Assembly (NCBI GenBank): GCA_021018815.1
Contig: JAITYX010000003.1
Location: forward strand, 12,729,501-12,793,500
Length of the DNA stretch: 64,000 nucleotides
From: Talinum fruticosum
Lineage: Eukaryota; Streptophyta; Magnoliopsida; Caryophyllales; Talinaceae
Direction: 5' to 3'
The first letter of the stretch is position 1; the number at the start of each line of letters is the position of its first letter. The position numbers and the translations under genes were made by a program. Under the pieces are notes generated by a model. That model was not told where the DNA came from, did no database searches, and saw only the letters and a program-made list of their open reading frames with translations. Of this stretch, positions 1-64,000 are shown piece by piece.

Positions 1-587
1 ATTTCTCAAACTCTCTAGTGTATTCTTCTACACTCATATTACCTTGTTGAAGAGTATAGAGTTGGAGAAAGCTATCTTGGACATAAGTAGGTGGTAGAAA
101 ACGAGCTTTGAGCTTAGCTCTCATTTTCTCCCAACTTTTGATTTTAGGCTTTTTGTCCCTTACTCGTTTGTGCTTCAAATTTTCCCACCAAGTGGAAGCA
201 AAGCCTCTAAGCTTGAGTGCAACAAGCTTCACCTTCTTCTCGTTTGGTACCTCCTTGTAATCAAAAATTCTTTCCACGGTCCTCATCCAATCAAGGAACT
301 CATCCGGATGCAATCTCCCTTCAAATTCGGAATCTCAACTTTGAAGTCTTGGTAGTGTGATTTGGACCGCCTAGAACTTCTTCTTGATTGCCTTTCACTA
401 TCCGTGGAGGCAAAAGGATTGCTCTCCTCATCATCTTCATGTAGGCTAGGATTAGAGCGTATAGGAGGTGATTCACTCCTTAGCTGGTCACGCTTAGCCT
501 TCATGTCACGTCCTAGCTGCTTGCGAAGGTACTCATTCTCCTTCATTAACATTTCAAACCTCTCTTCCAAGTCATGCTTGCACTCAT
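1..587 (-). pseudogene. gag: gag fragment of a TRG (gag-only Ty3/gypsy) element, frameshifted
   Basis: This is the N-terminal half of a retrotransposon Gag (PF03732-type capsid), cut by the window edge. It matches the complete copy at 43773 onward: the coiled-coil start (LEERFEMLMKENEYLRKQL), the charged linker and the capsid start are all recognisable. The start codon is at 585-587 on the minus strand, just inside a PBS (674-684) and LTR (from 690). Two single-base losses relative to the intact copy break it: one a few codons after the start (around 565-575) and one near 330, where the capsid begins. It is therefore a pseudogene. The rest of the element lies left of the window. Confidence 0.85.
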
Positions 588-673
588 GGTCGGGAAGTTT
601 TTGTGGCTGGCTATTTTTTTTTTTATTTTTGATTTTTGTGGGAATGAACACAATCACCCTAGGTTCAGAATTT

Positions 674-684
674 GCTCTGATACA
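674..684 (-). other. Primer binding site, tRNA-iMet type
   Basis: Minus-strand TGTATCAGAGC lies 5 bases inside the LTR end at 690. It matches the iMet primer site of the complete copy (TGGTATCAGAGC at 43653) with one substitution. It orients the element on the minus strand. Confidence 0.8.
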
Positions 685-2156
685 AAAAATGATGTGTAGT
701 GGCGGAAGCAAAGAAAAGAAGAGAAAACCGCAAGAAGCACAACCGGCCGAATGCAGCCTGCGTGCGCAATCTTGGCAGATTGGGGAAATGGAGGGGCAAA
801 GGTTCTTGGATTTAGCTAAAAATTGGTGGGAAGGAAAGTAACAGATGAAGGTTGATTGTGGTAAAATTTGGGAAATTTTGGAGTTAGGGAAGACCTTGAT
901 CTGCACGCCTGAAATGAGCAACGACTGGACTGGATGTTCAGGCTGACACCTTCTGTTTGGATCAAGGGTGAAGGACGGAGGGTTTCTTGGATGGAGCTGA
1001 AAATTGGAGGAATGGTAGTAGATGGACTGGAAGGATTGTGGTTAAAATTTGGAGTGAAATTGCTGTAACGCCCCAAACCCGTAATCACCGGTTTTAGACT
1101 AAGCAAGCCGCTAGCCGATGATTAGCGCAGCGGAAAGTAGGTTAGGGGTATTACCGCCGCCCTTACCGGAGGAAAGGGCAAGGCTATATCTATATATATG
1201 ATTAACCTTGGTTACACTTGGTTTGCCACTAACAAAGAGTGTCTCGAGATAAGGCATAAACTAACTTGTACGAAGATTAAGCATAAGTATAGACTACGAT
1301 CTAATAAACTACGACAACGACACTTAACCCTTGATACCCTAACTAGGTTGTTGCTGCGAGCCTCTAAGTCCTTAACAGATCTTTGCTTCAAATCTTCCAC
1401 ATCTTTACCTAAAACAAAACAAGAAAACATTTTCAAAATGTGAGCCGAAGCTCATACGTTCACTATCATACGATAAAATAATGGTTATGAAGTAATTGAG
1501 TTGAGCGCATGCATTTCAATTCATTTGTAAATGAGGGAGAGTGAATCATGTAAAGCTGTTGCTAATTAATTATCTGAATGGATCCCTTTACGATCATCGG
1601 GTTTCCCTAAACGCATGTGCACACACCTGCACCGATCGGATAGTCCGGTTGAAGGCGGTTAACGATTACGGTGTTACCAACTCTGAATATTGGGCGTACC
1701 AAATAATGGCACTTGATGGGCGGGTCCATATTAATGATGGCAAATATTATTTGCAAGCAATTCTTCATTGTTGTTAATGACGGCCATATCCGGCCTTGAT
1801 TTGTAAATAAAACACCGAAGGGCACGATCAATGAACGTACCTTGCCGACGTTCCTCCTTCTTTTTCTTTCCGAGCGGAATCCGGATGAATGCACGACGCT
1901 GGCGCTGAATGACCTTAATTAAGGATATAAGAGTTTTATTAATAAACTGAATTTTTATTTCTTATTTATTAAATCACTTCAAATATATTCTGAAATGAAA
2001 ATTAACGAAGTACCTTTTTTAAAGGATACTAATGATATCTTTAGTATATACGATCTATTCATCTTATTCTATACCATGCATAAGTATATACATATATATC
2101 TATATGCATATATATATAAATCTTTAAAAAAAATATGGAGCCTTCTTCTAAATACA

Positions 2157-2160
<4 letters not shown>

Positions 2161-2201
<41 letters not shown>
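2161..2201. repeat. (TA)n microsatellite in the Tekay-like LTR
   Basis: Uninterrupted TA dinucleotide run, also present in the partner LTR at 9092-9136 with a slightly different length. Confidence 0.95.
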
Positions 2202-2206
<5 letters not shown>

Positions 2207-2879
2207 TTAACCTCAATAAACATAGTTTTCTCCTCTATAGTATTAACGTTAATTCTAACCTATAAGGTTTATTTATTCATTTCCTTTTATAAGATGCATA
2301 CATAAACATCTCGTATATATTAATGTCGAGATAGTATCTCTTTAATTGTTATTATTAGTTATTTTATTATGTAAATGTTTTTGTTTAATCTTCTATGCAC
2401 CTATTTTCCGACCCATTACTGTCCTAGTAGGCAAAAGAGATGCTCAATCCTAGCATGCTATTCCTATATTAATTCAGCTTTCACAATTTCCTCAAGTAGG
2501 TTAAATCCTTTCTAAAATTTCTGCTAATCTCACCATTAGGTCAAGTAATTAGCTAACTTAATCCAAAACATTTTCTAACTCAAATTATTAATGGTCTGTC
2601 TTTTATACGAAATTTGTCCACAAAAATTTGTCCACAATCTATCTGCGAGTATCGGTATGTCCAAACATCATCAACTTGTCATGAAATCTTCCCAAACTCC
2701 ATGACTCAACCACATACATATCATAATCCAATTTTAATCTCCAAAAAGAACAAGAAAACAACTGATTACAACATAAATACTTGAATTAAAGGAATTAACT
2801 CGAATCTGAAAATTGCTCTAAGGAATTAAATTAACGAACCGAATATGAAAATTTTACCCTAAACAATTAGATGGAGGAG

Positions 2880-3400
2880 GTTAATTAGGAGGGTTTATGG
2901 GCTGGTTGAAGGTTGGAGGACCGAGGATCGAAGGGTGGCTAAAGCGACGGTCGGTGGCAATGAGCGGCGGCGGCGACCTGCCGGAAGATGGCGGTGACCC
3001 AATCGACCGGAGGTCGGGCAGCCGAGGCCAAGGAGTCGCGAATCCGGGCCGAAACCGGCGCAAAACCGGTGGTATACTTGCGTTTGGTGGCTGGGCGGTG
3101 ACAAAGTTGTGGTCGAGGTAGAAGCGGACGGTAGCCGGCGGTGGTTGCGGGCGCCGGGCGGCGACCGAACGAGCGCTGCGGGGAGTGAAAGGGTTTGATT
3201 TCCGTGGGGTTGGGCGTTGGCGGTTGAGGTTTTTATGGCGATCGGTGGTGTTGATGGTGGCGTCGAACCAGGGGTGGCCGGAGCGAAGCTGCGGCGATGG
3301 CCGATTGGCGGTGGTGGTGGAACGAGGGCAGAGGCAGGGCGCCGGGCTAGGGAGAGAGAGGGAGAGGGAGAGAGAGCTATGAGTGTATCGGTAATTAGGT
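2880..3400. other. GC-rich, CGG-rich block inside the Tekay-like LTR
   Basis: A sharply GC-rich stretch in an AT-rich LTR. Short overlapping open frames exist on both strands (60-80 codons), rich in G/R on one strand and P/R/S on the other, ending in a GA-rich tract near 3350-3380. It is repeated in the partner LTR at 9812-10330, and a block of similar character lies at 50590-51020 in a related LTR. The frames shift between the two LTR copies, so I do not call it coding. It may be a transcribed leader or promoter-proximal part of the LTR. Confidence 0.6.
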
Positions 3401-3807
3401 TTAGGAAAAATGACAGCTTTTAGGTTTCCTTAGGATTTTATACCCCCTCTTGCTTTCTCTCTCACTAGGCCGACCGACTCCTCCTAATTCGGCCCAAATC
3501 CTTAGCAAGTTATCCCTTCATTTCAGCCCAATCTTAATCTCCTCCTTAAACTCTATCCTACTTCCTAATCCTCCAAGCTTACTATTATCTTGCTCAATAA
3601 ACTTATTCTAATCTAGAAATTTTATTTTTAATAATAGTAAGTTTACAAGAAAATTATATTAATTTTATTTATTTACGGATTTTTAGAACTCAAAATAAAT
3701 TAGCTAAATAATAATGTTAATTATCTTATGAGTCATTAAAATTTATAGAATATGCTCGTGTGTCGTCGTTGTCACCATCCGGTTCTCGCATTTTAAACAA
3801 CATTGAC

Positions 3808-3812
<5 letters not shown>

Positions 3813-3860
<48 letters not shown>
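3813..3860. repeat. (TA)n microsatellite in the Tekay-like LTR
   Basis: Second TA run of this LTR, near its 5' end in element orientation. The counterpart in the other LTR is 10748-10796. Confidence 0.95.
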
Positions 3861-3864
<4 letters not shown>

Positions 3865-3973
3865 TATATACACATGTATAATATGAAAATATTTGAAATT
3901 TTGAAATGCACGCGCTCATGCTATTCTTGAATGTATTTAAAGTTAATTATTTTCTTAGGGGCGGGGTGTTACA

Positions 3974-3985
3974 GTCTCCCCCTTA
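3974..3985 (-). other. Polypurine tract of the Tekay-like element
   Basis: Minus-strand AAGGGGGAGACT directly abuts the 3' LTR start TGTAACACCCC. This is the expected site for plus-strand priming. Confidence 0.85.
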
Positions 3986-4035
3986 GAATGAGTTTCGTCC
4001 TCGAAACTTGTAAGTGAAATGGTATAAATATTATC

Positions 4036-7000
4036 TTAGAATAAATGTTGGTACTGATTTCTCATATCTTCCTCGGTTTCCGAGTGGTTGCGATTGAAGT
4101 AAGATTTGGCCGTAACCTTGACCGGAGGAATAGTTTTAGTATGCAGCTGTTTAATCCTCCGATCTAGGATTTGGACCGGATATTCCTCATGTGTTAAGTT
4201 CGGCGATAGCCACTGGTTCAACCTCGTATGATGTGGCTTGGGTCGGATATGTACTTCCGAAGTTGAGATATATGAAAAACATCATGGATATTCTCCGGAT
4301 CGACTGGTAAGGATAATTTATAGTTCACGGGGTTTAACTTTCGAAGTATCTCATATGGCTCAATGTATCTAGGGTTTAACTTCCTCTTAATTCCAAATCT
4401 TTTGATTCCTTTGGTTGGGAACACTTGAGGAAAACTGTATCCCTTACTTGAAATTCTAGAGGTTTCCTTCGTCGATCCGTATAGCTCTTTTGTCTACTCC
4501 GAGCTTTTCCGATTCAGCTGTTATATTACTTTTACTTGTTTCGGTAGTTTCTTGTATCGACTCCGGTCCTATAGTGAACGTCTCATCTAAATCGCTTCGA
4601 TAAGGGGGTTATGCATTTTCTTCCATAAAGGGCTGCAAATGGAGCCATTTTCATTGTGGCTTGGTAGCTGTTGTTGTATGAAAATTAAATCGGAGCAAGA
4701 TACTCTTCCCATTTTCCTTAGAAATCAAGGATGCAAGCCCGTAACATATCTTCTAGGATTTGGTTAACCCTTTCAGTTTAACCATTTGTCTCTGGATGGT
4801 ATGAGCTATTAAAGTTCAACTTAGTCCCAAAATCTTGCTCGTAAGACTTCCCGCAATCGAGGTTGGAATCAAGTGCCTCTATCGGACACTCGTATCTTTG
4901 GGTATTTCATGAAGTCCGACAATCTCGTTTAAGTATACTTGAGTTAATTTGTCTATGGTCCAATTGTCACTAATTGGTATGAAGTATGCGGACTTTGTAA
5001 GATGATCAACTATCGTCGAAATGGCATTTTTCCTGGTGGCAGATTGAGGGAGTCCTACGATGAAATCCATTGGTATAAAATTCTATTTCCAGGTTGGAAT
5101 CTCTAAGGGCCTTAACTCGCCCATAGGTCATTGATATTCCGCCTTTACTCTTTGACATGTAAGACACCTATCCACATCTCGCAACTTCTCGTTTCATGTT
5201 GGGTCACCGGATATTCTTCTTTTGATCTACATACATTCTTGTTCCTCCAGGATGGACAACTTATAAAGTCGTATGAGCTTCATCTAAAATCTTCTTTTTA
5301 ATCTCTTCTTGGTCCAAGCACACACAAACGATTTTGGAATGTCAAAGTTCCATTCTCATGTAAAATGAATCCTGGGAATTTACCCTTTTTAATATTCCGC
5401 TTAATCCTCACCAACTTCTCATTTTTCCTCTGTCCTATTTTGATCTCATCGGCAATTGACGGTTTGACTTCTAAAAAGTTTAGCACCCCTTTGTCTCCTT
5501 GGTGCCGACTGATCTCAATTCCTACTCTGTGTAATCCCCGAATAAGGATTGGTTGGGTGATAATCAAGGTATTCACGTTATGTTGAGTTTTTCTACTTAA
5601 GGCGTCGACCACGACATTGGATTTACCTGGATGGTATTGAATCTCCCAGTCATAATCTTCTAACGGTTGCAACCATTTCCCTTGTCTCAAATTAAGCTCC
5701 TTTTGAGTGAACAAGTACTTCAAACTTTGGTGATCAGTATATACCTTACAAGATACCCCATATAAATAATGTCTCCAAATTTTCAAAGCAAACACGATCG
5801 CAGACCAACTCCAAATCATGAGTAGGGTAATTCCCTTCATATGGTTTTAATTGCTGAGAAGCATATGCTACCACTTTACCATTTTGCATCAATACACACC
5901 CTAACCTCGTTCTTCGAAGCATCACTATAGATAGTATACTCCTTACCTTCTTTAGGAAGGGTCAGATCGAGGCGATGAGTCGCTTGCCTTTCATGGATTG
6001 GAATCCTTTTTCACATTCAGTAGACCATTCAAATTTGGTGGTTTTCCTTAAGAGGTTAGTCATAGGCAAGGCCAATTTTGAAAAGCCTTGTACAAATCTC
6101 CGATAGTATGCAGCTAACCCTAGAAAACTTCTCACCTCGAGTGACATTAGTTGGTTTAGGTCATTCGGTAATCTGTTTGTATCTTGTGTGGGTCTCCCTT
6201 TATCCCCTCCCGAGATATCACATGACCTAAAAACGTCACTTCCTTTAACCAGAACTCACACTTTTGTAACTTGGCATATAACGGATGCTCCCTTAAGACT
6301 TGCAATACTATCCTTAAATGATAGACATGTTCTTCTTTATTCTTCGAGTACACCAATATATCATCAATGAAAACGACCACAAATTTGTCCGGATAAGGTC
6401 TAAAAACCCTATTCATCGGATCCATGAACTTGGCAGGTGCATTAGTTAACCCAAAAGGCATGACAACAAACTCATAATGGCCATACCGAGTTCGAAACGC
6501 AGTTTTGGGTATGTCGTCACTCCTTATCCTACGTTGATGGTATCCGGACCTTGAGTCTATTTTTAAAAATATTTCGGCACCTTGTGGTTGATCGAATAAA
6601 TCGTCAATCCGGGGTAGAGGATATTTATTCTTGATCGTAAGTTTATTCAACTCCTTATAATCAATGCGTAACCGCAAGGTGCCATCCTTTTTCTTCACAA
6701 GTAACACCGGTGCTTTCCAAGGTCAAGTACTTAATTGGATAGATCCTTTCTCCATAAATTCTTCCAATTGACCTTTCAATTCTTTCAACTCACTGGGGCC
6801 ATTCTATAGGATGCTTTTAGAAATTGGTCGAGCTTCGGATATAATTCTACTTCAAAATCTACTTCTTTCGAGGCGGTAATCCCGAAAGTTCCCGAGGGAA
6901 GCAAGCAGGGAATTCACTTATCACCGTAATATCCTCGAGTCTCACTTTTTCCTCTTTTAATAGTATAACACCAATAACCTTGATACTTTTTTCCCCAAAA

Positions 7001-7260
7001 GTCTCGTTGTATTTACCCAAAGATATCATGAAACATTTCCTTACATTCTTATTACGATATAGCCTATATTCTATCCTTAGCAACTCTCTATTATCGCCCT
7101 TTCATTTTCCGCAATAAATCCTTGGCATCCCAATTCGATAATCCTTTCTCTCTTCCCAACATTATCTCAAGGTCGATTAAATCAAACTGAATGAGGTTAG
7201 TGGTAAAATCTTCCCTAACCATTGTTATCAGAATTTCTTTACGAAGGTTCTATCATATTA
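4036..7260 (-). pseudogene. pol: Tekay-like pol remnant (PR linker, RT, RNase H, integrase, chromodomain-like tail)
   Basis: Minus-strand polyprotein broken over many frames. From N to C: protease relic 7100-7260, PR-RT linker 6859-7083 (SEFPACFPRELSGLPP), RT 6156-6707 with the catalytic box [15 protein letters not shown] connection 5962-6147 (VRSFLGLAAYYRRF) and RNase H 5298-5840 ([24 protein letters not shown]). Then come the integrase zinc finger near 5145-5198 (CLTCQRVKAEYQ), integrase core 4879-5070 (MDFIVGLP, DHLTKSAYFIP), integrase C-terminus 4218-4424 (DVFHISQLRKYI) and tail 4036-4221. Stops and frameshifts separate nearly every block, so no functional product is expected. The motif order and PBS place it in the chromoviruses; the exact clade is an inference. 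Confidence 0.9.
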
Positions 7261-7990
7261 CATGGTTCATGGATAATGGACACAAAATTTTTGATTTGGT
7301 TTGAGTTTTGGCCCTTCTTGGCATGCGGTTTCCATTGTGGTTTTGGTTTCCTCAATAATTCCATTTGGGGGTTTTCTAAGTTGTCCCATTCTTAAAACTC
7401 TTTTCCTTCAACTGAGAAGAGTAGAACTCAGCCCTAATTTTCTTCAAAATTTGGCCAAATGTAAACTCACTTCCTTAATATCTCCTATAATCATGTTTTA
7501 CTATATGTCTTGCCTTTCCTGCTAGATGTTATGTTCTTATAGTCACCTTTTTGGTCTTCAATAATTGCAACCTCTCTTCTATATTCCTAATCAATCTTCC
7601 CATCATATCCTTTGGGGTTCCTTTTGGCATTTTGGATTGCTTTCCTATATTGTTGGAGAATCCATAGGGGTAGATATGTCCCTTTGGATACGCTTTCCTT
7701 GGTATATATAGGGTTGATATTTATCTTTGAAATTTGGAGAGACAGGGAAGTTGAGTTTTGTCAACTTCCTATTGATAGGCATATGAAGGTTTATGGAGGT
7801 ATGGTCCTCCATTTGTTTAGGATTATCATCCTCATGTTGATTATTGTTTATAACTTTGAGATTTAATTGGGCATTATGAGTATTTCCCATTCCGTACTTC
7901 GTACAAACAATTAATACTAAGACACTTATACTTCCTATTCTAACTCAATCCTCATGGTTCCTATATGGCTCGCAGGAATCTCTTAAACCT
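7261..7990 (-). pseudogene. Gag relic / 5' leader of the Tekay-like element
   Basis: About 0.7 kb lies between the protease relic and the PBS, where a chromovirus normally has a Gag of more than 1 kb. Only short minus-strand open stretches remain (e.g. 7645-7890, hydrophilic, starting MGNTHNAQL). I see no capsid domain or zinc knuckle. A large gag deletion is the simplest reading. Confidence 0.5.
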
Positions 7991-7991
7991 A

Positions 7992-8003
7992 GGCTCGATA
8001 CCA
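7992..8003 (-). other. Primer binding site of the Tekay-like element
   Basis: Minus-strand TGGTATCGAGCC, four bases inside the 5' LTR, resembles the iMet primer site with a small change. It fixes 8008-10909 as the 5' LTR. Confidence 0.65.
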
Positions 8004-8007
8004 CATC

Positions 8008-9088
8008 CGTAACGCCCCAAACCCGTAATCACCGGTTTTAGACTAAGCAAGCCGCTAGCCGATGAGTAGGTTAGGGGTATTACCGCCGCCCTTACCAGAG
8101 GAAAGGGCAAGGCTATATCTATATATATGATTAACCTTGGTTACACTTGGTTTGCCACTAACAAAGAGTGTCTCGAGATAAGGCATAAACTAACTTGTAC
8201 GAAGATTAAGCATAAGTATAGACTACGATCTAATAAACTACGACAACGACACTTAACCCTTGATACCCTAACTAGGTTGTTGTCTGCGAGCCTCTAAGTC
8301 CTTAACAGATCTTTGCTTCAAATCTTCCACATCTTTACCTAAAACAAAACAAGAAAACATTTTCGAAATGTGAGCCGAAGCTCAATACGTTCACTATCAT
8401 ACAAGTAAAATAATGGTTATGAAGTAATTGAGTTGAGCGCATGCATTTCAATTCATTTGTAAATGAGGGAGAGTGAATCATGTAAAACTGTTGCTAATTA
8501 ATTATCTGAATGGATCCCTTTACGATCATCGGGTTTCCCTAAACGCATGTGCACACACCTGCACCGATCGGATAGTCCGGTTGAAGGCGGTTAACGATTA
8601 CGGTGTTACCAACCTGAATATTGGGCGTACCAAATAATGGCACTTGATGGGCGGGTCCATATTAATGATGGCAAATATTATTTGCAAGCAATTCTTCATT
8701 GTTGTTAATGACGGCCATATCCGGCCTTGATTTGTAAATAAAACACTCGAAGGGCACGATCAATGAACGTACCTTGCCGACGTTCCTCCTTCTTTTTCTT
8801 TCCGAGCGGAATCCGGATGAACGCACGACGCTGGCGCTGAATGACCTTAATTAAGGATATAAGAGTTTTATTAATAAACTGAATTTTTATTTCTTATTTA
8901 TTAAATCACTTCAAATATATTCTGAAATGAAAATTAACGAAGTACCTTTTTTAAAGGATACTAATGATATCTTTAGTATATACGATCTATTCATCTTATT
9001 CTATACCATGCATAAGTATATACATATATATCTATATGCATATATATATAAATCTTTAAAAAAAATATGGAGCCTTCTTCTAAATACA

Positions 9089-9140
<52 letters not shown>

Positions 9141-10741
9141 TTAACCTCAATAAACATAGTTTTCTCCTCTATAGTATTAACGTTAATTCTAACCTATAAG
9201 GTTTATTTATTCATTTCCTTTTATAAGATGCATACATAAACATCTGTATATATTAATGTCGAGATAGTATCTCTTTAATTGTTATTATTAGTTATTTTAT
9301 TATGTAAATGTTTTTGTTTAATCTTCTATGCACCTATTTTCCGACCCATTCCGTCCTAGTAGGCAAAAGAGATGCTCAATCCTAGCATGCTATTCCTATA
9401 TTAATTCAGCTTTCACAATTTCCTCAAGTAGGTTAAATCCTTTCTAAAATTTCTGCTAATCTCACCATTAGGTCAAGTAATTAGCTAACTTAATCCAAAA
9501 CATTTTCTAACTCAAATTATTAATGGTCTGTCTTTTATACGTAAATTTGTCCACAAAAATTTGTCCACAATCTATCTGCAGATATCGGTATGTCCAAACA
9601 TCATCAACTTGTCATGAAATCTTCCCAAACTCCATGACTCAACCACATACATATCATAATCCAATTTTAATCTCCAAAAAGAACAAGAAAACAACTTATT
9701 ACAACATAAATACTTGAATTAAAGGAATTAATCGAATCTGAAAATTGCTCTAAGGAATTAAATTAACGAATCGAATATGAAAATTTTACCCTAAACAATT
9801 AGATGGAGGAGGTTAATTAGGAGGGTTTATGGGCTGGTTGAAGGTTGGAGGACCGAGGATCGAAGGGTGGCTAAAGCGACGGTCGGTGGCAATGAGCGGC
9901 GGCGGCGACTGCCGGAAGATGGCGGTGACCCAATCGACCGGAGGTCGGGGCAGCCGAGGCCAAGGAGTCGTGAATCCGGGCCGAAACCGGCGCAAAACCG
10001 GTGGTATACTTGCGTTTGGTGGCTGGGCGGTGACAAAGTTGTGGTCGAGGTAGAAGCGGACGGTAGCCGGCGGTGGTTGTGGGCGCCGGGCGGCGACCGA
10101 ACAGAGCGCTGCAGGGAGTGAAAGGGTTTGATTTCCGTGGGGTTGGGCGTTGGCGGTTGAGGTTTTTATGGCGATCGGTGGTGTTGATGGTGGCGTCGAA
10201 CCGAGGGTGGCCGGAGCGAAGCTGCGGCGATGGCCGATTGGCGGTGGTGGTGGAACGAGGGCGAGAGGCAGGGCGCCGGCTAGGGAGAGAGAGGGAGAGG
10301 GAGAGAGAGCTATGAGTGTATCAGCAATTAGGTTTAGGAAAAATGACAGACTTTTAGGTTTCCTTAGGATTTTATACCCCTCTTCCTTTCTCTCTCACTA
10401 GGCCGACCGACTCCTCCTAATTCGGCCCAAATCCTTAGCAAGTTATCCCTTCATTTCAACCCAATCTTAATCTCCTCCTTAAACTCTATCCTACTTCCTA
10501 ATCCTCCAAGCTTACTATTATCTTGCTCAATAAACTTATTCTAATCTAGAAATTTTATTTTTAATAATAGTAAGTTTACAAGAAAATTATATTAATTTTA
10601 TTTATTTACGGATTTTTAGAACTCAAAATAAATTAGCTAAATAATAATGTTAATTATCTTATGAGTCATTAAAATTTATAGAATATGCTCGTGCGTCGTC
10701 GTTGTCACCATCCGGTTCCTCGCATTTTAAACAACATTGAC

Positions 10742-10800
<59 letters not shown>

Positions 10801-10909
10801 TATATACACATGTATAATATGAAAATATTTGAAATTTTGAAATGCACGCGCTCATGCTATTCTTGAATGTATTTAAAGTTAATTATTTTCTTAGGGGCGG
10901 GGTGTTACA
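8008..10909 (-). repeat. 5' LTR of the Tekay-like element
   Basis: 2902 bp. In element orientation it starts TGTAACACCCCGCCCC at 10909 and ends GTTACG at 8008, where the terminal CA has become CG. Microsatellites are at 9092-9136 and 10748-10796, and the GC-rich block is at 9812-10330. Differences from the 3' LTR in the first 900 bp are about eleven substitutions or small indels plus one 20-bp gap. Confidence 0.92.
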
Positions 10910-10958
10910 ATGGCTGGGTAGATTGTGAGATATGAGGCGGCAAAGTGAAGGGATAGAA

Positions 10959-11087
10959 CCTTGACTCGGGCTCGGATACAAGCAACACCACCGAGTGAAT
11001 CAAGGGGCGCTCCTAAGTGTTCCGAATACAAGCAACACCACCGGGACTCAAGAGACTCAAAGAACACCACCGTGATGCCAAGCACGG
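10959..11087 (-). other. Three-hairpin array in a TRG LTR
   Basis: Copy of the array described at 43101-43228, here on the minus strand. Stem 1 is CCGTG/CACGG, and two GGTGGTGTT-type loops follow. Confidence 0.7.
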
Positions 11088-11824
11088 ATACAGACTTTGA
11101 GGATTCAAAAACGAGCAATCCAACTCAAGAGTTTAAACTCAAATATATTCATCAAAGGTGTATTATAATGAAGCACATGAGCTGAATTTATAATGCCTTG
11201 CTTTGGCATTTACATAACCGAATGCAAGCTGAAAGCATAACAGAATTCAAGCTGAAAATAATGCAAAAACAAAATGCTAACTAACAATATTCCTTTCCCT
11301 CCCTCTAAGCCAAGCTAGGGTGAATTCTAGCCAAGTATTCCAAAATTGGGAACATGTGGCTATGGCTTGTTTTCCCCTTCTCCAAGCTCCTTGATTCTTG
11401 ATGCTTCTAGAATGCTTTTGTCATCATCTTCCTTTGTTGTCCACCATTCGGCTAAGGTCTCCCTTAGTAAATATGGACCGACCATAATAAGCACCAACTT
11501 ATTTATGTACCTTGAGCATAACATAGCAACATTTCCGGCCTTGACTAGAACAAACCTTCTTGCTTGACCATGGAGATTTTAGGTGGCTACTTTCACTAAC
11601 CTTCTCAACTAAATTGGTAATTACTTATTTATGAACAAAATCATAAGAACTTAATAATCCGGACTCATCATCCTCCGGGATCCATTAGCATCATGCGCTT
11701 GTTCTTTGAGCTTTTCCCCTTGGTCATAAAATAAGCAACCATTTTCGGTTGACCATTAAGCAAACAAAGCTTCTCAACATGAATATTATTCAGCTCAAAA
11801 CAGAAGGCTGCCCACTCTCCATCA

Positions 11825-13263
11825 CCAAGTGGACGGATCCAAAATCTAACATTATTGTTCCCGCAATCGGAAAATATCGAGATGCAAATTTCAATAGAAA
11901 TAAATGAAAAGGGAGTCGCCAGTCAGCTTTTACGAAAGAAAAACTAACAAAAACAAAATAAAAATTTTACTCTTCCAATCTTAGTATGGGAAAATTAAGA
12001 TTAAAAGTGGCTAAAATTGACTCCATCGGCCTTTGAACCGAGAATCGAATTCGGGGTGAGGGTAGGAAACATAGGGACAAACCCTTTCGTTCCATCCCTC
12101 CGAAGACGACCATTACTAGTTCGAGTAGTGAATTAAAATAATGTAAAACAAGCAAGCAAGCAACAACATGCGATAAAGAATTAAAGCAACCAAAACATAA
12201 TTAAGGAAAGTGATAACAACAGTAAATTAAAAAATAAGCAAAAAGAAAAGAAAGCGGAGAAGTAAAAGATTACATTGGGCAGGGAGGAATTAAAAGTGAT
12301 ACATCATTTGTCCACAATACGAAAAGCAATAATAGAAAGCATAAAAATAAAATAAATCGTTATGAGGATCGAATCCGTGCCCTCGAGTTATCCTACCTAC
12401 TGATATAGATCTCGGATCCGGATCTCTTGATGTGATGGTGGTGAATTGAAATGGGCTTTTTGTGAGATATGTGTGTAGGTAGGTAGGCGGATGTGTGACT
12501 AATGGAGTTTAGGGATCGGATGTAGGGAGTATGATGGAAGTAGAGAAGGAATTGGCTGAAAAGGGACCAAGAGATCAAAATACGTAATGGAGTATTCGAG
12601 TAGCTCTTAGGCGAATTTTAGCAGAGTAACATTGAGGGTTGAGCCATGGTGAGAATAAGAGCCAAGGCTCTCTATTTAAAGGGAGAGATTAGGCCAAGCA
12701 ATGACCGAGGGTTTGCATGCAGCTAGTCGTCCGTAACAATTGAAAATAAATTGGGCCACGATATCACAAGATTGAATCGGATAAAATCGAGATAAAGAAG
12801 GGAAAATAAACCGGGCCAAGATTGGTAGCTTTTATTTTTGATGCGCGATGCATGCTACTAGTCTCAGGTGGACTATCTTAGAGCCAAACCGCAAGCACTT
12901 TGGTGCTTGTGATCATGAAATGCAGCGTCTAACGTCGTCTTGAGATCTTCAGCTCCTTGTTTGGTTGGACCGAAGTGAAACGTATAATTCCGAGCCTGGA
13001 ATTTCCCGGCACGCGGCATTGGACTCTGTTATCGCTGAAGGCTTGGCCCGATTTTGGATCGTCTTAAAGAAAAGGGGATTTTTGGATCGACCCAATGTAA
13101 AAGGCTACTCATGTGGTGCTCGGGGTTCTTTGTGGTTTACTAGCTTCCGTCGCACCAATCAAACACAGTCCATGATCCAAATCCCGAAACAGATTCGAGA
13201 TTCTCATCATCGAGCCAACAAATAAAAAATAGAGAAAAGGACGACACTTTGTAGGTGTCTACA
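11825..13263 (-). mobile_element. Tat/Ogre-like LTR, minus orientation
   Basis: LTR approximately 11856-13263. It begins on the minus strand with TGTAGACACC at 13263 and ends near 11856, followed by about 30 bases of leader before the TRG LTR cuts it. The end carries the motif AAAAGGGAGTCGCC on the plus strand, also seen near 63700 in the Tat leader at the window end. A TATA-like TTTAAATAGAG lies near 12670. No coding capacity is visible. It is the inverted partner of 13264-14655. TSDs cannot be established because both ends are cut. Confidence 0.8.
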
Positions 13264-14655
13264 CACATAAATAGCTTTTTTCCTTAGGTCGATCTAAAAA
13301 TCCCCTTTTCTTTCTGGACGATCCAAGAACCGAGCCAAGCCTCAAGAGATGATGGAGTCCAAGGCCGCTGCATCGGGCAATTCCAACGTTAGAAACTCGC
13401 GTTTCACTTTTGTCCAATCGGACAAGGAGTCGAAGACCTCAAGACGATGTTTGACGCCGCATTTCATGATCACAAGCATCAAAGTCCTATGTTTTGGCTC
13501 CAAGACAGTCCACTCAAGACTCGGGAGCACGTATCCCGCATTAAAAATGAAACCCGCCAAAACTTGAAACCCGCCAAAAATGGAAACCCGCCAAAAATGA
13601 AAACTTTTCATTTATGGAAAGCCGCTATGGCCAACACCTGCCACCCCTAAATAGTAAGTGGAACGCTGCGCTTGCCCAGGACACACCTTTGGAAACACGC
13701 TAGGGCACAAAACCTTACGCATCCCTTGGTGGCTAGCACCGGCCATCCCGCTTCTATCCGGTCTTATCTCTTCTATCCGGCTCAATCTTCATAATATCCT
13801 ACCCAGCTTTTGTTGCTGCTATTGGACGGCTGGGCCGAGAGCTAACCCTAGTCATTCCTTAACATAACCTCTCCCTATAAATAGAGAGCCTTGGCTCTCA
13901 TCTCAAGTTGCCGAAATCAGCCTAAGAGCTACCGAATACTTTTTTGGTATTCCGATCTCTTGGTCTCTTTTCAGCCTATTCCCATTCTCGGTCTCCAATC
14001 TCACCACATCTCGAACCCATAAACTCCATCAGCCACACATCCGTCCGCTTATCTCCATAAAATACCGACAAAAATCCCCTCTCATTCGCCATCGAGATCC
14101 GGATCGGCAGGAGGGACAACCCGAGGGCATAGATCCAGTTCCACAATGCTTTATTTTATTTTATGCTTTCTTTATTGTTTTCGGTATTGTGGACAAACGA
14201 TGTATCGCTTTTAATTCCTCCCCAACCGATGTAATCTCTTTAATTCCCGCTTTTCTTTCTTTTTCTTTTTCTTTCTTTACCGCATTCTTTATTTCGGCCT
14301 TTATCGCTTTCCTTAATTATGTCTTGGTTGCTTTAATCCTTTTTCGCATGTTGTTGTATGCTTGTGCTTTTTGCATTATTCTAATCCACTACTAAAACTA
14401 GTAGTGGCGGTCTTCAGACGGGCGGAATGGAAGGGTTTATCCCTGCATTTTGTATCCTTGCCCCGAATCCGATTCTCGATTCAAAGACTCGATGGAATCA
14501 TTTTTACCCTTTTTCGCTCTTAGTTTTCCCATACTAAGATCGAGAGAGCAAATCTTTATTTTTGTTTTTGTTAGTTTTTCTTTCTTAAAAACTGACGGGC
14601 AACTCCCTTTTATTTATTTCTTCTAAATTTGCATCTCGGTTACTTTTTGACTACA
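13264..14655 (+). mobile_element. Tat/Ogre-like LTR, plus orientation, 5'-truncated
   Basis: Reverse-complement relative of 11856-13263, starting roughly 130 bases into the LTR and abutting the start of the minus copy. It has the promoter CCCTATAAATAGAGAGCC near 13872 and ends near GACTACA at 14655, followed by the Tat leader. The two LTRs are clearly related but diverged (many substitutions and indels). They form an imperfect palindrome of about 2.8 kb centred near 13263. Confidence 0.8.
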
Positions 14656-15336
14656 TGATAAGAAAATAGGATCCGGATCTCGCCAAGTCAAGGTAGAGGT
14701 CGGGGCAATCTCCTCAGCCGTAGCCTCCGGTTGGCGCCGGCAACCACTAGGTACAGTGTCACCGCCCGCACCGAGTGGTCAATAGGCGTGGCTTCGGTCT
14801 AGATTGGCGTTTTCACACTAATCGGCCCTAAAGCCTCACGGTAGATTTAGAACCCTAATTTCATTTATCTTTCAGCTAAGAAATAATATCCCGAGACTTC
14901 TCAAAATAACTACTAAAATAAAATGGTTAATAAAATTGCCATTCAACTTTACTTAGTTCGCTTCAAATCAGATTTAATAAAACTCGAAAATCTTGATAAA
15001 AAATTCATCCCAACATTCCAAGATTGAATTTCTAAAACTATCTTCAAACTCAATCTTTAAAAAGAGACCCGACACATGTGGGAAAGCTCCGCTGGCCCCG
15101 GCTAGTCGTGGTTCCTATAGTAGGGTGTTCGTTTATTAATGTATTATGTATTTTACAATGAAGACTCTTATGCAATGGTATGAAATGCGGGACTCGATTC
15201 TAAAAATGCGTTCCATTATTTAATATGATGCACAAAACTTAGGAAAGAATACAAAGACCAAATTAAAACAAAATTGAACTAGCCCCCATTCCCTTAAAAG
15301 AAAATAATAATAAGAAAAATGGAAAATTTTCAAGTC
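14656..15336 (+). other. Tat/Ogre-like 5' leader
   Basis: Non-coding leader downstream of the Tat LTR, with a GC-rich part (GGTTGGCGCCGGCAACC near 14734) and then AT-rich sequence. A diverged copy lies in reverse at 63300-63680, and part of it recurs at 52745-52840. It is interrupted at 15336 by a SIRE-like LTR, with AAGTC (15332-15336) as the target duplication. Confidence 0.7.
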
Positions 15337-16890
15337 TCGAAGACCGAGATTTACATCTCACCTTTCTGAATTCTATCAAGGGAATCAGGTATAAGACTTT
15401 CTCACTTATAAAGTTTTGATTCCAAGTCATTCCTCGTGTCTTAGAAACTTTTCTGAGTGATATGGTATTTTCCCCAAGTGTTATAGAAATTATCTCGTGC
15501 ATTTATAGATGTCTCTCTATGACTCATAAAGCATATCTACACTTACCATGTCTCACTCGGTTCCGAGTCACTCAACACTCGTAAATATTGCATGATTCAA
15601 ACACTATCCTTTTCGTGCTTTAACTCGATATTTTTAGTTTGAATTCATGCTCGCCTAGATCAAGTTTATTTCCTGTGATATTCTTTAGTTAACTTGATTC
15701 TCTTTTAGATCGACTCGGATGGAATTTTGAGTATCATGAATATTAGACTCGTAAAATTCCATTCCTTTTCTCACCCGGATAATTAGTAACTTAATTATCT
15801 TATTTACATCATTATCTCGTGTCTAATCTTGGACCAAAGTATTTTATACTTTGAGAACCAAATTGATTTACTTTTGTAGGTGATTCAAACGAGGCTATTC
15901 CAAATTTGAAATACAAAAGTAACCGGCTTCAAAACGTCAAATCACCAGCAGACAAGGCTTTTTCCACCTCCGACCTAGCCTCGTACATCGTGTCGGATTG
16001 TCTGTTTCCGAAATGGAAATCTACAACACTAAACTCAACGGTGGTTTCCACCTTACTTTTGAAGACACCGCCAAGTGGTTTTAAGCACTTCTAAGGGAGT
16101 CAAGAGCCGTTGTCTAACGCTCATATTTCAACGGATATTTTCCGAGTGACTCGGAAAATCCTATACAACGGTCACAAAGGACTTTCAGTCGAAGATGGAC
16201 ACAACGGCTAAGCTGCTTGGTCATCTATAAATAGAAGCCAACTCTCAAGACTTGAAGATTGCCGAATCTATTGTTAATACGCATACTTGATCAAAAGTCA
16301 TTGTATTCATTCTCAATCTTCTACTTACAAATCCAATTTTCTAATTCACTATATTCTCGAGTTGTAAGGTCTTGTACTTAGTTACAAACATTCTTTTTCT
16401 TACTCTCTAAGTAAGGTCCCTTGACTCGAGCCGTAAGGGTTAACTCAGCTCGCTTGTCCATAACTCGTAAGGGTTATCTCAGCTAGGAAGTAGTAGATCG
16501 GATAAGGGAATTTCGAGTCTAGCAAAACTTGTAAGGAGTTGTCTAAGTGAGTAACTCGGGTTGAGTCGTCTACGGTATTTTATGGACTCAAAATAGTGAA
16601 TTTGACTTCGTGCTTGGATTAGCACGATTCGTGGTTTTCTCGCCCCAGGAGGGTTTCCACGTACTTTCTAAGTTATTACTTTTCCGAGTACATTCTAGAC
16701 TCGGACAATTTCGCATTCTGTTTAATTTGTTTCTTCAATCATCTCTTATTTCGAGTTGGCTCATTTTCCGAGTTCATCTTTGACTCTCACTCTCCTTAGA
16801 GTCATATCTATTTCAAATCTCAAGCAAGTTTCATCATCACCCTATTCACCCCCTCTAGGGTGACTTAGTCTCTCTCCGAGCGGACCTTCA
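15337..16890 (+). mobile_element. SIRE-like copia LTR, solo state
   Basis: 1554 bp, from TCGAAGACC (eroded TGAAG) to CCTTCA. It is flanked by AAGTC on the left and AATTC on the right, and both flanks are Tat leader sequence. No PBS follows, so structurally it is a solo LTR. It aligns over its full length with 27628-30421. A TATA box, CTATAAATAGAAGCC, is at about 16226. The uninterrupted sequence GTAAGGTCTTGTACTTAG near 16365 is the empty site matching the TRG insertion at 28661. Confidence 0.88.
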
Positions 16891-18085
16891 AATTCCACGG
16901 TCCAAAAGACTAACAAGGTGTGTGCCATAGGCCAGGACAAAGAATAAAATGATCCAAGGATTGCTCAAACCCAAGAAAACCGCGAAACGGGCCGGGCCTA
17001 AGCCGTGGCCAGCACCAACCACATATGAATCGTGCGGGGTTTTATGATTGCTCATGTACCAATTGTAGTGGGACTCGAAGAACTCCGAAAAACACCTATA
17101 AATATGATGGACGTGCGACGCAAAAGAAATACCAATCATCAAAACCTTCATTCAATCGCACCATATCTCCTTCTTACATTCAAAAATAGAATCATGAATT
17201 ACATGACCGAGTTAACTCGATGGATGCATGAGATGGGTAACATGGATAGGTAGGGGTTAACCAATTATGGGCTGAATGTATTATTCAACATTTGCTAGGT
17301 GAAGATCTATTAGCCTTTCTTAAGGGCTGCTATGGTCTACTAGGATTGTCACCACCAAGTCTTTAGGTTCTGGGATAAGGAACCGTGCCCTCGCGTGAAG
17401 AATTCGATGCCATACTAAGCAGCTTTAGGCGAACAAAACCGGCTATTCCCAAATCTTTCGAAAACCTCCACGAGAAATACAAATATTTATTGAAATTGAG
17501 TAATAAGAATCTAGGGTGGATTCTTATTGGGAATCGAGTGACCTTGACCAATCTGATGAATCACTACCGCAAGCATGTATGCCTATGCAGATCCCATTAT
17601 CATCCCGAGAAGGCGAGCCATTATCACTTACATGATAGGTGGATTCCTCGCTAGTGGGGGTCACAAGGACTTGGCACCAGCGGCTCTACTAAGCCTAGTG
17701 GAACAGCTTAGAGAATTATTGTTCCCTAACTCCACTAATAGTAGTTGAAATAATAATTGGCTTAGATCGAGTTGAAGCCAACGCTAAACGAATTTCGTGG
17801 TAGCCCCTCTTATTACAAGTAACCATAAAACAACAAACGGAAGCAAGCAAACAATCGTAAACCAGTCAACAGAGCCTGCTAGAGGCTAAGGAGCCTCTAA
17901 ATTACGCCTAAAACTTAACTTTCGTTCCTCGCCTCTTCTGTCGCTATTTATTATTATTCCGATTTTAATCCTGTTGGGCCTAAAAGTTAGACTTTGACCA
18001 TGAAGGACACTAATATTTGATTTTGCATCTATGATGTGCAGATTTGGTTAATGGAACATGTATGGCTTATTAATACTCGTAAACC
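16891..18085 (+). pseudogene. Tat/Ogre-like leader and upstream ORF1 fragment (first copy)
   Basis: Leader to about 17160, then a broken ORF ahead of where gag would be. Recognisable segments are the stretch around 17200-17330 (TRWMHEMGNMD then a W-rich part) and 17400-17600 (EFDAILSSFRRTKPAIPKS). Near 18050 comes the start of a motif that in the second copy reads IWLMEHLWLI. It resembles the extra ORF upstream of gag in Ogre/Tat elements; the function of that ORF is not established. Stops and frameshifts are frequent. The sequence is the paralogue of 30422-32845. It stops abruptly near 18085, where SIRE gag begins. Confidence 0.65.
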
Positions 18086-19590
18086 AGGGAAGAAGGTCCG
18101 AGTTCCTCTAACTCGAAGAGGATCCCATGGCACTTATTGCTAGAGGCTTCAAGAGAATGATGAAGCACAAGAGATGGGAAAAGAAGCCAAAAGAAGAGTT
18201 CTATAAGAAAGACAAGAAGGATAGAAAAGGTGAATATTCTTCTACTTCAAAGTTATCTTTAAGTAAGAACTCCGGATGCTTTAAATGTGGCAAGAAGGAA
18301 CACATAGTCAAAGACTCGTCCAAAGAGAAAATAGGACAGAAGGAAGACAAAGCCTATGATGGCCACATGGAGTGACAAGAACTCATCGAAGATGACGAGG
18401 ACTCGGATGACTCAAAGTGTCCGATGGCACTTTCTCGACTCGAAGTAGAAGCGAGTTAGACTCGGATCAATCAGACAATGAGGAAGCTAATCCTCAAGAG
18501 GTAATTGAGTACTTTCTAAAATTCTCCAAAGCTGATTTGGCTAAGTATATTTTCACTTTGGAAGAAAAGTCCAATTCCGATTCTTCTCACTTTAAAGAAC
18601 AACTTGAGTCAATTTCCTTTGAGAGCATTTCTTTAAAAATGAGTTGGAAAACCGAGACTCACACTTAGAGAACTCAAGACCGATGCTTAAATCAATGAGA
18701 CTCGATCCGGGTTACTCGTAAGAGAGAATGAGCAGACTAAAGCAAAAGCTCAATGAGTCTCAAGATCTTGTTTTAAAGTTTACTCAAGGTCGAAAAACCT
18801 TGACATGCTCTTGGGGTCTCAATGTGTCTCCTTCAGTAAAAGAGGGTCTTGGTTTTAACAAAGAAGAGGAATCCAATTCCTACTCGTAACTTTTCAAAAG
18901 GATTCTAGAACTGTAAAGTTCAGGAAAGCCGAGCACGATCCTATTTATAAGAAAGAAAAAGGACTGAGCCTGCATAAGTTTACAAGAGAAAACCATTTCC
19001 CTAGTTTTTAAAAGGAAAGCTTTTCAAGAATAAGAGACACAGACTCAGCTTTCTAAACGGAAGACTCGGAATCGACTAATCCCAATGTCATTCAAATCTG
19101 GTTTTGAAAAACCTTCTTCCTCGTAAAGGGACAACAAGTAAAGAGTGTTACTGGGTTTGTTAGAGGAAGTGAGAAGGGTTAGTTTGTCTTTGTTTTGCAG
19201 GTTACTCGTAAAAGATCAACAGGACACCGGTACCTTGCCAGTGGATGCTCACGTCACATGTCAGGAGACTCGGGACTCTTTTCCGAGTTAGAAGAGTACA
19301 AAGGAGGAAAGGTCACATTTGGAGATGACAACAAAGGCAAAATAATTGGGATAGGCAAGATTGGAAAGGGAAGCAATCTGGTCAGCCCAGCTTCCCTTGT
19401 CAAAGGATTAAAGTATAATCTGCTTAGCATCTCTCAATTATGTGATAAAAGTCAAGAGGTAAGATTCACTCAAACCAAATGTTACATTTCTAATGACACT
19501 ACCAATGAGATCAAACTCTCAAGTAAGAGATCAGGTAACACTTACATTATTCCTCTCTCGATCCTAGTTAAAATCTATCATGTTTAAAAG
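18086..19590 (+). pseudogene. SIRE-like copia gag C-terminus and protease
   Basis: Starts mid-gag at a recombination junction. A basic region (LIARGFKRMMKHKRWEKK, about 18127-18190) precedes a zinc knuckle CFKCGKKEHIVKDS, whose last Cys is replaced by Ser. The protease region at 19195-19587 keeps GCSRHMSGD and GLKYNLLSISQLCD, but the catalytic Asp before SGC reads Ala (LASGCSRHM). Several frameshifts lie between 18375 and 19195. A second partial copy of this segment is at 60590-61505. Confidence 0.85.
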
Positions 19591-19843
19591 CATCACTTCA
19601 TGATGACTCGTGGAAATGGCATCGTAGATTAGGCCATGTTAGCATGCATACTATTAAGAAATTGGCATCTCATGGTATAATTAGAGGTTTGCCTAACTCG
19701 TGCTTTCAAGAAAGACAAAGTTTGTGAAGCTTGCACAAGAGGGAAACAAGTCGGATCATCATTCAAATCATCGAAGACAGCTTCCACATCCAAGGTGCTT
19801 GAATTGCTACATATGAACTTATGTGGTGAAATCCTCGTTAAGA
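19591..19843 (+). pseudogene. SIRE-like pre-integrase (GAG_pre-integrs) fragment
   Basis: WHRRLGHVSMHTIKKL near 19618 and the following CxxCxKGKQ-type region (now frameshifted) form the zinc-binding module ahead of the copia integrase core. It runs to 19843, where a TRG solo LTR interrupts it, and resumes at 21135. Confidence 0.8.
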
Positions 19844-21134
19844 TGATGGAAAGTGACCGGCCTTGTGATTTGAGCTGAATAAATGTTCATTCTAAAAAGT
19901 CATGTGTGCTTAAAGTTCAACCGGAAGAGCTTGACTATTCTATGAGCAAACGGAGATGCTTAAGGTTTTACCGCTTGAAGTCATCCTTATGATCTTATGT
20001 GCATAAATAAGTGTTTAAAGAAGGTTAGTCAAGAAGAGTTTAAATCAGCCACGCCTAAATCCCTCCATGTCAAGGCAAAGAGAAGTCCGGCTATGACTTG
20101 CTTCAAGTGTTACTATTTTTCCCTTGTTCATAAATAATCAAGAGGGTCGGACCAAGGGTCAACATGACCGAAGTCAAGCACCTAATATCCAGCAGCCAAT
20201 GACACATATGAAGGAGAATTCTAGAAGCACTCACCTTGGTGGGAGTTGGTTAGAAGGATGCTTGGCAAAGGGGAAATTCAATCACATCCACATGTTCCCA
20301 AAAGTTCAAATACTTGGCTAGAATTTATCCAAGCTTAACTTGGAGAGGAGGAAAGAATCTAATTAGTTTCATTTTCATTTTGCATTATTTTCAGCATGGT
20401 TTTCGGTTATGTAACATGCCAAGGCAAGGCATTATAAATTCAGCTCATATGCTTCATTGTAAAAACACTTTTTGATGAATATATGAATTTGAGCTTTGCT
20501 CTTGAGATGGATTTCTCAACCTTTGAATCCTCAAAGCCGTATCCGTGCTTGGCCTCACGGTGGTGTCCTTTGAGTCACTTAAGTCCCGGTGGTGTTTCTG
20601 TATCCGGATCGCTTAGGTGCGCCCTTGATTCACTCGGCGGTGTTTCAGTATCCAAGCCCGAGTCAAGGTACTATCCAACGACTCTGCCATCCCATAACTC
20701 ACAATCTACCCAGCCATTTCACTCCAAATTTTAACCACAATCCTCCCAATCCACGAATCATCTCTTTCCCAAATTTCACACACTTCATCATACATGAGTT
20801 GAGTCCACTTCCACCAAACCTCAGCTTAAACCAAGAACCCCTCCGTCCTCCACATCAAAACCAAACAAAGGGTATCAATCAGTACATCCAGCCAGCAGAC
20901 ATCAACTTCTGGCTATCTGTTCAGGTAGTTCCCCTAATCCAAAATTCACGAAACTTGGCCACAACCTTGCTCCATTAGTTACCTCACTCCCCTCCAAGTT
21001 TCGTCCAAATCCAAGCTCATTTACCCCTCCTTTCACCTTTTTCCCCAGAACCGCACCTGCAGGTCCTATTCTCGCCCTGGTTGTGTGTTTTGCGGTTTTC
21101 CCTTCTTTTTCTTTGCTTCCGCCACTACACATCA
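19844..21134 (+). mobile_element. TRG solo LTR (TSD TAAGA)
   Basis: 1291 bp, TGATGGAAAGTG...CACTACACATCA, flanked on both sides by TAAGA (19839-19843 and 21135-21139). Excision in silico rejoins the copia integrase reading frame (ILVK followed by SLGVKSYVIVIIDDYSRF). The TATA region is GGCATTATAAATTCAGC near 20428. The hairpin array is at 20543-20668. Confidence 0.95.
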
Positions 21135-22000
21135 TAAGAGCCTCGGAGTTAAATCATATGTAATTGTTATTATTGATGATTATTCACGATTTACTTGGGT
21201 GTGTTTTCTTAAGCACAAAAATGAAGCATTCAAGGAGTTCAAGCAAGCTCGCAGAAAAATTCAAGTTGAGTCTCGTACTCGGATCCGGAGAATTTGAACT
21301 CGTCCATGGAAGGGAGTTCGACTACTCAAAATTCTCGGAGTTTTGTGACAAGAATGGTATCTCTCACAACTTCTCAGCACTAAGAACTCCTCAACAAAAT
21401 GGAGTAGTGGAGAGAAAGAACAGAACTCTTGAAGAAATAGCTAGGACAATGATGATCGAGCACAACCTACCCTACTATTTCTGGGCCGAGGCAGTCAACA
21501 CAGCCAACTACACTTTGAATAGATGCCTCATCGGATCGATATCGAAGAAAACACCTTACAAGCTCTATAAAGGGAAGAAACCTAATATTTCCTATTTCAA
21601 ACCTTTCGGATGCAAATGCTTTGTTCATAACAATGGTAAGGACCACCTGACCAAGTTTGATGCTTGGTCGGATGAAGGTATTTTTCAAGGTTACTCATCT
21701 CATAGTAAAGCTTATCGCATTTTCAATAAGAGAACTAACAAAGTGGAAGAAAGTATCCACGTTGTGTTTGATGAGATTGAACAGAAAAACCCAATGAATC
21801 ATCATTCTCGGATCCGAAGCTCAGCAGAGATGATGACCTTGACAAGAGTGACCTTATCAGGAATCAAACCCAACCAGCTCAAAATGAAGTCACTCAAAAC
21901 GAAGTGACTCGTAATGAGACAACTCAAGAGGTCGTTCAGTAATGCTAAAGAACAATCTGATGAACAAGATCACTCGTAACAAGCTTCTGAAGATCAAACA
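21135..22000 (+). pseudogene. SIRE-like copia integrase core
   Basis: Contains VIVIIDDYSRFTWV (first catalytic Asp), a damaged second-Asp region around 21280-21310, and VVERKNRTLEEIARTM with the catalytic Glu near 21410. The conserved tail follows (PYYFWAEAVNTANYTLNR, FKPFGCKCFVHN). A frameshift near 21290 separates the first Asp from the rest. Downstream, 21900-22180 is the poorly conserved INT-RT linker. Confidence 0.88.
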
Positions 22001-22169
22001 ATTCAACCTACAGATCTGGTGAATCGGAGAACAGGTAGAGCATTCAAGTATGCTTCTAGTTATCCACTAGAAAACATATTATCCGATATCAACAGTAGGG
22101 TAAGAACTCGTTCCTCTCTTTAGAATCTATGTGCATTCACTGCATTCATTTCATTAATCGAACCCAAAA

Positions 22170-22985
22170 ATGCACTAGAGGCTCTAAATGAACCTGAATG
22201 GGTAGAGGCCATGCAAGAGGAACTCAATTAATTCGAAAGAAACCAAGTCCGGACTTTGACCAATCGACCTTCCGACCACCCAATCACAGGAACCAAATGG
22301 GTTTTCAAGAACAAACTGGATGAAGGTGGGTTGGTAGTCACAAACAAGACTAGACTTGTGGCTCAAGGTTACAATCAGGAAGAAGGGATTGATTGTGGGG
22401 AAACCTTTACACCTATTGCCGAATTGAAGCCATTAGAATCCTGTTGGCATTTGCATCTAGCATGAATATCAAGTTATATCAAATGGATGTTAAGTGTGCC
22501 TTTCTCAATGGTTTTATTGAAGAAGAAGTCTATGTTGAGCAACCTCCTCGTTTTGAAAACTTAGAATTTCCAAATCATGTTTTCAAACTTCAAAAAGCTC
22601 TTTATGGTCTTAAACAAGCTCCTAGAGCTTGGTACGAAAGATCGAGCAATTTCTTGGTTCAAAATGATTTTAGAAGAGGTCAGATCGATAAGACTCTCTT
22701 TGTAAAAACTAAGGGGAAAGATTTCCTTATCGCTCAGATTTATGTTGATGATATAATTTTTGGAGCTACTAATGAAAATCTGTGTCGAGACTTTTCCGAG
22801 CTAATGAGTTAGGAATTTCAAATGAGTATGATGGGAGAACTCAATTTCTTCCTTGGTCTACAAATCAAGCAAGACAAAGATGGAATCTATGTCCATCAAT
22901 CAAAGTACACCAAGGAGCTACTGAAAAATATAAACTCCAAGATGCAAAGCACGCAGCTACGCCTATGAGCAAGCAGACTTAAAAC
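22170..22985 (+). pseudogene. SIRE-like copia reverse transcriptase
   Basis: RT palm and fingers: EPEWVEAMQEELN, TKWVFKNKLDE, then after a frameshift near 22430 MDVKCAFLNGFIEEEVYVEQPP, KALYGLKQAPRAWYE and the catalytic IYVDDIIFGAT at about 22738. A further stop and frame change lie at about 22812. The order and motifs are those of copia RT. Broken in at least two places. Confidence 0.9.
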
Positions 22986-23683
22986 TTGACTCGGATGAGA
23001 AAGGTAAAGCAATAGATCGAAACTCTATCAAGGTATGATTGGATCTTTGCTATATCTTACTTCAAGTAGACCAGACATAATGTTTAGTGTCTGTCTATGT
23101 GCAAGATTTCAAGCTAATCCCAAAGAATCACATCTCACTCGCGGTGAAGAAAATATTTAGATATCTTGCAGGGACTCGTAATCTAGGTCCGTGGTACTCA
23201 AGAGACTCGTAACCGACTCTCACCGGATACTCGGATGCCGATTATGCTGGATACAAAGTTGATAGAAAGAGCACCTTAGGAGCTTGCCAATTTCTGGGTC
23301 AATCCTTAATATCTTTGCACTCAAATAAGCAAAACTCAGTAGCTTTATCAACTACCGAGGCTAAGTATATTGCAGCTGGAGCATGCCGCGCTCGGATCTT
23401 ATGGATAAAGCAACACTTGAGAGATCTTGGACTTTCTTTCAAATAAGTTCCAATCAAGTGTGACAATCGAGTGCAATTAGCATCATCAAAAATCCAGCTT
23501 CAACACTCAAAGACAAAGCGTATTGAGGTCGGTATCATTTCTTAAGAGATGATTCTGAGAAAGGTGATATTGAACTAAATTTCATTCCTACTAATCTTCA
23601 ATTAGCTGATATCTTTACTAAGCCTCTTGGTGAGGATCAGTTTTGTTTTATTAGGAATGAGCTTGGTATGTTAAATGCATAAT
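22986..23683 (+). pseudogene. SIRE-like copia RNase H and pol C-terminus
   Basis: Contains GYSDADYAGYKVDRKST near 23227, SVALSTTEAKYIAAG near 23335, and a C-terminus DIFTKPLGEDQF followed by a stop at about 23680. Several stops interrupt it. This ends the pol ORF. Confidence 0.88.
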
Positions 23684-24324
23684 TATGTGCTTTCTAGGTG
23701 AAAACTTCTTTGCATGATTATGTGTTATGTGTTTAGAATCCTTTAGTAACCATCAATTCAGTTGACTTAGTGATATTGAGCCGGTAGTTATTATTTGCTT
23801 CCAGCTTCGAGTCACTCAAAACCGAGTTGAGTCGGACTCGGACGTTGAGAAAATGGACATCAATCTTCCGAAATCATCTCTAGATAAGTGGAGAATTTCA
23901 TAATTTATTTTCAAAATCTTTTTCTTTCTCTCGCGCTCGTGATCGGACAACTAGCCGTTGGAAGGCAACCGCTAGAATTCTAACCGTTGAAAGAGAGAAC
24001 CGTCACACCGGTCCGAGGTGACTCGTTGAAAGAGCTGAGTCGAACGGATACCGAAGGATGATTATTTTCTCCTATAAATAGCGACTATTCTCCTTCATTT
24101 TGTTACTTTACTTTTCACTTTTTCTCTCTCTCGAAATCCAAACTTCGCGCACAAAGCTCTCTGCGTCTACAACGATTTCTGGTTATTTCAAGATTCGAGA
24201 AGTTCATCTCAAGTAAGCTCAACTGCTCTCAACTCTTTCTTCTACTCTTTTATTTTTTTTCTCTCTTCGAGTTCTTCTTCCCTCATCCTTTTCAAGCCTT
24301 CCTACTCTCTCTTTTTCTCCAAAA
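23684..24324 (+). other. Region between pol and the third ORF, with a TATA-like box
   Basis: No ORF of note. It contains TATAAATA at 24073-24080 followed by a pyrimidine-rich stretch, 250 bases upstream of the third ORF. SIRE/Maximus elements carry an env-like ORF here. Whether this TATA is an internal promoter is an inference. Confidence 0.5.
24073..24080 (+). promoter_or_regulatory. TATA-like box ahead of the env-like ORF
   Basis: CTCCTATAAATAGCGAC in the pol-ORF3 spacer. The same core is found in the SIRE LTR promoter (16226). No transcript evidence is available from sequence. Confidence 0.4.
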
Positions 24325-27190
24325 ATGACAAAAAGAGGTTCTCACCCTGACTTTCTTGGCTCTGCTACAAAGAAGCCCCACACAAAAAGCCAAGAAGGCC
24401 CTTCCAATTCTAAACCTATTGTCACCCAACATCTTGCGCTGGATGATAAGTTCATTCCAACCACAAAATTTTCGTGGTTGCCTCACATCCAATCAATAGG
24501 GGTGTATAATTTTCTTTGTTTCAGTGAGTTCAAATACCCTGAACTCGTATCTAAGTTTTACACTCATTGATGTGTAGTGGCGGAAGCAAAGAAAAGAAGA
24601 GAAAACCGCAAGAAGCACAACCGGCCGTAATGCAGCCTGCGTGCGCAATCTTGGCAGATTGGGGAAATGGAGGGGCAAAGGTTCTTGGATTTAGCTAAAA
24701 ATTGGTGGGAAGGAAGGTAACAGATGAAGGTTGATTGTGGTAAAATTTGGGAAATTTTGGAGTTGGGGAAGACCTTGATCTGCACGCCTGAAATGAGCAG
24801 ACACTGGACTGGATGTTCAGCTGACACCTTCTGTTTGGATCAATGGTGAAGGACAGAGGGTTTCTTGGATGGAGCTGAAAATTGGAGGAATGGTAGTAGA
24901 TGGACTGGAAGGATTATGGTTAAAATTTGGAGTGAAATGGCTAGGTAGATTGTGAGATATGAGGCGGCAAAGTGAAGGGATAGAACCTTGACTCGAGGCT
25001 CTGATACAGAGCAACACCACCGAGTGAATCAAGGGGCGCTCCTAAGTGGTCCGGATACAGCAACACCACCGGGACTCAAGAGACTCAAAGAACACCACCG
25101 TGATGCCAAGCACGGATACAGCTTTGAGGATTCAAAAACGAGCTATCCAATCTCAAGAGTTTAAACTCAAATATATTCATCAAAGGTGTATTACAATGAA
25201 GCACATGAGCTGAATTTATAATGCCTTGCTTTGGCATTTACATAACAGAATGCAAGCTGAAAGCATAATAGAATTCAAGCTGAAAATAATGCAAAAACAA
25301 AATGCTAACTAACAATATTCCTTTCCCTCCCTCCAAGCCAAGCTAGGGTGAATTCTAGCCAAGTATTCCAAAATTGGGAACATGTGGCTATGGCTTGTTT
25401 TCCCCTTCTCCAAGCTCCTTGATTCTTGATGCTTCTAGAATTCTTTTGTCATCATCTTCCTTTGTTGTCCACCATTCGGCTAAGGTCTCCCCTTAGTAAA
25501 TATGGACCGACCATAATAAGCACCAACTTATTTATGTACCTTGAGCATAACATAGCAACATTTCCGCCTTGACTAGAACAAACCTTCTTGCTTAACCATG
25601 GAGATTTTAGGTGGCTACTTTCACTAACCTTCTCAACTAAATTGGTAATTACTTATTTATGAACAAAATCATAAGAACTTAATAATCCGGACTCATCATC
25701 CTCCGGGATCCATTAGCATCATGCGCTTGTTCTTTGAGCTTTTCGCTTTGGTCATAAAATAAGCAACCATTTTCGGTTGACCATTAAGCAAACAAAGATT
25801 CTCAACATGAATATTATTCAGCTCAAAACAGAAGGCTGCCCACTCTCCATCACTCATCTCACCAACTCGAAGGTGTTCTAACCTCCGGGGTTCGAACATC
25901 ACGGCTCGCATAAACACCTCTCTTCTCCATCGTCCTGTTCAAGGTCTCTTCTCTCTTCTTGAACAGCAATCCAATTCCTTTCACTGAGTTCGCTGGCGAC
26001 TTCTTTGAAAAGTATGCCAAAGAATTCCCCGGGTCACGCAAAAATTTTTCCGTGACTCAGCTCGAGGTCGAAGCACGTCTTCCGTGCTTCTTGTTGATGA
26101 GAACCTTCTTCTCTTAGCACTCCAACAAAGAGAATCCCAACTCCAAACACCTCAAAGCTCTCTTTGACATTCTCGAGGGATACGAAGTAGACCTCTTTCC
26201 CTCCATCATTGAGCAAATGGCAGCTGTGCTAGCTAACTCCAAAACAAGAAGAACACCCCTCTTCCTTTCGGTGCTCTTCTCACCCTTGTTTTCAAACAAT
26301 TCAAAGTTCCTCTTCCCTCGGATCCAAACGCTGTTTTTGAGGCCGCTATTGTTGTCGGCAAAAGGAGCTTCGGGTACGGGTACTAGGAAACCGAACCTGG
26401 TATCCGGGTACATAGCTCGGAGCCGAGGCCCTCTCGGACTCATAAAGATGCCCCCTTTCTCTTCCGCCCCACCTGGTGGTGCTTCCACCTCGAGTGCTTC
26501 TAAGTCTCTTACTTCCATTTTGTCCTCCGCCTTCATGGACAAAATCAGCTCTGTGTCCTTGGAATTCAAGGACATACTCCGGTCATTTAAGATCTGTCTA
26601 TCGCCTATGACCATAAACCGTAAAACCGCCCAGCCTCAAATCCGAGAGCAAGCAGAACCTCGCTCATTGAGATGAAGGCCCCGGTGAAGGAGCAGAGGGA
26701 GCTGATAGAGCTTCTCCAGGAGAGACGGTCCAAGGCAGCTCGAGACCAAGGCAACTCGGACACATCCGAACAGTCCTCGAGCCCGGCCAAGACTTCCTCG
26801 GATAGAGGCGAGGAGGAAGAAGAAGATCAAGAAGAAGCAGAGCCGAGGAGCCTGCGGCCGAGGCAGCTCCTCTCGGCCAAGGGGAGAAACAAAAGGAAGA
26901 ACAAGGAACAATAGCCGAGGGTACAAGTGCTCCTAAAGCCTAACCGGAAGTGCTCGACTCGCATGACGCAGTCCGAGTGGGTTAGAAGACCTTGTTGCTC
27001 AAGGACAATCGGCAGTGGGTTAGCTCGAGCAGTCCCTCCAGCTGCCGAGATACAAGAGGAAGAACCTCTGGATCCCCTCGTTCGGGTCGCCCACTCAAAA
27101 CCGAGCCTATGCCAGAGATCCCTGTCCTCCCTATGCCGCGCTCAAGTACATCGTCAAGATCCTATCAGCGCCGGCGCTCCGCTCGTCCTT
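24325..27190 (+). pseudogene. SIRE-like third ORF (env-like / plant transposon-associated), degenerate
   Basis: Starts at the ATG at 24325 (MTKRGSHPDFLGS), with YPELVSKFYTH before a TRG solo LTR (24568-25852) interrupts it. It resumes as LTN and, after frameshifts, as FAGDFFEKYAKEFPG and FGALLTLVFKQFKVPLPSDP around 25990-26320. A hydrophilic acidic C-terminal part (26670-26910) with E/D/K-rich, coiled-coil-like composition follows. I see no convincing signal peptide or fusion peptide, so the env-like label is positional. Multiple stops mean no product. Confidence 0.65.
24568..25852 (-). mobile_element. TRG solo LTR, minus (TSD CTCAT)
   Basis: 1285 bp, TGATGTGTAGTGG...CTCTCCATCA on the plus strand, flanked by CTCAT (24563-24567 and 25853-25857). 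It interrupts the env-like ORF. The sequence is very close to the LTR at 690-11824. The hairpin array is at 24986-25115. Confidence 0.95.
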
Positions 27191-27614
27191 CTTCTTCCAC
27201 TCCGACAACTCCATCCCCCTCTAAATTTTTTTCTTCTTTTATTTACATTTTTTTTTTCCGGACATCAAACTTGTATTTCTTATATTCTTCCCATTTTTTT
27301 TGTTTTTGCTGAAAGGCAACGGGGAGAATAATTAGAAAATTTGTTGTCTTGTCTAGGAGGAGTCTCTCTCTCTCACTCTGTACATATCTTTCAATTCAAT
27401 GAAATTATGCATTTTGTTCCAATTCTCTCGAGTACAATGATAAATGCAAGCATTTACGAGTTTCCATCTTATATGCTTTTCATCGAAAATTGCTGAGTAT
27501 CTATTTTGTTGCTTCATGTTCTGATACTTCAAGATGTTCTTATTTTCTCGTACAAGTATGTAAAAACAGACTTATATTACTAACAAAGTTTCTAAGTATG
27601 GAATGCGTTTCATC
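27191..27614 (+). other. 3' non-coding tail of the SIRE-like internal region
   Basis: T-rich and CT-repeat-containing sequence between the third ORF and the polypurine tract. No gene seen. Confidence 0.6.
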
Positions 27615-27626
27615 AAAAAGGGGAGA
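27615..27626 (+). other. Polypurine tract of the SIRE-like element
   Basis: AAAAAGGGGAGA one base before the LTR start TGAAGACTCGG at 27628, the expected plus-strand primer site. Confidence 0.88.
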
Positions 27627-27627
27627 T

Positions 27628-30421
27628 TGAAGACTCGGACTTTACATCTCACCTTTCTGAATTCTATCAAGGGAATCGGGTATAAGACTTTCTCACTTAT
27701 GAAGTTTTGATTCCAAGTCATTCCCTGTGTCTTAGAAACTTTTCTGAGTGATATGGTATTTTCTCTAAGTGTTATAGAAATTATCTCGTGCATTTATACA
27801 TGTGTCTCGTATGAATCGGAAAGCATATCTCGCACTTACCATGTCTCACTCGGTTCCGAGTCACTCAACACTCGGAAATATCGCATGATTCAAACACTAT
27901 CCTTTACGTGCTCGTAACTCCGACATTTTTAGTTTGAATTCATGCTCGGTCTCGATCAAGTTTATTTCCTATGATATTCTTTAGTTAACTTGATTCTCTT
28001 TTAAACCGACTCGAGATGGAATTTTGAGTATCATGAATATTAGACTCGGAAAATTCCATTCCTTTTCTCACCCGGATAATTAGTAACTTAATTATCTTAT
28101 TCACATCATTATCTCGTGTCTTGGACCAAAGTATTTTATACTTTGAGAACCAAATTGATTTACTTTTGTAGGTGATCCAAATGAGGCTATTCCAAATTTG
28201 AAATACAAAAATAACCGACTTCAAAATGTCAAATCACCAGCAGACAAGGATTTTTCCACCTCCGACCTAGCCTCGGACACCGTGTCGGGATTGCCTATTT
28301 CCGAAATGGAAATCTACAACACTAAGCTCAACGGTGGTTTCCACCTTACTTTTGAAGACACCGCCAGTGGTTTTAGGCACTTCCAAGGGAGTCAAGAGCC
28401 ATTGTCTAACGCTCATATTTCAACGGATATTTTCCGAGTGACTCGGAAAATCCTACACAACGGTCACAAAGGACTTCCAGTCGAAGATGGACACAATAGC
28501 TAAGCCGCTTGGTCATCTATAAATAGAAGCCAACTCTCAAGACTTGAAGATTGTCGAATCTATTGTTAATACACATACTTGATCAAAAGTCATTGTATTC
28601 ATTCTCAATCTTCTACTTACAACTCCGTGTAATTCATTATATTCCGAGTTGTAAGGTCTTTGATGGAAAGTGGACAGCCTTATGTTTTGAGCTGAATGAT
28701 ATTCATTTTGAGAAACCTTGTATGTTTGGGGTCCAACCGGAAATACTTGATTATTTCATGATTAAGGGTAAAAGCTTGCAGCACAACCGGATGGTGCTCA
28801 TGGACCCCGGAGGGTGACAATTCCAGAGCATGGAGTTTCATGATTTTGTTCATAAATAATTGGTTATTAATTTAGCCAAGAAGGATAGTTGAAGTTAGCC
28901 ACCAAAAACCTCCAAGGTAAAGCAAGTGTGCATGGTCAAGTCAAACCAAGGAACATTGCCATTTTATGCTTAAGTACATAAATAAGATGATGCTTGAATG
29001 AAGACGGTCCATATCTACATGAGGTAAACCTTGGTCGGTTAAGGAGCAACAAAGGAAAATGATGACAAGGCATTCTAGAAGCATCAAAGAATCAAGAAGC
29101 TTGAAGAAGGGGAAAACAAGCCTAGGCCACATGTTCCCAATTTTGAAATACTTGGCTAGGATTTACTCTAGCTTAGCTTGGAGGAGGGGAAAGAATCTAA
29201 TTAGTTTCATTTCCAATTTTTCATTATTTTCAGCATAGTTTCGGTTATGTAAAATGCCAAGGCAAGGCATTATATATTCAGCTCATATGCTTCATTGTAA
29301 AAACACCTTTTGATGAATATATTTGAGTTTATACTCTTGAGCTGGATTGCTCGTCTTTGAATCCTCAAAGCTGTATCCGTGCTTGGCATCACGGTGGTGT
29401 TCTTTGAGTCACTTAAGTCCCGGTGATGTTTCTGTATCCGGATCGCTTAGGTGCGCCCCTTGATTCACTCGGTGGTGTTCGTCGTATCCGAGCCCGGGTC
29501 AAGGTTCTATCCCTTCACTTTACCGCCCCATATCTCACAAACCACCCAGCCATTTCACTCCAAATTTTAACCACGATCCTTCCAGCAAGTCTACTTCCAT
29601 TCCTCCAATTTTCAGCTCCATCCAAGAAACCCTCCGTCCTCCACCCTTGATCCAAACAGAAGGTGTCAGCCGTACATCCAATCCAGCGCTGCTCATTTCA
29701 GGCGTGCAGATCAAGGTCTTACCCTTATCCAAAATTCACGAAACTTGGTCAAAATTAACCTCTACCAGTTACCTACCTGCCCACCAAATTTCAGCCAAGA
29801 CCAAGCACTTTTGCCCCTCCATTTCCCCGATCTCGCCAAGATTGCGCAAGCAGTGCCGCATTCTGCCGGTTGTGCTTCTCGCGGTTTCCACTTCTTTTCT
29901 TTGCTTCCGCCACTACACATCAGTCTTGTACTTAGTTACAAACATTCTTTTTCTTACTCTCTAAGTAAGGTCCCTTGACTGAGCTGTAAGGGTTAACTCA
30001 GCTCGCTTGTCCATAGCTATAAGGGTTATCTCAGCTAGGAAGTACTAGATCGGATAAGGGAATTTCTGAGTCTAGGAAAACTTGTAAGGAGTTGTCTAAG
30101 GGAGCAACTCAGGGTTGAGTCAATATAGTGGATTTGACTTCGTGCTTGGTTTAGCACGGTTTGTGGTTTTCTCGTCCTAGGAGGGTTTCCACGTACTTTA
30201 CGAGTTATTACTTTTCGAGTACATTCTAGACTCGGACGGTTTGCAGTCTCGTTTAATTTGTTTCTTCAATCATCTCTTATTTCGAGTTGGCTCATTTTCC
30301 GAGTTCATCTTTGACTCTCACTCTCCTTAGAGTCATATCTATTTCAAATCTCAAGCAAGTTTCATCATCACCCTATTCACCCCCTCTAGGGTGACTTAGC
30401 CTCTCTCTAAGCAAACCTTCA
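27628..30421 (+). mobile_element. SIRE-like 3' LTR, split by a TRG solo LTR
   Basis: TGAAGACTCGG...ACCTTCA with AAGTC directly outside (30422-30426), matching the AAGTC left of 15337. It is about 1.53 kb after removing the nested TRG LTR and its 5-bp repeat. It aligns end to end with 15337-16890. A TATA box lies near 28518. Confidence 0.9.
28661..29922 (+). mobile_element. TRG solo LTR (TSD GTCTT)
   Basis: 1262 bp, TGATGGAAAGTGG...CACTACACATCA, flanked by GTCTT (28656-28660 and 29923-29927). The paralogous empty site GTAAGGTCTTGTACTTAG is in the other SIRE LTR near 16365, which confirms the target duplication. Hairpin array at 29377-29504. Confidence 0.97.
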
Positions 30422-33400
30422 AAGTCCACGGTGCAAAAGAATAACAAGGTGCGTGCCATAGGCCAGGACAAAGAATAAAATGATCCAAGGATTGCTCAAC
30501 CTAAGAAAACCGCGAAACGGGTCGGGCCTAGCCGTGGCCGGCGCCAACCACATATGAATTGTGCGGGGTTTTATGATTGCTCATGTACCAATTGCGGTGG
30601 GAATCGAAGAACTCCAGAAAAACACCTATAAATATGATGGACGTGCGGCGCAAAAGAAATACCAATTGATGGAAAGTGGACAGCCCTTGATCATGGACCG
30701 AGGACAAGTTATCAAAAGAGATCAAACATGCATGGAAATCAGCCAAAGACACTTGAATTTTTTATTATCATTTTTGATCCCGGAGGATGGGAAGTCAAGA
30801 GTGTGTTCTTTTTATGATTGTTCATAAATAATTATTTACCTAAGAGTCAAGAAGGAGAGCCAAGAAGAATCAGCTAGCAAACCTAAAATCCTCCATGTTA
30901 GAGCAAGGTGCATTTTGGCCATGACAAAACGTAAAGTAAGGTGTCTTTGCACATAAATAATTTGTATTTGATTCTGGTCGGTCCAAGGTCAATTACAACA
31001 TGCCTAGGCGCCTAAGGGGAGCATCCAAAGCAGCCCACATGAAGAGCATTCTAGAAGAATTAAGGAGGCTTGGCAAAGAGGAAACAAACCATAGCCACAT
31101 GTTCCCTAACCATCAAATACTTGGCTGAAATTTCTCCTAGCTTAACTTGGAGGAGGGGAAAGAATCTTGGCTAATTTTGTTTTGATTTTGCTTTAATTTT
31201 TAGCTATGTTTCAGCTTTGTAAAATGCCAATGTTAGGCATTATAAATTCAGCTAGCATAGCTCTTGTAAAAACAACTTTTGATGAATATATGAATTTGAG
31301 CTTTGCTCTTGTGAGATGGATTTCTCAACCCTTTAAATCCTCATTGCTGTATCCGAGCCTTGGCAAGCTTGGTGGTGTCCTTTGAGTCTCTTAAGCCCCG
31401 GTGGTGTTTCACGTATCCGGACCGTTTAAGAGTGCCCCTTGATTCGACTTGGTGGTGTTTACGTATCCAAGCCGTAATCCGGGTTCTATCCAGCGACTTC
31501 CATCAACCATATATCCCAATCCACGAATCATCTCTTTCCCAAATTTCACACACTTCATCTTACATGAGTTGAGTCCATTCCCTCCAAATCTCAGCTCAAT
31601 CCAAGAAGAACTCCATCCCCAGCACCAAAAACAAACAAAGAACCTCATTCTGGACAACCACCCAGTGAGGCTTTCTGTTTGCGTTTGGCTCAAGGTGATC
31701 CCGACCTTGGATGCTGCCCACATTTTACCACAACCTTTCCCAACCAGTTAACTACCTCTCCACCAAATTTCGTCCAAAACCAAGACCATTTACCCCTCCT
31801 TTCACCCTTTTCCCGTAACCGCACCTGCAGGTCCTATTCAGCCAGCTTGGTTTTCTTGCGGTTTTGCTTCCTTTTGCTTCCGCCTCCCACTACACATCAC
31901 CAATCATCAAAACCTTCATTCAATCGCACCATATCTCCTTCTTACATTCAAAAATAAAATCATGAATAACATGACTGAGTTAACCCGATGGATGCATGAG
32001 ATGGGTAATATGGATAGGTAGGGGTTAACCAATTATGGGCTGAATGTATTATTCGAGCATTTGCCAGTGAAGATTTATTAGCCTTTCTTAAGGGCTGTTA
32101 TGGCCTACTAGGATTGTCACCACCAAGTCTTTAGGTTCGGGGATAAGGAACTATGCCCCTGCGTGAAGAATTCGATGCCATACTAAGCGGTTTTAGGCGA
32201 ACAAAACCGGCTATTCCCAAATCTTCGGAAAACCTCCACGAGAAATACAAATACTTATTGAAATTGAGTAATAAGAATCTAGGGTGGATTCTTATTGGGA
32301 ACCGAGTGACCTTGACCAATCCGATGAATCACTACTTGCGAGCATGTATGCCTATGTGGATCCCATTATCATCCCGAGAAGGCGAGCCATTATCACTTAC
32401 ATGATCGGTGGATTCCTCGCTAGTGGGGGCCACAAGGACTTGGCACCGAGTGGCTCTACTAAGCCTAGTGGAACAGCTTAGAGAATTATTGTTCCCTAAC
32501 ACCACTAATAGTAGTGAAATAATAATTGGCTTAGATCGAGTTGAAGCCAACGCCAAACAGAATTTCCGTGGTAGCCCCTCTTATTACAAGTAAGCATAAA
32601 ACAACAAACGGAAGCAAGCAAACAAGCGTAAACCAGTCAATCGGTGCTCGCTGGAGGCCGAGGAGCCTCCGGTTTACACCGAAAACTTAACTTTCGTTCT
32701 CGCCTCTTTTGTCGCTATTTATTATTATTCGATTTTACTCTGTTGGGCCTAAAAAGTTAGACTTTGACCATGCAGGACACTAATATTTGATTTTGTATCC
32801 GTGATGTGCGGATTTGGTTAATGGAACATCTATGGCTTATTGATACTCCTCCGAAGTTGGATACATACCTAGCGACTCATTTCTACCGCGAAAATGAAAA
32901 CCGGTGGTAGCCTATTACCTTGCCTCCCGATGGGAAGAGTATCTTAGAAATCACATTGAAGATCTCCTATGGTATGTTAAACACTCGGATGGTGTCCCAG
33001 TTTAAAGCGCATACTTCACAAGCACCTATACATACGTCTACAAGGCTTAGAGGAGAGCACGTATTACTTCCCTAGTCGTGGGTTGCGGTGAATGGGTAGA
33101 GAATAAGTAATACCTCTATGGATTGTATCCGGCCCACAACCTTTGACTTGTTCGAAGGCATGGTAGCTCCAAACGGACCAAGTCGTGGCTCGAATACTGG
33201 AAAGGTCTACCGAAACTACCGACTCCTATAGACTTAGTGACACCAAACGAAGTTACGAACACTCATTGTTTCACCCTATTATCTAAAGTGGATAATAGAA
33301 ATAGATCCCGAATGATAAAAGGCACCGAGACTCGGAGAGATGAATCCTGCATAAGTCGTCCCTACTGCTACCCCTCTCGCAAATTTGTGAAATAAACCCT

Positions 33401-33560
33401 CGGATGGCTTCACACACCCGTCGAAGAGAAACCAAAGCTAATGAAATCGAATAAAGGAGGGCCCGACGAATCCAATAAATAAAGGAACACACCCGAGACG
33501 AAGGAGTTGAGTTTAGCGATCCTAAGGGAAAGAAAGTAAAAATAGACTAGGGCTTAGACC
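30422..33560 (+). pseudogene. Tat/Ogre-like leader and upstream ORF1 fragment (second copy)
   Basis: Same sequence as 16891-18085 up to about 32845, then continuing further: IWLMEHLWLIDTPPKL near 32810, RPTTFDLFEG near 33130, then decay. It is interrupted by a TRG solo LTR at 30667-31899. A diverged third copy at 53940 keeps IWLAEHLGLVLAP, which supports a once-real ORF. I do not know the function; the position ahead of gag matches the extra ORF1 of Ogre/Tat elements. Confidence 0.65.
30667..31899 (+). mobile_element. TRG solo LTR, subtype with CTCCCACT end (TSD CCAAT)
   Basis: 1233 bp, TGATGGAAAGTGG...CTCCCACTACACATCA, flanked by CCAAT (30662-30666 and 31900-31904). The empty site AAATACCAATCATCAAAACC is present in the first copy near 17127-17147. 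Stem 1 of the hairpin array (31353-31482) is CCGAGC/GCTTGG here. Confidence 0.97.
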
Positions 33561-33967
33561 CTTAGGATAGAATAAAAGAAAGGAGGATAAGTTATGCCTC
33601 TTTAGAACAGTGTTTATTTTTATTTTACAAGTAGAATACTTGCAAATAGATTTCTCATATTAGTTATGTATTTAGATAAGTAGTAGGCTTACCTTTTATT
33701 GAATAAAAGTAAGTATTATGCTATACTTTCATATTTTTGTCGTTCACTTAGAGGTAAAAATGGATAAAGCTGGACCGCCTAATTAGACCAGTCCTAAAAA
33801 TAATAACGAGACTCCCTAATTGGGCCATCTAACAAATAAATGAACCAGGGAAAATCAAAATAAAAGGACAAAACCATGGCCCGGCCAGCCCACCATGGAC
33901 CGGGTGGTGGCCGGCGCCGCCTTGGCTCGGCTCGATTAGGGCTGGGCTCGGCCTACTACCTAGGAGC
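33561..33967. other. Spacer between Tat ORF1 and inverted Tat pol
   Basis: AT-rich in the left 300 bases, with a short GC-rich stretch (33870-33960) next to the end of the minus-strand integrase. It probably holds the 3' untranslated end of the minus Tat element. No LTR start is recognisable. Confidence 0.5.
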
Positions 33968-34487
33968 ATGCTAGGCGTAGTACTTCTTTAACCGATCTAG
34001 ATTGGTGTATTGGAAAATCTCTTCTCCAACTAAATCGGTTAATATTACTGCTCCGTCTAATAAAATCTGATTAAGTATGAATGGGCCTTGCCAATTGGGC
34101 TTAAACTTTCCTCTCGGGTCCTGAATTGGTGCTCTTATCTCTTTAAGGACCAAATCCCCAATTTATAAGTTTTGAGGCTCAACCTTCTTATCAAATGCCA
34201 TGGATATATGAGCTTGGTATATTTGGACATTATTTAAGGTGTTGAGGCACCTCTCATCTAATAATATTAACTCCTCATAACGTGCTTTAGCCCATTCACC
34301 TTACGGAATTTGACTCTCTACAATTATCCTTAACGAAGGAATGGAAATCTCAATTGGAAGAAGCTGCTTCATGCCATAAACTAGAGAACAAGGTGTTGCT
34401 CCCGTAGAGTCTCTAATAGAAGCTCTATAGCCCCACAAAGAAAAAGGCAATTTATCCGGCCAATCCTTAGAATTAACTACCATTTTC

Positions 34488-35234
34488 GGAAAAGTTTATG
34501 CTTCGGAAAAGTTGACTCCGGATCGACTTGGTATCTTCCTTGCTGTCATGTGGGAATGTTGGAACTCACGGAACCGATTTATATTCGGCGGGAAGGAGGG
34601 TAACCGATTAGGACTTGCAAGAAGAGCCGAGACATTTATCCTTAGCTATCGAACTATAAGGGAACTTGCGAGGCTGGTAGAGCGAGGAATCTAAGGGGAT
34701 TTGTTGGTCTCCGCCGGAGCCGGGTTTTCTTAAAGTCAACTTTGATCTCTGGGAAAATCGGATAGAATGGCGAGAGGGTGGGGATTCGTGGTCCAAGACA
34801 GCCTGGGGAGGTAGTTCTGGCTGGAGTTCACCAAAACCCGGGTTTTACGAAGCCGGATTGGAAGAGGTTGCATCTTTACCCTCCAACATCCTGCGAGCAA
34901 GGGGCTTCCAGCGAGTCATTCTTGAAGGTGACTCCCAGTCGCTCATTCGGAAGATTAAGAAGAAAGATGTCCCCAACTCTCTTATGGGTTTTTTCATTTC
35001 CGAAATTCTTGCTTTAAGCTTATCGTTTGATTTTATTTCTTGGAATTTTGTTCGTAGGGGTTGTAATTCGGTTGCTCATGCAATCGTTCACTTCCAGTCT
35101 ATCAATTTTGTGGAAAGGATATGGATGGAAGGAGGGCCAAATCTTGTCCATGATTTGGTAATGAACGATATGTGTATGTTTATGGAGGATCAATTAATAT
35201 AACACCCGTACTCGTTGAAGATCAAAAAACAAAA
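34488..35234 (+). mobile_element. 5'-truncated LINE with RNase H-like (RVT_3) domain
   Basis: 747 bp flanked by a perfect 13-bp target duplication AACTACCATTTTC (34475-34487 and 35235-35247). Plus-strand coding remnant: WECWNSRNRFIFGGKEG near 34550, then, in another frame at 34858-35202, GFQRVILEGDSQSLIRKIKK, WNFVRRGCNSVAHA and a terminal FMEDQLI with stop. This is the C-terminal RNase H type domain of plant L1-like elements. The 3' end is A-rich (GATCAAAAAACAAAA). Truncation and a frameshift make it dead. Confidence 0.92.
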
Positions 35235-35643
35235 AACTACCATTTTCTCCACTATCTTCCAAATATTCTTATTAGCGGCCTCAACTGCTCCATTGGTCTA
35301 AGGGCATGATGCTGAATTTTATACTTATCCAATAAATCCGCTACTTCTTAAAATAACTACCATGATCACTTATTAACTACCGGGCACCCCATAACGACAA
35401 ATGATATTCTAGGTGATGAATTTGGCTACCTGTTTCGACGTCAAAGTTGCATAGGAAGCTGCCTCTGCCCATTTGCTAAATTAGTCGATTGCTACTAATA
35501 CAAATTCATGACCACCTATTCCTTTAGGAGTCACCTTGCCGATAATGTCTATTCCCCAAACTAAAAATGGACATGGTGACGATAGCGTAGTAAGACATAA
35601 CAAGGGTTGGTGTTGTAGATTTGTATACACTTGACACTTATGG

Positions 35644-36665
35644 TGATGGAGAGTTGCTTGCTACATGGACTCCAAAACCTTGTGTCATCGTTACCATGGT
35701 ACAAAACGAAGCGCTAGCATGATAACCTACGGGTTAATGAACGTTTGTACAAAAATAATGCAAGCTAGTCGGTCCATATTTCTTTCTACAAATAAATCAA
35801 GCAAGAGAAGGAGCATTCTAGAAGCATACATCATGGTGGAGGAAGGTTGTTAGAATCTTGACAAAGGAGGAAGCAACCGTGGCCACATGTTCCTTAACCA
35901 TCAAATGCTTGGCTAGAATTCACCCTAGCTTGGCTTGGAGAAAGGGAAAGGAATATTGTTAGTTAACATTTTGTTTTTGCTTTATTTTCAGCCTGAATTC
36001 GGTTATGTAAGATGCCATGGCAAGGCATTATATATTCAGCTCATGTGCTTCATTGTAAATCACCTTTTTGATGAATATATATGAGTTTAAACTCTTGAGC
36101 TGGATTGCTCGTTTCTAAATTCTCAAAGCTGTATCCGTGCTTGGCATCACAGTGGTGTCCTTTGAGTCTCCCAAGTCCCGGTGGTGTTGCTGTATCCGGA
36201 TCGCTTAGGAGCGCCCCTTGATTCACTCGGTGGTGTTGCTGTATCCGAGCCCGAGTCAGGGTTCTATCCCTCACTTTGCCGCATCATATCTCACAATCTA
36301 CCCAGCCATTTCACTCCAAATTTTAACCACAATCCTTCCCGTCCATCTACTTCCATTCCTCCAATTTTCAGCTCCATCCAAGAACATCTCCATCCTCCAC
36401 ATCGAAACCAAACAAAGGGTGTCTGTCTGTACAGCCAGCCGGTTGCATCAACTTCAGGCTATCTGTTCAGGGAGTTTCCCTTATCCAAATTTAACGAAAC
36501 TTGGTCACGATCTTCCTTTACCAGTTACCTACTTCCCCACCAAATTTCAGCCAAGACCAAGCACTTTTGCCCCACCTTTCACCCGATCTCCCAAGACTGC
36601 ATTCTGCCCGGTTGTGTACCTTGCGGTTTTCTCTCCTTTTTCTTTGCTTCCGCCACTACACATCA
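35644..36665 (+). mobile_element. TRG solo LTR, internally shortened (TSD TATGG)
   Basis: 1022 bp, TGATGGAGAGTTGC...CACTACACATCA, flanked by TATGG (35639-35643 and 36666-36670). It is about 250 bp shorter than other copies, with the loss in the U3-side part. It sits inside the integrase zinc finger codons. Hairpin array at 36135-36260; stem 1 has one mismatch (CCGTG/CACAG). Confidence 0.95.
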
Positions 36666-36989
36666 TATGGCATCTCCTAATAAAGTCATGACAATCTAAT
36701 GCCATGGTAGACCAGTAATAACCAAGCAACTAAACCTTATGGACTAACATCCTACTATTCATATGAGGTCCACACTCCCCACCATGAATCTCCTCCATAA
36801 TGCACTTTGCTTCATGTTGATTGACACAAAGTAAGTTAATCCTAGAGTTAGTTTTCTTAAACAATTACCCCCGATTGATGAAGAATTGGGCATCCAACAT
36901 CCTCATGGCTCGCTGGGCTCTAGATGTGGAGTCTAAAGGATATTCTTGCTTGTCCAAATACTAATAAATATCATGATACCAAGCTGGTA

Positions 36990-37650
36990 TGGTAAGTATT
37001 AGACACTTCTAAGGTGCAAACGTGTGCGGGTTGACCACTGTCGCTCAATGTGAACGGGCATTGAATGAATGCCGGTAGGGAAATTGATCATGGATGCTAA
37101 CTTAGCTAATGCATCCGCAAATTGATTATCATCCCTAGGAAGGTAAGTGCAAGAGATATTCTCAAAGTGGTTAGATAATTCCGCCAAGTATGCTTGGTAG
37201 GGTGCCAAGGCTTCACTACGTACCTTTCACCTTTGCGAAATTTGGTTGATGATCATAATGGAATCACCGAAAACCCTAATATTCTTGACCCCAATCTCTA
37301 TTACAGCTTCAAGTCATATGATACAAGCTTCGTACTCTGCAGCATTATTGGTGACCTCAAAGTCTAATTTGATCGAAATGAGTGTATGTGCTCCCTCCGG
37401 TGACTAAAAGAATCCCTACTCCAAATCCCTTCTAGTTGGGAGCGCCATCGAAGTACATTGTCCAAACATCCACCTCTAATTGTAAAATGTCTTCATCTAG
37501 AAAGTCAAGATGTTCGGGATGTGATTCGAGCACGAGTAAATCAGCTAAGAATTCTAACACTACCCTTCCCTTGATCGCTTTTGAGGGACGAACTTGAGTT
37601 CGAATTCGATAGCATGACGATCCATCGCGCTATCTTACTGGCGATAGTCG
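36990..37650 (-). pseudogene. Tat-like RNase H
   Basis: Minus-strand motifs in order: YFDGA near 37450, TNNAAEYEACI near 37350, FGDSIMIINQISQR near 37250, and the tail YLPRDDNQFADALAKLASM near 37100. These supply the catalytic D-E-D residues of the RNase H fold. Stops lie between the blocks. Confidence 0.85.
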
Positions 37651-38894
37651 GTTGCTCAAGTATGTACTTAATAAGATCTATAGGTGCTATCACGTGTACC
37701 TTGTGGGCTAACAAGTAGTATTTGAGCTTCTTGGTAGCCCAAACTAAAGCTAAAGATGTCTTCTCTAGTGATGTATATCTAATCTAGTAATCCAGGAACT
37801 TCATACTTAGATAGTAGATCACACGTTCTTCTTTCCCATCCCGTTGAGCTAGCCTAGCTCCCATAGTCAGTTTTCCATTGTGGTGAGATATAGAAGTAAA
37901 GGTTTCCCTGATTGGGGTGGAACTAACATTGGAGGATTAGCCAGGTATTCCTTAACCTTCTCAAATGCTTGTTGGCACTCGATATCTCAAATAGGCTTAG
38001 ATCGTTTCTTTAACTTCTTGAAAATGGGTTCACATACCATAGTCGGTTTTGATATGAAACGACTAATGTACGACAAACGTCCTAGGAAACCCCTTATCTC
38101 TTTCTTCGTGCTTGGTGGAGGGATCTCCTAAATGGCCTTGATCTTAGATTGATCAATTCAATTCCTGTAAGACTAACAATATAGCCTAACAGCTTACTGC
38201 GAGGTTACTCCAAAGGCACAGCTTTGAGGATTAAGGTGCATGTTGTACTTCCCGAGTCTGTGGAAGAATTTTCTCAAGCTAGGTAAGTGTCCTGCCCTAT
38301 CTTTGGACTTTATGATCATATCATCCACATACACTTCGGCTTCTTTATGGATCATATCATGCAGTAGTGTTGTTGTTGTCCTCCGATACGTTGCACCAAC
38401 ATTCTTGAGCCCAAATGACATCACTACATAACAGTAAGTTCCCCATTGAGTGATGAAGGTCGTCTTCTCCATGTCTTGTTTAGCCATCTATACCTGATTA
38501 TATCCAAGCATAACCGTCCATGAATGAGAGCAGAGCATGACCCATCTGTATTATCTACCGGAAGATCGATATAAGGCAACAGGAAATCATCCTTAGGACT
38601 GGCCTTGTTTAAATCCTTGAAATCGAGGCACATACGAACCCTGCCATCTTTCTTCAGGACCGGAACTATATTTGCCGCCTACTAAGGAAAGTGAACTACC
38701 TTGATGAACCCAGCCTCCAACTACTTCGAACCTCTTTCTTAATCTTCAAGGCCCATTCTGGTTTCATCCTCCTCAACTTCTACTTAACTAGCTTTGTAAG
38801 ACAATGTAAAGACATCGATAAATTCCGTAAGGAGTGAAGTGAATTGCTTCAACTCTTCCGGATCTGGACATGTATCCGGGGTTGCATCTCTTCC
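37651..38894 (-). pseudogene. Tat-like reverse transcriptase
   Basis: RT blocks: 38424-38633 (MCLDFKDLNKASPKDDFLLPYID) and 38194-38487 (KTTFITQWGTYCY, MSFGLKNVGATY, catalytic EVYVDDMIIKSK). Thumb and connection 37651-38190 is poorly conserved. The N-terminal side near 38820 (ELKQFTSLLTEFIDVF) is joined with a deletion. It ends at 38894, where a TRG solo LTR begins. Several stops are present. Confidence 0.88.
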
Positions 38895-40134
38895 TGATGT
38901 GTAGTGGGAGCGGAAGCAAAAGAAGAAGAGAAAACCCAAAAAAGGCAACTGGACAGATTAGGTGTCTGCGAGGTGCGTCTTGGGAGATCGGGTGAATGGA
39001 GGGGTAAACGTTCTTGGATTTGATTGAAATTTGGAGGGAAGGTTATTGGGGATGTTAGGAAGGGCTGGTAAAAATATGGGCAGCATCCAAGGTCGGGATC
39101 ACCTTGAACCAAAGCCAAACAGAAAGTCACGCTGGGCGGCTGTCCAGGATGAGGTTCTTTGTTTGTTTTTGGTGCTTGGGATGGAATACTTCTTGGATTG
39201 AGCTGAAATTTGGTGGGACTGGACTCAACCCGTGTAGGATGGTGTGGGTGAAATTTGGGGACGAAATGATTTGTGGATTGGAAGATATGGATTGATGAAG
39301 TCGTTGGATAGTTCCTGGGTCCTGGCACTGGATACGAAACACCACCAAGCCGAACCAAGGGGCACCTTGCAATCTAACCGGATACGAAACACCACCGGGG
39401 ATTGTAAGGACTCAAAGGACACCACCAAGCTTGCCAAGGCTCGGATACAGCAATGAGAATTCAAGGGGTTGAGAAATCCATCTCAAAAGAGCAAAGCTCA
39501 AAGTTCATATATTCATCAAAGTTGCTTTTACATGAGCTAAGCTAGCTGAATTTATAATGCCTAACAATGGCATTTTACAAAGCTGAAACATAGCTAAAAA
39601 TTAAAGCAAAATCAAAACAAAAATCACAAGATTCTTTCCTTTCCTCCAAGTTAAGCTAGAGTGAATTCTAGCCAAGTATTGCAAAATTGGGAACATGTGG
39701 TGTGGCTTGTTTTCCCTTTTCCCAAGCTTCTCATTTTGATGCTTCTAGACTTCCTTGTAATGCTCTTCCTTTGTTGCTCTCTTTCCGGCCTAGGTAGCAT
39801 CATATGACAATATGGACCGACCATATTTAAGCACTAAATTATCTATGAACATGAGCTGGACAAGGCCACGACTGGACAAGGCCGAATCCACTTGCTTTAA
39901 CATGGAGGAATTTAGGTGGCTAGCTTTGGCTAGCTTTGATTCTTCTTCTAGGCTCTTAGGTAAATAATTATTTATGAACATAAGGCCATAAAAGATCACT
40001 TCCCGGTTGCTCATCCTCGGGGATCAAAAATGAATAAAGGAAATTCAAGTGTTTTCGGTTCATTGTCATGCTTGTTTGATCTCTCTTGATGATTTATCTT
40101 CGGTCCATGATCAAGGGCTGTCCACTTTCCATCA
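38895..40134 (-). mobile_element. TRG solo LTR, minus, CTCCCACT subtype (TSD CTTCC)
   Basis: 1240 bp, TGATGTGTAGTGGGAGCGG...CCACTTTCCATCA on the plus strand, flanked by CTTCC (38890-38894 and 40135-40139). It belongs to the same subtype as 30667-31899. Hairpin array at 39316-39444; stem 2 there is CCTTACAATC/GATTGCAAGG. The left flank is Tat RT, the right flank looks like CACTA. Confidence 0.95.
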
Positions 40135-41520
40135 CTTCCCTCATCTATTCCCTCATCTCTTCCATCTCCACAACCATCCGTGACATTTGGGATCTGTTGA
40201 GACTACATTTGGGCCATTTGGGCCTCCATAGCCGCTTGGCTAGAAGAGATGGGGCGCTTCTTCCTAGCCCCAAAGTGCTCAACTATCCCCCACTATCCCA
40301 CCGACTACTCGAACACGATCGAGATGCTCATCTCTTTCTAGGTCTAAGGCTACCTTATCCCTTCTCCTATAGTGTCGGCGACTTCGAAGACGATGTTTGT
40401 GGCAAAGACTCCTGTAATTAGGAAATCAATCATCATTTGGCGAGTTTATAATATTAAAACCGATCAGGTCTCAAAATAAATAAAGGAAATAGTAAAAAAA
40501 CACTCACAAGTTATTGCACAATAAATTCTACTTCGGTCATAGTGAAGGTTCCATATTTCTTCTTTTTTCCTTTGACCCACGACTCGTCCCTCTCGGATAT
40601 TGAGCTATGAAGTATCCGTGATGGAACCTTCACCAAATACGCTTTGAAGTTGTTCAAGTTTCTTCTTGTACAACTTCTCCTCCAACTTTGCGTATCCCCA
40701 AGGGACATTGTATGGGGATACGCATTGCTCTTAATCCTCTTCTGGTTGGCTTCAACTTTTTCATACGCAAGTAATTAAGACAACGAAGATATCGATAAAT
40801 AAGACTTAAATTGAAAAGAAGATAAAAATTAATAAAGTACCTTGTATTTCGGAGCGAAGACATATGCTTCAAACGTCCTCCATTCCTCCTTGGTGATGAA
40901 GTTGTGGACATCCCGGGGTCTACCTTGTGCCTTTATCTTCCTTGTTTAGTAGACCCATATAGCAGCAATGTGATATTTAAAGTTTCTAAATTTTTCTCTC
41001 GCTGACATAAGGGTTTTGTGTCTCACCAAGGTGATATCGGATTCTTTAACCTCCAAGATGAACGTTTTTGAAATACAAGAACGACATGCATTAGTACATA
41101 TTAACCATTTATAATAAGTTGCAATTCTAAGTTGAGATGCAATGCATTTAATTGTATATCATTCCAAAGGTTGTCTTTAACGAAATCGGGGATTATGCCC
41201 CAACTTATGTAGTTGATGTTCACGTATCCGTGGGTTTCTACACCAACATAGCTCATAAAGCGAGCTGCGTGATCACCTACGGCTTTTCCTTGCCTTTAAA
41301 ATTGGACCCGTGCAAAGAGAGTTAGATCGTTTCTACTTTGGACCAACTTCTCCTTCTTCATCATTGTTTGTCCCCTGAATTTTTTTGTACTTTGGGAACG
41401 ATCTATTTTGTACTGCAAGTAATTATACGACTCTTGATAAATAAACATGTATAACATTTTCTTTTTAATACTCCACTTTCCATGGTCACATTTATTTACA
41501 ATTATTAGCATGCATATCTA
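40135..41520 (-). pseudogene. CACTA (En/Spm) transposon-associated protein remnant
   Basis: Minus-strand blocks resembling the plant Transposase_24/En-Spm accessory protein. 41300-41400: RGQTMMKKEKLVQSRNDLTL. 41160-41290: GKAVGDHAARFMSYVGVETHG followed by YINWGIIPDFVKDNLW. 40850-40915: HNFITKEEWRTFEAYVFAPK. 40640-40740: SNAYPHNVPWGYAKLEEKL. Toward 40200: AAMEAQMAQM. Gaps between blocks could be introns or decay. The element terminus is at 47489. I rate family membership as likely; the product is not functional. Confidence 0.65.
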
Positions 41521-42364
41521 ATAGTAATCTTCCTAAATTTTTAGAAGCATATATCCATGTGAATGACATAGTCATACTGTAATTACTCTACAAAATAAGC
41601 GAGAGAAAATATAATGTCTTCCAAAAATAGCAATTAATTAAGCCGGTTAGAGCACTTGCAATATTTGGTTCACCATTTAAGTTCAACCGCATATGGTCCA
41701 ATGTCACAATTAGGCATCTGTAAATTTCAATGGTGAGAAAGTGATAGGTCCCTAAATTAGAATCGGAGACTTACACGGGTAGGTAGTCACATATACCATC
41801 CAAGCTTAACATTACACATATTTAATATGAAAAATAGAACAATATCTCGATTTTTGTGAGTATATAACAATTTTCAGTTCAAAGATTGTTACCCACAAAG
41901 TTAAGAGCTAATTAAAACAAAAAATAAGTTTATAAACTCTTTACCAAGCATGCCATTATCGAAACCAAAAAAATCTAAACCCTAGTTAGCATGCTACTGT
42001 TAAAACCATAAACCTTTGACGATAAGAGTACAAAGAACCTTTCACGACCATAAAGCATGCCACATTTACACATTTCATTTAGTAGAGTACAAAATAAGAG
42101 AGGGAGAGAAGAGTTACATATCGGTCGGCAAGAGTGAGACAGAGGGAGCAACAATGATGATAAGAGTGAGCAACGAGAGATGAGAGCACGAGCAGAGAGT
42201 GGAGAGAACAACGAGCAACAACGGCATGCCGGAGACCACCGACGACGGTGAGGAGACGAGTAGAGAGAAGAGAGAGGAGAGCAAGTGGAGACCGCAGACA
42301 GCGAGAGAGACCAAAGTGACAGTGGCAGTGACGGTGAGAGTAGAGATATCGAAGGTGGCGGACT
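41521..42364. other. CACTA interior, non-coding
   Basis: AT-rich to about 42080, then a GA-rich low-complexity stretch (42090-42340). Open frames in that stretch on both strands are composition artefacts. I recognise nothing further. Confidence 0.5.
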
Positions 42365-42978
42365 GGTCGTGATGGAGAGTGGGCAGCCTTCTGTTTTGAG
42401 CTGTGTGACATTCATGTTAAGAAGCTTTGTATGTTTAGTGTTCAGCCGGAAATGTTTGCTTACTCCATGATCAAGGGAAGGGCTCAAAATACAAGCGCTT
42501 GATGTTAGTGGATCCCGGGGATGATGGGTCTCAAAATCATTAAGTTCTTATGATTTTGTTTATAAATAATTGATTACCAATTTAGTTGAGAAGATTAGTG
42601 AAAGTAGCCACCTAAAATCTCCATGGTCAAGCAAGAAGGTTTGTTCTAATCAAGGCCGGGAATGTTGCTATGTTATGCTCATGGTACATAAATAAGTTGA
42701 TGCTTAAAACATGGTCGGTCCATGAAGATGCCTTAGCCGAATGATGAGCTACAAAAGAAGATGATGACTAAGCATTCTAGAAGCATCAAGAATCAAAGAG
42801 CTTGGAGAAGGGGAAAACAAGCCATAGCCACATGTTCCCAATTTTGGAATACTTGGCTAGAATTCACCCTAGCTTGGCTTGGAGGAAGGGAAAGGAATAT
42901 TGTTAGTTAGCATTTTATTTTTGCTTTATTTTCAGCTTGAATTCGGTTATGCTTTTCAGCTTGAATTTGGTTTTGTAA

Positions 42979-42997
42979 AATGCCTAAGCAAGGCATT
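42979..42997 (+). promoter_or_regulatory. Inverted repeat abutting the TATA box
   Basis: AATGCC and GGCATT arms (42979-42984, 42992-42997) with a 7-base spacer lie directly against TATATAT. Other copies keep the pairing with different sequence: AATGCT/AGCATT in the LTR at 57214. It could be a cruciform, a factor-binding palindrome or chance; retained complementarity argues against chance. Confidence 0.5.
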
Positions 42998-43003
42998 ATA
43001 TAT
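42997..43003 (+). promoter_or_regulatory. TATA box of the TRG LTR
   Basis: GGCATTATATATTCAGC; TATAAAT in several solo copies. Position about 650 bases upstream of the PBS. Start-site position is inferred only. Confidence 0.65.
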
Positions 43004-43100
43004 TCAGCTCATGTGCTTCATTGTAAAACACCTTTGATGAATATATTTGAGTTTAAACTCTTGAGCTGGATTGCTCGTTTTTGAATCCTCAAAGCTGTAT

Positions 43101-43228
43101 CCGTGCTTGGCATCACGGTGGTGTTCTTTGAGTCTCTTGAGTCCCGGTGGTGTTGCTGTATCCGGACCACTTAAGAGCGCCCCTTGATTCACTCGGTGGT
43201 GTTGCTCGTATCCGAGCCCGAGTCAAGG
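43101..43228 (+). other. Three-hairpin array in the R-U5 leader, conserved by covariation
   Basis: Hairpin 1: CCGTG (43101-43105) with CACGG (43114-43118). Hairpin 2: CTCTTGAGTCCCGG (43134-43147) with CCGGACCACTTAAGAG (43162-43177), loop TGGTGTTGCTGTAT. Hairpin 3: CCTTGATTCACTCGG (43182-43196) with CCGAGCCCGAGTCAAGG (43212-43228), loop TGGTGTTGCTCGTAT. The same array is in ten other LTRs of the window. Stems change on both arms together while the loops stay nearly constant. It is likely transcribed, being downstream of the TATA box. Role unknown: packaging, dimerisation or translation control are possibilities. Confidence 0.75.
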
Positions 43229-43652
43229 TTCTATCCCTCACTTTGCCGCTCCATAACTCACAATTCCCTCAGCCATTTCACTCCAAATTTTAACCACAAC
43301 CCTTCCAGCAAGTCTACTTCCATCCCTCCAATTTTCAGCTCCATCCAAGAAACCCTCCGTCCTCCACCCTTGATCCAAACAGAAGGTGTCAGCCTGAACA
43401 TCCGATCCAGTGCTTGCTCATTTCAGGCGTGCAGATCAAGGTCTTCCCTAACTCCAAAATTTCCCAAATTTTACCACAATCAACCTTCACCTGTTACCTT
43501 CCTTCCCACCAATTTTTAGCTAAATCCAAGAACCTTTACCCCTCCATTTCCCCAATCTGCCAAGATTGCGCACGCAGTGCCGCATTCTGGCCGGTTGTGC
43601 TTCTTGCGGTTTTCTCTACCTTTTCTTTGCTTCCGCCACTACACATCATTTT

Positions 43653-43664
43653 TGGTATCAGAGC
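43653..43664 (+). other. Primer binding site, tRNA-iMet
   Basis: TGGTATCAGAGC, four bases after the LTR end. It is the standard initiator-Met primer site of plant gypsy and copia elements. Confidence 0.93.
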
Positions 43665-43772
43665 AAGTTCTAAACCTTGGGTGATTGTGTTCATTCCCAC
43701 AAAAATCAAAAATTAAAAAAAAAAAAAAAGAGCAAAATCCAAAAAAATAGCCAGCCACAAAATTGCCCGACC

Positions 43773-44747
43773 ATGAGTGCAAGTATGACACTAGAAGAGA
43801 GGTTTGAAATGCTCATGAAGGAGAATGAGTACCTCCGAAAGCAGCTAGGACGTGACATGAAGGCTAAGCGTGACCAGCTAAGGAGTGAATCACCTCCTAT
43901 ATGCTCTAATCCCAGCCTACATGAAGATGATGAGGAGAACAACCCTTTTGCCTCCACGGATAGTGAAAGGCAATCAAGAAGAAGTTCTAGATGGTCCAAA
44001 TCACACTACCAAGATTTCAAAGTTGAGATTCCGGAATTTGAAGGGAGATTGCATCCGGATGAATTCCTTGATTGGTTGAGGACCGTGGAAAGAATTTTTG
44101 ATTACAAGGAGGTACCAAACGAGAAGAAGGTGAAGCTTGTTGCACTCAAGCTTAGAGGCTTTGCTTCCACTTGGTGGGAAAACTTGAAGCACAAACGTGT
44201 GAGAGACAAAAAGCCTAAAATCAAAAGTTGGGAGAAAATGAGAGCTAAGCTCAAGGCTCGTTTTCTACCACCTACTTATGTCCAAGATAGTTTTCTCCAA
44301 CTCTATACTCTTCAACAAGGCAATATGAGTGTAGAAGAATACACTAGAGAGTTTGAGAAATTGTTGATCAAATGTGATTTGCAAGAAAATGAGGACCAAA
44401 CAATTGTGAGGTACTTAGGCGGTTTGGATGCTAAGTATGCTCAAATTGTGGAGCTACAACATTTTACCACATTTGATGAGGTGTGTCACTTGGCACACAA
44501 GGTGGAGCAACAAAAGAAAAGTCGGTTTGCCAAAAAGGAAGTGCCTAAAACTTTTCCCTCTCAAAGAAGCCAACCCTTCTACAAGGGAGTCCCCAACCTT
44601 CACCTCAAACAACTCCAAATCCCACAAAGCAACCCGTTCAACCTCCAAACCCACCCAAGGCTTTGCCAACTCCAAGTGACCCGAGAAGGTGTTTTAAATG
44701 CCATGGTTTTCGACACATTGCCGTGGAATGTCCAAACCGTAGGGTGA
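43773..44747 (+). CDS. gag: TRG Gag (capsid), frameshifted near its C-terminus
   Basis: Gag of the non-autonomous element, expected to form cytoplasmic virus-like particles. I take the ATG at 43773 (MSASMTLEERFEM) because a homologous start exists at 587 and upstream codons are A-rich leader. Residues about 5-25 form a coiled coil. The capsid domain (PF03732 type) runs from EIPEFEGRLHPDEFLDWL to about HFTTFDEVCHLAHKVEQQ. Near 44585 the frame is lost by one base, so the last 50 or so residues before the stop at 44747 are out of frame. The natural continuation, including the zinc knuckle, lies in the overlapping frame. This is one indel away from an open gag-PR. Confidence 0.85.
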   Translation: MSASMTLEERFEMLMKENEYLRKQLGRDMKAKRDQLRSESPPICSNPSLHEDDEENNPFASTDSERQSRRSSRWSKSHYQDFKVEIPEFEGRLHPDEFLDWLRTVERIFDYKEVPNEKKVKLVALKLRGFASTWWENLKHKRVRDKKPKIKSWEKMRAKLKARFLPPTYVQDSFLQLYTLQQGNMSVEEYTREFEKLLIKCDLQENEDQTIVRYLGGLDAKYAQIVELQHFTTFDEVCHLAHKVEQQKKSRFAKKEVPKTFPSQRSQPFYKGVPNLHLKQLQIPQSNPFNLQTHPRLCQLQVTREGVLNAMVFDTLPWNVQTVG

Positions 44748-45544
44748 TGGCTTTGGTTGAGTACCAAGAGCCTTTAATGGATGAGCATGAAACCGAGAAG
44801 GAGCTACTCTTGCTAGATGAGGTAGAGGAAGTGGTAGAAGAGGCGGATGAAGGAGAAATGTTGGTGATAAGAAGGACCTTAAGCGGAATCAAGGATCCAA
44901 GTGAGGAGCAACGTGAAACCATTTTTCACACAAGGGGCACGGTCCAAAACAAAGTGTGTTCCATTATCATTGATGGAGGTAGTTGTGCTAATGTGGCTGC
45001 CTCTATGATGGTAGACAAGCTTGGACTTCATGCTTCGGTCCATCCCCACCCTTACAATGTGCAATGGCTCAACCAAGGTAAAGGACTTCAAGTTAATTCT
45101 CGTTGTCTTCTTTCATTTAGTATTGGTAAGCACTATCATGATGAGTTATGGTGTGATGTAATTCCTATGGATGCTTGCCATATATTACTTGGGAGACCTT
45201 GGCTATATGACCGAAGGGTGACACATGATGGTTTCAAGAATACCTACACCTTCACCAAGGATGGAAAGAAAATCACATTAGCCCCCTTGCCTCCTAGCCA
45301 ATACAAACCGAAGCCACAAAACTCTTCCTCCCAAAATGACCTTTTGTTTGTGCTTAAGGAACCTCTCCTCAAAGACGAGCAAAAAGAGTTTGAGCCTTAC
45401 CACAATCACATCCGTTCATTCCCATACACAGCTGAGAAGTTACAAAAAAATTCCACCCTCTCTCCACCATTTTTCATGACAAGTTCAGCTTTGTTCCCCC
45501 ACATAAAATTCCTTTCCATTCACCACCACAAAGACATTTCCTAA
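44590..45544 (+). CDS. TRG nucleocapsid zinc knuckle and aspartic protease
   Basis: Open frame overlapping the end of gag. Proline-rich linker, then a CCHC knuckle CFKCHGFRHIAVEC (44690-44731, CX2CX4HX4C intact), an acidic stretch (EVEEVVEEADEGEM), and a retropepsin-like domain with IIIDGGSCANVAA (catalytic Asp at 44972-44974) and the flap/C-terminal motif HILLGRPWLYDRRVTHDG. It has no ATG of its own at the frame start, so it was probably one ORF with gag. The stop at 45544 is followed by about 400 bases of relic sequence and no RT. Confidence 0.85.
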
Positions 45545-45930
45545 TCCAAAAATCCTTGTCCCAAGAGCCATTTGTTTTACCCGGACAGAGTATGATTTGG
45601 ATCCCAATGGTGATGATTTATGGGTAGCCGACCGGGAAGAGCAAACGAGAAAATCCATGGGCAGAATTAATACCAAAGGAAGTTGTGTATCTTCCTCAAT
45701 GTTTGCGGTTTGATGTGCCTAATGAGGACCGAGGTAGCCCCTACATCATGAGCATACTCGGAGAACATCCGGGCTGGCTGCATGGGCGAGGCCTGTCTCC
45801 ACAATTAACCGTCTGCTCGGGCATACAAGGAAACTCCATTTTTGTTCTCAACATAAGCTCCAACATGGTCAGATTTTTTCACACCCGGAGCATGTTATTT
45901 GTGCGAATTTGAGGGCAAATTCTCTCCTAC
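45545..45930 (+). other. Post-protease relic of the TRG element
   Basis: Short coding-like pieces (TEYDLDPNGDDLWVADREEQ near 45590) and, just before the PPT, LRANSLLQGEN, which looks like the extreme C-terminus of a chromovirus pol. No RT, RNase H or integrase motif is present. It marks the scar of a large internal deletion. Confidence 0.6.
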
Positions 45931-45940
45931 AAGGGGAGAA
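45931..45940 (+). other. Polypurine tract of the TRG element
   Basis: AAGGGGAGAA immediately before the 3' LTR at 45941. Confidence 0.9.
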
Positions 45941-47219
45941 TGATGGAGAGTGGGCAGCCTTCTGTTTTGAGCTGTGTGACATTCATGTTAAGAAGCTTTG
46001 TATGTTTAGTGTTCAGCCGGAAATGTTTGCTTTCTCCATGATCAAGGGAAGGGCTCAAAATACAAGCGCTTGATGTTAGTGGATCCCGGGGATGATGGGT
46101 CTCAAAATCATTAAGTTCTTATGATTTTGTTTATAAATAATTGATTACCAATTTAGTTGAGAAGATTAGTGAAAGTAGCCACCTAAAATCTCCATGGTCA
46201 AGCAAGAAGGTTTGTTCTAATCAAGGCCGGGAATGTTGCTATGTTATGCTCATGGTACATAAATAAGTTGATGCTTAAAACATGGTCGGTCCATGAAGAT
46301 GCCTTAGCCGAATGATGAGCTACAAAAGAAGATGATGACTAAGCATTCTAGAAGCATCAAGAATCAAAGAGCTTGGAGAAGGGGAAAACAAGCCATAGCC
46401 ACATGTTCCCAATTTTGGAATACTTGGCTAGAATTCACCCTAGCTTGGCTTGGAGGAAGGGAAAGGAATATTGTTAGTTAGCATTTTATTTTTGCTTTAT
46501 TTTCAGCTTGAATTCGGTTATGCTTTTCAGCTTGAATTTGGTTTTGTAAAATGCCTAAGCAAGGCATTATATATTCAGCTCATGTGCTTCATTGTAAAAC
46601 ACCTTTGATGAATATATTTGAGTTTAAACTCTTGAGTCTGGATTGCTCGTTTTTGAATCCTCAAAGCTGTATCCGTGCTTGGCATCACGGTGGTGTTCTT
46701 TGAGTCTCTTGAGTCCCGGTGGTGTTGCTGTATCCGGACCACTTAAGAGCGCCCCTTGATTCACTCGGTGGTGTTGCTTGTATCCGAGCCCGAGTCAAGG
46801 TTCTATCCCTCACTTTGCCGCTCCATAACTTACAATTCCCTCAGCCATTTCACTCCAAATTTTAACCACAACCCTTCCAGCAAGTCTAATTCCATCCCTC
46901 CAATTTTCAGCTCCATCCAAGAAACCCTCCGTCCTCCACCCTTGATCCAAACAGAAGGTGTCAGCCTGAACATCCAGTCCAGTGCTTGCTCATTTCAGGC
47001 ATGCAGATCAAGGTCTTCCCTAACTCCAAAATTTCCCAAATTTTACCACAATCAACCTTCACCTGTTACCTTCCTTCCCACCAATTTTTAGCTAAATCCA
47101 AGAACCTTTACCCCTCCATTTCCCCAATCTGCCAAGATTGCGCACGCAGGCTGCATTCTGGCCGGTTGTGCTTCTTGCGGTTTTCTCTACTTTTTCTTTG
47201 CTTCCGCCACTACACATCA
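45941..47219 (+). repeat. 3' LTR of the complete TRG element
   Basis: 1279 bp, same ends as the 5' LTR. Differences noted by eye include positions equivalent to 42471 (A/T), an added T in CTTGAGTCTGG near 46636, C/T near 46779, C/A near 46888 and a short indel near 47150. Hairpin array at 46673-46800. Confidence 0.97.
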
Positions 47220-47224
47220 GGTCG

Positions 47225-47489
47225 AGGGTTCTTTTTGCTTCTGAAGACTTTTAACTATAATTGAATGAAAGAACCATCATCATATATGCATTTTTTAGGA
47301 CGGTTCTTTTAGAGAATTGTAGTTAAAAGTGGAATTTCCACCTTTCACGACTGGTTCTTTTAGTGAACTGTCATCATATATGCATTAAAAACCTCTTTTT
47401 TAAAAAAATGCCACCACATAAGTTTTGTCAACAGATTTTTTTATAACCGTCGTCAAAGATCCGTCGTTAAAAGTCGTTTCGTAGTAGTG
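47225..47489 (-). mobile_element. CACTA transposon terminus and subterminal repeats
   Basis: On the minus strand the sequence begins CACTACTACGAAACGAC at 47489 and is followed by repeated ACGACGG-type motifs (47450-47470) and related GAACCGTC-like units, as in CACTA subterminal regions. It shares orientation with the coding remnant at 40135-41520, and the TRG element sits between them. The opposite terminus is not found; it was probably lost at the junction near 38895-40135. Confidence 0.6.
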
Positions 47490-48290
47490 TTTGCAGTAGT
47501 GGCATTGTAAATTCTTTGATACATTTAAAGGTCGGGACTATATCCACTAGAACAAATCATGAATGTTGCTAGGTTTCGTGCACTATTTTTTACTTTGAGT
47601 AGTTTATGCAATATCAATTAATTGGGCTATCACTTAGGAAATCGGTGAACGCTTTTGGGACATTACCGACACCGTGCATCTTCCCTTTGGGGAAACGACC
47701 ATTATCCCTTTGGACTTTTTCATCCTCATAGGTTCGGACTTCATCGGTGAACCTTGAGTATAAGCCCGAAACTTGTATAAAAATTGTGATTACTTGCATC
47801 TCTTCTTTGGTCCGATTACTCTATGATTTCCTTAAATATTTGATCCTTCTATCTCGCTTTACCGACGAGGAGTTGTGGGCTCGACATTATCCACGACAAC
47901 AAGTTAGTATTGTGCTAGCTCTCATGTTAAGCATGTCTATTTTCTCCGACTAACGGTCCAAAGTTCATATCCACTACTTAGTTAATTTGGTGGATTTAGA
48001 TAGAATAAAAGATTTGAATTGGGAGTGCACTTGCATGTACTTGCCTAATAACTGACTTTGTGCTCTGCTGCCTCACGTACTACTACGAAAGAAGATCTAG
48101 TCAACCATATGCCTTTGTCGGGCTCGTGGAGGATTATTGAGGTTTGTTCTCTTCCTCTTAAGCCTTTAATGTTGACTTGTGTGGTAAACTTGCAGACATT
48201 TATCTATGAGTATTTTCCCCAATTTTCTCCCAGCTCGACGAATCATTCGACATTTCCTACGATGGTTGCATGGCCGAGGGACACATCTGT
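47490..48290 (+). pseudogene. Plant mobile domain (PMD) gene, 5' part
   Basis: Plus-strand remnant with characteristic PMD motifs: ERFWDITDTVHLPFGETT near 47647, then FTDEELWARHYPRQQ near 47857 ending MSIFSD at 47950, and LQTFIYEYFPQF near 48195. Frames change between blocks, so it is a pseudogene. PMD proteins (MAIN/MAIL family) occur both as host genes and inside plant transposons; which applies here cannot be decided. It is split at 48291 by a Tekay-type LTR. Confidence 0.65.
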
Positions 48291-51250
48291 AACACCCCAA
48301 AACCCACCCTAGGAGTATTACACCGCCGAGTTCCTCAAAGGAACTCCCAAGGCTCACTCAGGTGTAGGCTTAGTTATCTTAAATCAACTTAAGGGTACGA
48401 AATGAAATTCTTCCCAAAGGTCGAAGTTTCCTAAAAATTTCGGCAGAGTTCCGTTTGAACTATGGTCCAACCCATAGGCTAAAAGCCTTAAAAACCTGCA
48501 TAAAATTCACAATAAAACTCAACGAGCCACACGCTCGGAGTACACGGCTCAACGGCCACACGCCGGAATATATTCACAACCACAAAGCTTACATTGCGAA
48601 CTAGTTTACAACCCAAGCCATGAATTCAGCAGAAACCAGATTTACAACCACGTAAGATCAAAATTGCCGGAGAAAGAGATCTCTCGGCTTGTCGAGCTAC
48701 TAGTTTGGTCTCCGTACACACGTCTAACTTACTATACATTACTGTCTACTTACATAAGTAGCCGAATAGATACAATATATTAAACATGAAACACATAGAC
48801 TTGACTGCAGCCATAATCGCCACCAAAGACAAGCATTCCAGACCATTCGCCTCAAGGGGTACTGCAAGCTGGGAGGGACGGGGCAATTTGTGGGGGTGAG
48901 CAATAAACCACGGGCTCACCGGAGTCTTACACCCTTAAAATGGAAATTCTTTACACATAATACTCATAATAATGAAATCAGCAAAAGCGTAATAATATAA
49001 TACAAACCGATATACTTTTTAACGAAATCTCTTGAAATCATTTGCAACATAAAACTCATACCACTTCAATCATTCAAAGCACGGGTTGCAATCATTTTGG
49101 GAATTGAATCACATGAAACAAGGTGGAACCATTCCGCACTTTCTTTCAAAAACTTTCTAAAAATTCTTTCGGGGCTTTCGGCGATTGAACTAGCACCGAG
49201 GCGGTTCTCGGGGCGCTACCCACGACTCGAGTTCCGGGACCTATCTCTAGTCAAATACCTGGAAGGCTCCGCTTTCCTCGTCGGGAAAGAATCAACCTCT
49301 CCGGTTGATGGGCATCCCGATACGCATATCGAGGATCCCGTGGCCCGATACGCACGACCACCTCCTTCCTCCGGTCTAAACAATCTAGCCCATAATTCAT
49401 TTCAATTGAAGTAATCACAATCACTTATCAAACTTGGTTTCTTACCAAGATCTCAATCAATTTCTCATCGTAGAAGGCATGACACACGTGTCACCCTTCT
49501 AAATTCACTTTCACAAACAAGATTCACTTTCTCAAACAAGATTCACTTCTTTAAAACACATTCACGTTTGAAAGGCGGTTCACAAGAAGTTGCATCCAAG
49601 AATCATTCCACGTAAAATACAAAACGCCTTTTAAAACTACTTTTGAGCATCACGTAAAGCAATCACATAGCACAAATAATCACCATTCAATGCAAGCAAT
49701 CATTCTCAATTCTTTCCAACTGTACATTTCTCAATCCATCACTCTAGTACGATTAGTTTCCATTTTACGAGCCACAATAACCACAAGCGGACATCACCTA
49801 ATTCGGCGTCCCAACTCCTCACAATTCTCTGTCTTTATTTCAATTCCTTATTCTATGTCTCTACTCGGTCAATTCACTTCGTTTGCTTATGTCTCAACTT
49901 CTCACAACTCCTCGTCTTTGCTTCAATTCTTCATTCGGGGTCTCCATTTTATAAATCAACTTCCTTTGCTCATACTCGGCCATATGACTCCTATTCTCAC
50001 TTTATCGCTTAAATTCCTCTTGTTAGGTTCATCTTCCAACTTAATTTCATCTTAAAGGCTTAGATGCATTCTAACTCAACTTATCCTTACAATTCCCGCT
50101 CGTTGTTTCCCTGCCTCAAACTCCCATTGTATGTCTCTAACTCATTACTTAACTCTTGCTCGTCCGTCCTTAGTTATGTAACTCTTAATCACCTTTCATT
50201 ATTCGGTTTCCGTTAGCTTTGCTTATTTTCACGCTCGGATCAACCTCGAGGATTTATTTACTTTTCAAACTCAATTAATCTCTAAGCAATTCACACTCGA
50301 GTCGCGAGCTTCTTTGTCTTTAATCGCTAATTGAAACTTCGATAATAGTCCTTGGACCTCCGCAATCTAACTTTCTCATAATCTCTAATATCCTAATTCA
50401 GCCTTCACACTTAATCGGATTATCTCAAGTTCTAATTCATCCTAACCACTTCCTATGGTACAATCATTCCGTATTCCCGACAAACATTCGATATTTACAA
50501 TAAAACAGGACATTCGATATTCATAAGAAATTCATTTGGGTTTCGAAACTAATAATAGTTTAGAGTATAAGGCTACCCACCTCGATTCAAGGATTGCGGG
50601 TCCGAGATTCGGGCTCCCGATTTCCCTTCCTTCTTTCGTTCCTTTTCACTGCCGCTAGCCTCGGGCTCCGCCGCTCTCCTCTGCGCCTGGCACCGTCGCC
50701 GGTCGCGGTCCCGCACTCTACGGTTGCCTCCCTTAGCCTTCACGTTCGCTTCCTTTTTCTTGGCCTCGGTTTCGCCTTCTTTCGCGGCTGGCCGTTTCCT
50801 CGCACTCGCCGGCCGCTCCACCGCTGTTCGCCGGTCCCGGCCTCTCTCCCTCGCCTTCGCTTTCGCTCACCCTCTCGGTCTCGCTCCAGCTCTCCCGCTC
50901 GGCCTCTCCCTCTCCCTCTGGTTTCCCGATCTCGCTCGGTCCCCCTCCCCTTCTTTCCTTTTCCTCTCCTCTTTTCTTTCTCTTTTCGGTGGCTACCTCG
51001 AGTGCAGCCAGCACCTGCTGCACCGAGTACACTAATCCCCACAATTAAACTTCCCTTTTTCTTTTTTTTTTTTTGACATAAGTCCGCTCGGGTCTCTATA
51101 ACGAGCACTAACCTCTATTAATTAAGCTATATAAACACACAAGGACATAACAATCACATAAAATAAATTACGTATAAATATCTAGCTTAATTCAACTATA
51201 AAATTAATCTACCCAAAATTCGGATCTCACACCCACCACACTCAATGGAG
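48291..51250 (-). mobile_element. Tekay-type LTR fragment of a second family
   Basis: Begins TGTAACACCCCAAAACCC, corresponding to the left edge of the Tekay-like LTR (TGTAACGCCCCAAACCC at 1064), so it is probably an LTR in minus orientation. Parallel layout: a short proximal motif GTATTACACCGCCG, middle CG-rich patches (49190-49360), CT-rich sequence, then a GC-rich block (50590-51020). No GGTGTTACA end and no TSD is found, so the right end is truncated and its position is approximate. No coding region is supported. Confidence 0.6.
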
Positions 51251-52680
51251 GAGAACCAGGCTTACCTTCTTACGGCAAACTCTTGATAAAGTAACAATAG
51301 TAAGTTCTTTGAAATTTTTTTACTATTGTTGTCCAAAAATAATATTATTTTTGTGCTTGCAACTTCTACCACGCCCACGGTCCGGTGTGGACCATGGTCT
51401 AGGCCATGGCTGGGTCGATGGCGGCCCATGGTTGCATTTGGACTCGTCCAACGTAGCTGATCGAGGCTCATTGTTAGTTATTTATGCTTATTGTTTTCCT
51501 CTTCTTGGGACAAGCTAATTTCTATCCTTGGCATCCCAATCAACTTCTCTCATGACTTTGGATTGTTAGAGAGTTGATCGACAAGCATGTCATCTTTGAG
51601 GGTGCATTTGGCTTTTGTTGGTATTTGGGTGAGCGAGTTACTCCTAAAATTCAAAGTGACATATGGCCACCTTATGTGCCTAAGGATTCGCACGGAACTA
51701 TGTTCTTATTTTATTCGAGTTAGCCCACATCGGTATGCGAAGATGATGACAAGATATCTTTATATGCTCTTTTTGGAACCGAACGTGGTGTATCCTCAAT
51801 ATTTGGGGAGGATTATGACCCACATGGTATGTTTGTATATGTTCTTGTTTGGTTTTGTTTCTTGTATGAAAATTAGCCTTGTTTTGTTATAGGCATTTGC
51901 GGGTTATATCCATATTCCTCGACTTGAAGTAAACATTTCCTTGCTCGGAGAGCCCCCAAATAACATCCTAATTTAAGAGATTCCTGAGTTGTAGTCCGTG
52001 GGTCATCCATTCCTAAAAAATTATAAAGGGTTAAGAGTGTTACGTTCTTCATTTATTTGTGTGCTAGAAATTGTTTCCTAATTGTTAATTACTTTTATTA
52101 CGAGCAATTTAGAGTATGTCCATTGGATGTCGAGTATGCCCTTTGTGCCCTCAAGGATCTACTTACTGGCTGTACTTTCTAATCATTTCGGGTAAGATTA
52201 GTTAGTTGGAGTGCTAAGTTATAAGCTTTTAGTTTATGTGCTAACTTCTCTTTATCATTTAGGGTTATTGCACTAGGTCTCCTCCTCCTGAAGGTCGTCT
52301 TGGGGGTTCTCTCGCATTTTCGTTCTTTGCATTTTTGTAGATGTACATTTGAAGTTAGGCCTAGCATCTTTAGAGTTGGGCTTAATTAGTACGTTTGGAG
52401 TTGGGTCTAGTACATATGGAGTTGGTATCAATGCTATAGCGCTGCAGGCACTCAACCCATTCAATAAGCCTTATTATCTTCAAAAGACTTCGTATAGTGG
52501 GCCTTATTATGGGGCCTCACAACCTTCTTGGGTGCTCGGGGCTAGCTCCGCTCGGATGTCGAAAGATAGGCGAGCTTAGACTTTCTTGCAGAAGACATGG
52601 GTACTTATTTCTTCGGAGATGCTGATGCGAACTTCATGGATGACGATGATTATTGAATAATCTTTTGTAGGGTGCTTTGT
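51251..52680 (+). pseudogene. PMD gene, 3' part (tentative)
   Basis: Resumes after the LTR fragment. Weak PMD-like piece ERVTPKIQSDIWPPYVPKD near 51630 (a WxPY motif is common in PMD), then a glycine/serine-rich stretch at 52349-52560 (LGLISTFGVGSSTYGVG) and an acidic end DADANFMDDDDY with stop near 52657. The order fits a continuation of 47490-48290 but similarity is low. Confidence 0.4.
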
Positions 52681-52739
52681 TGTTAATTATGTACTTTTAC
52701 TATGTTTTTAGACTTATGCAAGACTAATTTTAAACAAAG

Positions 52740-53230
52740 GCTTTGTTTATTTATATGATGTGAAAAAATCAAAGATAAAAAAAAACTTATAGCCCCTATT
52801 TCCCCAAAGGAAAATAATAAAAAGAAGGAATGAAAATAGTAAGTAGCAACTTGGTCCTAAGTGAGTAGATTGGAAAGCCGACGAAAAAAGTGGGCCGAAA
52901 AAGACAAGGCTGGGTAAAAGATGACATGCTACGTTACGACTACAACGAGTGAACCAGCTGGGTAAGTCGGCATCGGCCACTAGGCCCCGCCTCATTGATC
53001 ATGAGGTCGGCGATGTCGAGAGATTGTGTTAAGGCTATCTCACGCACTACAAATAACGTCGTAGCAATACAAATGCGAGAACCCAACTGAGAGAACCTTA
53101 ATGTTAAAAATAGCCCAAAATTTCCACATCCCCACACAAACTATGAAGTTTGTAGTTTAATTGGACCGGACTCCTGGATGCAAGAATTTAGGGAAGGGGA
53201 GACAGTTTGTATGTTTGTGTATTAACCTGA
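52740..53230 (+). other. Tat/Ogre-like leader of the plus-strand element
   Basis: Begins with sequence matching 15210-15330 (TAGCCCC...GGAAAATAATAA), so this Tat copy starts within the leader and has no 5' LTR. The rest is GC-moderate, non-coding leader. Confidence 0.6.
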
Positions 53231-54260
53231 ATATCCTCTTCGAGCATCGGGCAAGTTAGGATCAATTAGACCCTCTTGAGAGCTGCGGTATCCTATTAGA
53301 ATCAAAGCAATACATGTCTTCGAGTCTAGGAACAGGAAACTCTACCCACGACCCAAGGAGTTTAATGTAATTCTCGGGTGTACTATTCGGAGTTGCCCTG
53401 TTGTACCCGCTTCTTCTAATAACATGAAGGGAACCTACAAACAAGCTGCTAGATCCGAAAAATAAGAATTCGAGTGGATCCTAGTAAGAAAGTAAGTGAA
53501 TCCGGCTAAATTTCTTATGTACTTTCCACCCATGTACTTGGTTGGGAGAAAGCACAAATCATGAAATGCCAAGTCTGTCCCAATGTCCTTGATAGGTTAC
53601 TTGCTACTTGATTGCTAAATGTGGTAGAGCAACTCGAGGATCACTATTCCCCGACCTAATGATTCTAACCGAGATGATCCTAGGCTTGGATCGTATGTGG
53701 GTTAACTAGTTAGAGAACTTCACGTGTAGCCCCCTTTACTGCAGGTATAACTTATTTGACCTATATAATACTTAACCGATGTGATCGGAGGAAGCCTCTC
53801 TACTAGTGTTAGTGGTTCGGAGCTAGTTGCCGGTTATGCTCTTTTTTAAAAAAATCCCTATTGGGCCGCTAACCATATTTTATTAGATCATGTACGATAC
53901 TCTTTTTGCTAACATATTTCATCTATGATGCACAATATGGTTAGCAGAGCACCTTGGGCTAGTATTGGCTCCTACCAGGGTGGATATAAACTTACCCACC
54001 AAAATATGTTAGAGGCGTCACCATATAGCCCTAACTTAATAGACTACCCGGGATGAAAGGCGTGGTTGGACGTTACCCCTCCAGTTAAATGGAGCATTAA
54101 GTGATCGTATCTCGATCCAGTCTAGGACACATTCCTAGCGTTATCCTTACATTCGACTGTTAGGATTAAAATATAGCACCCACTACTTCTAAGACCTTGT
54201 TATGCAGCAAATGAGTTGGGTGCATGATATTCCTGTATACACTAAAAACTTGTCATCCTT
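53231..54260 (+). pseudogene. Tat/Ogre-like upstream ORF1 (third copy)
   Basis: LYPRPKEFNVILG near 53338 aligns with EFDAILSS in the first copy, and IWLAEHLGLVLAP near 53940 aligns with IWLMEHLWLI in the second. A later piece is RGWTLPLQLNGALSDR near 54070. Numerous stops. Three diverged copies conserving the same motifs show that this was a translated ORF; its biochemical role is unknown. Confidence 0.6.
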
Positions 54261-54692
54261 ATCTTTTTATCTAGTCTATTTGTTTTGTTAGCCTTGTCAT
54301 AAAAAATAAAAAACTAGTCTCATTTGCAAGCTCGGATCATAATTGGATTAAAACAACATGATGGAAGTAGGTTTAGCCCACAAAAAGCCAATCGGCACCA
54401 CAAACCATCCCAAAATCATTTTTTGGAATTGAGTCGATAGTACTTCCAAGACCATGTTATGCGGCGAGATGAGTTGGGTGCGAGGATATCCCCGTAGACA
54501 CCAAAAACTTGTCGTCCTTAGCATTTTATTTAGTTTATTTTTTTTTGTTAGCCTTGTCATAAAAAACCTAGTCACATTTGCAAGCTCGGATCATAATTGA
54601 CTAAAACAACGTGACGGAAGTAGGTTTAGCCCACAAAAAGCCAAGCGACACCACAAACCATCCCAAAATCATTTTTCTAGGATTGAGTCGGC
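54182..54692 (+). repeat. Tandem duplication, two units of about 255 bp
   Basis: Units at 54182-54437 and 54438-54692 share TTGTTAGCCTTGTCATAAAAA, GCAAGCTCGGATCATAATTG and GGTTTAGCCCACAAAAAGCC. Divergence by eye is several percent with small indels. It lies between Tat ORF1 and gag. Confidence 0.85.
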
Positions 54693-55190
54693 ATGCATAC
54701 CCATGCTTTGGCTGACCTAAGGTAGGTTGGGACTCCCAAATCTGGAGCTGAATGAGCCTCATACCTCCCAGCTGCTCAAAATATAGCATTTTACCTTTTT
54801 CAACCTCCGAGCCTAGTGCAAACTCGCAAATATCCCGAGGACGTTGTTTTGGAACGAGCACCAGACCCTAGAATCCTCTTAGCTATGTCGTTTTGACAAG
54901 GTGAAATCTCTAGTTTTCCTTTTATCCTTATCTAGAATGCCGGACGTGGTTTAATCTCTTAGTTGTGACTTGAGGCATTTTTAGGGTTTTTGAACCCCAA
55001 AAATTGTTGTAAATAGGGGGTTCCCCTTTCTCATTTCACTCCATTTTTAATTTGCAGGGGTGTAGCTATCAACACCCTAAACAGATATACTAATTATAAT
55101 TCGATGCACATTGCTTATGACTAAGCACTAGATTGCCTTCTCTAAAAAGGAAAGATCGAACTTCCTCTTATTAGAGTAGAATCAAAACCC
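54693..55190 (+). other. Tat ORF1-gag spacer
   Basis: No clear ORF. It contains TTGTAAATAGGGGG (55010) and a pyrimidine tract ending TTTGCAGGGG (about 55053), a possible splice acceptor as known for the intron of Ogre elements. Only suggestive. Confidence 0.4.
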
Positions 55191-55332
55191 GCAAAATAGT
55201 CTAAAAAGTAGGATGCGTAGAAGTTTTCCAAATACCATCGTGTACAAGGAGACAACACTTAACGAGTGTTGGACCTTTAAGAATAAGCTAGAAAGTATGT
55301 TCCGCAGTGGACAACTTCCTTTACATAAAGTT
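55191..55332 (+). pseudogene. Tat-like gag C-terminal fragment
   Basis: FSKYHRVQGDNT then, after a base change, NECWTFKNKLESMFRSGQL. The minus copy near 63000 reads KFRKYHHA...QCWTFKKKLESIFRNGQL. This is the zinc-finger-like end of Tat Gag (KYH...C). It is interrupted at 55333 by a TRG solo LTR. Confidence 0.7.
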
Positions 55333-56627
55333 TGATGGATATTGGCCAAGGGCTACAACATACTTGTTCATGATCTCCTTACATGCTAAAATTACAAGAG
55401 CCATGAATTCATATCAAAGCTACAAGGAAGCTCAAAACCGAGTGGAGATCAATTTTTGGCGCCTAAAGTCTACTTTCATGGATTGACTTTTACAAGCTTA
55501 ATTAAAGCTTGGTGATTAAGGCAAATTATCTTTGATGACATGAGGAACATAAATAAAGTCATGTTATGAGTTAAGGCCAAAGCAAGTGACAAGAGAGGTC
55601 CGAAAGTTCCCAAACACTCAAGGCGGGTAACTTGAGTGCAAGCTGCCCGGATTATTTCAAGGACCATCAAGACCAAGTTTTATGTCCTAGCTGAATGAGT
55701 AATACATGGCCAGCATAAGGAGGATTCTAGAAGCATTTCCAAGCATCATCTCTAGTGGAAGAATCCATGTGTTGGACCTATTACAAGCTTTCTTGCACAA
55801 GAGGATAGAAATACTTGGCTAGAATTAAATCTCATTTTAGCCACATGTTCCCAAGTTGGCTTGGACAAGGGGCTAATACATCTTAGGCCATTTATCTTGT
55901 AATCTTTCTTTTAGGCCTTAGATTATGTTTTAGTTTTGATTAATATTCAGCATGTTTTATTTCCTATAAATAGTTTATGAATTCAGCCATGTAAAGAGTA
56001 GACTTGATGATGAATATATGAATTTGAGCTTTGCTCTTTCGAGATGGATTTCTCGGCCCCCTTGAATTCTCATTACTGTATCCTAGATTGGCATCTAGGT
56101 GGTGTTCTTTGAGTCTTTCAATCCCCGGTGGTGTTTCTGTATCCGGACCGATTGAAGGTGCCCCTTGGTTCCCTCGGTGGTGTTTACGTATCCGAGCCAG
56201 AACCTCGGTTCTATCCAGCGACTTTCCATCCTCATATCTCCCAATCCACAAATCATCTCCTTCCCAAATTTCACCCACATCATCATACACGAGTTGAGTC
56301 CAGTCCCTCCAAATCTCAACTCAATCCAAGAAGTATTTCATCCCCAGCACCAAAAACAAACAAAGAACCTCATTCTGGACAGCAGCCCAGCGTGACTTTC
56401 TGTTTGCCTTTGGTTCAAGGTGATCCCGACCTTGGATGCTTCCCATATTTTTACCAGCCCTTCCTAACATTCCAAATAACCTTCCCTCCAAATTTCGTCC
56501 AAAAACTCTATCATTTACCCCTCCTTTCTCCCTTTTTCCCAGAACCGCACCTGCAGGTCCTATTCTGGCCAGCTCGCTTTTCTTGCGATTTTGCTTCATC
56601 TTTTGCTTCCGCTCCCACTATACATCA
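55333..56627 (+). mobile_element. TRG solo LTR, CTCCCACT subtype (TSD AAGTT)
   Basis: 1295 bp, TGATGGATATTGG...CTCCCACTATACATCA, flanked by AAGTT (55328-55332 and 56628-56632). The unoccupied equivalent is in the minus Tat copy near 62950. Stem 1 of the array (56082-56208) is CCTAG/CTAGG and stem 2 TTTCAATC/GATTGAA. The most diverged TRG copy in its U3. Confidence 0.96.
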
Positions 56628-56632
56628 AAGTT

Positions 56633-57213
56633 GCTCAAAAGCTGAACAATAACAAAAACCCATTTAGTGAAACTCTAGCCATTTTCTCTAAACCCATAAT
56701 AAGTCAATGGGATCCTTCGGTGTTCATTGAAGACATAGAAGAACCTAAACTCCGAGCTCGCCTAATTCCAATAAACTTAAAACTATATGGATTGTGGATG
56801 AGTGACGAAGAGGATGTGTATGAAACCAATTGTTGTAATAAGGATGACAGTGATGATGACTTTTGGGGCACTCATCCCACAGAAGACAATGACTTTTGGT
56901 AAGAACCAAAGACATTAAAGTTCAATTCTTGACAAGGTCTAGATGACACAATGCTCCAATGGGTCCAAAACAAACTCAAGAGATTCGAAAAGAGAAGAAA
57001 GTTACAAAATAAGAAGATCCTATCCTCAAAGAACTTTACAAGCTCAAAGCCGACTTATTAATCTATCAACTCATATCTACTTCTTAAAAACATAGAGAAG
57101 CCTTAATTGATGCTCCTAGTAATATTGAGGTCTTACCGAGGAGGTAGTAGGTATGGTAAATACTAAAGTAGGAACCATAATCACCTTTGGTAATAAAGAC
57201 TTACCTGAAGAAG
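56633..57213 (+). pseudogene. Tat-like gag-protease linker
   Basis: Continues the Tat polyprotein after the solo LTR: SETLAIFSKPIISQWDPS near 56665, an acidic region (DDSDDDFWGTHPTEDNDFW) to 56902, some broken sequence, then GTIITFGNKDLPEE ending at 57213 where the next solo LTR sits. Confidence 0.75.
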
Positions 57214-58477
57214 TGATGGAGAGTGGGCAGCTTGGTGTTTTGAGCAGAATGCTATTCATTTGGAGGAGCCATGGATGCTTAAGGATCAGCCGGAATGTTT
57301 CATTATCAAGGGGAAAAGTTCACAACTCATCCGATTGGTGCTATTGGACCCCGGAGGGTGATGAGTCCAAAACATTAAAGTTCTTATGATTTTGTTCATA
57401 AATAATTGATTACCAATTTAGTTAAGAAGGTTAGTTGAAGCTAGCCGCAAAAACCTCCAAAGCAAAGCAAGTGTGAAAGGTCAAGTCAAGTCAAGGGACA
57501 TTACCATTTTATGCTTAAGTACATAAATAAGATGATGCTTGAATGAAGTCGGTCCATATTAATGTGAGATAGACCATGGCCGGTTATGGAGCAACAAAGG
57601 AAGATGATGACAAAGCATTCTAGAAGCATCAAAGAATCAAGAAGCTTGAAGAAGGGGAAAACAAGCCTAGGCCATATGTTCCCAATTTTGAAATACTTGG
57701 CTAGGATTTACTCTAGCTTGGCTTGGAGGAAGGGAAAGGAATATTGTTTGTTAGCATTTTATTTTGCTTTATTTTTCAGCTTGAATTCGGTTATGTAAAT
57801 GCTCACATGAAGCATTATATATTCAGCACCTATGCTCCATTGTAAAACACTTTTTGATGAATATACAAACCTTGAGTGTTATACTCTTTTTCGGGATGGA
57901 TTTCTCGAGCCTCTAAATCCTCAAAGCTGTATCCTAGGTTGGCATCTAGGTTGTGTCCTTTGAGTCTCCCAAACCCCGGTGGTGTTTCTGTATCCGGACC
58001 GTTTGAGAGCGCCCCTTGATTCACTCGGTGGTGTTTACGTATCCGAGCTTGAGTCAAGGTACTATCCAGCGACTTTGCCATTCCATATCTCCCAATTCCC
58101 TCAGCTATTTTTCACCAAATTTTAACCACAGTCCTTCCAATGCATCTACTTCCATTCCTCCAAATTTCAGCCCCATCCAAGAACCCCTCCGTCCTCCACA
58201 TCAAAACCAAACAAAGGGTATCAATCTGTACATCCAGCCAGCAGCATCAACTTCTGGCTATCTGTTTAGGTAGTTCCCCTTATCCAAAATTCACGAAACT
58301 TGGCCACAACCTTCCTCCATCAGTTACCTCACTCCCCTCCAAGTTTCGTCCAAATCCAAGCACATTTACCCTTTTTTTCACCCGATTTCCCAAGACTGCA
58401 CAATCAGGCCCTATTCTGCCCGGTTGTGTGTTTTGCGGTTTTTCCATCTTTTTCTTTGGTTCCGCCACTACACATCA
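57214..58477 (+). mobile_element. TRG solo LTR (TSD AGAAG)
   Basis: 1264 bp, TGATGGAGAGTGGGCAG...CACTACACATCA, flanked by AGAAG (57209-57213 and 58478-58482). The uninterrupted site GAAGAAGGCATTGCACA is present in the minus Tat copy at about 62361-62378. Pre-TATA palindrome AATGCT/AGCATT. Hairpin array at 57933-58059 with stem 1 CCTAG/CTAGG. Confidence 0.97.
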
Positions 58478-58482
58478 AGAAG

Positions 58483-59178
58483 GCATTGCACATAACAATG
58501 CCCTTTACTTGACTATAACGTACATTAGCAAGTTTGTGTCCTTGACCCTAGTGGATAATGGGTCAGCTGTAAATGTTTACCCATGGAGGACTACCAAAAG
58601 ATTAGGGATAAGAGAGAAAAAGAACTCTATAAACAATTTGTTCACCTAAGAGCATATGATAACTCTAAAAGGACGGTCATAGGAACAATAACTCTCCCTA
58701 CCAATGTCGGACCGGTGGTTAAAAAGATAGATTTCAAAGTCTTGGTTATTACTGCTACTTTTAATTTTCTTCGATACGCCCATGGCTTCATAACCACCAA
58801 GCGAGTGCCCTCGACACTACACCATAAAGTTAAAATCATTGTCAAAGGACAAGTGGTTACCATCGTCAAGGGAGATAACCGATGTGTTACAATTACCAAC
58901 AAGGAGTCGAGTCGCTAAGATTGAGCATGATGCTAATGATGAAGAACTATATGGTTTCTAAACCGTGGTTGCCTTAGAGAAGGACAAAGCACCGTTAGAC
59001 CTTTATCCATATTCGAATCCTAACATCCACTCAATGCTAAGAAAGAAGGGATACTTCCCGGGATTAGCTATAGGACGGAGGACATATTACCCAATCTATC
59101 CACCCATAAACCCCGCTAATAACTATAGGTTTGGTTTAGGCTACCGTCCAACTAATAAAAAAATAGCCAAAGCGAAGT
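58483..59178 (+). pseudogene. Tat-like aspartic protease and downstream linker
   Basis: GIAHNNALYLTITYI continues DLPEE from before the solo LTR. The active site reads TLVDNGSAVNVYP near 58550, keeping the catalytic Asp. Then, after frameshifts, HLRAYDNSKRTVIGTITLP and VKIIVKGQVVTIVKGDN, and a linker at 58965-59178 (LRKKGYFPGLAIGRR). It stops at the LTR junction; no RT, RNase H or integrase follows. Confidence 0.8.
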
Positions 59179-60580
59179 GGGATGTTTTAGACACTTAAAA
59201 TGTGTCATCCCTTATCTTTTAGTTATATATTTTATTTTGTCGGCCCGATGATAAAATTCCGAGTCTTGTTTGAGGATTTGTATCACGGACGATATTTGAT
59301 TGGTGTGACGGAAGCTAGTAAACCACAAAAACCCTTTAGCACAAAATAAATAGCCTTTTGCTTTCGGTCGGTCCAAAAACCCTTTAGCGGGGTCGAACCT
59401 CTAGAGTCAACGGAAGTCCGGCGCCGCGTATATAGAGATTCTAAGCTCAAAACACCTCGTTTCACCACCAGTGTCCAACCTAGACATGGAGCTAAAGACA
59501 TCAAAACAACGTCATGTACGGTGTAAACTTTCATGATCAAGAGCATCAAAAAGTCGTATTTTTCTCCAAAATAGTTCACTCGAGACATGGAGCTTACCGA
59601 CTCAAAACGACGTCGTTTATGTCCGGTGCCACGTACCAAGTACCAATTCACCTAAAATGCCACATTTTACCCAGGCGTCTCGCTGCAACACGGAAGAAGT
59701 TAGATGATCTAAAATGACGTTATTATAGCCAGCGCCGCGAACCTCGGGATACGGTTCTATCCGATTTTATCCTTTGATTTTTGGTCCGATTTTTGTGATT
59801 TTTCAGCTGGTTCGAGTTTAGTTTTGGACGGCTTATTAAATCATAACCCTAGGTCATTTTGTGGCCTAGCTTTTCCCTATAAATAGAGAACTTAGGCTCT
59901 CATTTTAACAATGGCTTATTCCTTAGCGTCACGCTATTGAATACTAAACTCGGATGACTTTTCCTATCCGTTACGCTGCCAAATACAAAGCCGAACAGCT
60001 CAACCCTAAACATTACGCCCTTGAATTTTGAATAAGAGCTACTGAATATTCAGTTATTCCGATCTCCTGGTTTCATTTCAAATGATCTTTCCAATTCCCC
60101 ACATATCCCTTTATTCATTTCCACAAAAACTTCACAAAAGCCGCTTCGATTCACCACTTTCGCACCATCGGATCCATAACAACCGGTGGGACAAGCCGAG
60201 GGCACCAATTCAGCCTTCACAACGGTTTATTTATTTTATGTTTTATTGCTTACCATATTGTGGAAAACCTTATATCACATTTAATTTCTCCTCGCCCGAT
60301 GTATCATTTTTATTTCTCGCTTTTGTTTCTTTTCGTTTTTCGTTTGCTTTCTTTATCGCTTTTCACATATGCCTCGCTTTCATCATGTTTTGGTTGCTTT
60401 TAATTCCGTATTATATTATGTTGTATGCTTGTGTTTAATATGCTATTCAAACTCTTTACTCAAATTAGTAAAGGTCGTTGTTTGACGAGCGGAACGGAAG
60501 GGCTAATCCTTACGTTTCGTACCCTCGGCCTCAAATTCGATTCCCGTTTCTAGAGTGATGGATTCACCTTTTTTAAAACC
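59179..60580 (+). mobile_element. Tat/Ogre-like 3' LTR of the plus-strand element
   Basis: Starts TGTTTTAGACACTTAAAATG, a diverged form of TGTAGACACC, right after a purine-rich AAAGCGAAGTGGGA. It is homologous to 11856-13263 and 13264-14655: shared GATTGGTGTGACGGAAGC near 59300, TATAAATAGAGAA at 59878, GACGAGCGGAACGGAAGGG near 60484. The right end is truncated near 60580, where copia sequence begins. Confidence 0.8.
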
Positions 60581-60584
60581 TCTA

Positions 60585-61505
60585 TCAAGCTACCGGAATT
60601 GTTAAGTTCAGGAAGGCTGAGCATGGTCCTATTCATTCACAAAGAAAAGGGATTGAGTCAAGACCAATTTTCATGAAAAATCCTTCTCAACCTGTTTACA
60701 AAAGAAAAGGTTTTCGGAGAAAAGACACAGAGACTTAGTTTTCTATACGGAAGACTCGGAATCGGACCAAACCCAAAATTATTCAAATATGGGTTCCCAA
60801 AAGTGCTCTTCCTCATAAAAGAATCACGAGTAAAGACTGTTACTAGGTTTGTAAGTGGAAGTGAGTAAGGTTAGTTTGTTTCTCTTTTGCAGGTGACTCG
60901 AAACGAAAGGTCATTGGTACTTAGACAGGTGGATGTTTACGCCATATGTCCGCAAACTCAAGATTCTTCTCTCGAGCTAGAAGATATGAAGGGAGCAAAA
61001 GACACATTTGGAGACAATAGCAATGGCAAGATTAGTCAAGGAGACAACTCGGTCAACCCAGTCTACCTTGTCAAAGGGCTCAAGTACAACCTTCTAAGCA
61101 TATCCGAGTTATGTGACGAAGGTCAAGAGGTAAGATTCACTTAAACCGACTCGCTTCATTTCTTATACGAGTCACCAAAGAGCCAAAGCTCTTAGGTCCG
61201 AGGTTAGGTAACAGCTTATACTATCTTGTCTTAGATTGTAGTCAAAATCTATCATGTTTAAAAGCATCTTTGAATGATGATTCATGGACATGGCATCGTA
61301 GACTAGGTCATATCAAGCATGCATACCATCAAGAAGCTTGCATCTCATGGATTAGGTAGGGGCTTACCTAACTGTGCATTTAAGAAAGATAAAATCTATG
61401 AAGCATGCACAAAGGGAAAGCAAATCGGATCATCTTTCAAACCACTCAAAACCGTATCTACATCCAGTTCGGTCCAGTCTTGTGTGAACTATCCCTTCTC
61501 GAGGA
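60585..61505 (+). pseudogene. SIRE-like copia fragment (gag end, protease, pre-integrase)
   Basis: Diverged copy of 18890-19800. Protease-region motifs GLKYNLLSISELCDEGQEV near 61085, then WHRRLGHIKHAYHQEAC (with a frame change) and CAFKKDKIYEACTKGKQIGSSF at 61375-61440. Neither end is an element boundary, so this is a fragment joined between two Tat copies. Confidence 0.82.
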
Positions 61506-62460
61506 GGTAGGGTGCCTCCTTTTCGTTATATGGCAGTCAATAAGGACCTTCAAGCCAGGTACCAAAATGCCCTTCTCTTTAAGGTAGTAAGGCTCGGGAA
61601 CGCCATAGTAAGGGAAGTCATCCTCTTCTTTCAAGAATTACCCATTTAGGGTATGAGGAAAGGGTTTGGTTGAATGGATTGTGAATGGTGATTCCTCCTA
61701 ATATGTAACCTAGGCACTTACCTTGGGCTATCTCTTTAGCAGTAGGTTGATAACAAAGCCTAAACTTATAGTTGTTGGTGGATTCAAGAGGTGGAATGAT
61801 TGGGTGGTATGCCTTTCTACCTGCAGTTAGGCCAGGAAAATACCCCTTCTTGTTGATAGGTGCTTCATCCTTGTCTATAGCAGCTGACGGTTTCAAGCTC
61901 GTAAAACTCCTCGTCATCAACATCATGTTCAATTTCGACGATAGACTCTTTAGAGGTGATGGTGGCACGGAGATTGTCTCCGTTGATAGTTACAACTTGA
62001 GCTTGGATGATCATCATGACTTTCCGATGCGAGTATATAGGGCACTCGCTCGATGATCGTGTAACCAAGGGCGTCCTAGAAGAAGATTAAAGGTAGCTAG
62101 AATATCTAGGACTTGGAAGTCGATATTTTTCACTACGGGTCCAACGTTAATAGGAAGAGTCATTATTCTCAAAACTGCTCTTTTGGAGTTATCGTAAGCT
62201 CGAAGTGGAACAGCTTTTCTTAGAAAGTTATTTCTCTCTAATGCCTAACCTTTTGCGGTCCTCCAAGAACGGACATTTACTGACAGATCCATTGTATATT
62301 AAGGTTAGAGGGATACACTTGTTAATGCAAGTTACAGTCAAGTAAAGAGCATTATTGTGTGCAATGCCTTCTTCAAAGAGATCTTTCTTATCAAACGTGA
62401 TGGTTCCATCCTTGTTATTGACACATCACACTACTTCCTTCGCATGGTTTTAGGAGAGAC
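61506..62460 (-). pseudogene. Tat-like aspartic protease and linker, minus copy
   Basis: From 62420 down: KKDLFEEGIAHNNALYLTVT, active-site region LIYNGS (catalytic Asp replaced by Tyr), VPLRAYDNSKRAV, LPINVGPVVKNIDFQVL, NLLLGRPWLHDH near 62060, then KKGYFPGLTAGRKAYHP near 61850. It continues about 110 bases further (PYYGVPEPYYLKEKGILVPG) than the plus copy before truncation at 61505. It provides the unoccupied target sites for two TRG insertions in the plus copy. Confidence 0.78.
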
Positions 62461-63230
62461 CTCAATTTTGCTAAGTGCATCAATCAAGGCTTGCCTATGC
62501 TTTTGGAAAGCGGATATGAGTTGCCGAGATATCAACTTTAAGTTTTTGAAGTCTGTTTTAGGATTAGGTTTCCTCTTTAGCAACTTCTTGTTCTTTTGGG
62601 GCTTCCTGAGTTTGTTGTGGACTCACTAGTGCGAGTATGTCACCCGGATCCGGTAAAGAATTGGATTTCGGACTCTTTAGCTGTCCCCGAAAGTCGTCTT
62701 CTTCTAAGGGTGATGTGCCCTAGAAGTTATCATAACTATAATATTTAGTTTCATATATGTCTTCTTCATTGCTTACTCATAATCCATGGACTTCTAGGTC
62801 TAGAGAAGGTAAGCTAGCAAGTGGATTGGACTCATTGATGTCTTCAATGAAGATAGATGGGTCCCACTAATCTTGAATAGGTTCAAAAAAAAATGGCTAA
62901 GGTACTGCCAAAGGGATTCTTGTTGTTGTTAGGTTTTCGTTCGCGGCTTTAGGGAGAGAGAGTTGACCATTACGGAATATGCTCTCCAACTTCTTCTTGA
63001 ATGTCCAACATTGCTCTATGTCGTGTCTTTATGCATGATGGTACTTACGGAATTTTCCTGTGTTAAAGTTTTTTACTATTGCACGGTTTTTCATTCCGCT
63101 CTTCAAGGTGGCAATTCAATCGTCCCTTTGGACAACGAGCAGATCAAGAGCTTGAGCATAAGTAGTATCAACCGGAGTGTCGTTATTATACCTATTAAGG
63201 GCTTTGACGTCCGCACCCTGTAGGAACAGT
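62461..63230 (-). pseudogene. Tat-like gag end and acidic linker, minus copy
   Basis: KFRKYHHA near 63050, QCWTFKKKLESIFRNGQL near 62980, then an acidic stretch and linker toward the protease. Stops throughout. The capsid part upstream appears missing: only about 150 bases separate this from the leader. Confidence 0.65.
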
Positions 63231-63689
63231 GGTCCCATGATCCCATGCGGGAATCGAGCTTCCCCACAAACCGGTAGGATTTTAATTTTCTTTTTGAAGA
63301 TGGAATTGATTTAGGGTTTTGATGATTGATGTTTTTCGAGAGTCGGGATGAACCCGTTATAAAGATTTTTGATTTTTACAAGCTAAGTTAAAATTAAATA
63401 GGATTGAATGGTGATTTTATTAATCATTTTATTTTAGGAATTATATCGAAATCTCGGGATATTATTTCACAACTGAAAAATAGAAAAAAATTAGTGTTTA
63501 TTTATTCTTCCGTAAGGCTTTAGAGCATAATAAGTGTGAAAACATTGGTTTGGATCGAGCCCCACTCACTGCCCATTCGGCTCCGGCCAAAAGCAGCACT
63601 GTTTGGTAGGCGGCTCTGGATAGGGACCGTGGCTGTGGTGGTCAGCCTTAGCCTTTAGCCCGGCTAGCGGATCCAAAAAAAAATTTTAT
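63231..63689 (-). other. Tat/Ogre-like 5' leader, minus copy
   Basis: Diverged reverse copy of 14656-15150: AATAATATCCCGAGA and AAAATAAAATGGTTAATAA-type stretches align near 63400-63470, and a GC-rich segment with CGGCTAGC follows the LTR. Confidence 0.7.
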
Positions 63690-64000
63690 TTTTAGTCGAA
63701 ATAATCGAGAGGCAGATTAAGAGAAATAAATCGAAAAGGGAGTCGTCAATTTTATGAGTAAAAACTAACAAAAATAAAATAAAATAATTCGAAAGACAAC
63801 AGGTCAAAATAGATACCAAAGAATACTTATCTCACTTTCGTGCATTGTTTTGAACACTCGATTGTTTTGTAGTGTCCGGAATTGGTTGCTATTGAACCCG
63901 AACTCCAAGATAGGGCTTGGATCGATCGCAACGTGTGCATTCTGAAGTCCGGTAAGGGAATCCTGAGCTTCGCATAATCGAGCCTAAAGCTTGGTGAACT
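63690..64000 (-). mobile_element. Tat/Ogre-like 5' LTR, 3' part, cut by window edge
   Basis: Contains the plus-strand motif AAAAGGGAGTCGTC near 63737, matching AAAAGGGAGTCGCC near 11909 in the other minus Tat LTR. Orientation and the adjoining leader make this the end of a 5' LTR that extends beyond the window. Confidence 0.7.

What the first reader, a model, noticed from the sequence alone, without database searches (positions are those of the whole stretch)
43101..43228. Covarying three-hairpin array in the leader of the TRG LTR family
In eleven LTR copies of one family a 125-130 bp block folds into three consecutive hairpins. Stems differ between copies but remain paired. Stem 1: CCGTG/CACGG (43101), CCTAG/CTAGG (56082, 57933), CCGAGC/GCTTGG (31353 and minus copy ending 39444). 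Stem 2: CTTGAGT/ACTTAAG (43134), CCCAAAC/GTTTGAG (57214 copy), TTTCAATC/GATTGAA (55333 copy), ACAATC/GATTGC (38895 copy), CACTTAAG/CTTAGGTG (19844 copy). Stem 3: ACTCGG/CCGAGC versus ACTTGG/CCAAGC (30667 copy). The loops TGGTGTT(T/G)CTGTAT hardly change. Compensatory change with invariant loops is the signature of a selected RNA structure. It sits about 0.1 kb past the TATA box, so it should be in the genomic RNA 5' leader. A non-autonomous element would gain from a strong packaging, dimerisation or ribosome-recruiting signal. I know of no described retroelement motif with this design.
Basis: partly seen in the sequence, partly recalled or inferred. Interest (0 to 1): 0.88.

Follow-up and report, generated by a model that had tools for sequence, protein, structure and literature searches.

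The report
Five-hairpin RNA leader in plant retrotransposons
A plant jumping element carries at the start of its RNA a folded array of hairpins whose stems keep pairing although their letters change, while the exposed loops hardly change, so the RNA shape is under selection; the likeliest use is to mark the RNA for the element's own particle protein, but that is untested.

Summary
The 11 window copies fold into three hairpins, and RNAalifold, given no structure, finds the same fold. Among 86 distinct genomic copies, the 8 highest-scoring of 11,325 column pairs, ranked without any structure, are all predicted base pairs, spread over all three hairpins. Pairs slid by 1-3 columns lose the signal. 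Loops TGGTGTT and GTAT are 97-100% conserved at all but one position while stems vary.

New here: (1) a fourth, covarying hairpin with loop TGGATT lies upstream, and probably a fifth. (2) Hairpin 1 is a circular permutation of hairpins 2 and 3: the same facing strands (GGUGGUGU and GUAUCC) joined at opposite ends. (3) The array starts 89-102 nt after a TATA box in 45 of 49 copies and opens an AUG-poor leader; wobble pairs fit the sense strand. (4) Stretches lacking gag keep it. (5) A second LTR family may keep the layout; evidence is weak.

This is a selected sense-strand leader RNA domain. Best mechanism: a multivalent Gag-binding encapsidation signal (about 0.4). Translation control, export and dimerisation stay open; nothing here tests function directly.

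The parts
42370..43648 (+). 5' LTR of the element (TG..CA, 1279 bp)
   Evidence: 99.1% identical to 45941-47219
45941..47219 (+). 3' LTR of the same element, preceded by a purine-rich tract
42997..43003 (+). TATA box; a TATA-like word lies 89-115 nt before the block start in 46 of 49 copies
43049..43060 (+). hairpin Ha (GAGTTTAAACTC; GAGC-TTT-GCTC or GAGTGTTATACTC in other copies)
   Evidence: read by eye from the sequences; not tested formally because the blind alignment is poor here
43062..43077 (+). hairpin Hb, loop TGGATT; stem GAGC/GCTC, GAGA/TCTC, CGAGA/TCTCG, and AAGTTTG/CAAACTT in the second LTR family
   Evidence: recounted: TGGATT in 64 of 68 copies, at least 4 flanking pairs in 58 of 68; 4 of 5 pairs change on both sides
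43088..43132 (+). hairpin 1: outer helix 43088-43091/43129-43132 (no two-sided change), inner helix 43101-43105/43114-43118 (covarying)
43095..43102 (+). strand B of the motif in hairpin 1 (CTGTAT-CC), on the 5' side
   Evidence: sequence; 96-100% conserved over CTGTAT in 77 copies
43117..43125 (+). strand A of the motif in hairpin 1 (GG-TGGTGTT), on the 3' side: circularly permuted against hairpins 2 and 3
   Evidence: sequence
43134..43177 (+). hairpin 2: outer helix 43134-43142/43169-43177, inner CCGG 43144-43147/43162-43165, loop A 43148-43154, B 43156-43161
   Evidence: 7 of 9 outer pairs change on both sides
43182..43228 (+). hairpin 3: outer helix 43182-43190/43220-43228, inner 43192-43196/43212-43216, loop A 43197-43203, B core 43208-43211
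43229..43648 (+). rest of the LTR leader: little sense-strand structure, AUG-poor
43653..43664 (+). primer-binding site TGGTATCAGAGC (initiator tRNA-Met type, by general knowledge); found 409-412 nt after the block end in 9 main-family copies
43773..44744 (+). gag ORF from its first ATG (Retrotrans_gag, Ty3_capsid)
44663..45544 (+). overlapping ORF with zinc-knuckle-like and protease-like stretches (read by eye; no Pfam hit)

Best explanation
A structured RNA domain opens the 5' leader of this LTR retrotransposon lineage. Shown here: hairpins Hb, 1 (inner helix), 2 and 3 are kept by compensatory change, with conserved loops, on the sense strand, just after the TATA box. Hairpins 1-3 present one two-strand motif three times (A = GGUGGUGU, B = GUAUCC). 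In hairpins 2 and 3 A and B are joined by a short apical turn; in hairpin 1 they form an internal loop whose other end is capped, a circular permutation. That suggests that the two strands facing each other are what is kept. Inferred: the three copies form a multivalent docking site for a protein, most likely the element's own Gag (capsid plus zinc knuckle), so that the RNA is packed into particles in cis, and so that copies without gag or pol can be carried in trans. Confidence that it is a selected sense-strand RNA structure: 0.93. Confidence that its main job is Gag-mediated encapsidation: 0.4 (the figure below).
For: Structure: top 8 of 11,325 column pairs are predicted pairs, in all three hairpins. 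168 cells with two-sided change against a shuffled mean of 55, 0 of 500 shuffles as high; sliding partners by one column drops cells paired from 95% to 47-51%. Strand: in those 8 pairs, chosen without regard to strand, G-U:A-C is 48:2. Packaging: the loops are the conserved part and three equal loops suit a multimeric protein. The array sits at the inferred 5' end of the transcript. Gag-less stretches L013 and L018 keep it, with 34 of 35 pairs formed in L018_4348 and L018_7896 at 71-72% identity. The 42370-47219 element carries gag but has no room for pol. Precedent: gag-less BARE2 RNA is packed into BARE1 particles, and that paper refers to conserved dimerisation and packaging signals (PMC3735527, abstract and passages).
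Against: No binding, packaging or probing data. Gag-less copies have lost gag but L018 keeps a 634-codon open frame, so translation may still matter to them. No autonomous pol-bearing partner with this leader was identified. With no structure assumed, only the best pair passes E<0.05 against the tree null in the 86-sequence set (E 0.024; ranks 2-8 E 0.078-3.4), and two in the 60-sequence set; the rest pass only when the test is limited to predicted pairs. Subfamilies seem to have swapped hairpins by recombination (L006), which inflates event counts. Evidence from the second family is weak. Relative to shuffled columns, the stretch just upstream (42925-43079, z -8.1) stands out more than the block (z -5.3), though the block has the lowest energy.
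Confidence: 0.4

Rival explanations
1. Translation control: the hairpins recruit or re-route ribosomes (shunt- or IRES-like) at the start of a long AUG-free leader, so that the gag AUG at 43773 is used.
For: From 43040 to the gag AUG at 43773 there is no ATG. In the 9 LTR copies examined, the stretch from 43040 to the LTR end has 0-4 sense ATGs, against means of 5.9-7.8 in dinucleotide shuffles and 10-14 on the other strand. The leader after the array has little sense-strand structure.
Against: AUG depletion needs only ordinary scanning. Three stable hairpins near the cap would hinder scanning (general knowledge). Stretches without gag keep the array.
Confidence: 0.25
2. Host-protein docking for nuclear export or RNA stability, comparable in purpose to the structured CaMV leader (TREX) or the transport elements of mouse retroelements.
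For: The review PMC12786077 (passages) describes a structured CaMV leader recruiting TREX and says that it is unclear whether plant LTR elements possess CAR-like motifs. Repeated, rotated loops would suit a dimeric adaptor (inference).
Against: No test here; no Rfam family matches.
Confidence: 0.15
3. RNA dimerisation or reverse-transcription geometry: loops contact a second genome copy or the primer-binding region.
For: Fixed distance of 409-412 nt from block end to primer-binding site in 9 main-family copies, although the second family has 260 and 135.
Against: Loops A and B are neither self-complementary nor complementary to each other by Watson-Crick rules (by eye). The AACACC word near 43025 that could pair with loop A is absent from the same place in L018 and L024 (read).
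Confidence: 0.1
4. No selection on RNA: DNA palindromes used as protein sites, or hairpin-templated correction during reverse transcription, produce two-sided changes by themselves.
For: Templated correction of quasi-palindromes is a known mutational route (general knowledge). In structures predicted for the sense strand G-U exceeds A-C in many LTR stretches, so that count alone is biased. On the 9 LTR copies the block folds only a little better on the sense strand (-79.3 against -74.8).
Against: Pairs chosen without regard to strand still show G-U:A-C 48:2; 30 of the 48 lie at one pair (43103-43116), leaving 18:2. On 60 sequences the sense strand folds far better (-72.2 against -48.9). Correction would remove G-U and A-C alike and does not explain loops that hardly change.
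Confidence: 0.06

Closest known systems
TR-GAG elements (terminal repeats with GAG domain; classification seen in PMC6022998 passages)
   Same: LTRs, primer-binding site, polypurine tract, gag, no pol
   Different: no leader RNA structure is mentioned in the passages read; several stretches here lack gag altogether
BARE1/BARE2 of barley (Copia; PMC3735527, abstract and passages)
   Same: gag-less copies packed into another element's particles; packaging and dimerisation signals invoked
   Different: other superfamily; the passages read give no structure of this design
Retroviral packaging signals (general knowledge)
   Same: several hairpins with exposed G-rich loops in the 5' leader, recognised by Gag
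   Different: here one two-strand motif is repeated three times, once circularly permuted; Gag recognition untested
CaMV structured leader and mouse RTE/MTE transport elements (PMC12786077 passages)
   Same: folded cis-acting RNA in a reverse-transcribing element
   Different: different size and layout as described there; function here unknown
Cassandra elements with 5S RNA in the LTR (title seen in the reference list)
   Same: an RNA of known fold inside a plant LTR
   Different: no Rfam match of any kind here, 5S included

Membership tests
TR-GAG (non-autonomous LTR element) | two LTRs with PBS and polypurine tract | tested here: met
   99.1% identical LTRs 42370-43648 / 45941-47219, AAGGGGAGAA before the 3' LTR; PBS at 43653
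TR-GAG (non-autonomous LTR element) | gag (with or without protease) only, no RT/RH/INT | tested here: met
   Retrotrans_gag 1.1e-20; 5 ORFs of 100 aa or more in 42800-47300, none pol-like by eye; two of the five scanned with Pfam
Retroviral-type packaging signal | conserved structure in the genomic RNA leader | tested here: met
   structure; leader, inferred, no RNA data
Retroviral-type packaging signal | binds Gag/NC and directs encapsidation | not testable with these tools
   needs binding and particle assays
Retroviral-type packaging signal | kept by gag-less copies mobilised in trans | tested here: inconclusive
   gag-less stretches L013 and L018 keep the array, but that they were mobilised in trans is only inferred
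Known Rfam RNA family (hammerhead of retrozymes, 5S, others) | covariance-model match | tested here: not met
   0 matches at gathering score over the window; 0 at E<=5 over 43040-43270
Retroviral-type dimer initiation site | self-complementary apical loop | tested here: not met
   loops TGGTGTT-n-CTGTAT and TGGATT are not palindromic (by eye); Ha is palindromic as a whole in some copies only

The most novel reading that the evidence does not exclude
A hitherto undescribed RNA module (facing strands GGUGGUGU / GUAUCC) is shown three times, once in circular permutation, in the leader of one plant LTR-element lineage with thousands of word matches in the genome, and in rewritten form in a second, old LTR family. 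It is the recognition code by which Gag particles sort their genomes, shared by gag-bearing and gag-less copies. It would give plant Ty3-type elements a sequence-defined, family-wide packaging signal.
Probability: 0.35. Interest if true: 0.85.

Novelty: new variant of a known kind. Interest (0 to 1): 0.7.

Why it matters
LTR retrotransposons can make up most of a plant genome (PMC12786077 abstract), yet how they pick their own RNA, and how gag-less or pol-less copies get a ride, seems little worked out: in that review 'psi', 'IRES' and 'stem-loop' do not occur (term counts). A covariation-defined leader with sharp loops gives concrete RNA targets for binding and probing tests, and a handle for finding such leaders in other plants.

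Tried and rejected
Known RNA family: none. Long-range pairing of loop A with AACACC near 43025: not kept in L018 or L024 (read), rejected. Viral contig collection: 0 contigs with the 22-base hairpin word. A looser word gave 111 stretches; the 80 listed were scanned with R1 and gave 20 matches at E<=1, the best a 28-position fragment at E 0.079, taken as chance. Other plant genomes are not held, so spread beyond this genome is untested. Full-structure G-U/A-C counts as strand proof: found biased by the choice of structure and replaced by pairs chosen without regard to strand. Second family: with R1, which was built without them, L024 scores E 1.6e-4 and L023 E 0.078. On a blind alignment L024 pairs at 20 of 35 positions (0.012 of re-deals reach that), L023 at 16 of 35 (0.204); kept as suggestive only. 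More relatives of L018_1642 or L024 by DNA search: not obtained; the exact L024 loop word occurs once in the genome. Pol-bearing partner: none seen among 10 ORFs of 250 codons or more that were scanned. A sequence-only model as a control was not built. Genome count of the permuted word: not completed.

Rows dropped before counts. 60-set: 70 found, 4 dropped (L012_7267 and L012_5993 truncated, L024 and L023 distant), 6 duplicates. 77-set: 18 of 20 new blocks used (L174 cut, L172 partial), 17 distinct. 86-set: 9 of 10 used (L181 a chance word match). 41-set: chosen by hand from window, L001-L025 copies plus L024 and L023. Blocks outside the window and the C3 stretches were picked by an exact match to loop words or by likeness to a window copy, so conservation of the loops, loop 2 above all, is somewhat overstated there.

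Full report
What was checked. The internal part holds gag (Retrotrans_gag 1.1e-20, Ty3_capsid 2.3e-14) and a second overlapping frame with a zinc-knuckle-like and protease-like stretch read by eye; no room for pol remains. The genome (620 Mb, 264 contigs) is a plant by this content; the species was not identified.

The fold. The window holds 11 copies of the block. RNAalifold, given no structure, returns three consecutive hairpins, 35 pairs, 10 with two-sided change. The covariance model R1 gave 50 matches at E<=5 in the window plus 28 loci. In a set of 60 distinct blocks, columns were ranked by APC-corrected G statistic with no structure given: the best 7 of 11,325 pairs were all predicted pairs. 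Adding further, partly divergent copies (86 blocks) makes it the best 8 of 11,325: two in hairpin 1, four in hairpin 2, two in hairpin 3; ranks 9-16 are not predicted pairs. Against alignments simulated on the tree with the same number of changes per column, their E-values are 0.024 to 3.4 for a search over all pairs, and at most 0.011 when only the 35 predicted pairs are tested. The predicted list came from 11 of the same sequences, so the two are not fully independent. A separate count on 41 extended sequences gives 95.0% of cells paired (shuffled 86.7 +/- 0.5), 168 cells with two-sided change (shuffled 55 +/- 8; 0 of 500 as high), and collapse on sliding partners by one to three columns; 'further pair types' is not clearly beyond shuffling (50 of 500 as high), and the outer helix of hairpin 1 has no two-sided change. 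Parsimony counts 22 Watson-Crick to Watson-Crick double changes against a mean of 8.9 (largest 18) when partners are re-dealt 300 times; recombination between subfamilies may inflate both.

Extreme cases. Copies at 62-71% identity to the reference still form 24, 27, 27 and 30 of 35 pairs (L180, L182, L018_1642, L185), 7-9 of them changed on both sides, a number of pairs never reached in 2000 re-deals. In L180 hairpin 2 can be read as twelve consecutive pairs (TAATCTAGCTAG / CTGGTTAGATTA) and hairpin 3 as CTAAGTT..CAAGG / CCTTG..AACTTAG, largely other letters than the reference, around nearly the same loops (sequence, read by eye).

The motif. In 77 copies TGGTGTT and the GTAT core are 97-100% conserved at each position, except the last letter of loop A in hairpin 1 (73%); the letters just before the core vary (79% in hairpin 2; 70% and 39% in hairpin 3). 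Paired columns average 84% and the free loop of hairpin 1 71%. In hairpins 2 and 3 the order is GG-A-turn-B-CC; in hairpin 1 it is B-CC-hairpin-GG-A closed by the outer helix. The same facing strands are thus connected at opposite ends, a circular permutation, which suggests that the facing pair, not the linear word, is what counts. This reading is mine from the sequence. The word GGTGGTGTT-gap-GTATCC occurs 5,724 times in the genome against 12 for the reversed control.

Extension. Upstream, Hb has the loop TGGATT (64 of 68 copies with upstream sequence, my recount; at least 4 flanking pairs in 58 of 68) with stems GAGC/GCTC, GAGA/TCTC, CGAGA/TCTCG. RNAalifold on 41 sequences finds it again (17 of 37 pairs with two-sided change overall; this run misses the outer helix of hairpin 1), and 4 of its 5 pairs change on both sides. 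Ha, just before it, looks palindromic in most copies by eye but was not tested formally. In L024 and L023, members of another LTR family with a primer-binding-like word (TGGTATTAGAGC, TGGTATCAAAGC), and a TATAAAA box in L024, the sequence at the place of Hb reads AAGTTTG-TGGATT-CAAACTT (TAAACTT in L023); their hairpins 1-3 are only weakly supported (20 and 16 of 35).

Leader and strand. A TATA-like word lies 89-115 nt before the block start in 46 of 49 copies. From 43040 to the gag AUG at 43773 there is no ATG, and the 9 LTR copies examined all have fewer sense ATGs than the shuffle mean (0-4 against 5.9-7.8; for 7 of the 9 at most 0.023 of shuffles are as low, for the other two 0.09 and 0.10). 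Along the LTR the sense-strand fold has its lowest energy at the block (-78.4) and is weak after it; relative to shuffled columns, the window 42925-43079 stands out more (z -8.1, part of it Ha and Hb) than the block (z -5.3). G-U exceeds A-C 135 to 20 in the 35-pair structure, but a control shows that such counts are biased by the choice of structure. The 8 pairs picked without regard to strand give 48 to 2, of which 30 lie at one pair. The sense strand folds better than the other: -72.2 against -48.9 on 60 sequences, but only -79.3 against -74.8 on the 9 window LTRs.

Use. Stretches without gag (L013, L018) keep the array although they keep only a protease-like frame. With the position, the threefold conserved loop and the precedent of BARE2 RNA carried in BARE1 particles (PMC3735527, abstract and passages), a Gag docking and encapsidation signal is my first choice at 0.4. 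Translation control comes next (0.25), then host-factor docking for export or stability (0.15) and dimerisation (0.1). That it is a selected sense-strand RNA structure I hold at 0.93.

Literature. Searches (open-licence PMC papers only; listings seen) turned up no description of this structure in the titles and abstract openings shown; two searches for covariation in plant LTR elements returned no paper. Papers read in passages: PMC5818461, PMC6022998, PMC12786077, PMC3735527. The original TR-GAG paper (Chaparro et al. 2015, cited in PMC5818461) was not looked up.

Noticed in passing
G000:C1:8949224-8977105: The loop word recurs about every 3,485 bp over nine copies, suggesting a head-to-tail array of one LTR plus internal units.
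   Followed up: no
L018:5010-6911 and L013:3373-5375: Gag-less members of the same LTR family keep long open frames with a protease-like stretch (634 codons stop to stop in L018), with no Pfam match.
   Followed up: partly
window 43229-43648: Leader downstream of the hairpins is AUG-poor, low in sense-strand structure, and folds better on the antisense strand.
   Followed up: partly
L185:1-65: One copy seems to carry two TGGATT hairpins in a row in place of Ha and Hb (sequence).
   Followed up: no
L006:1439-1590: Mosaic block: hairpin 1 of one subfamily with hairpin 2 of another, suggesting recombination between subfamilies.
   Followed up: no
window 21164-21907: A frame resembling a Copia-type integrase region lies in an LTR-rich stretch (read by eye from the translation).
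   Followed up: no
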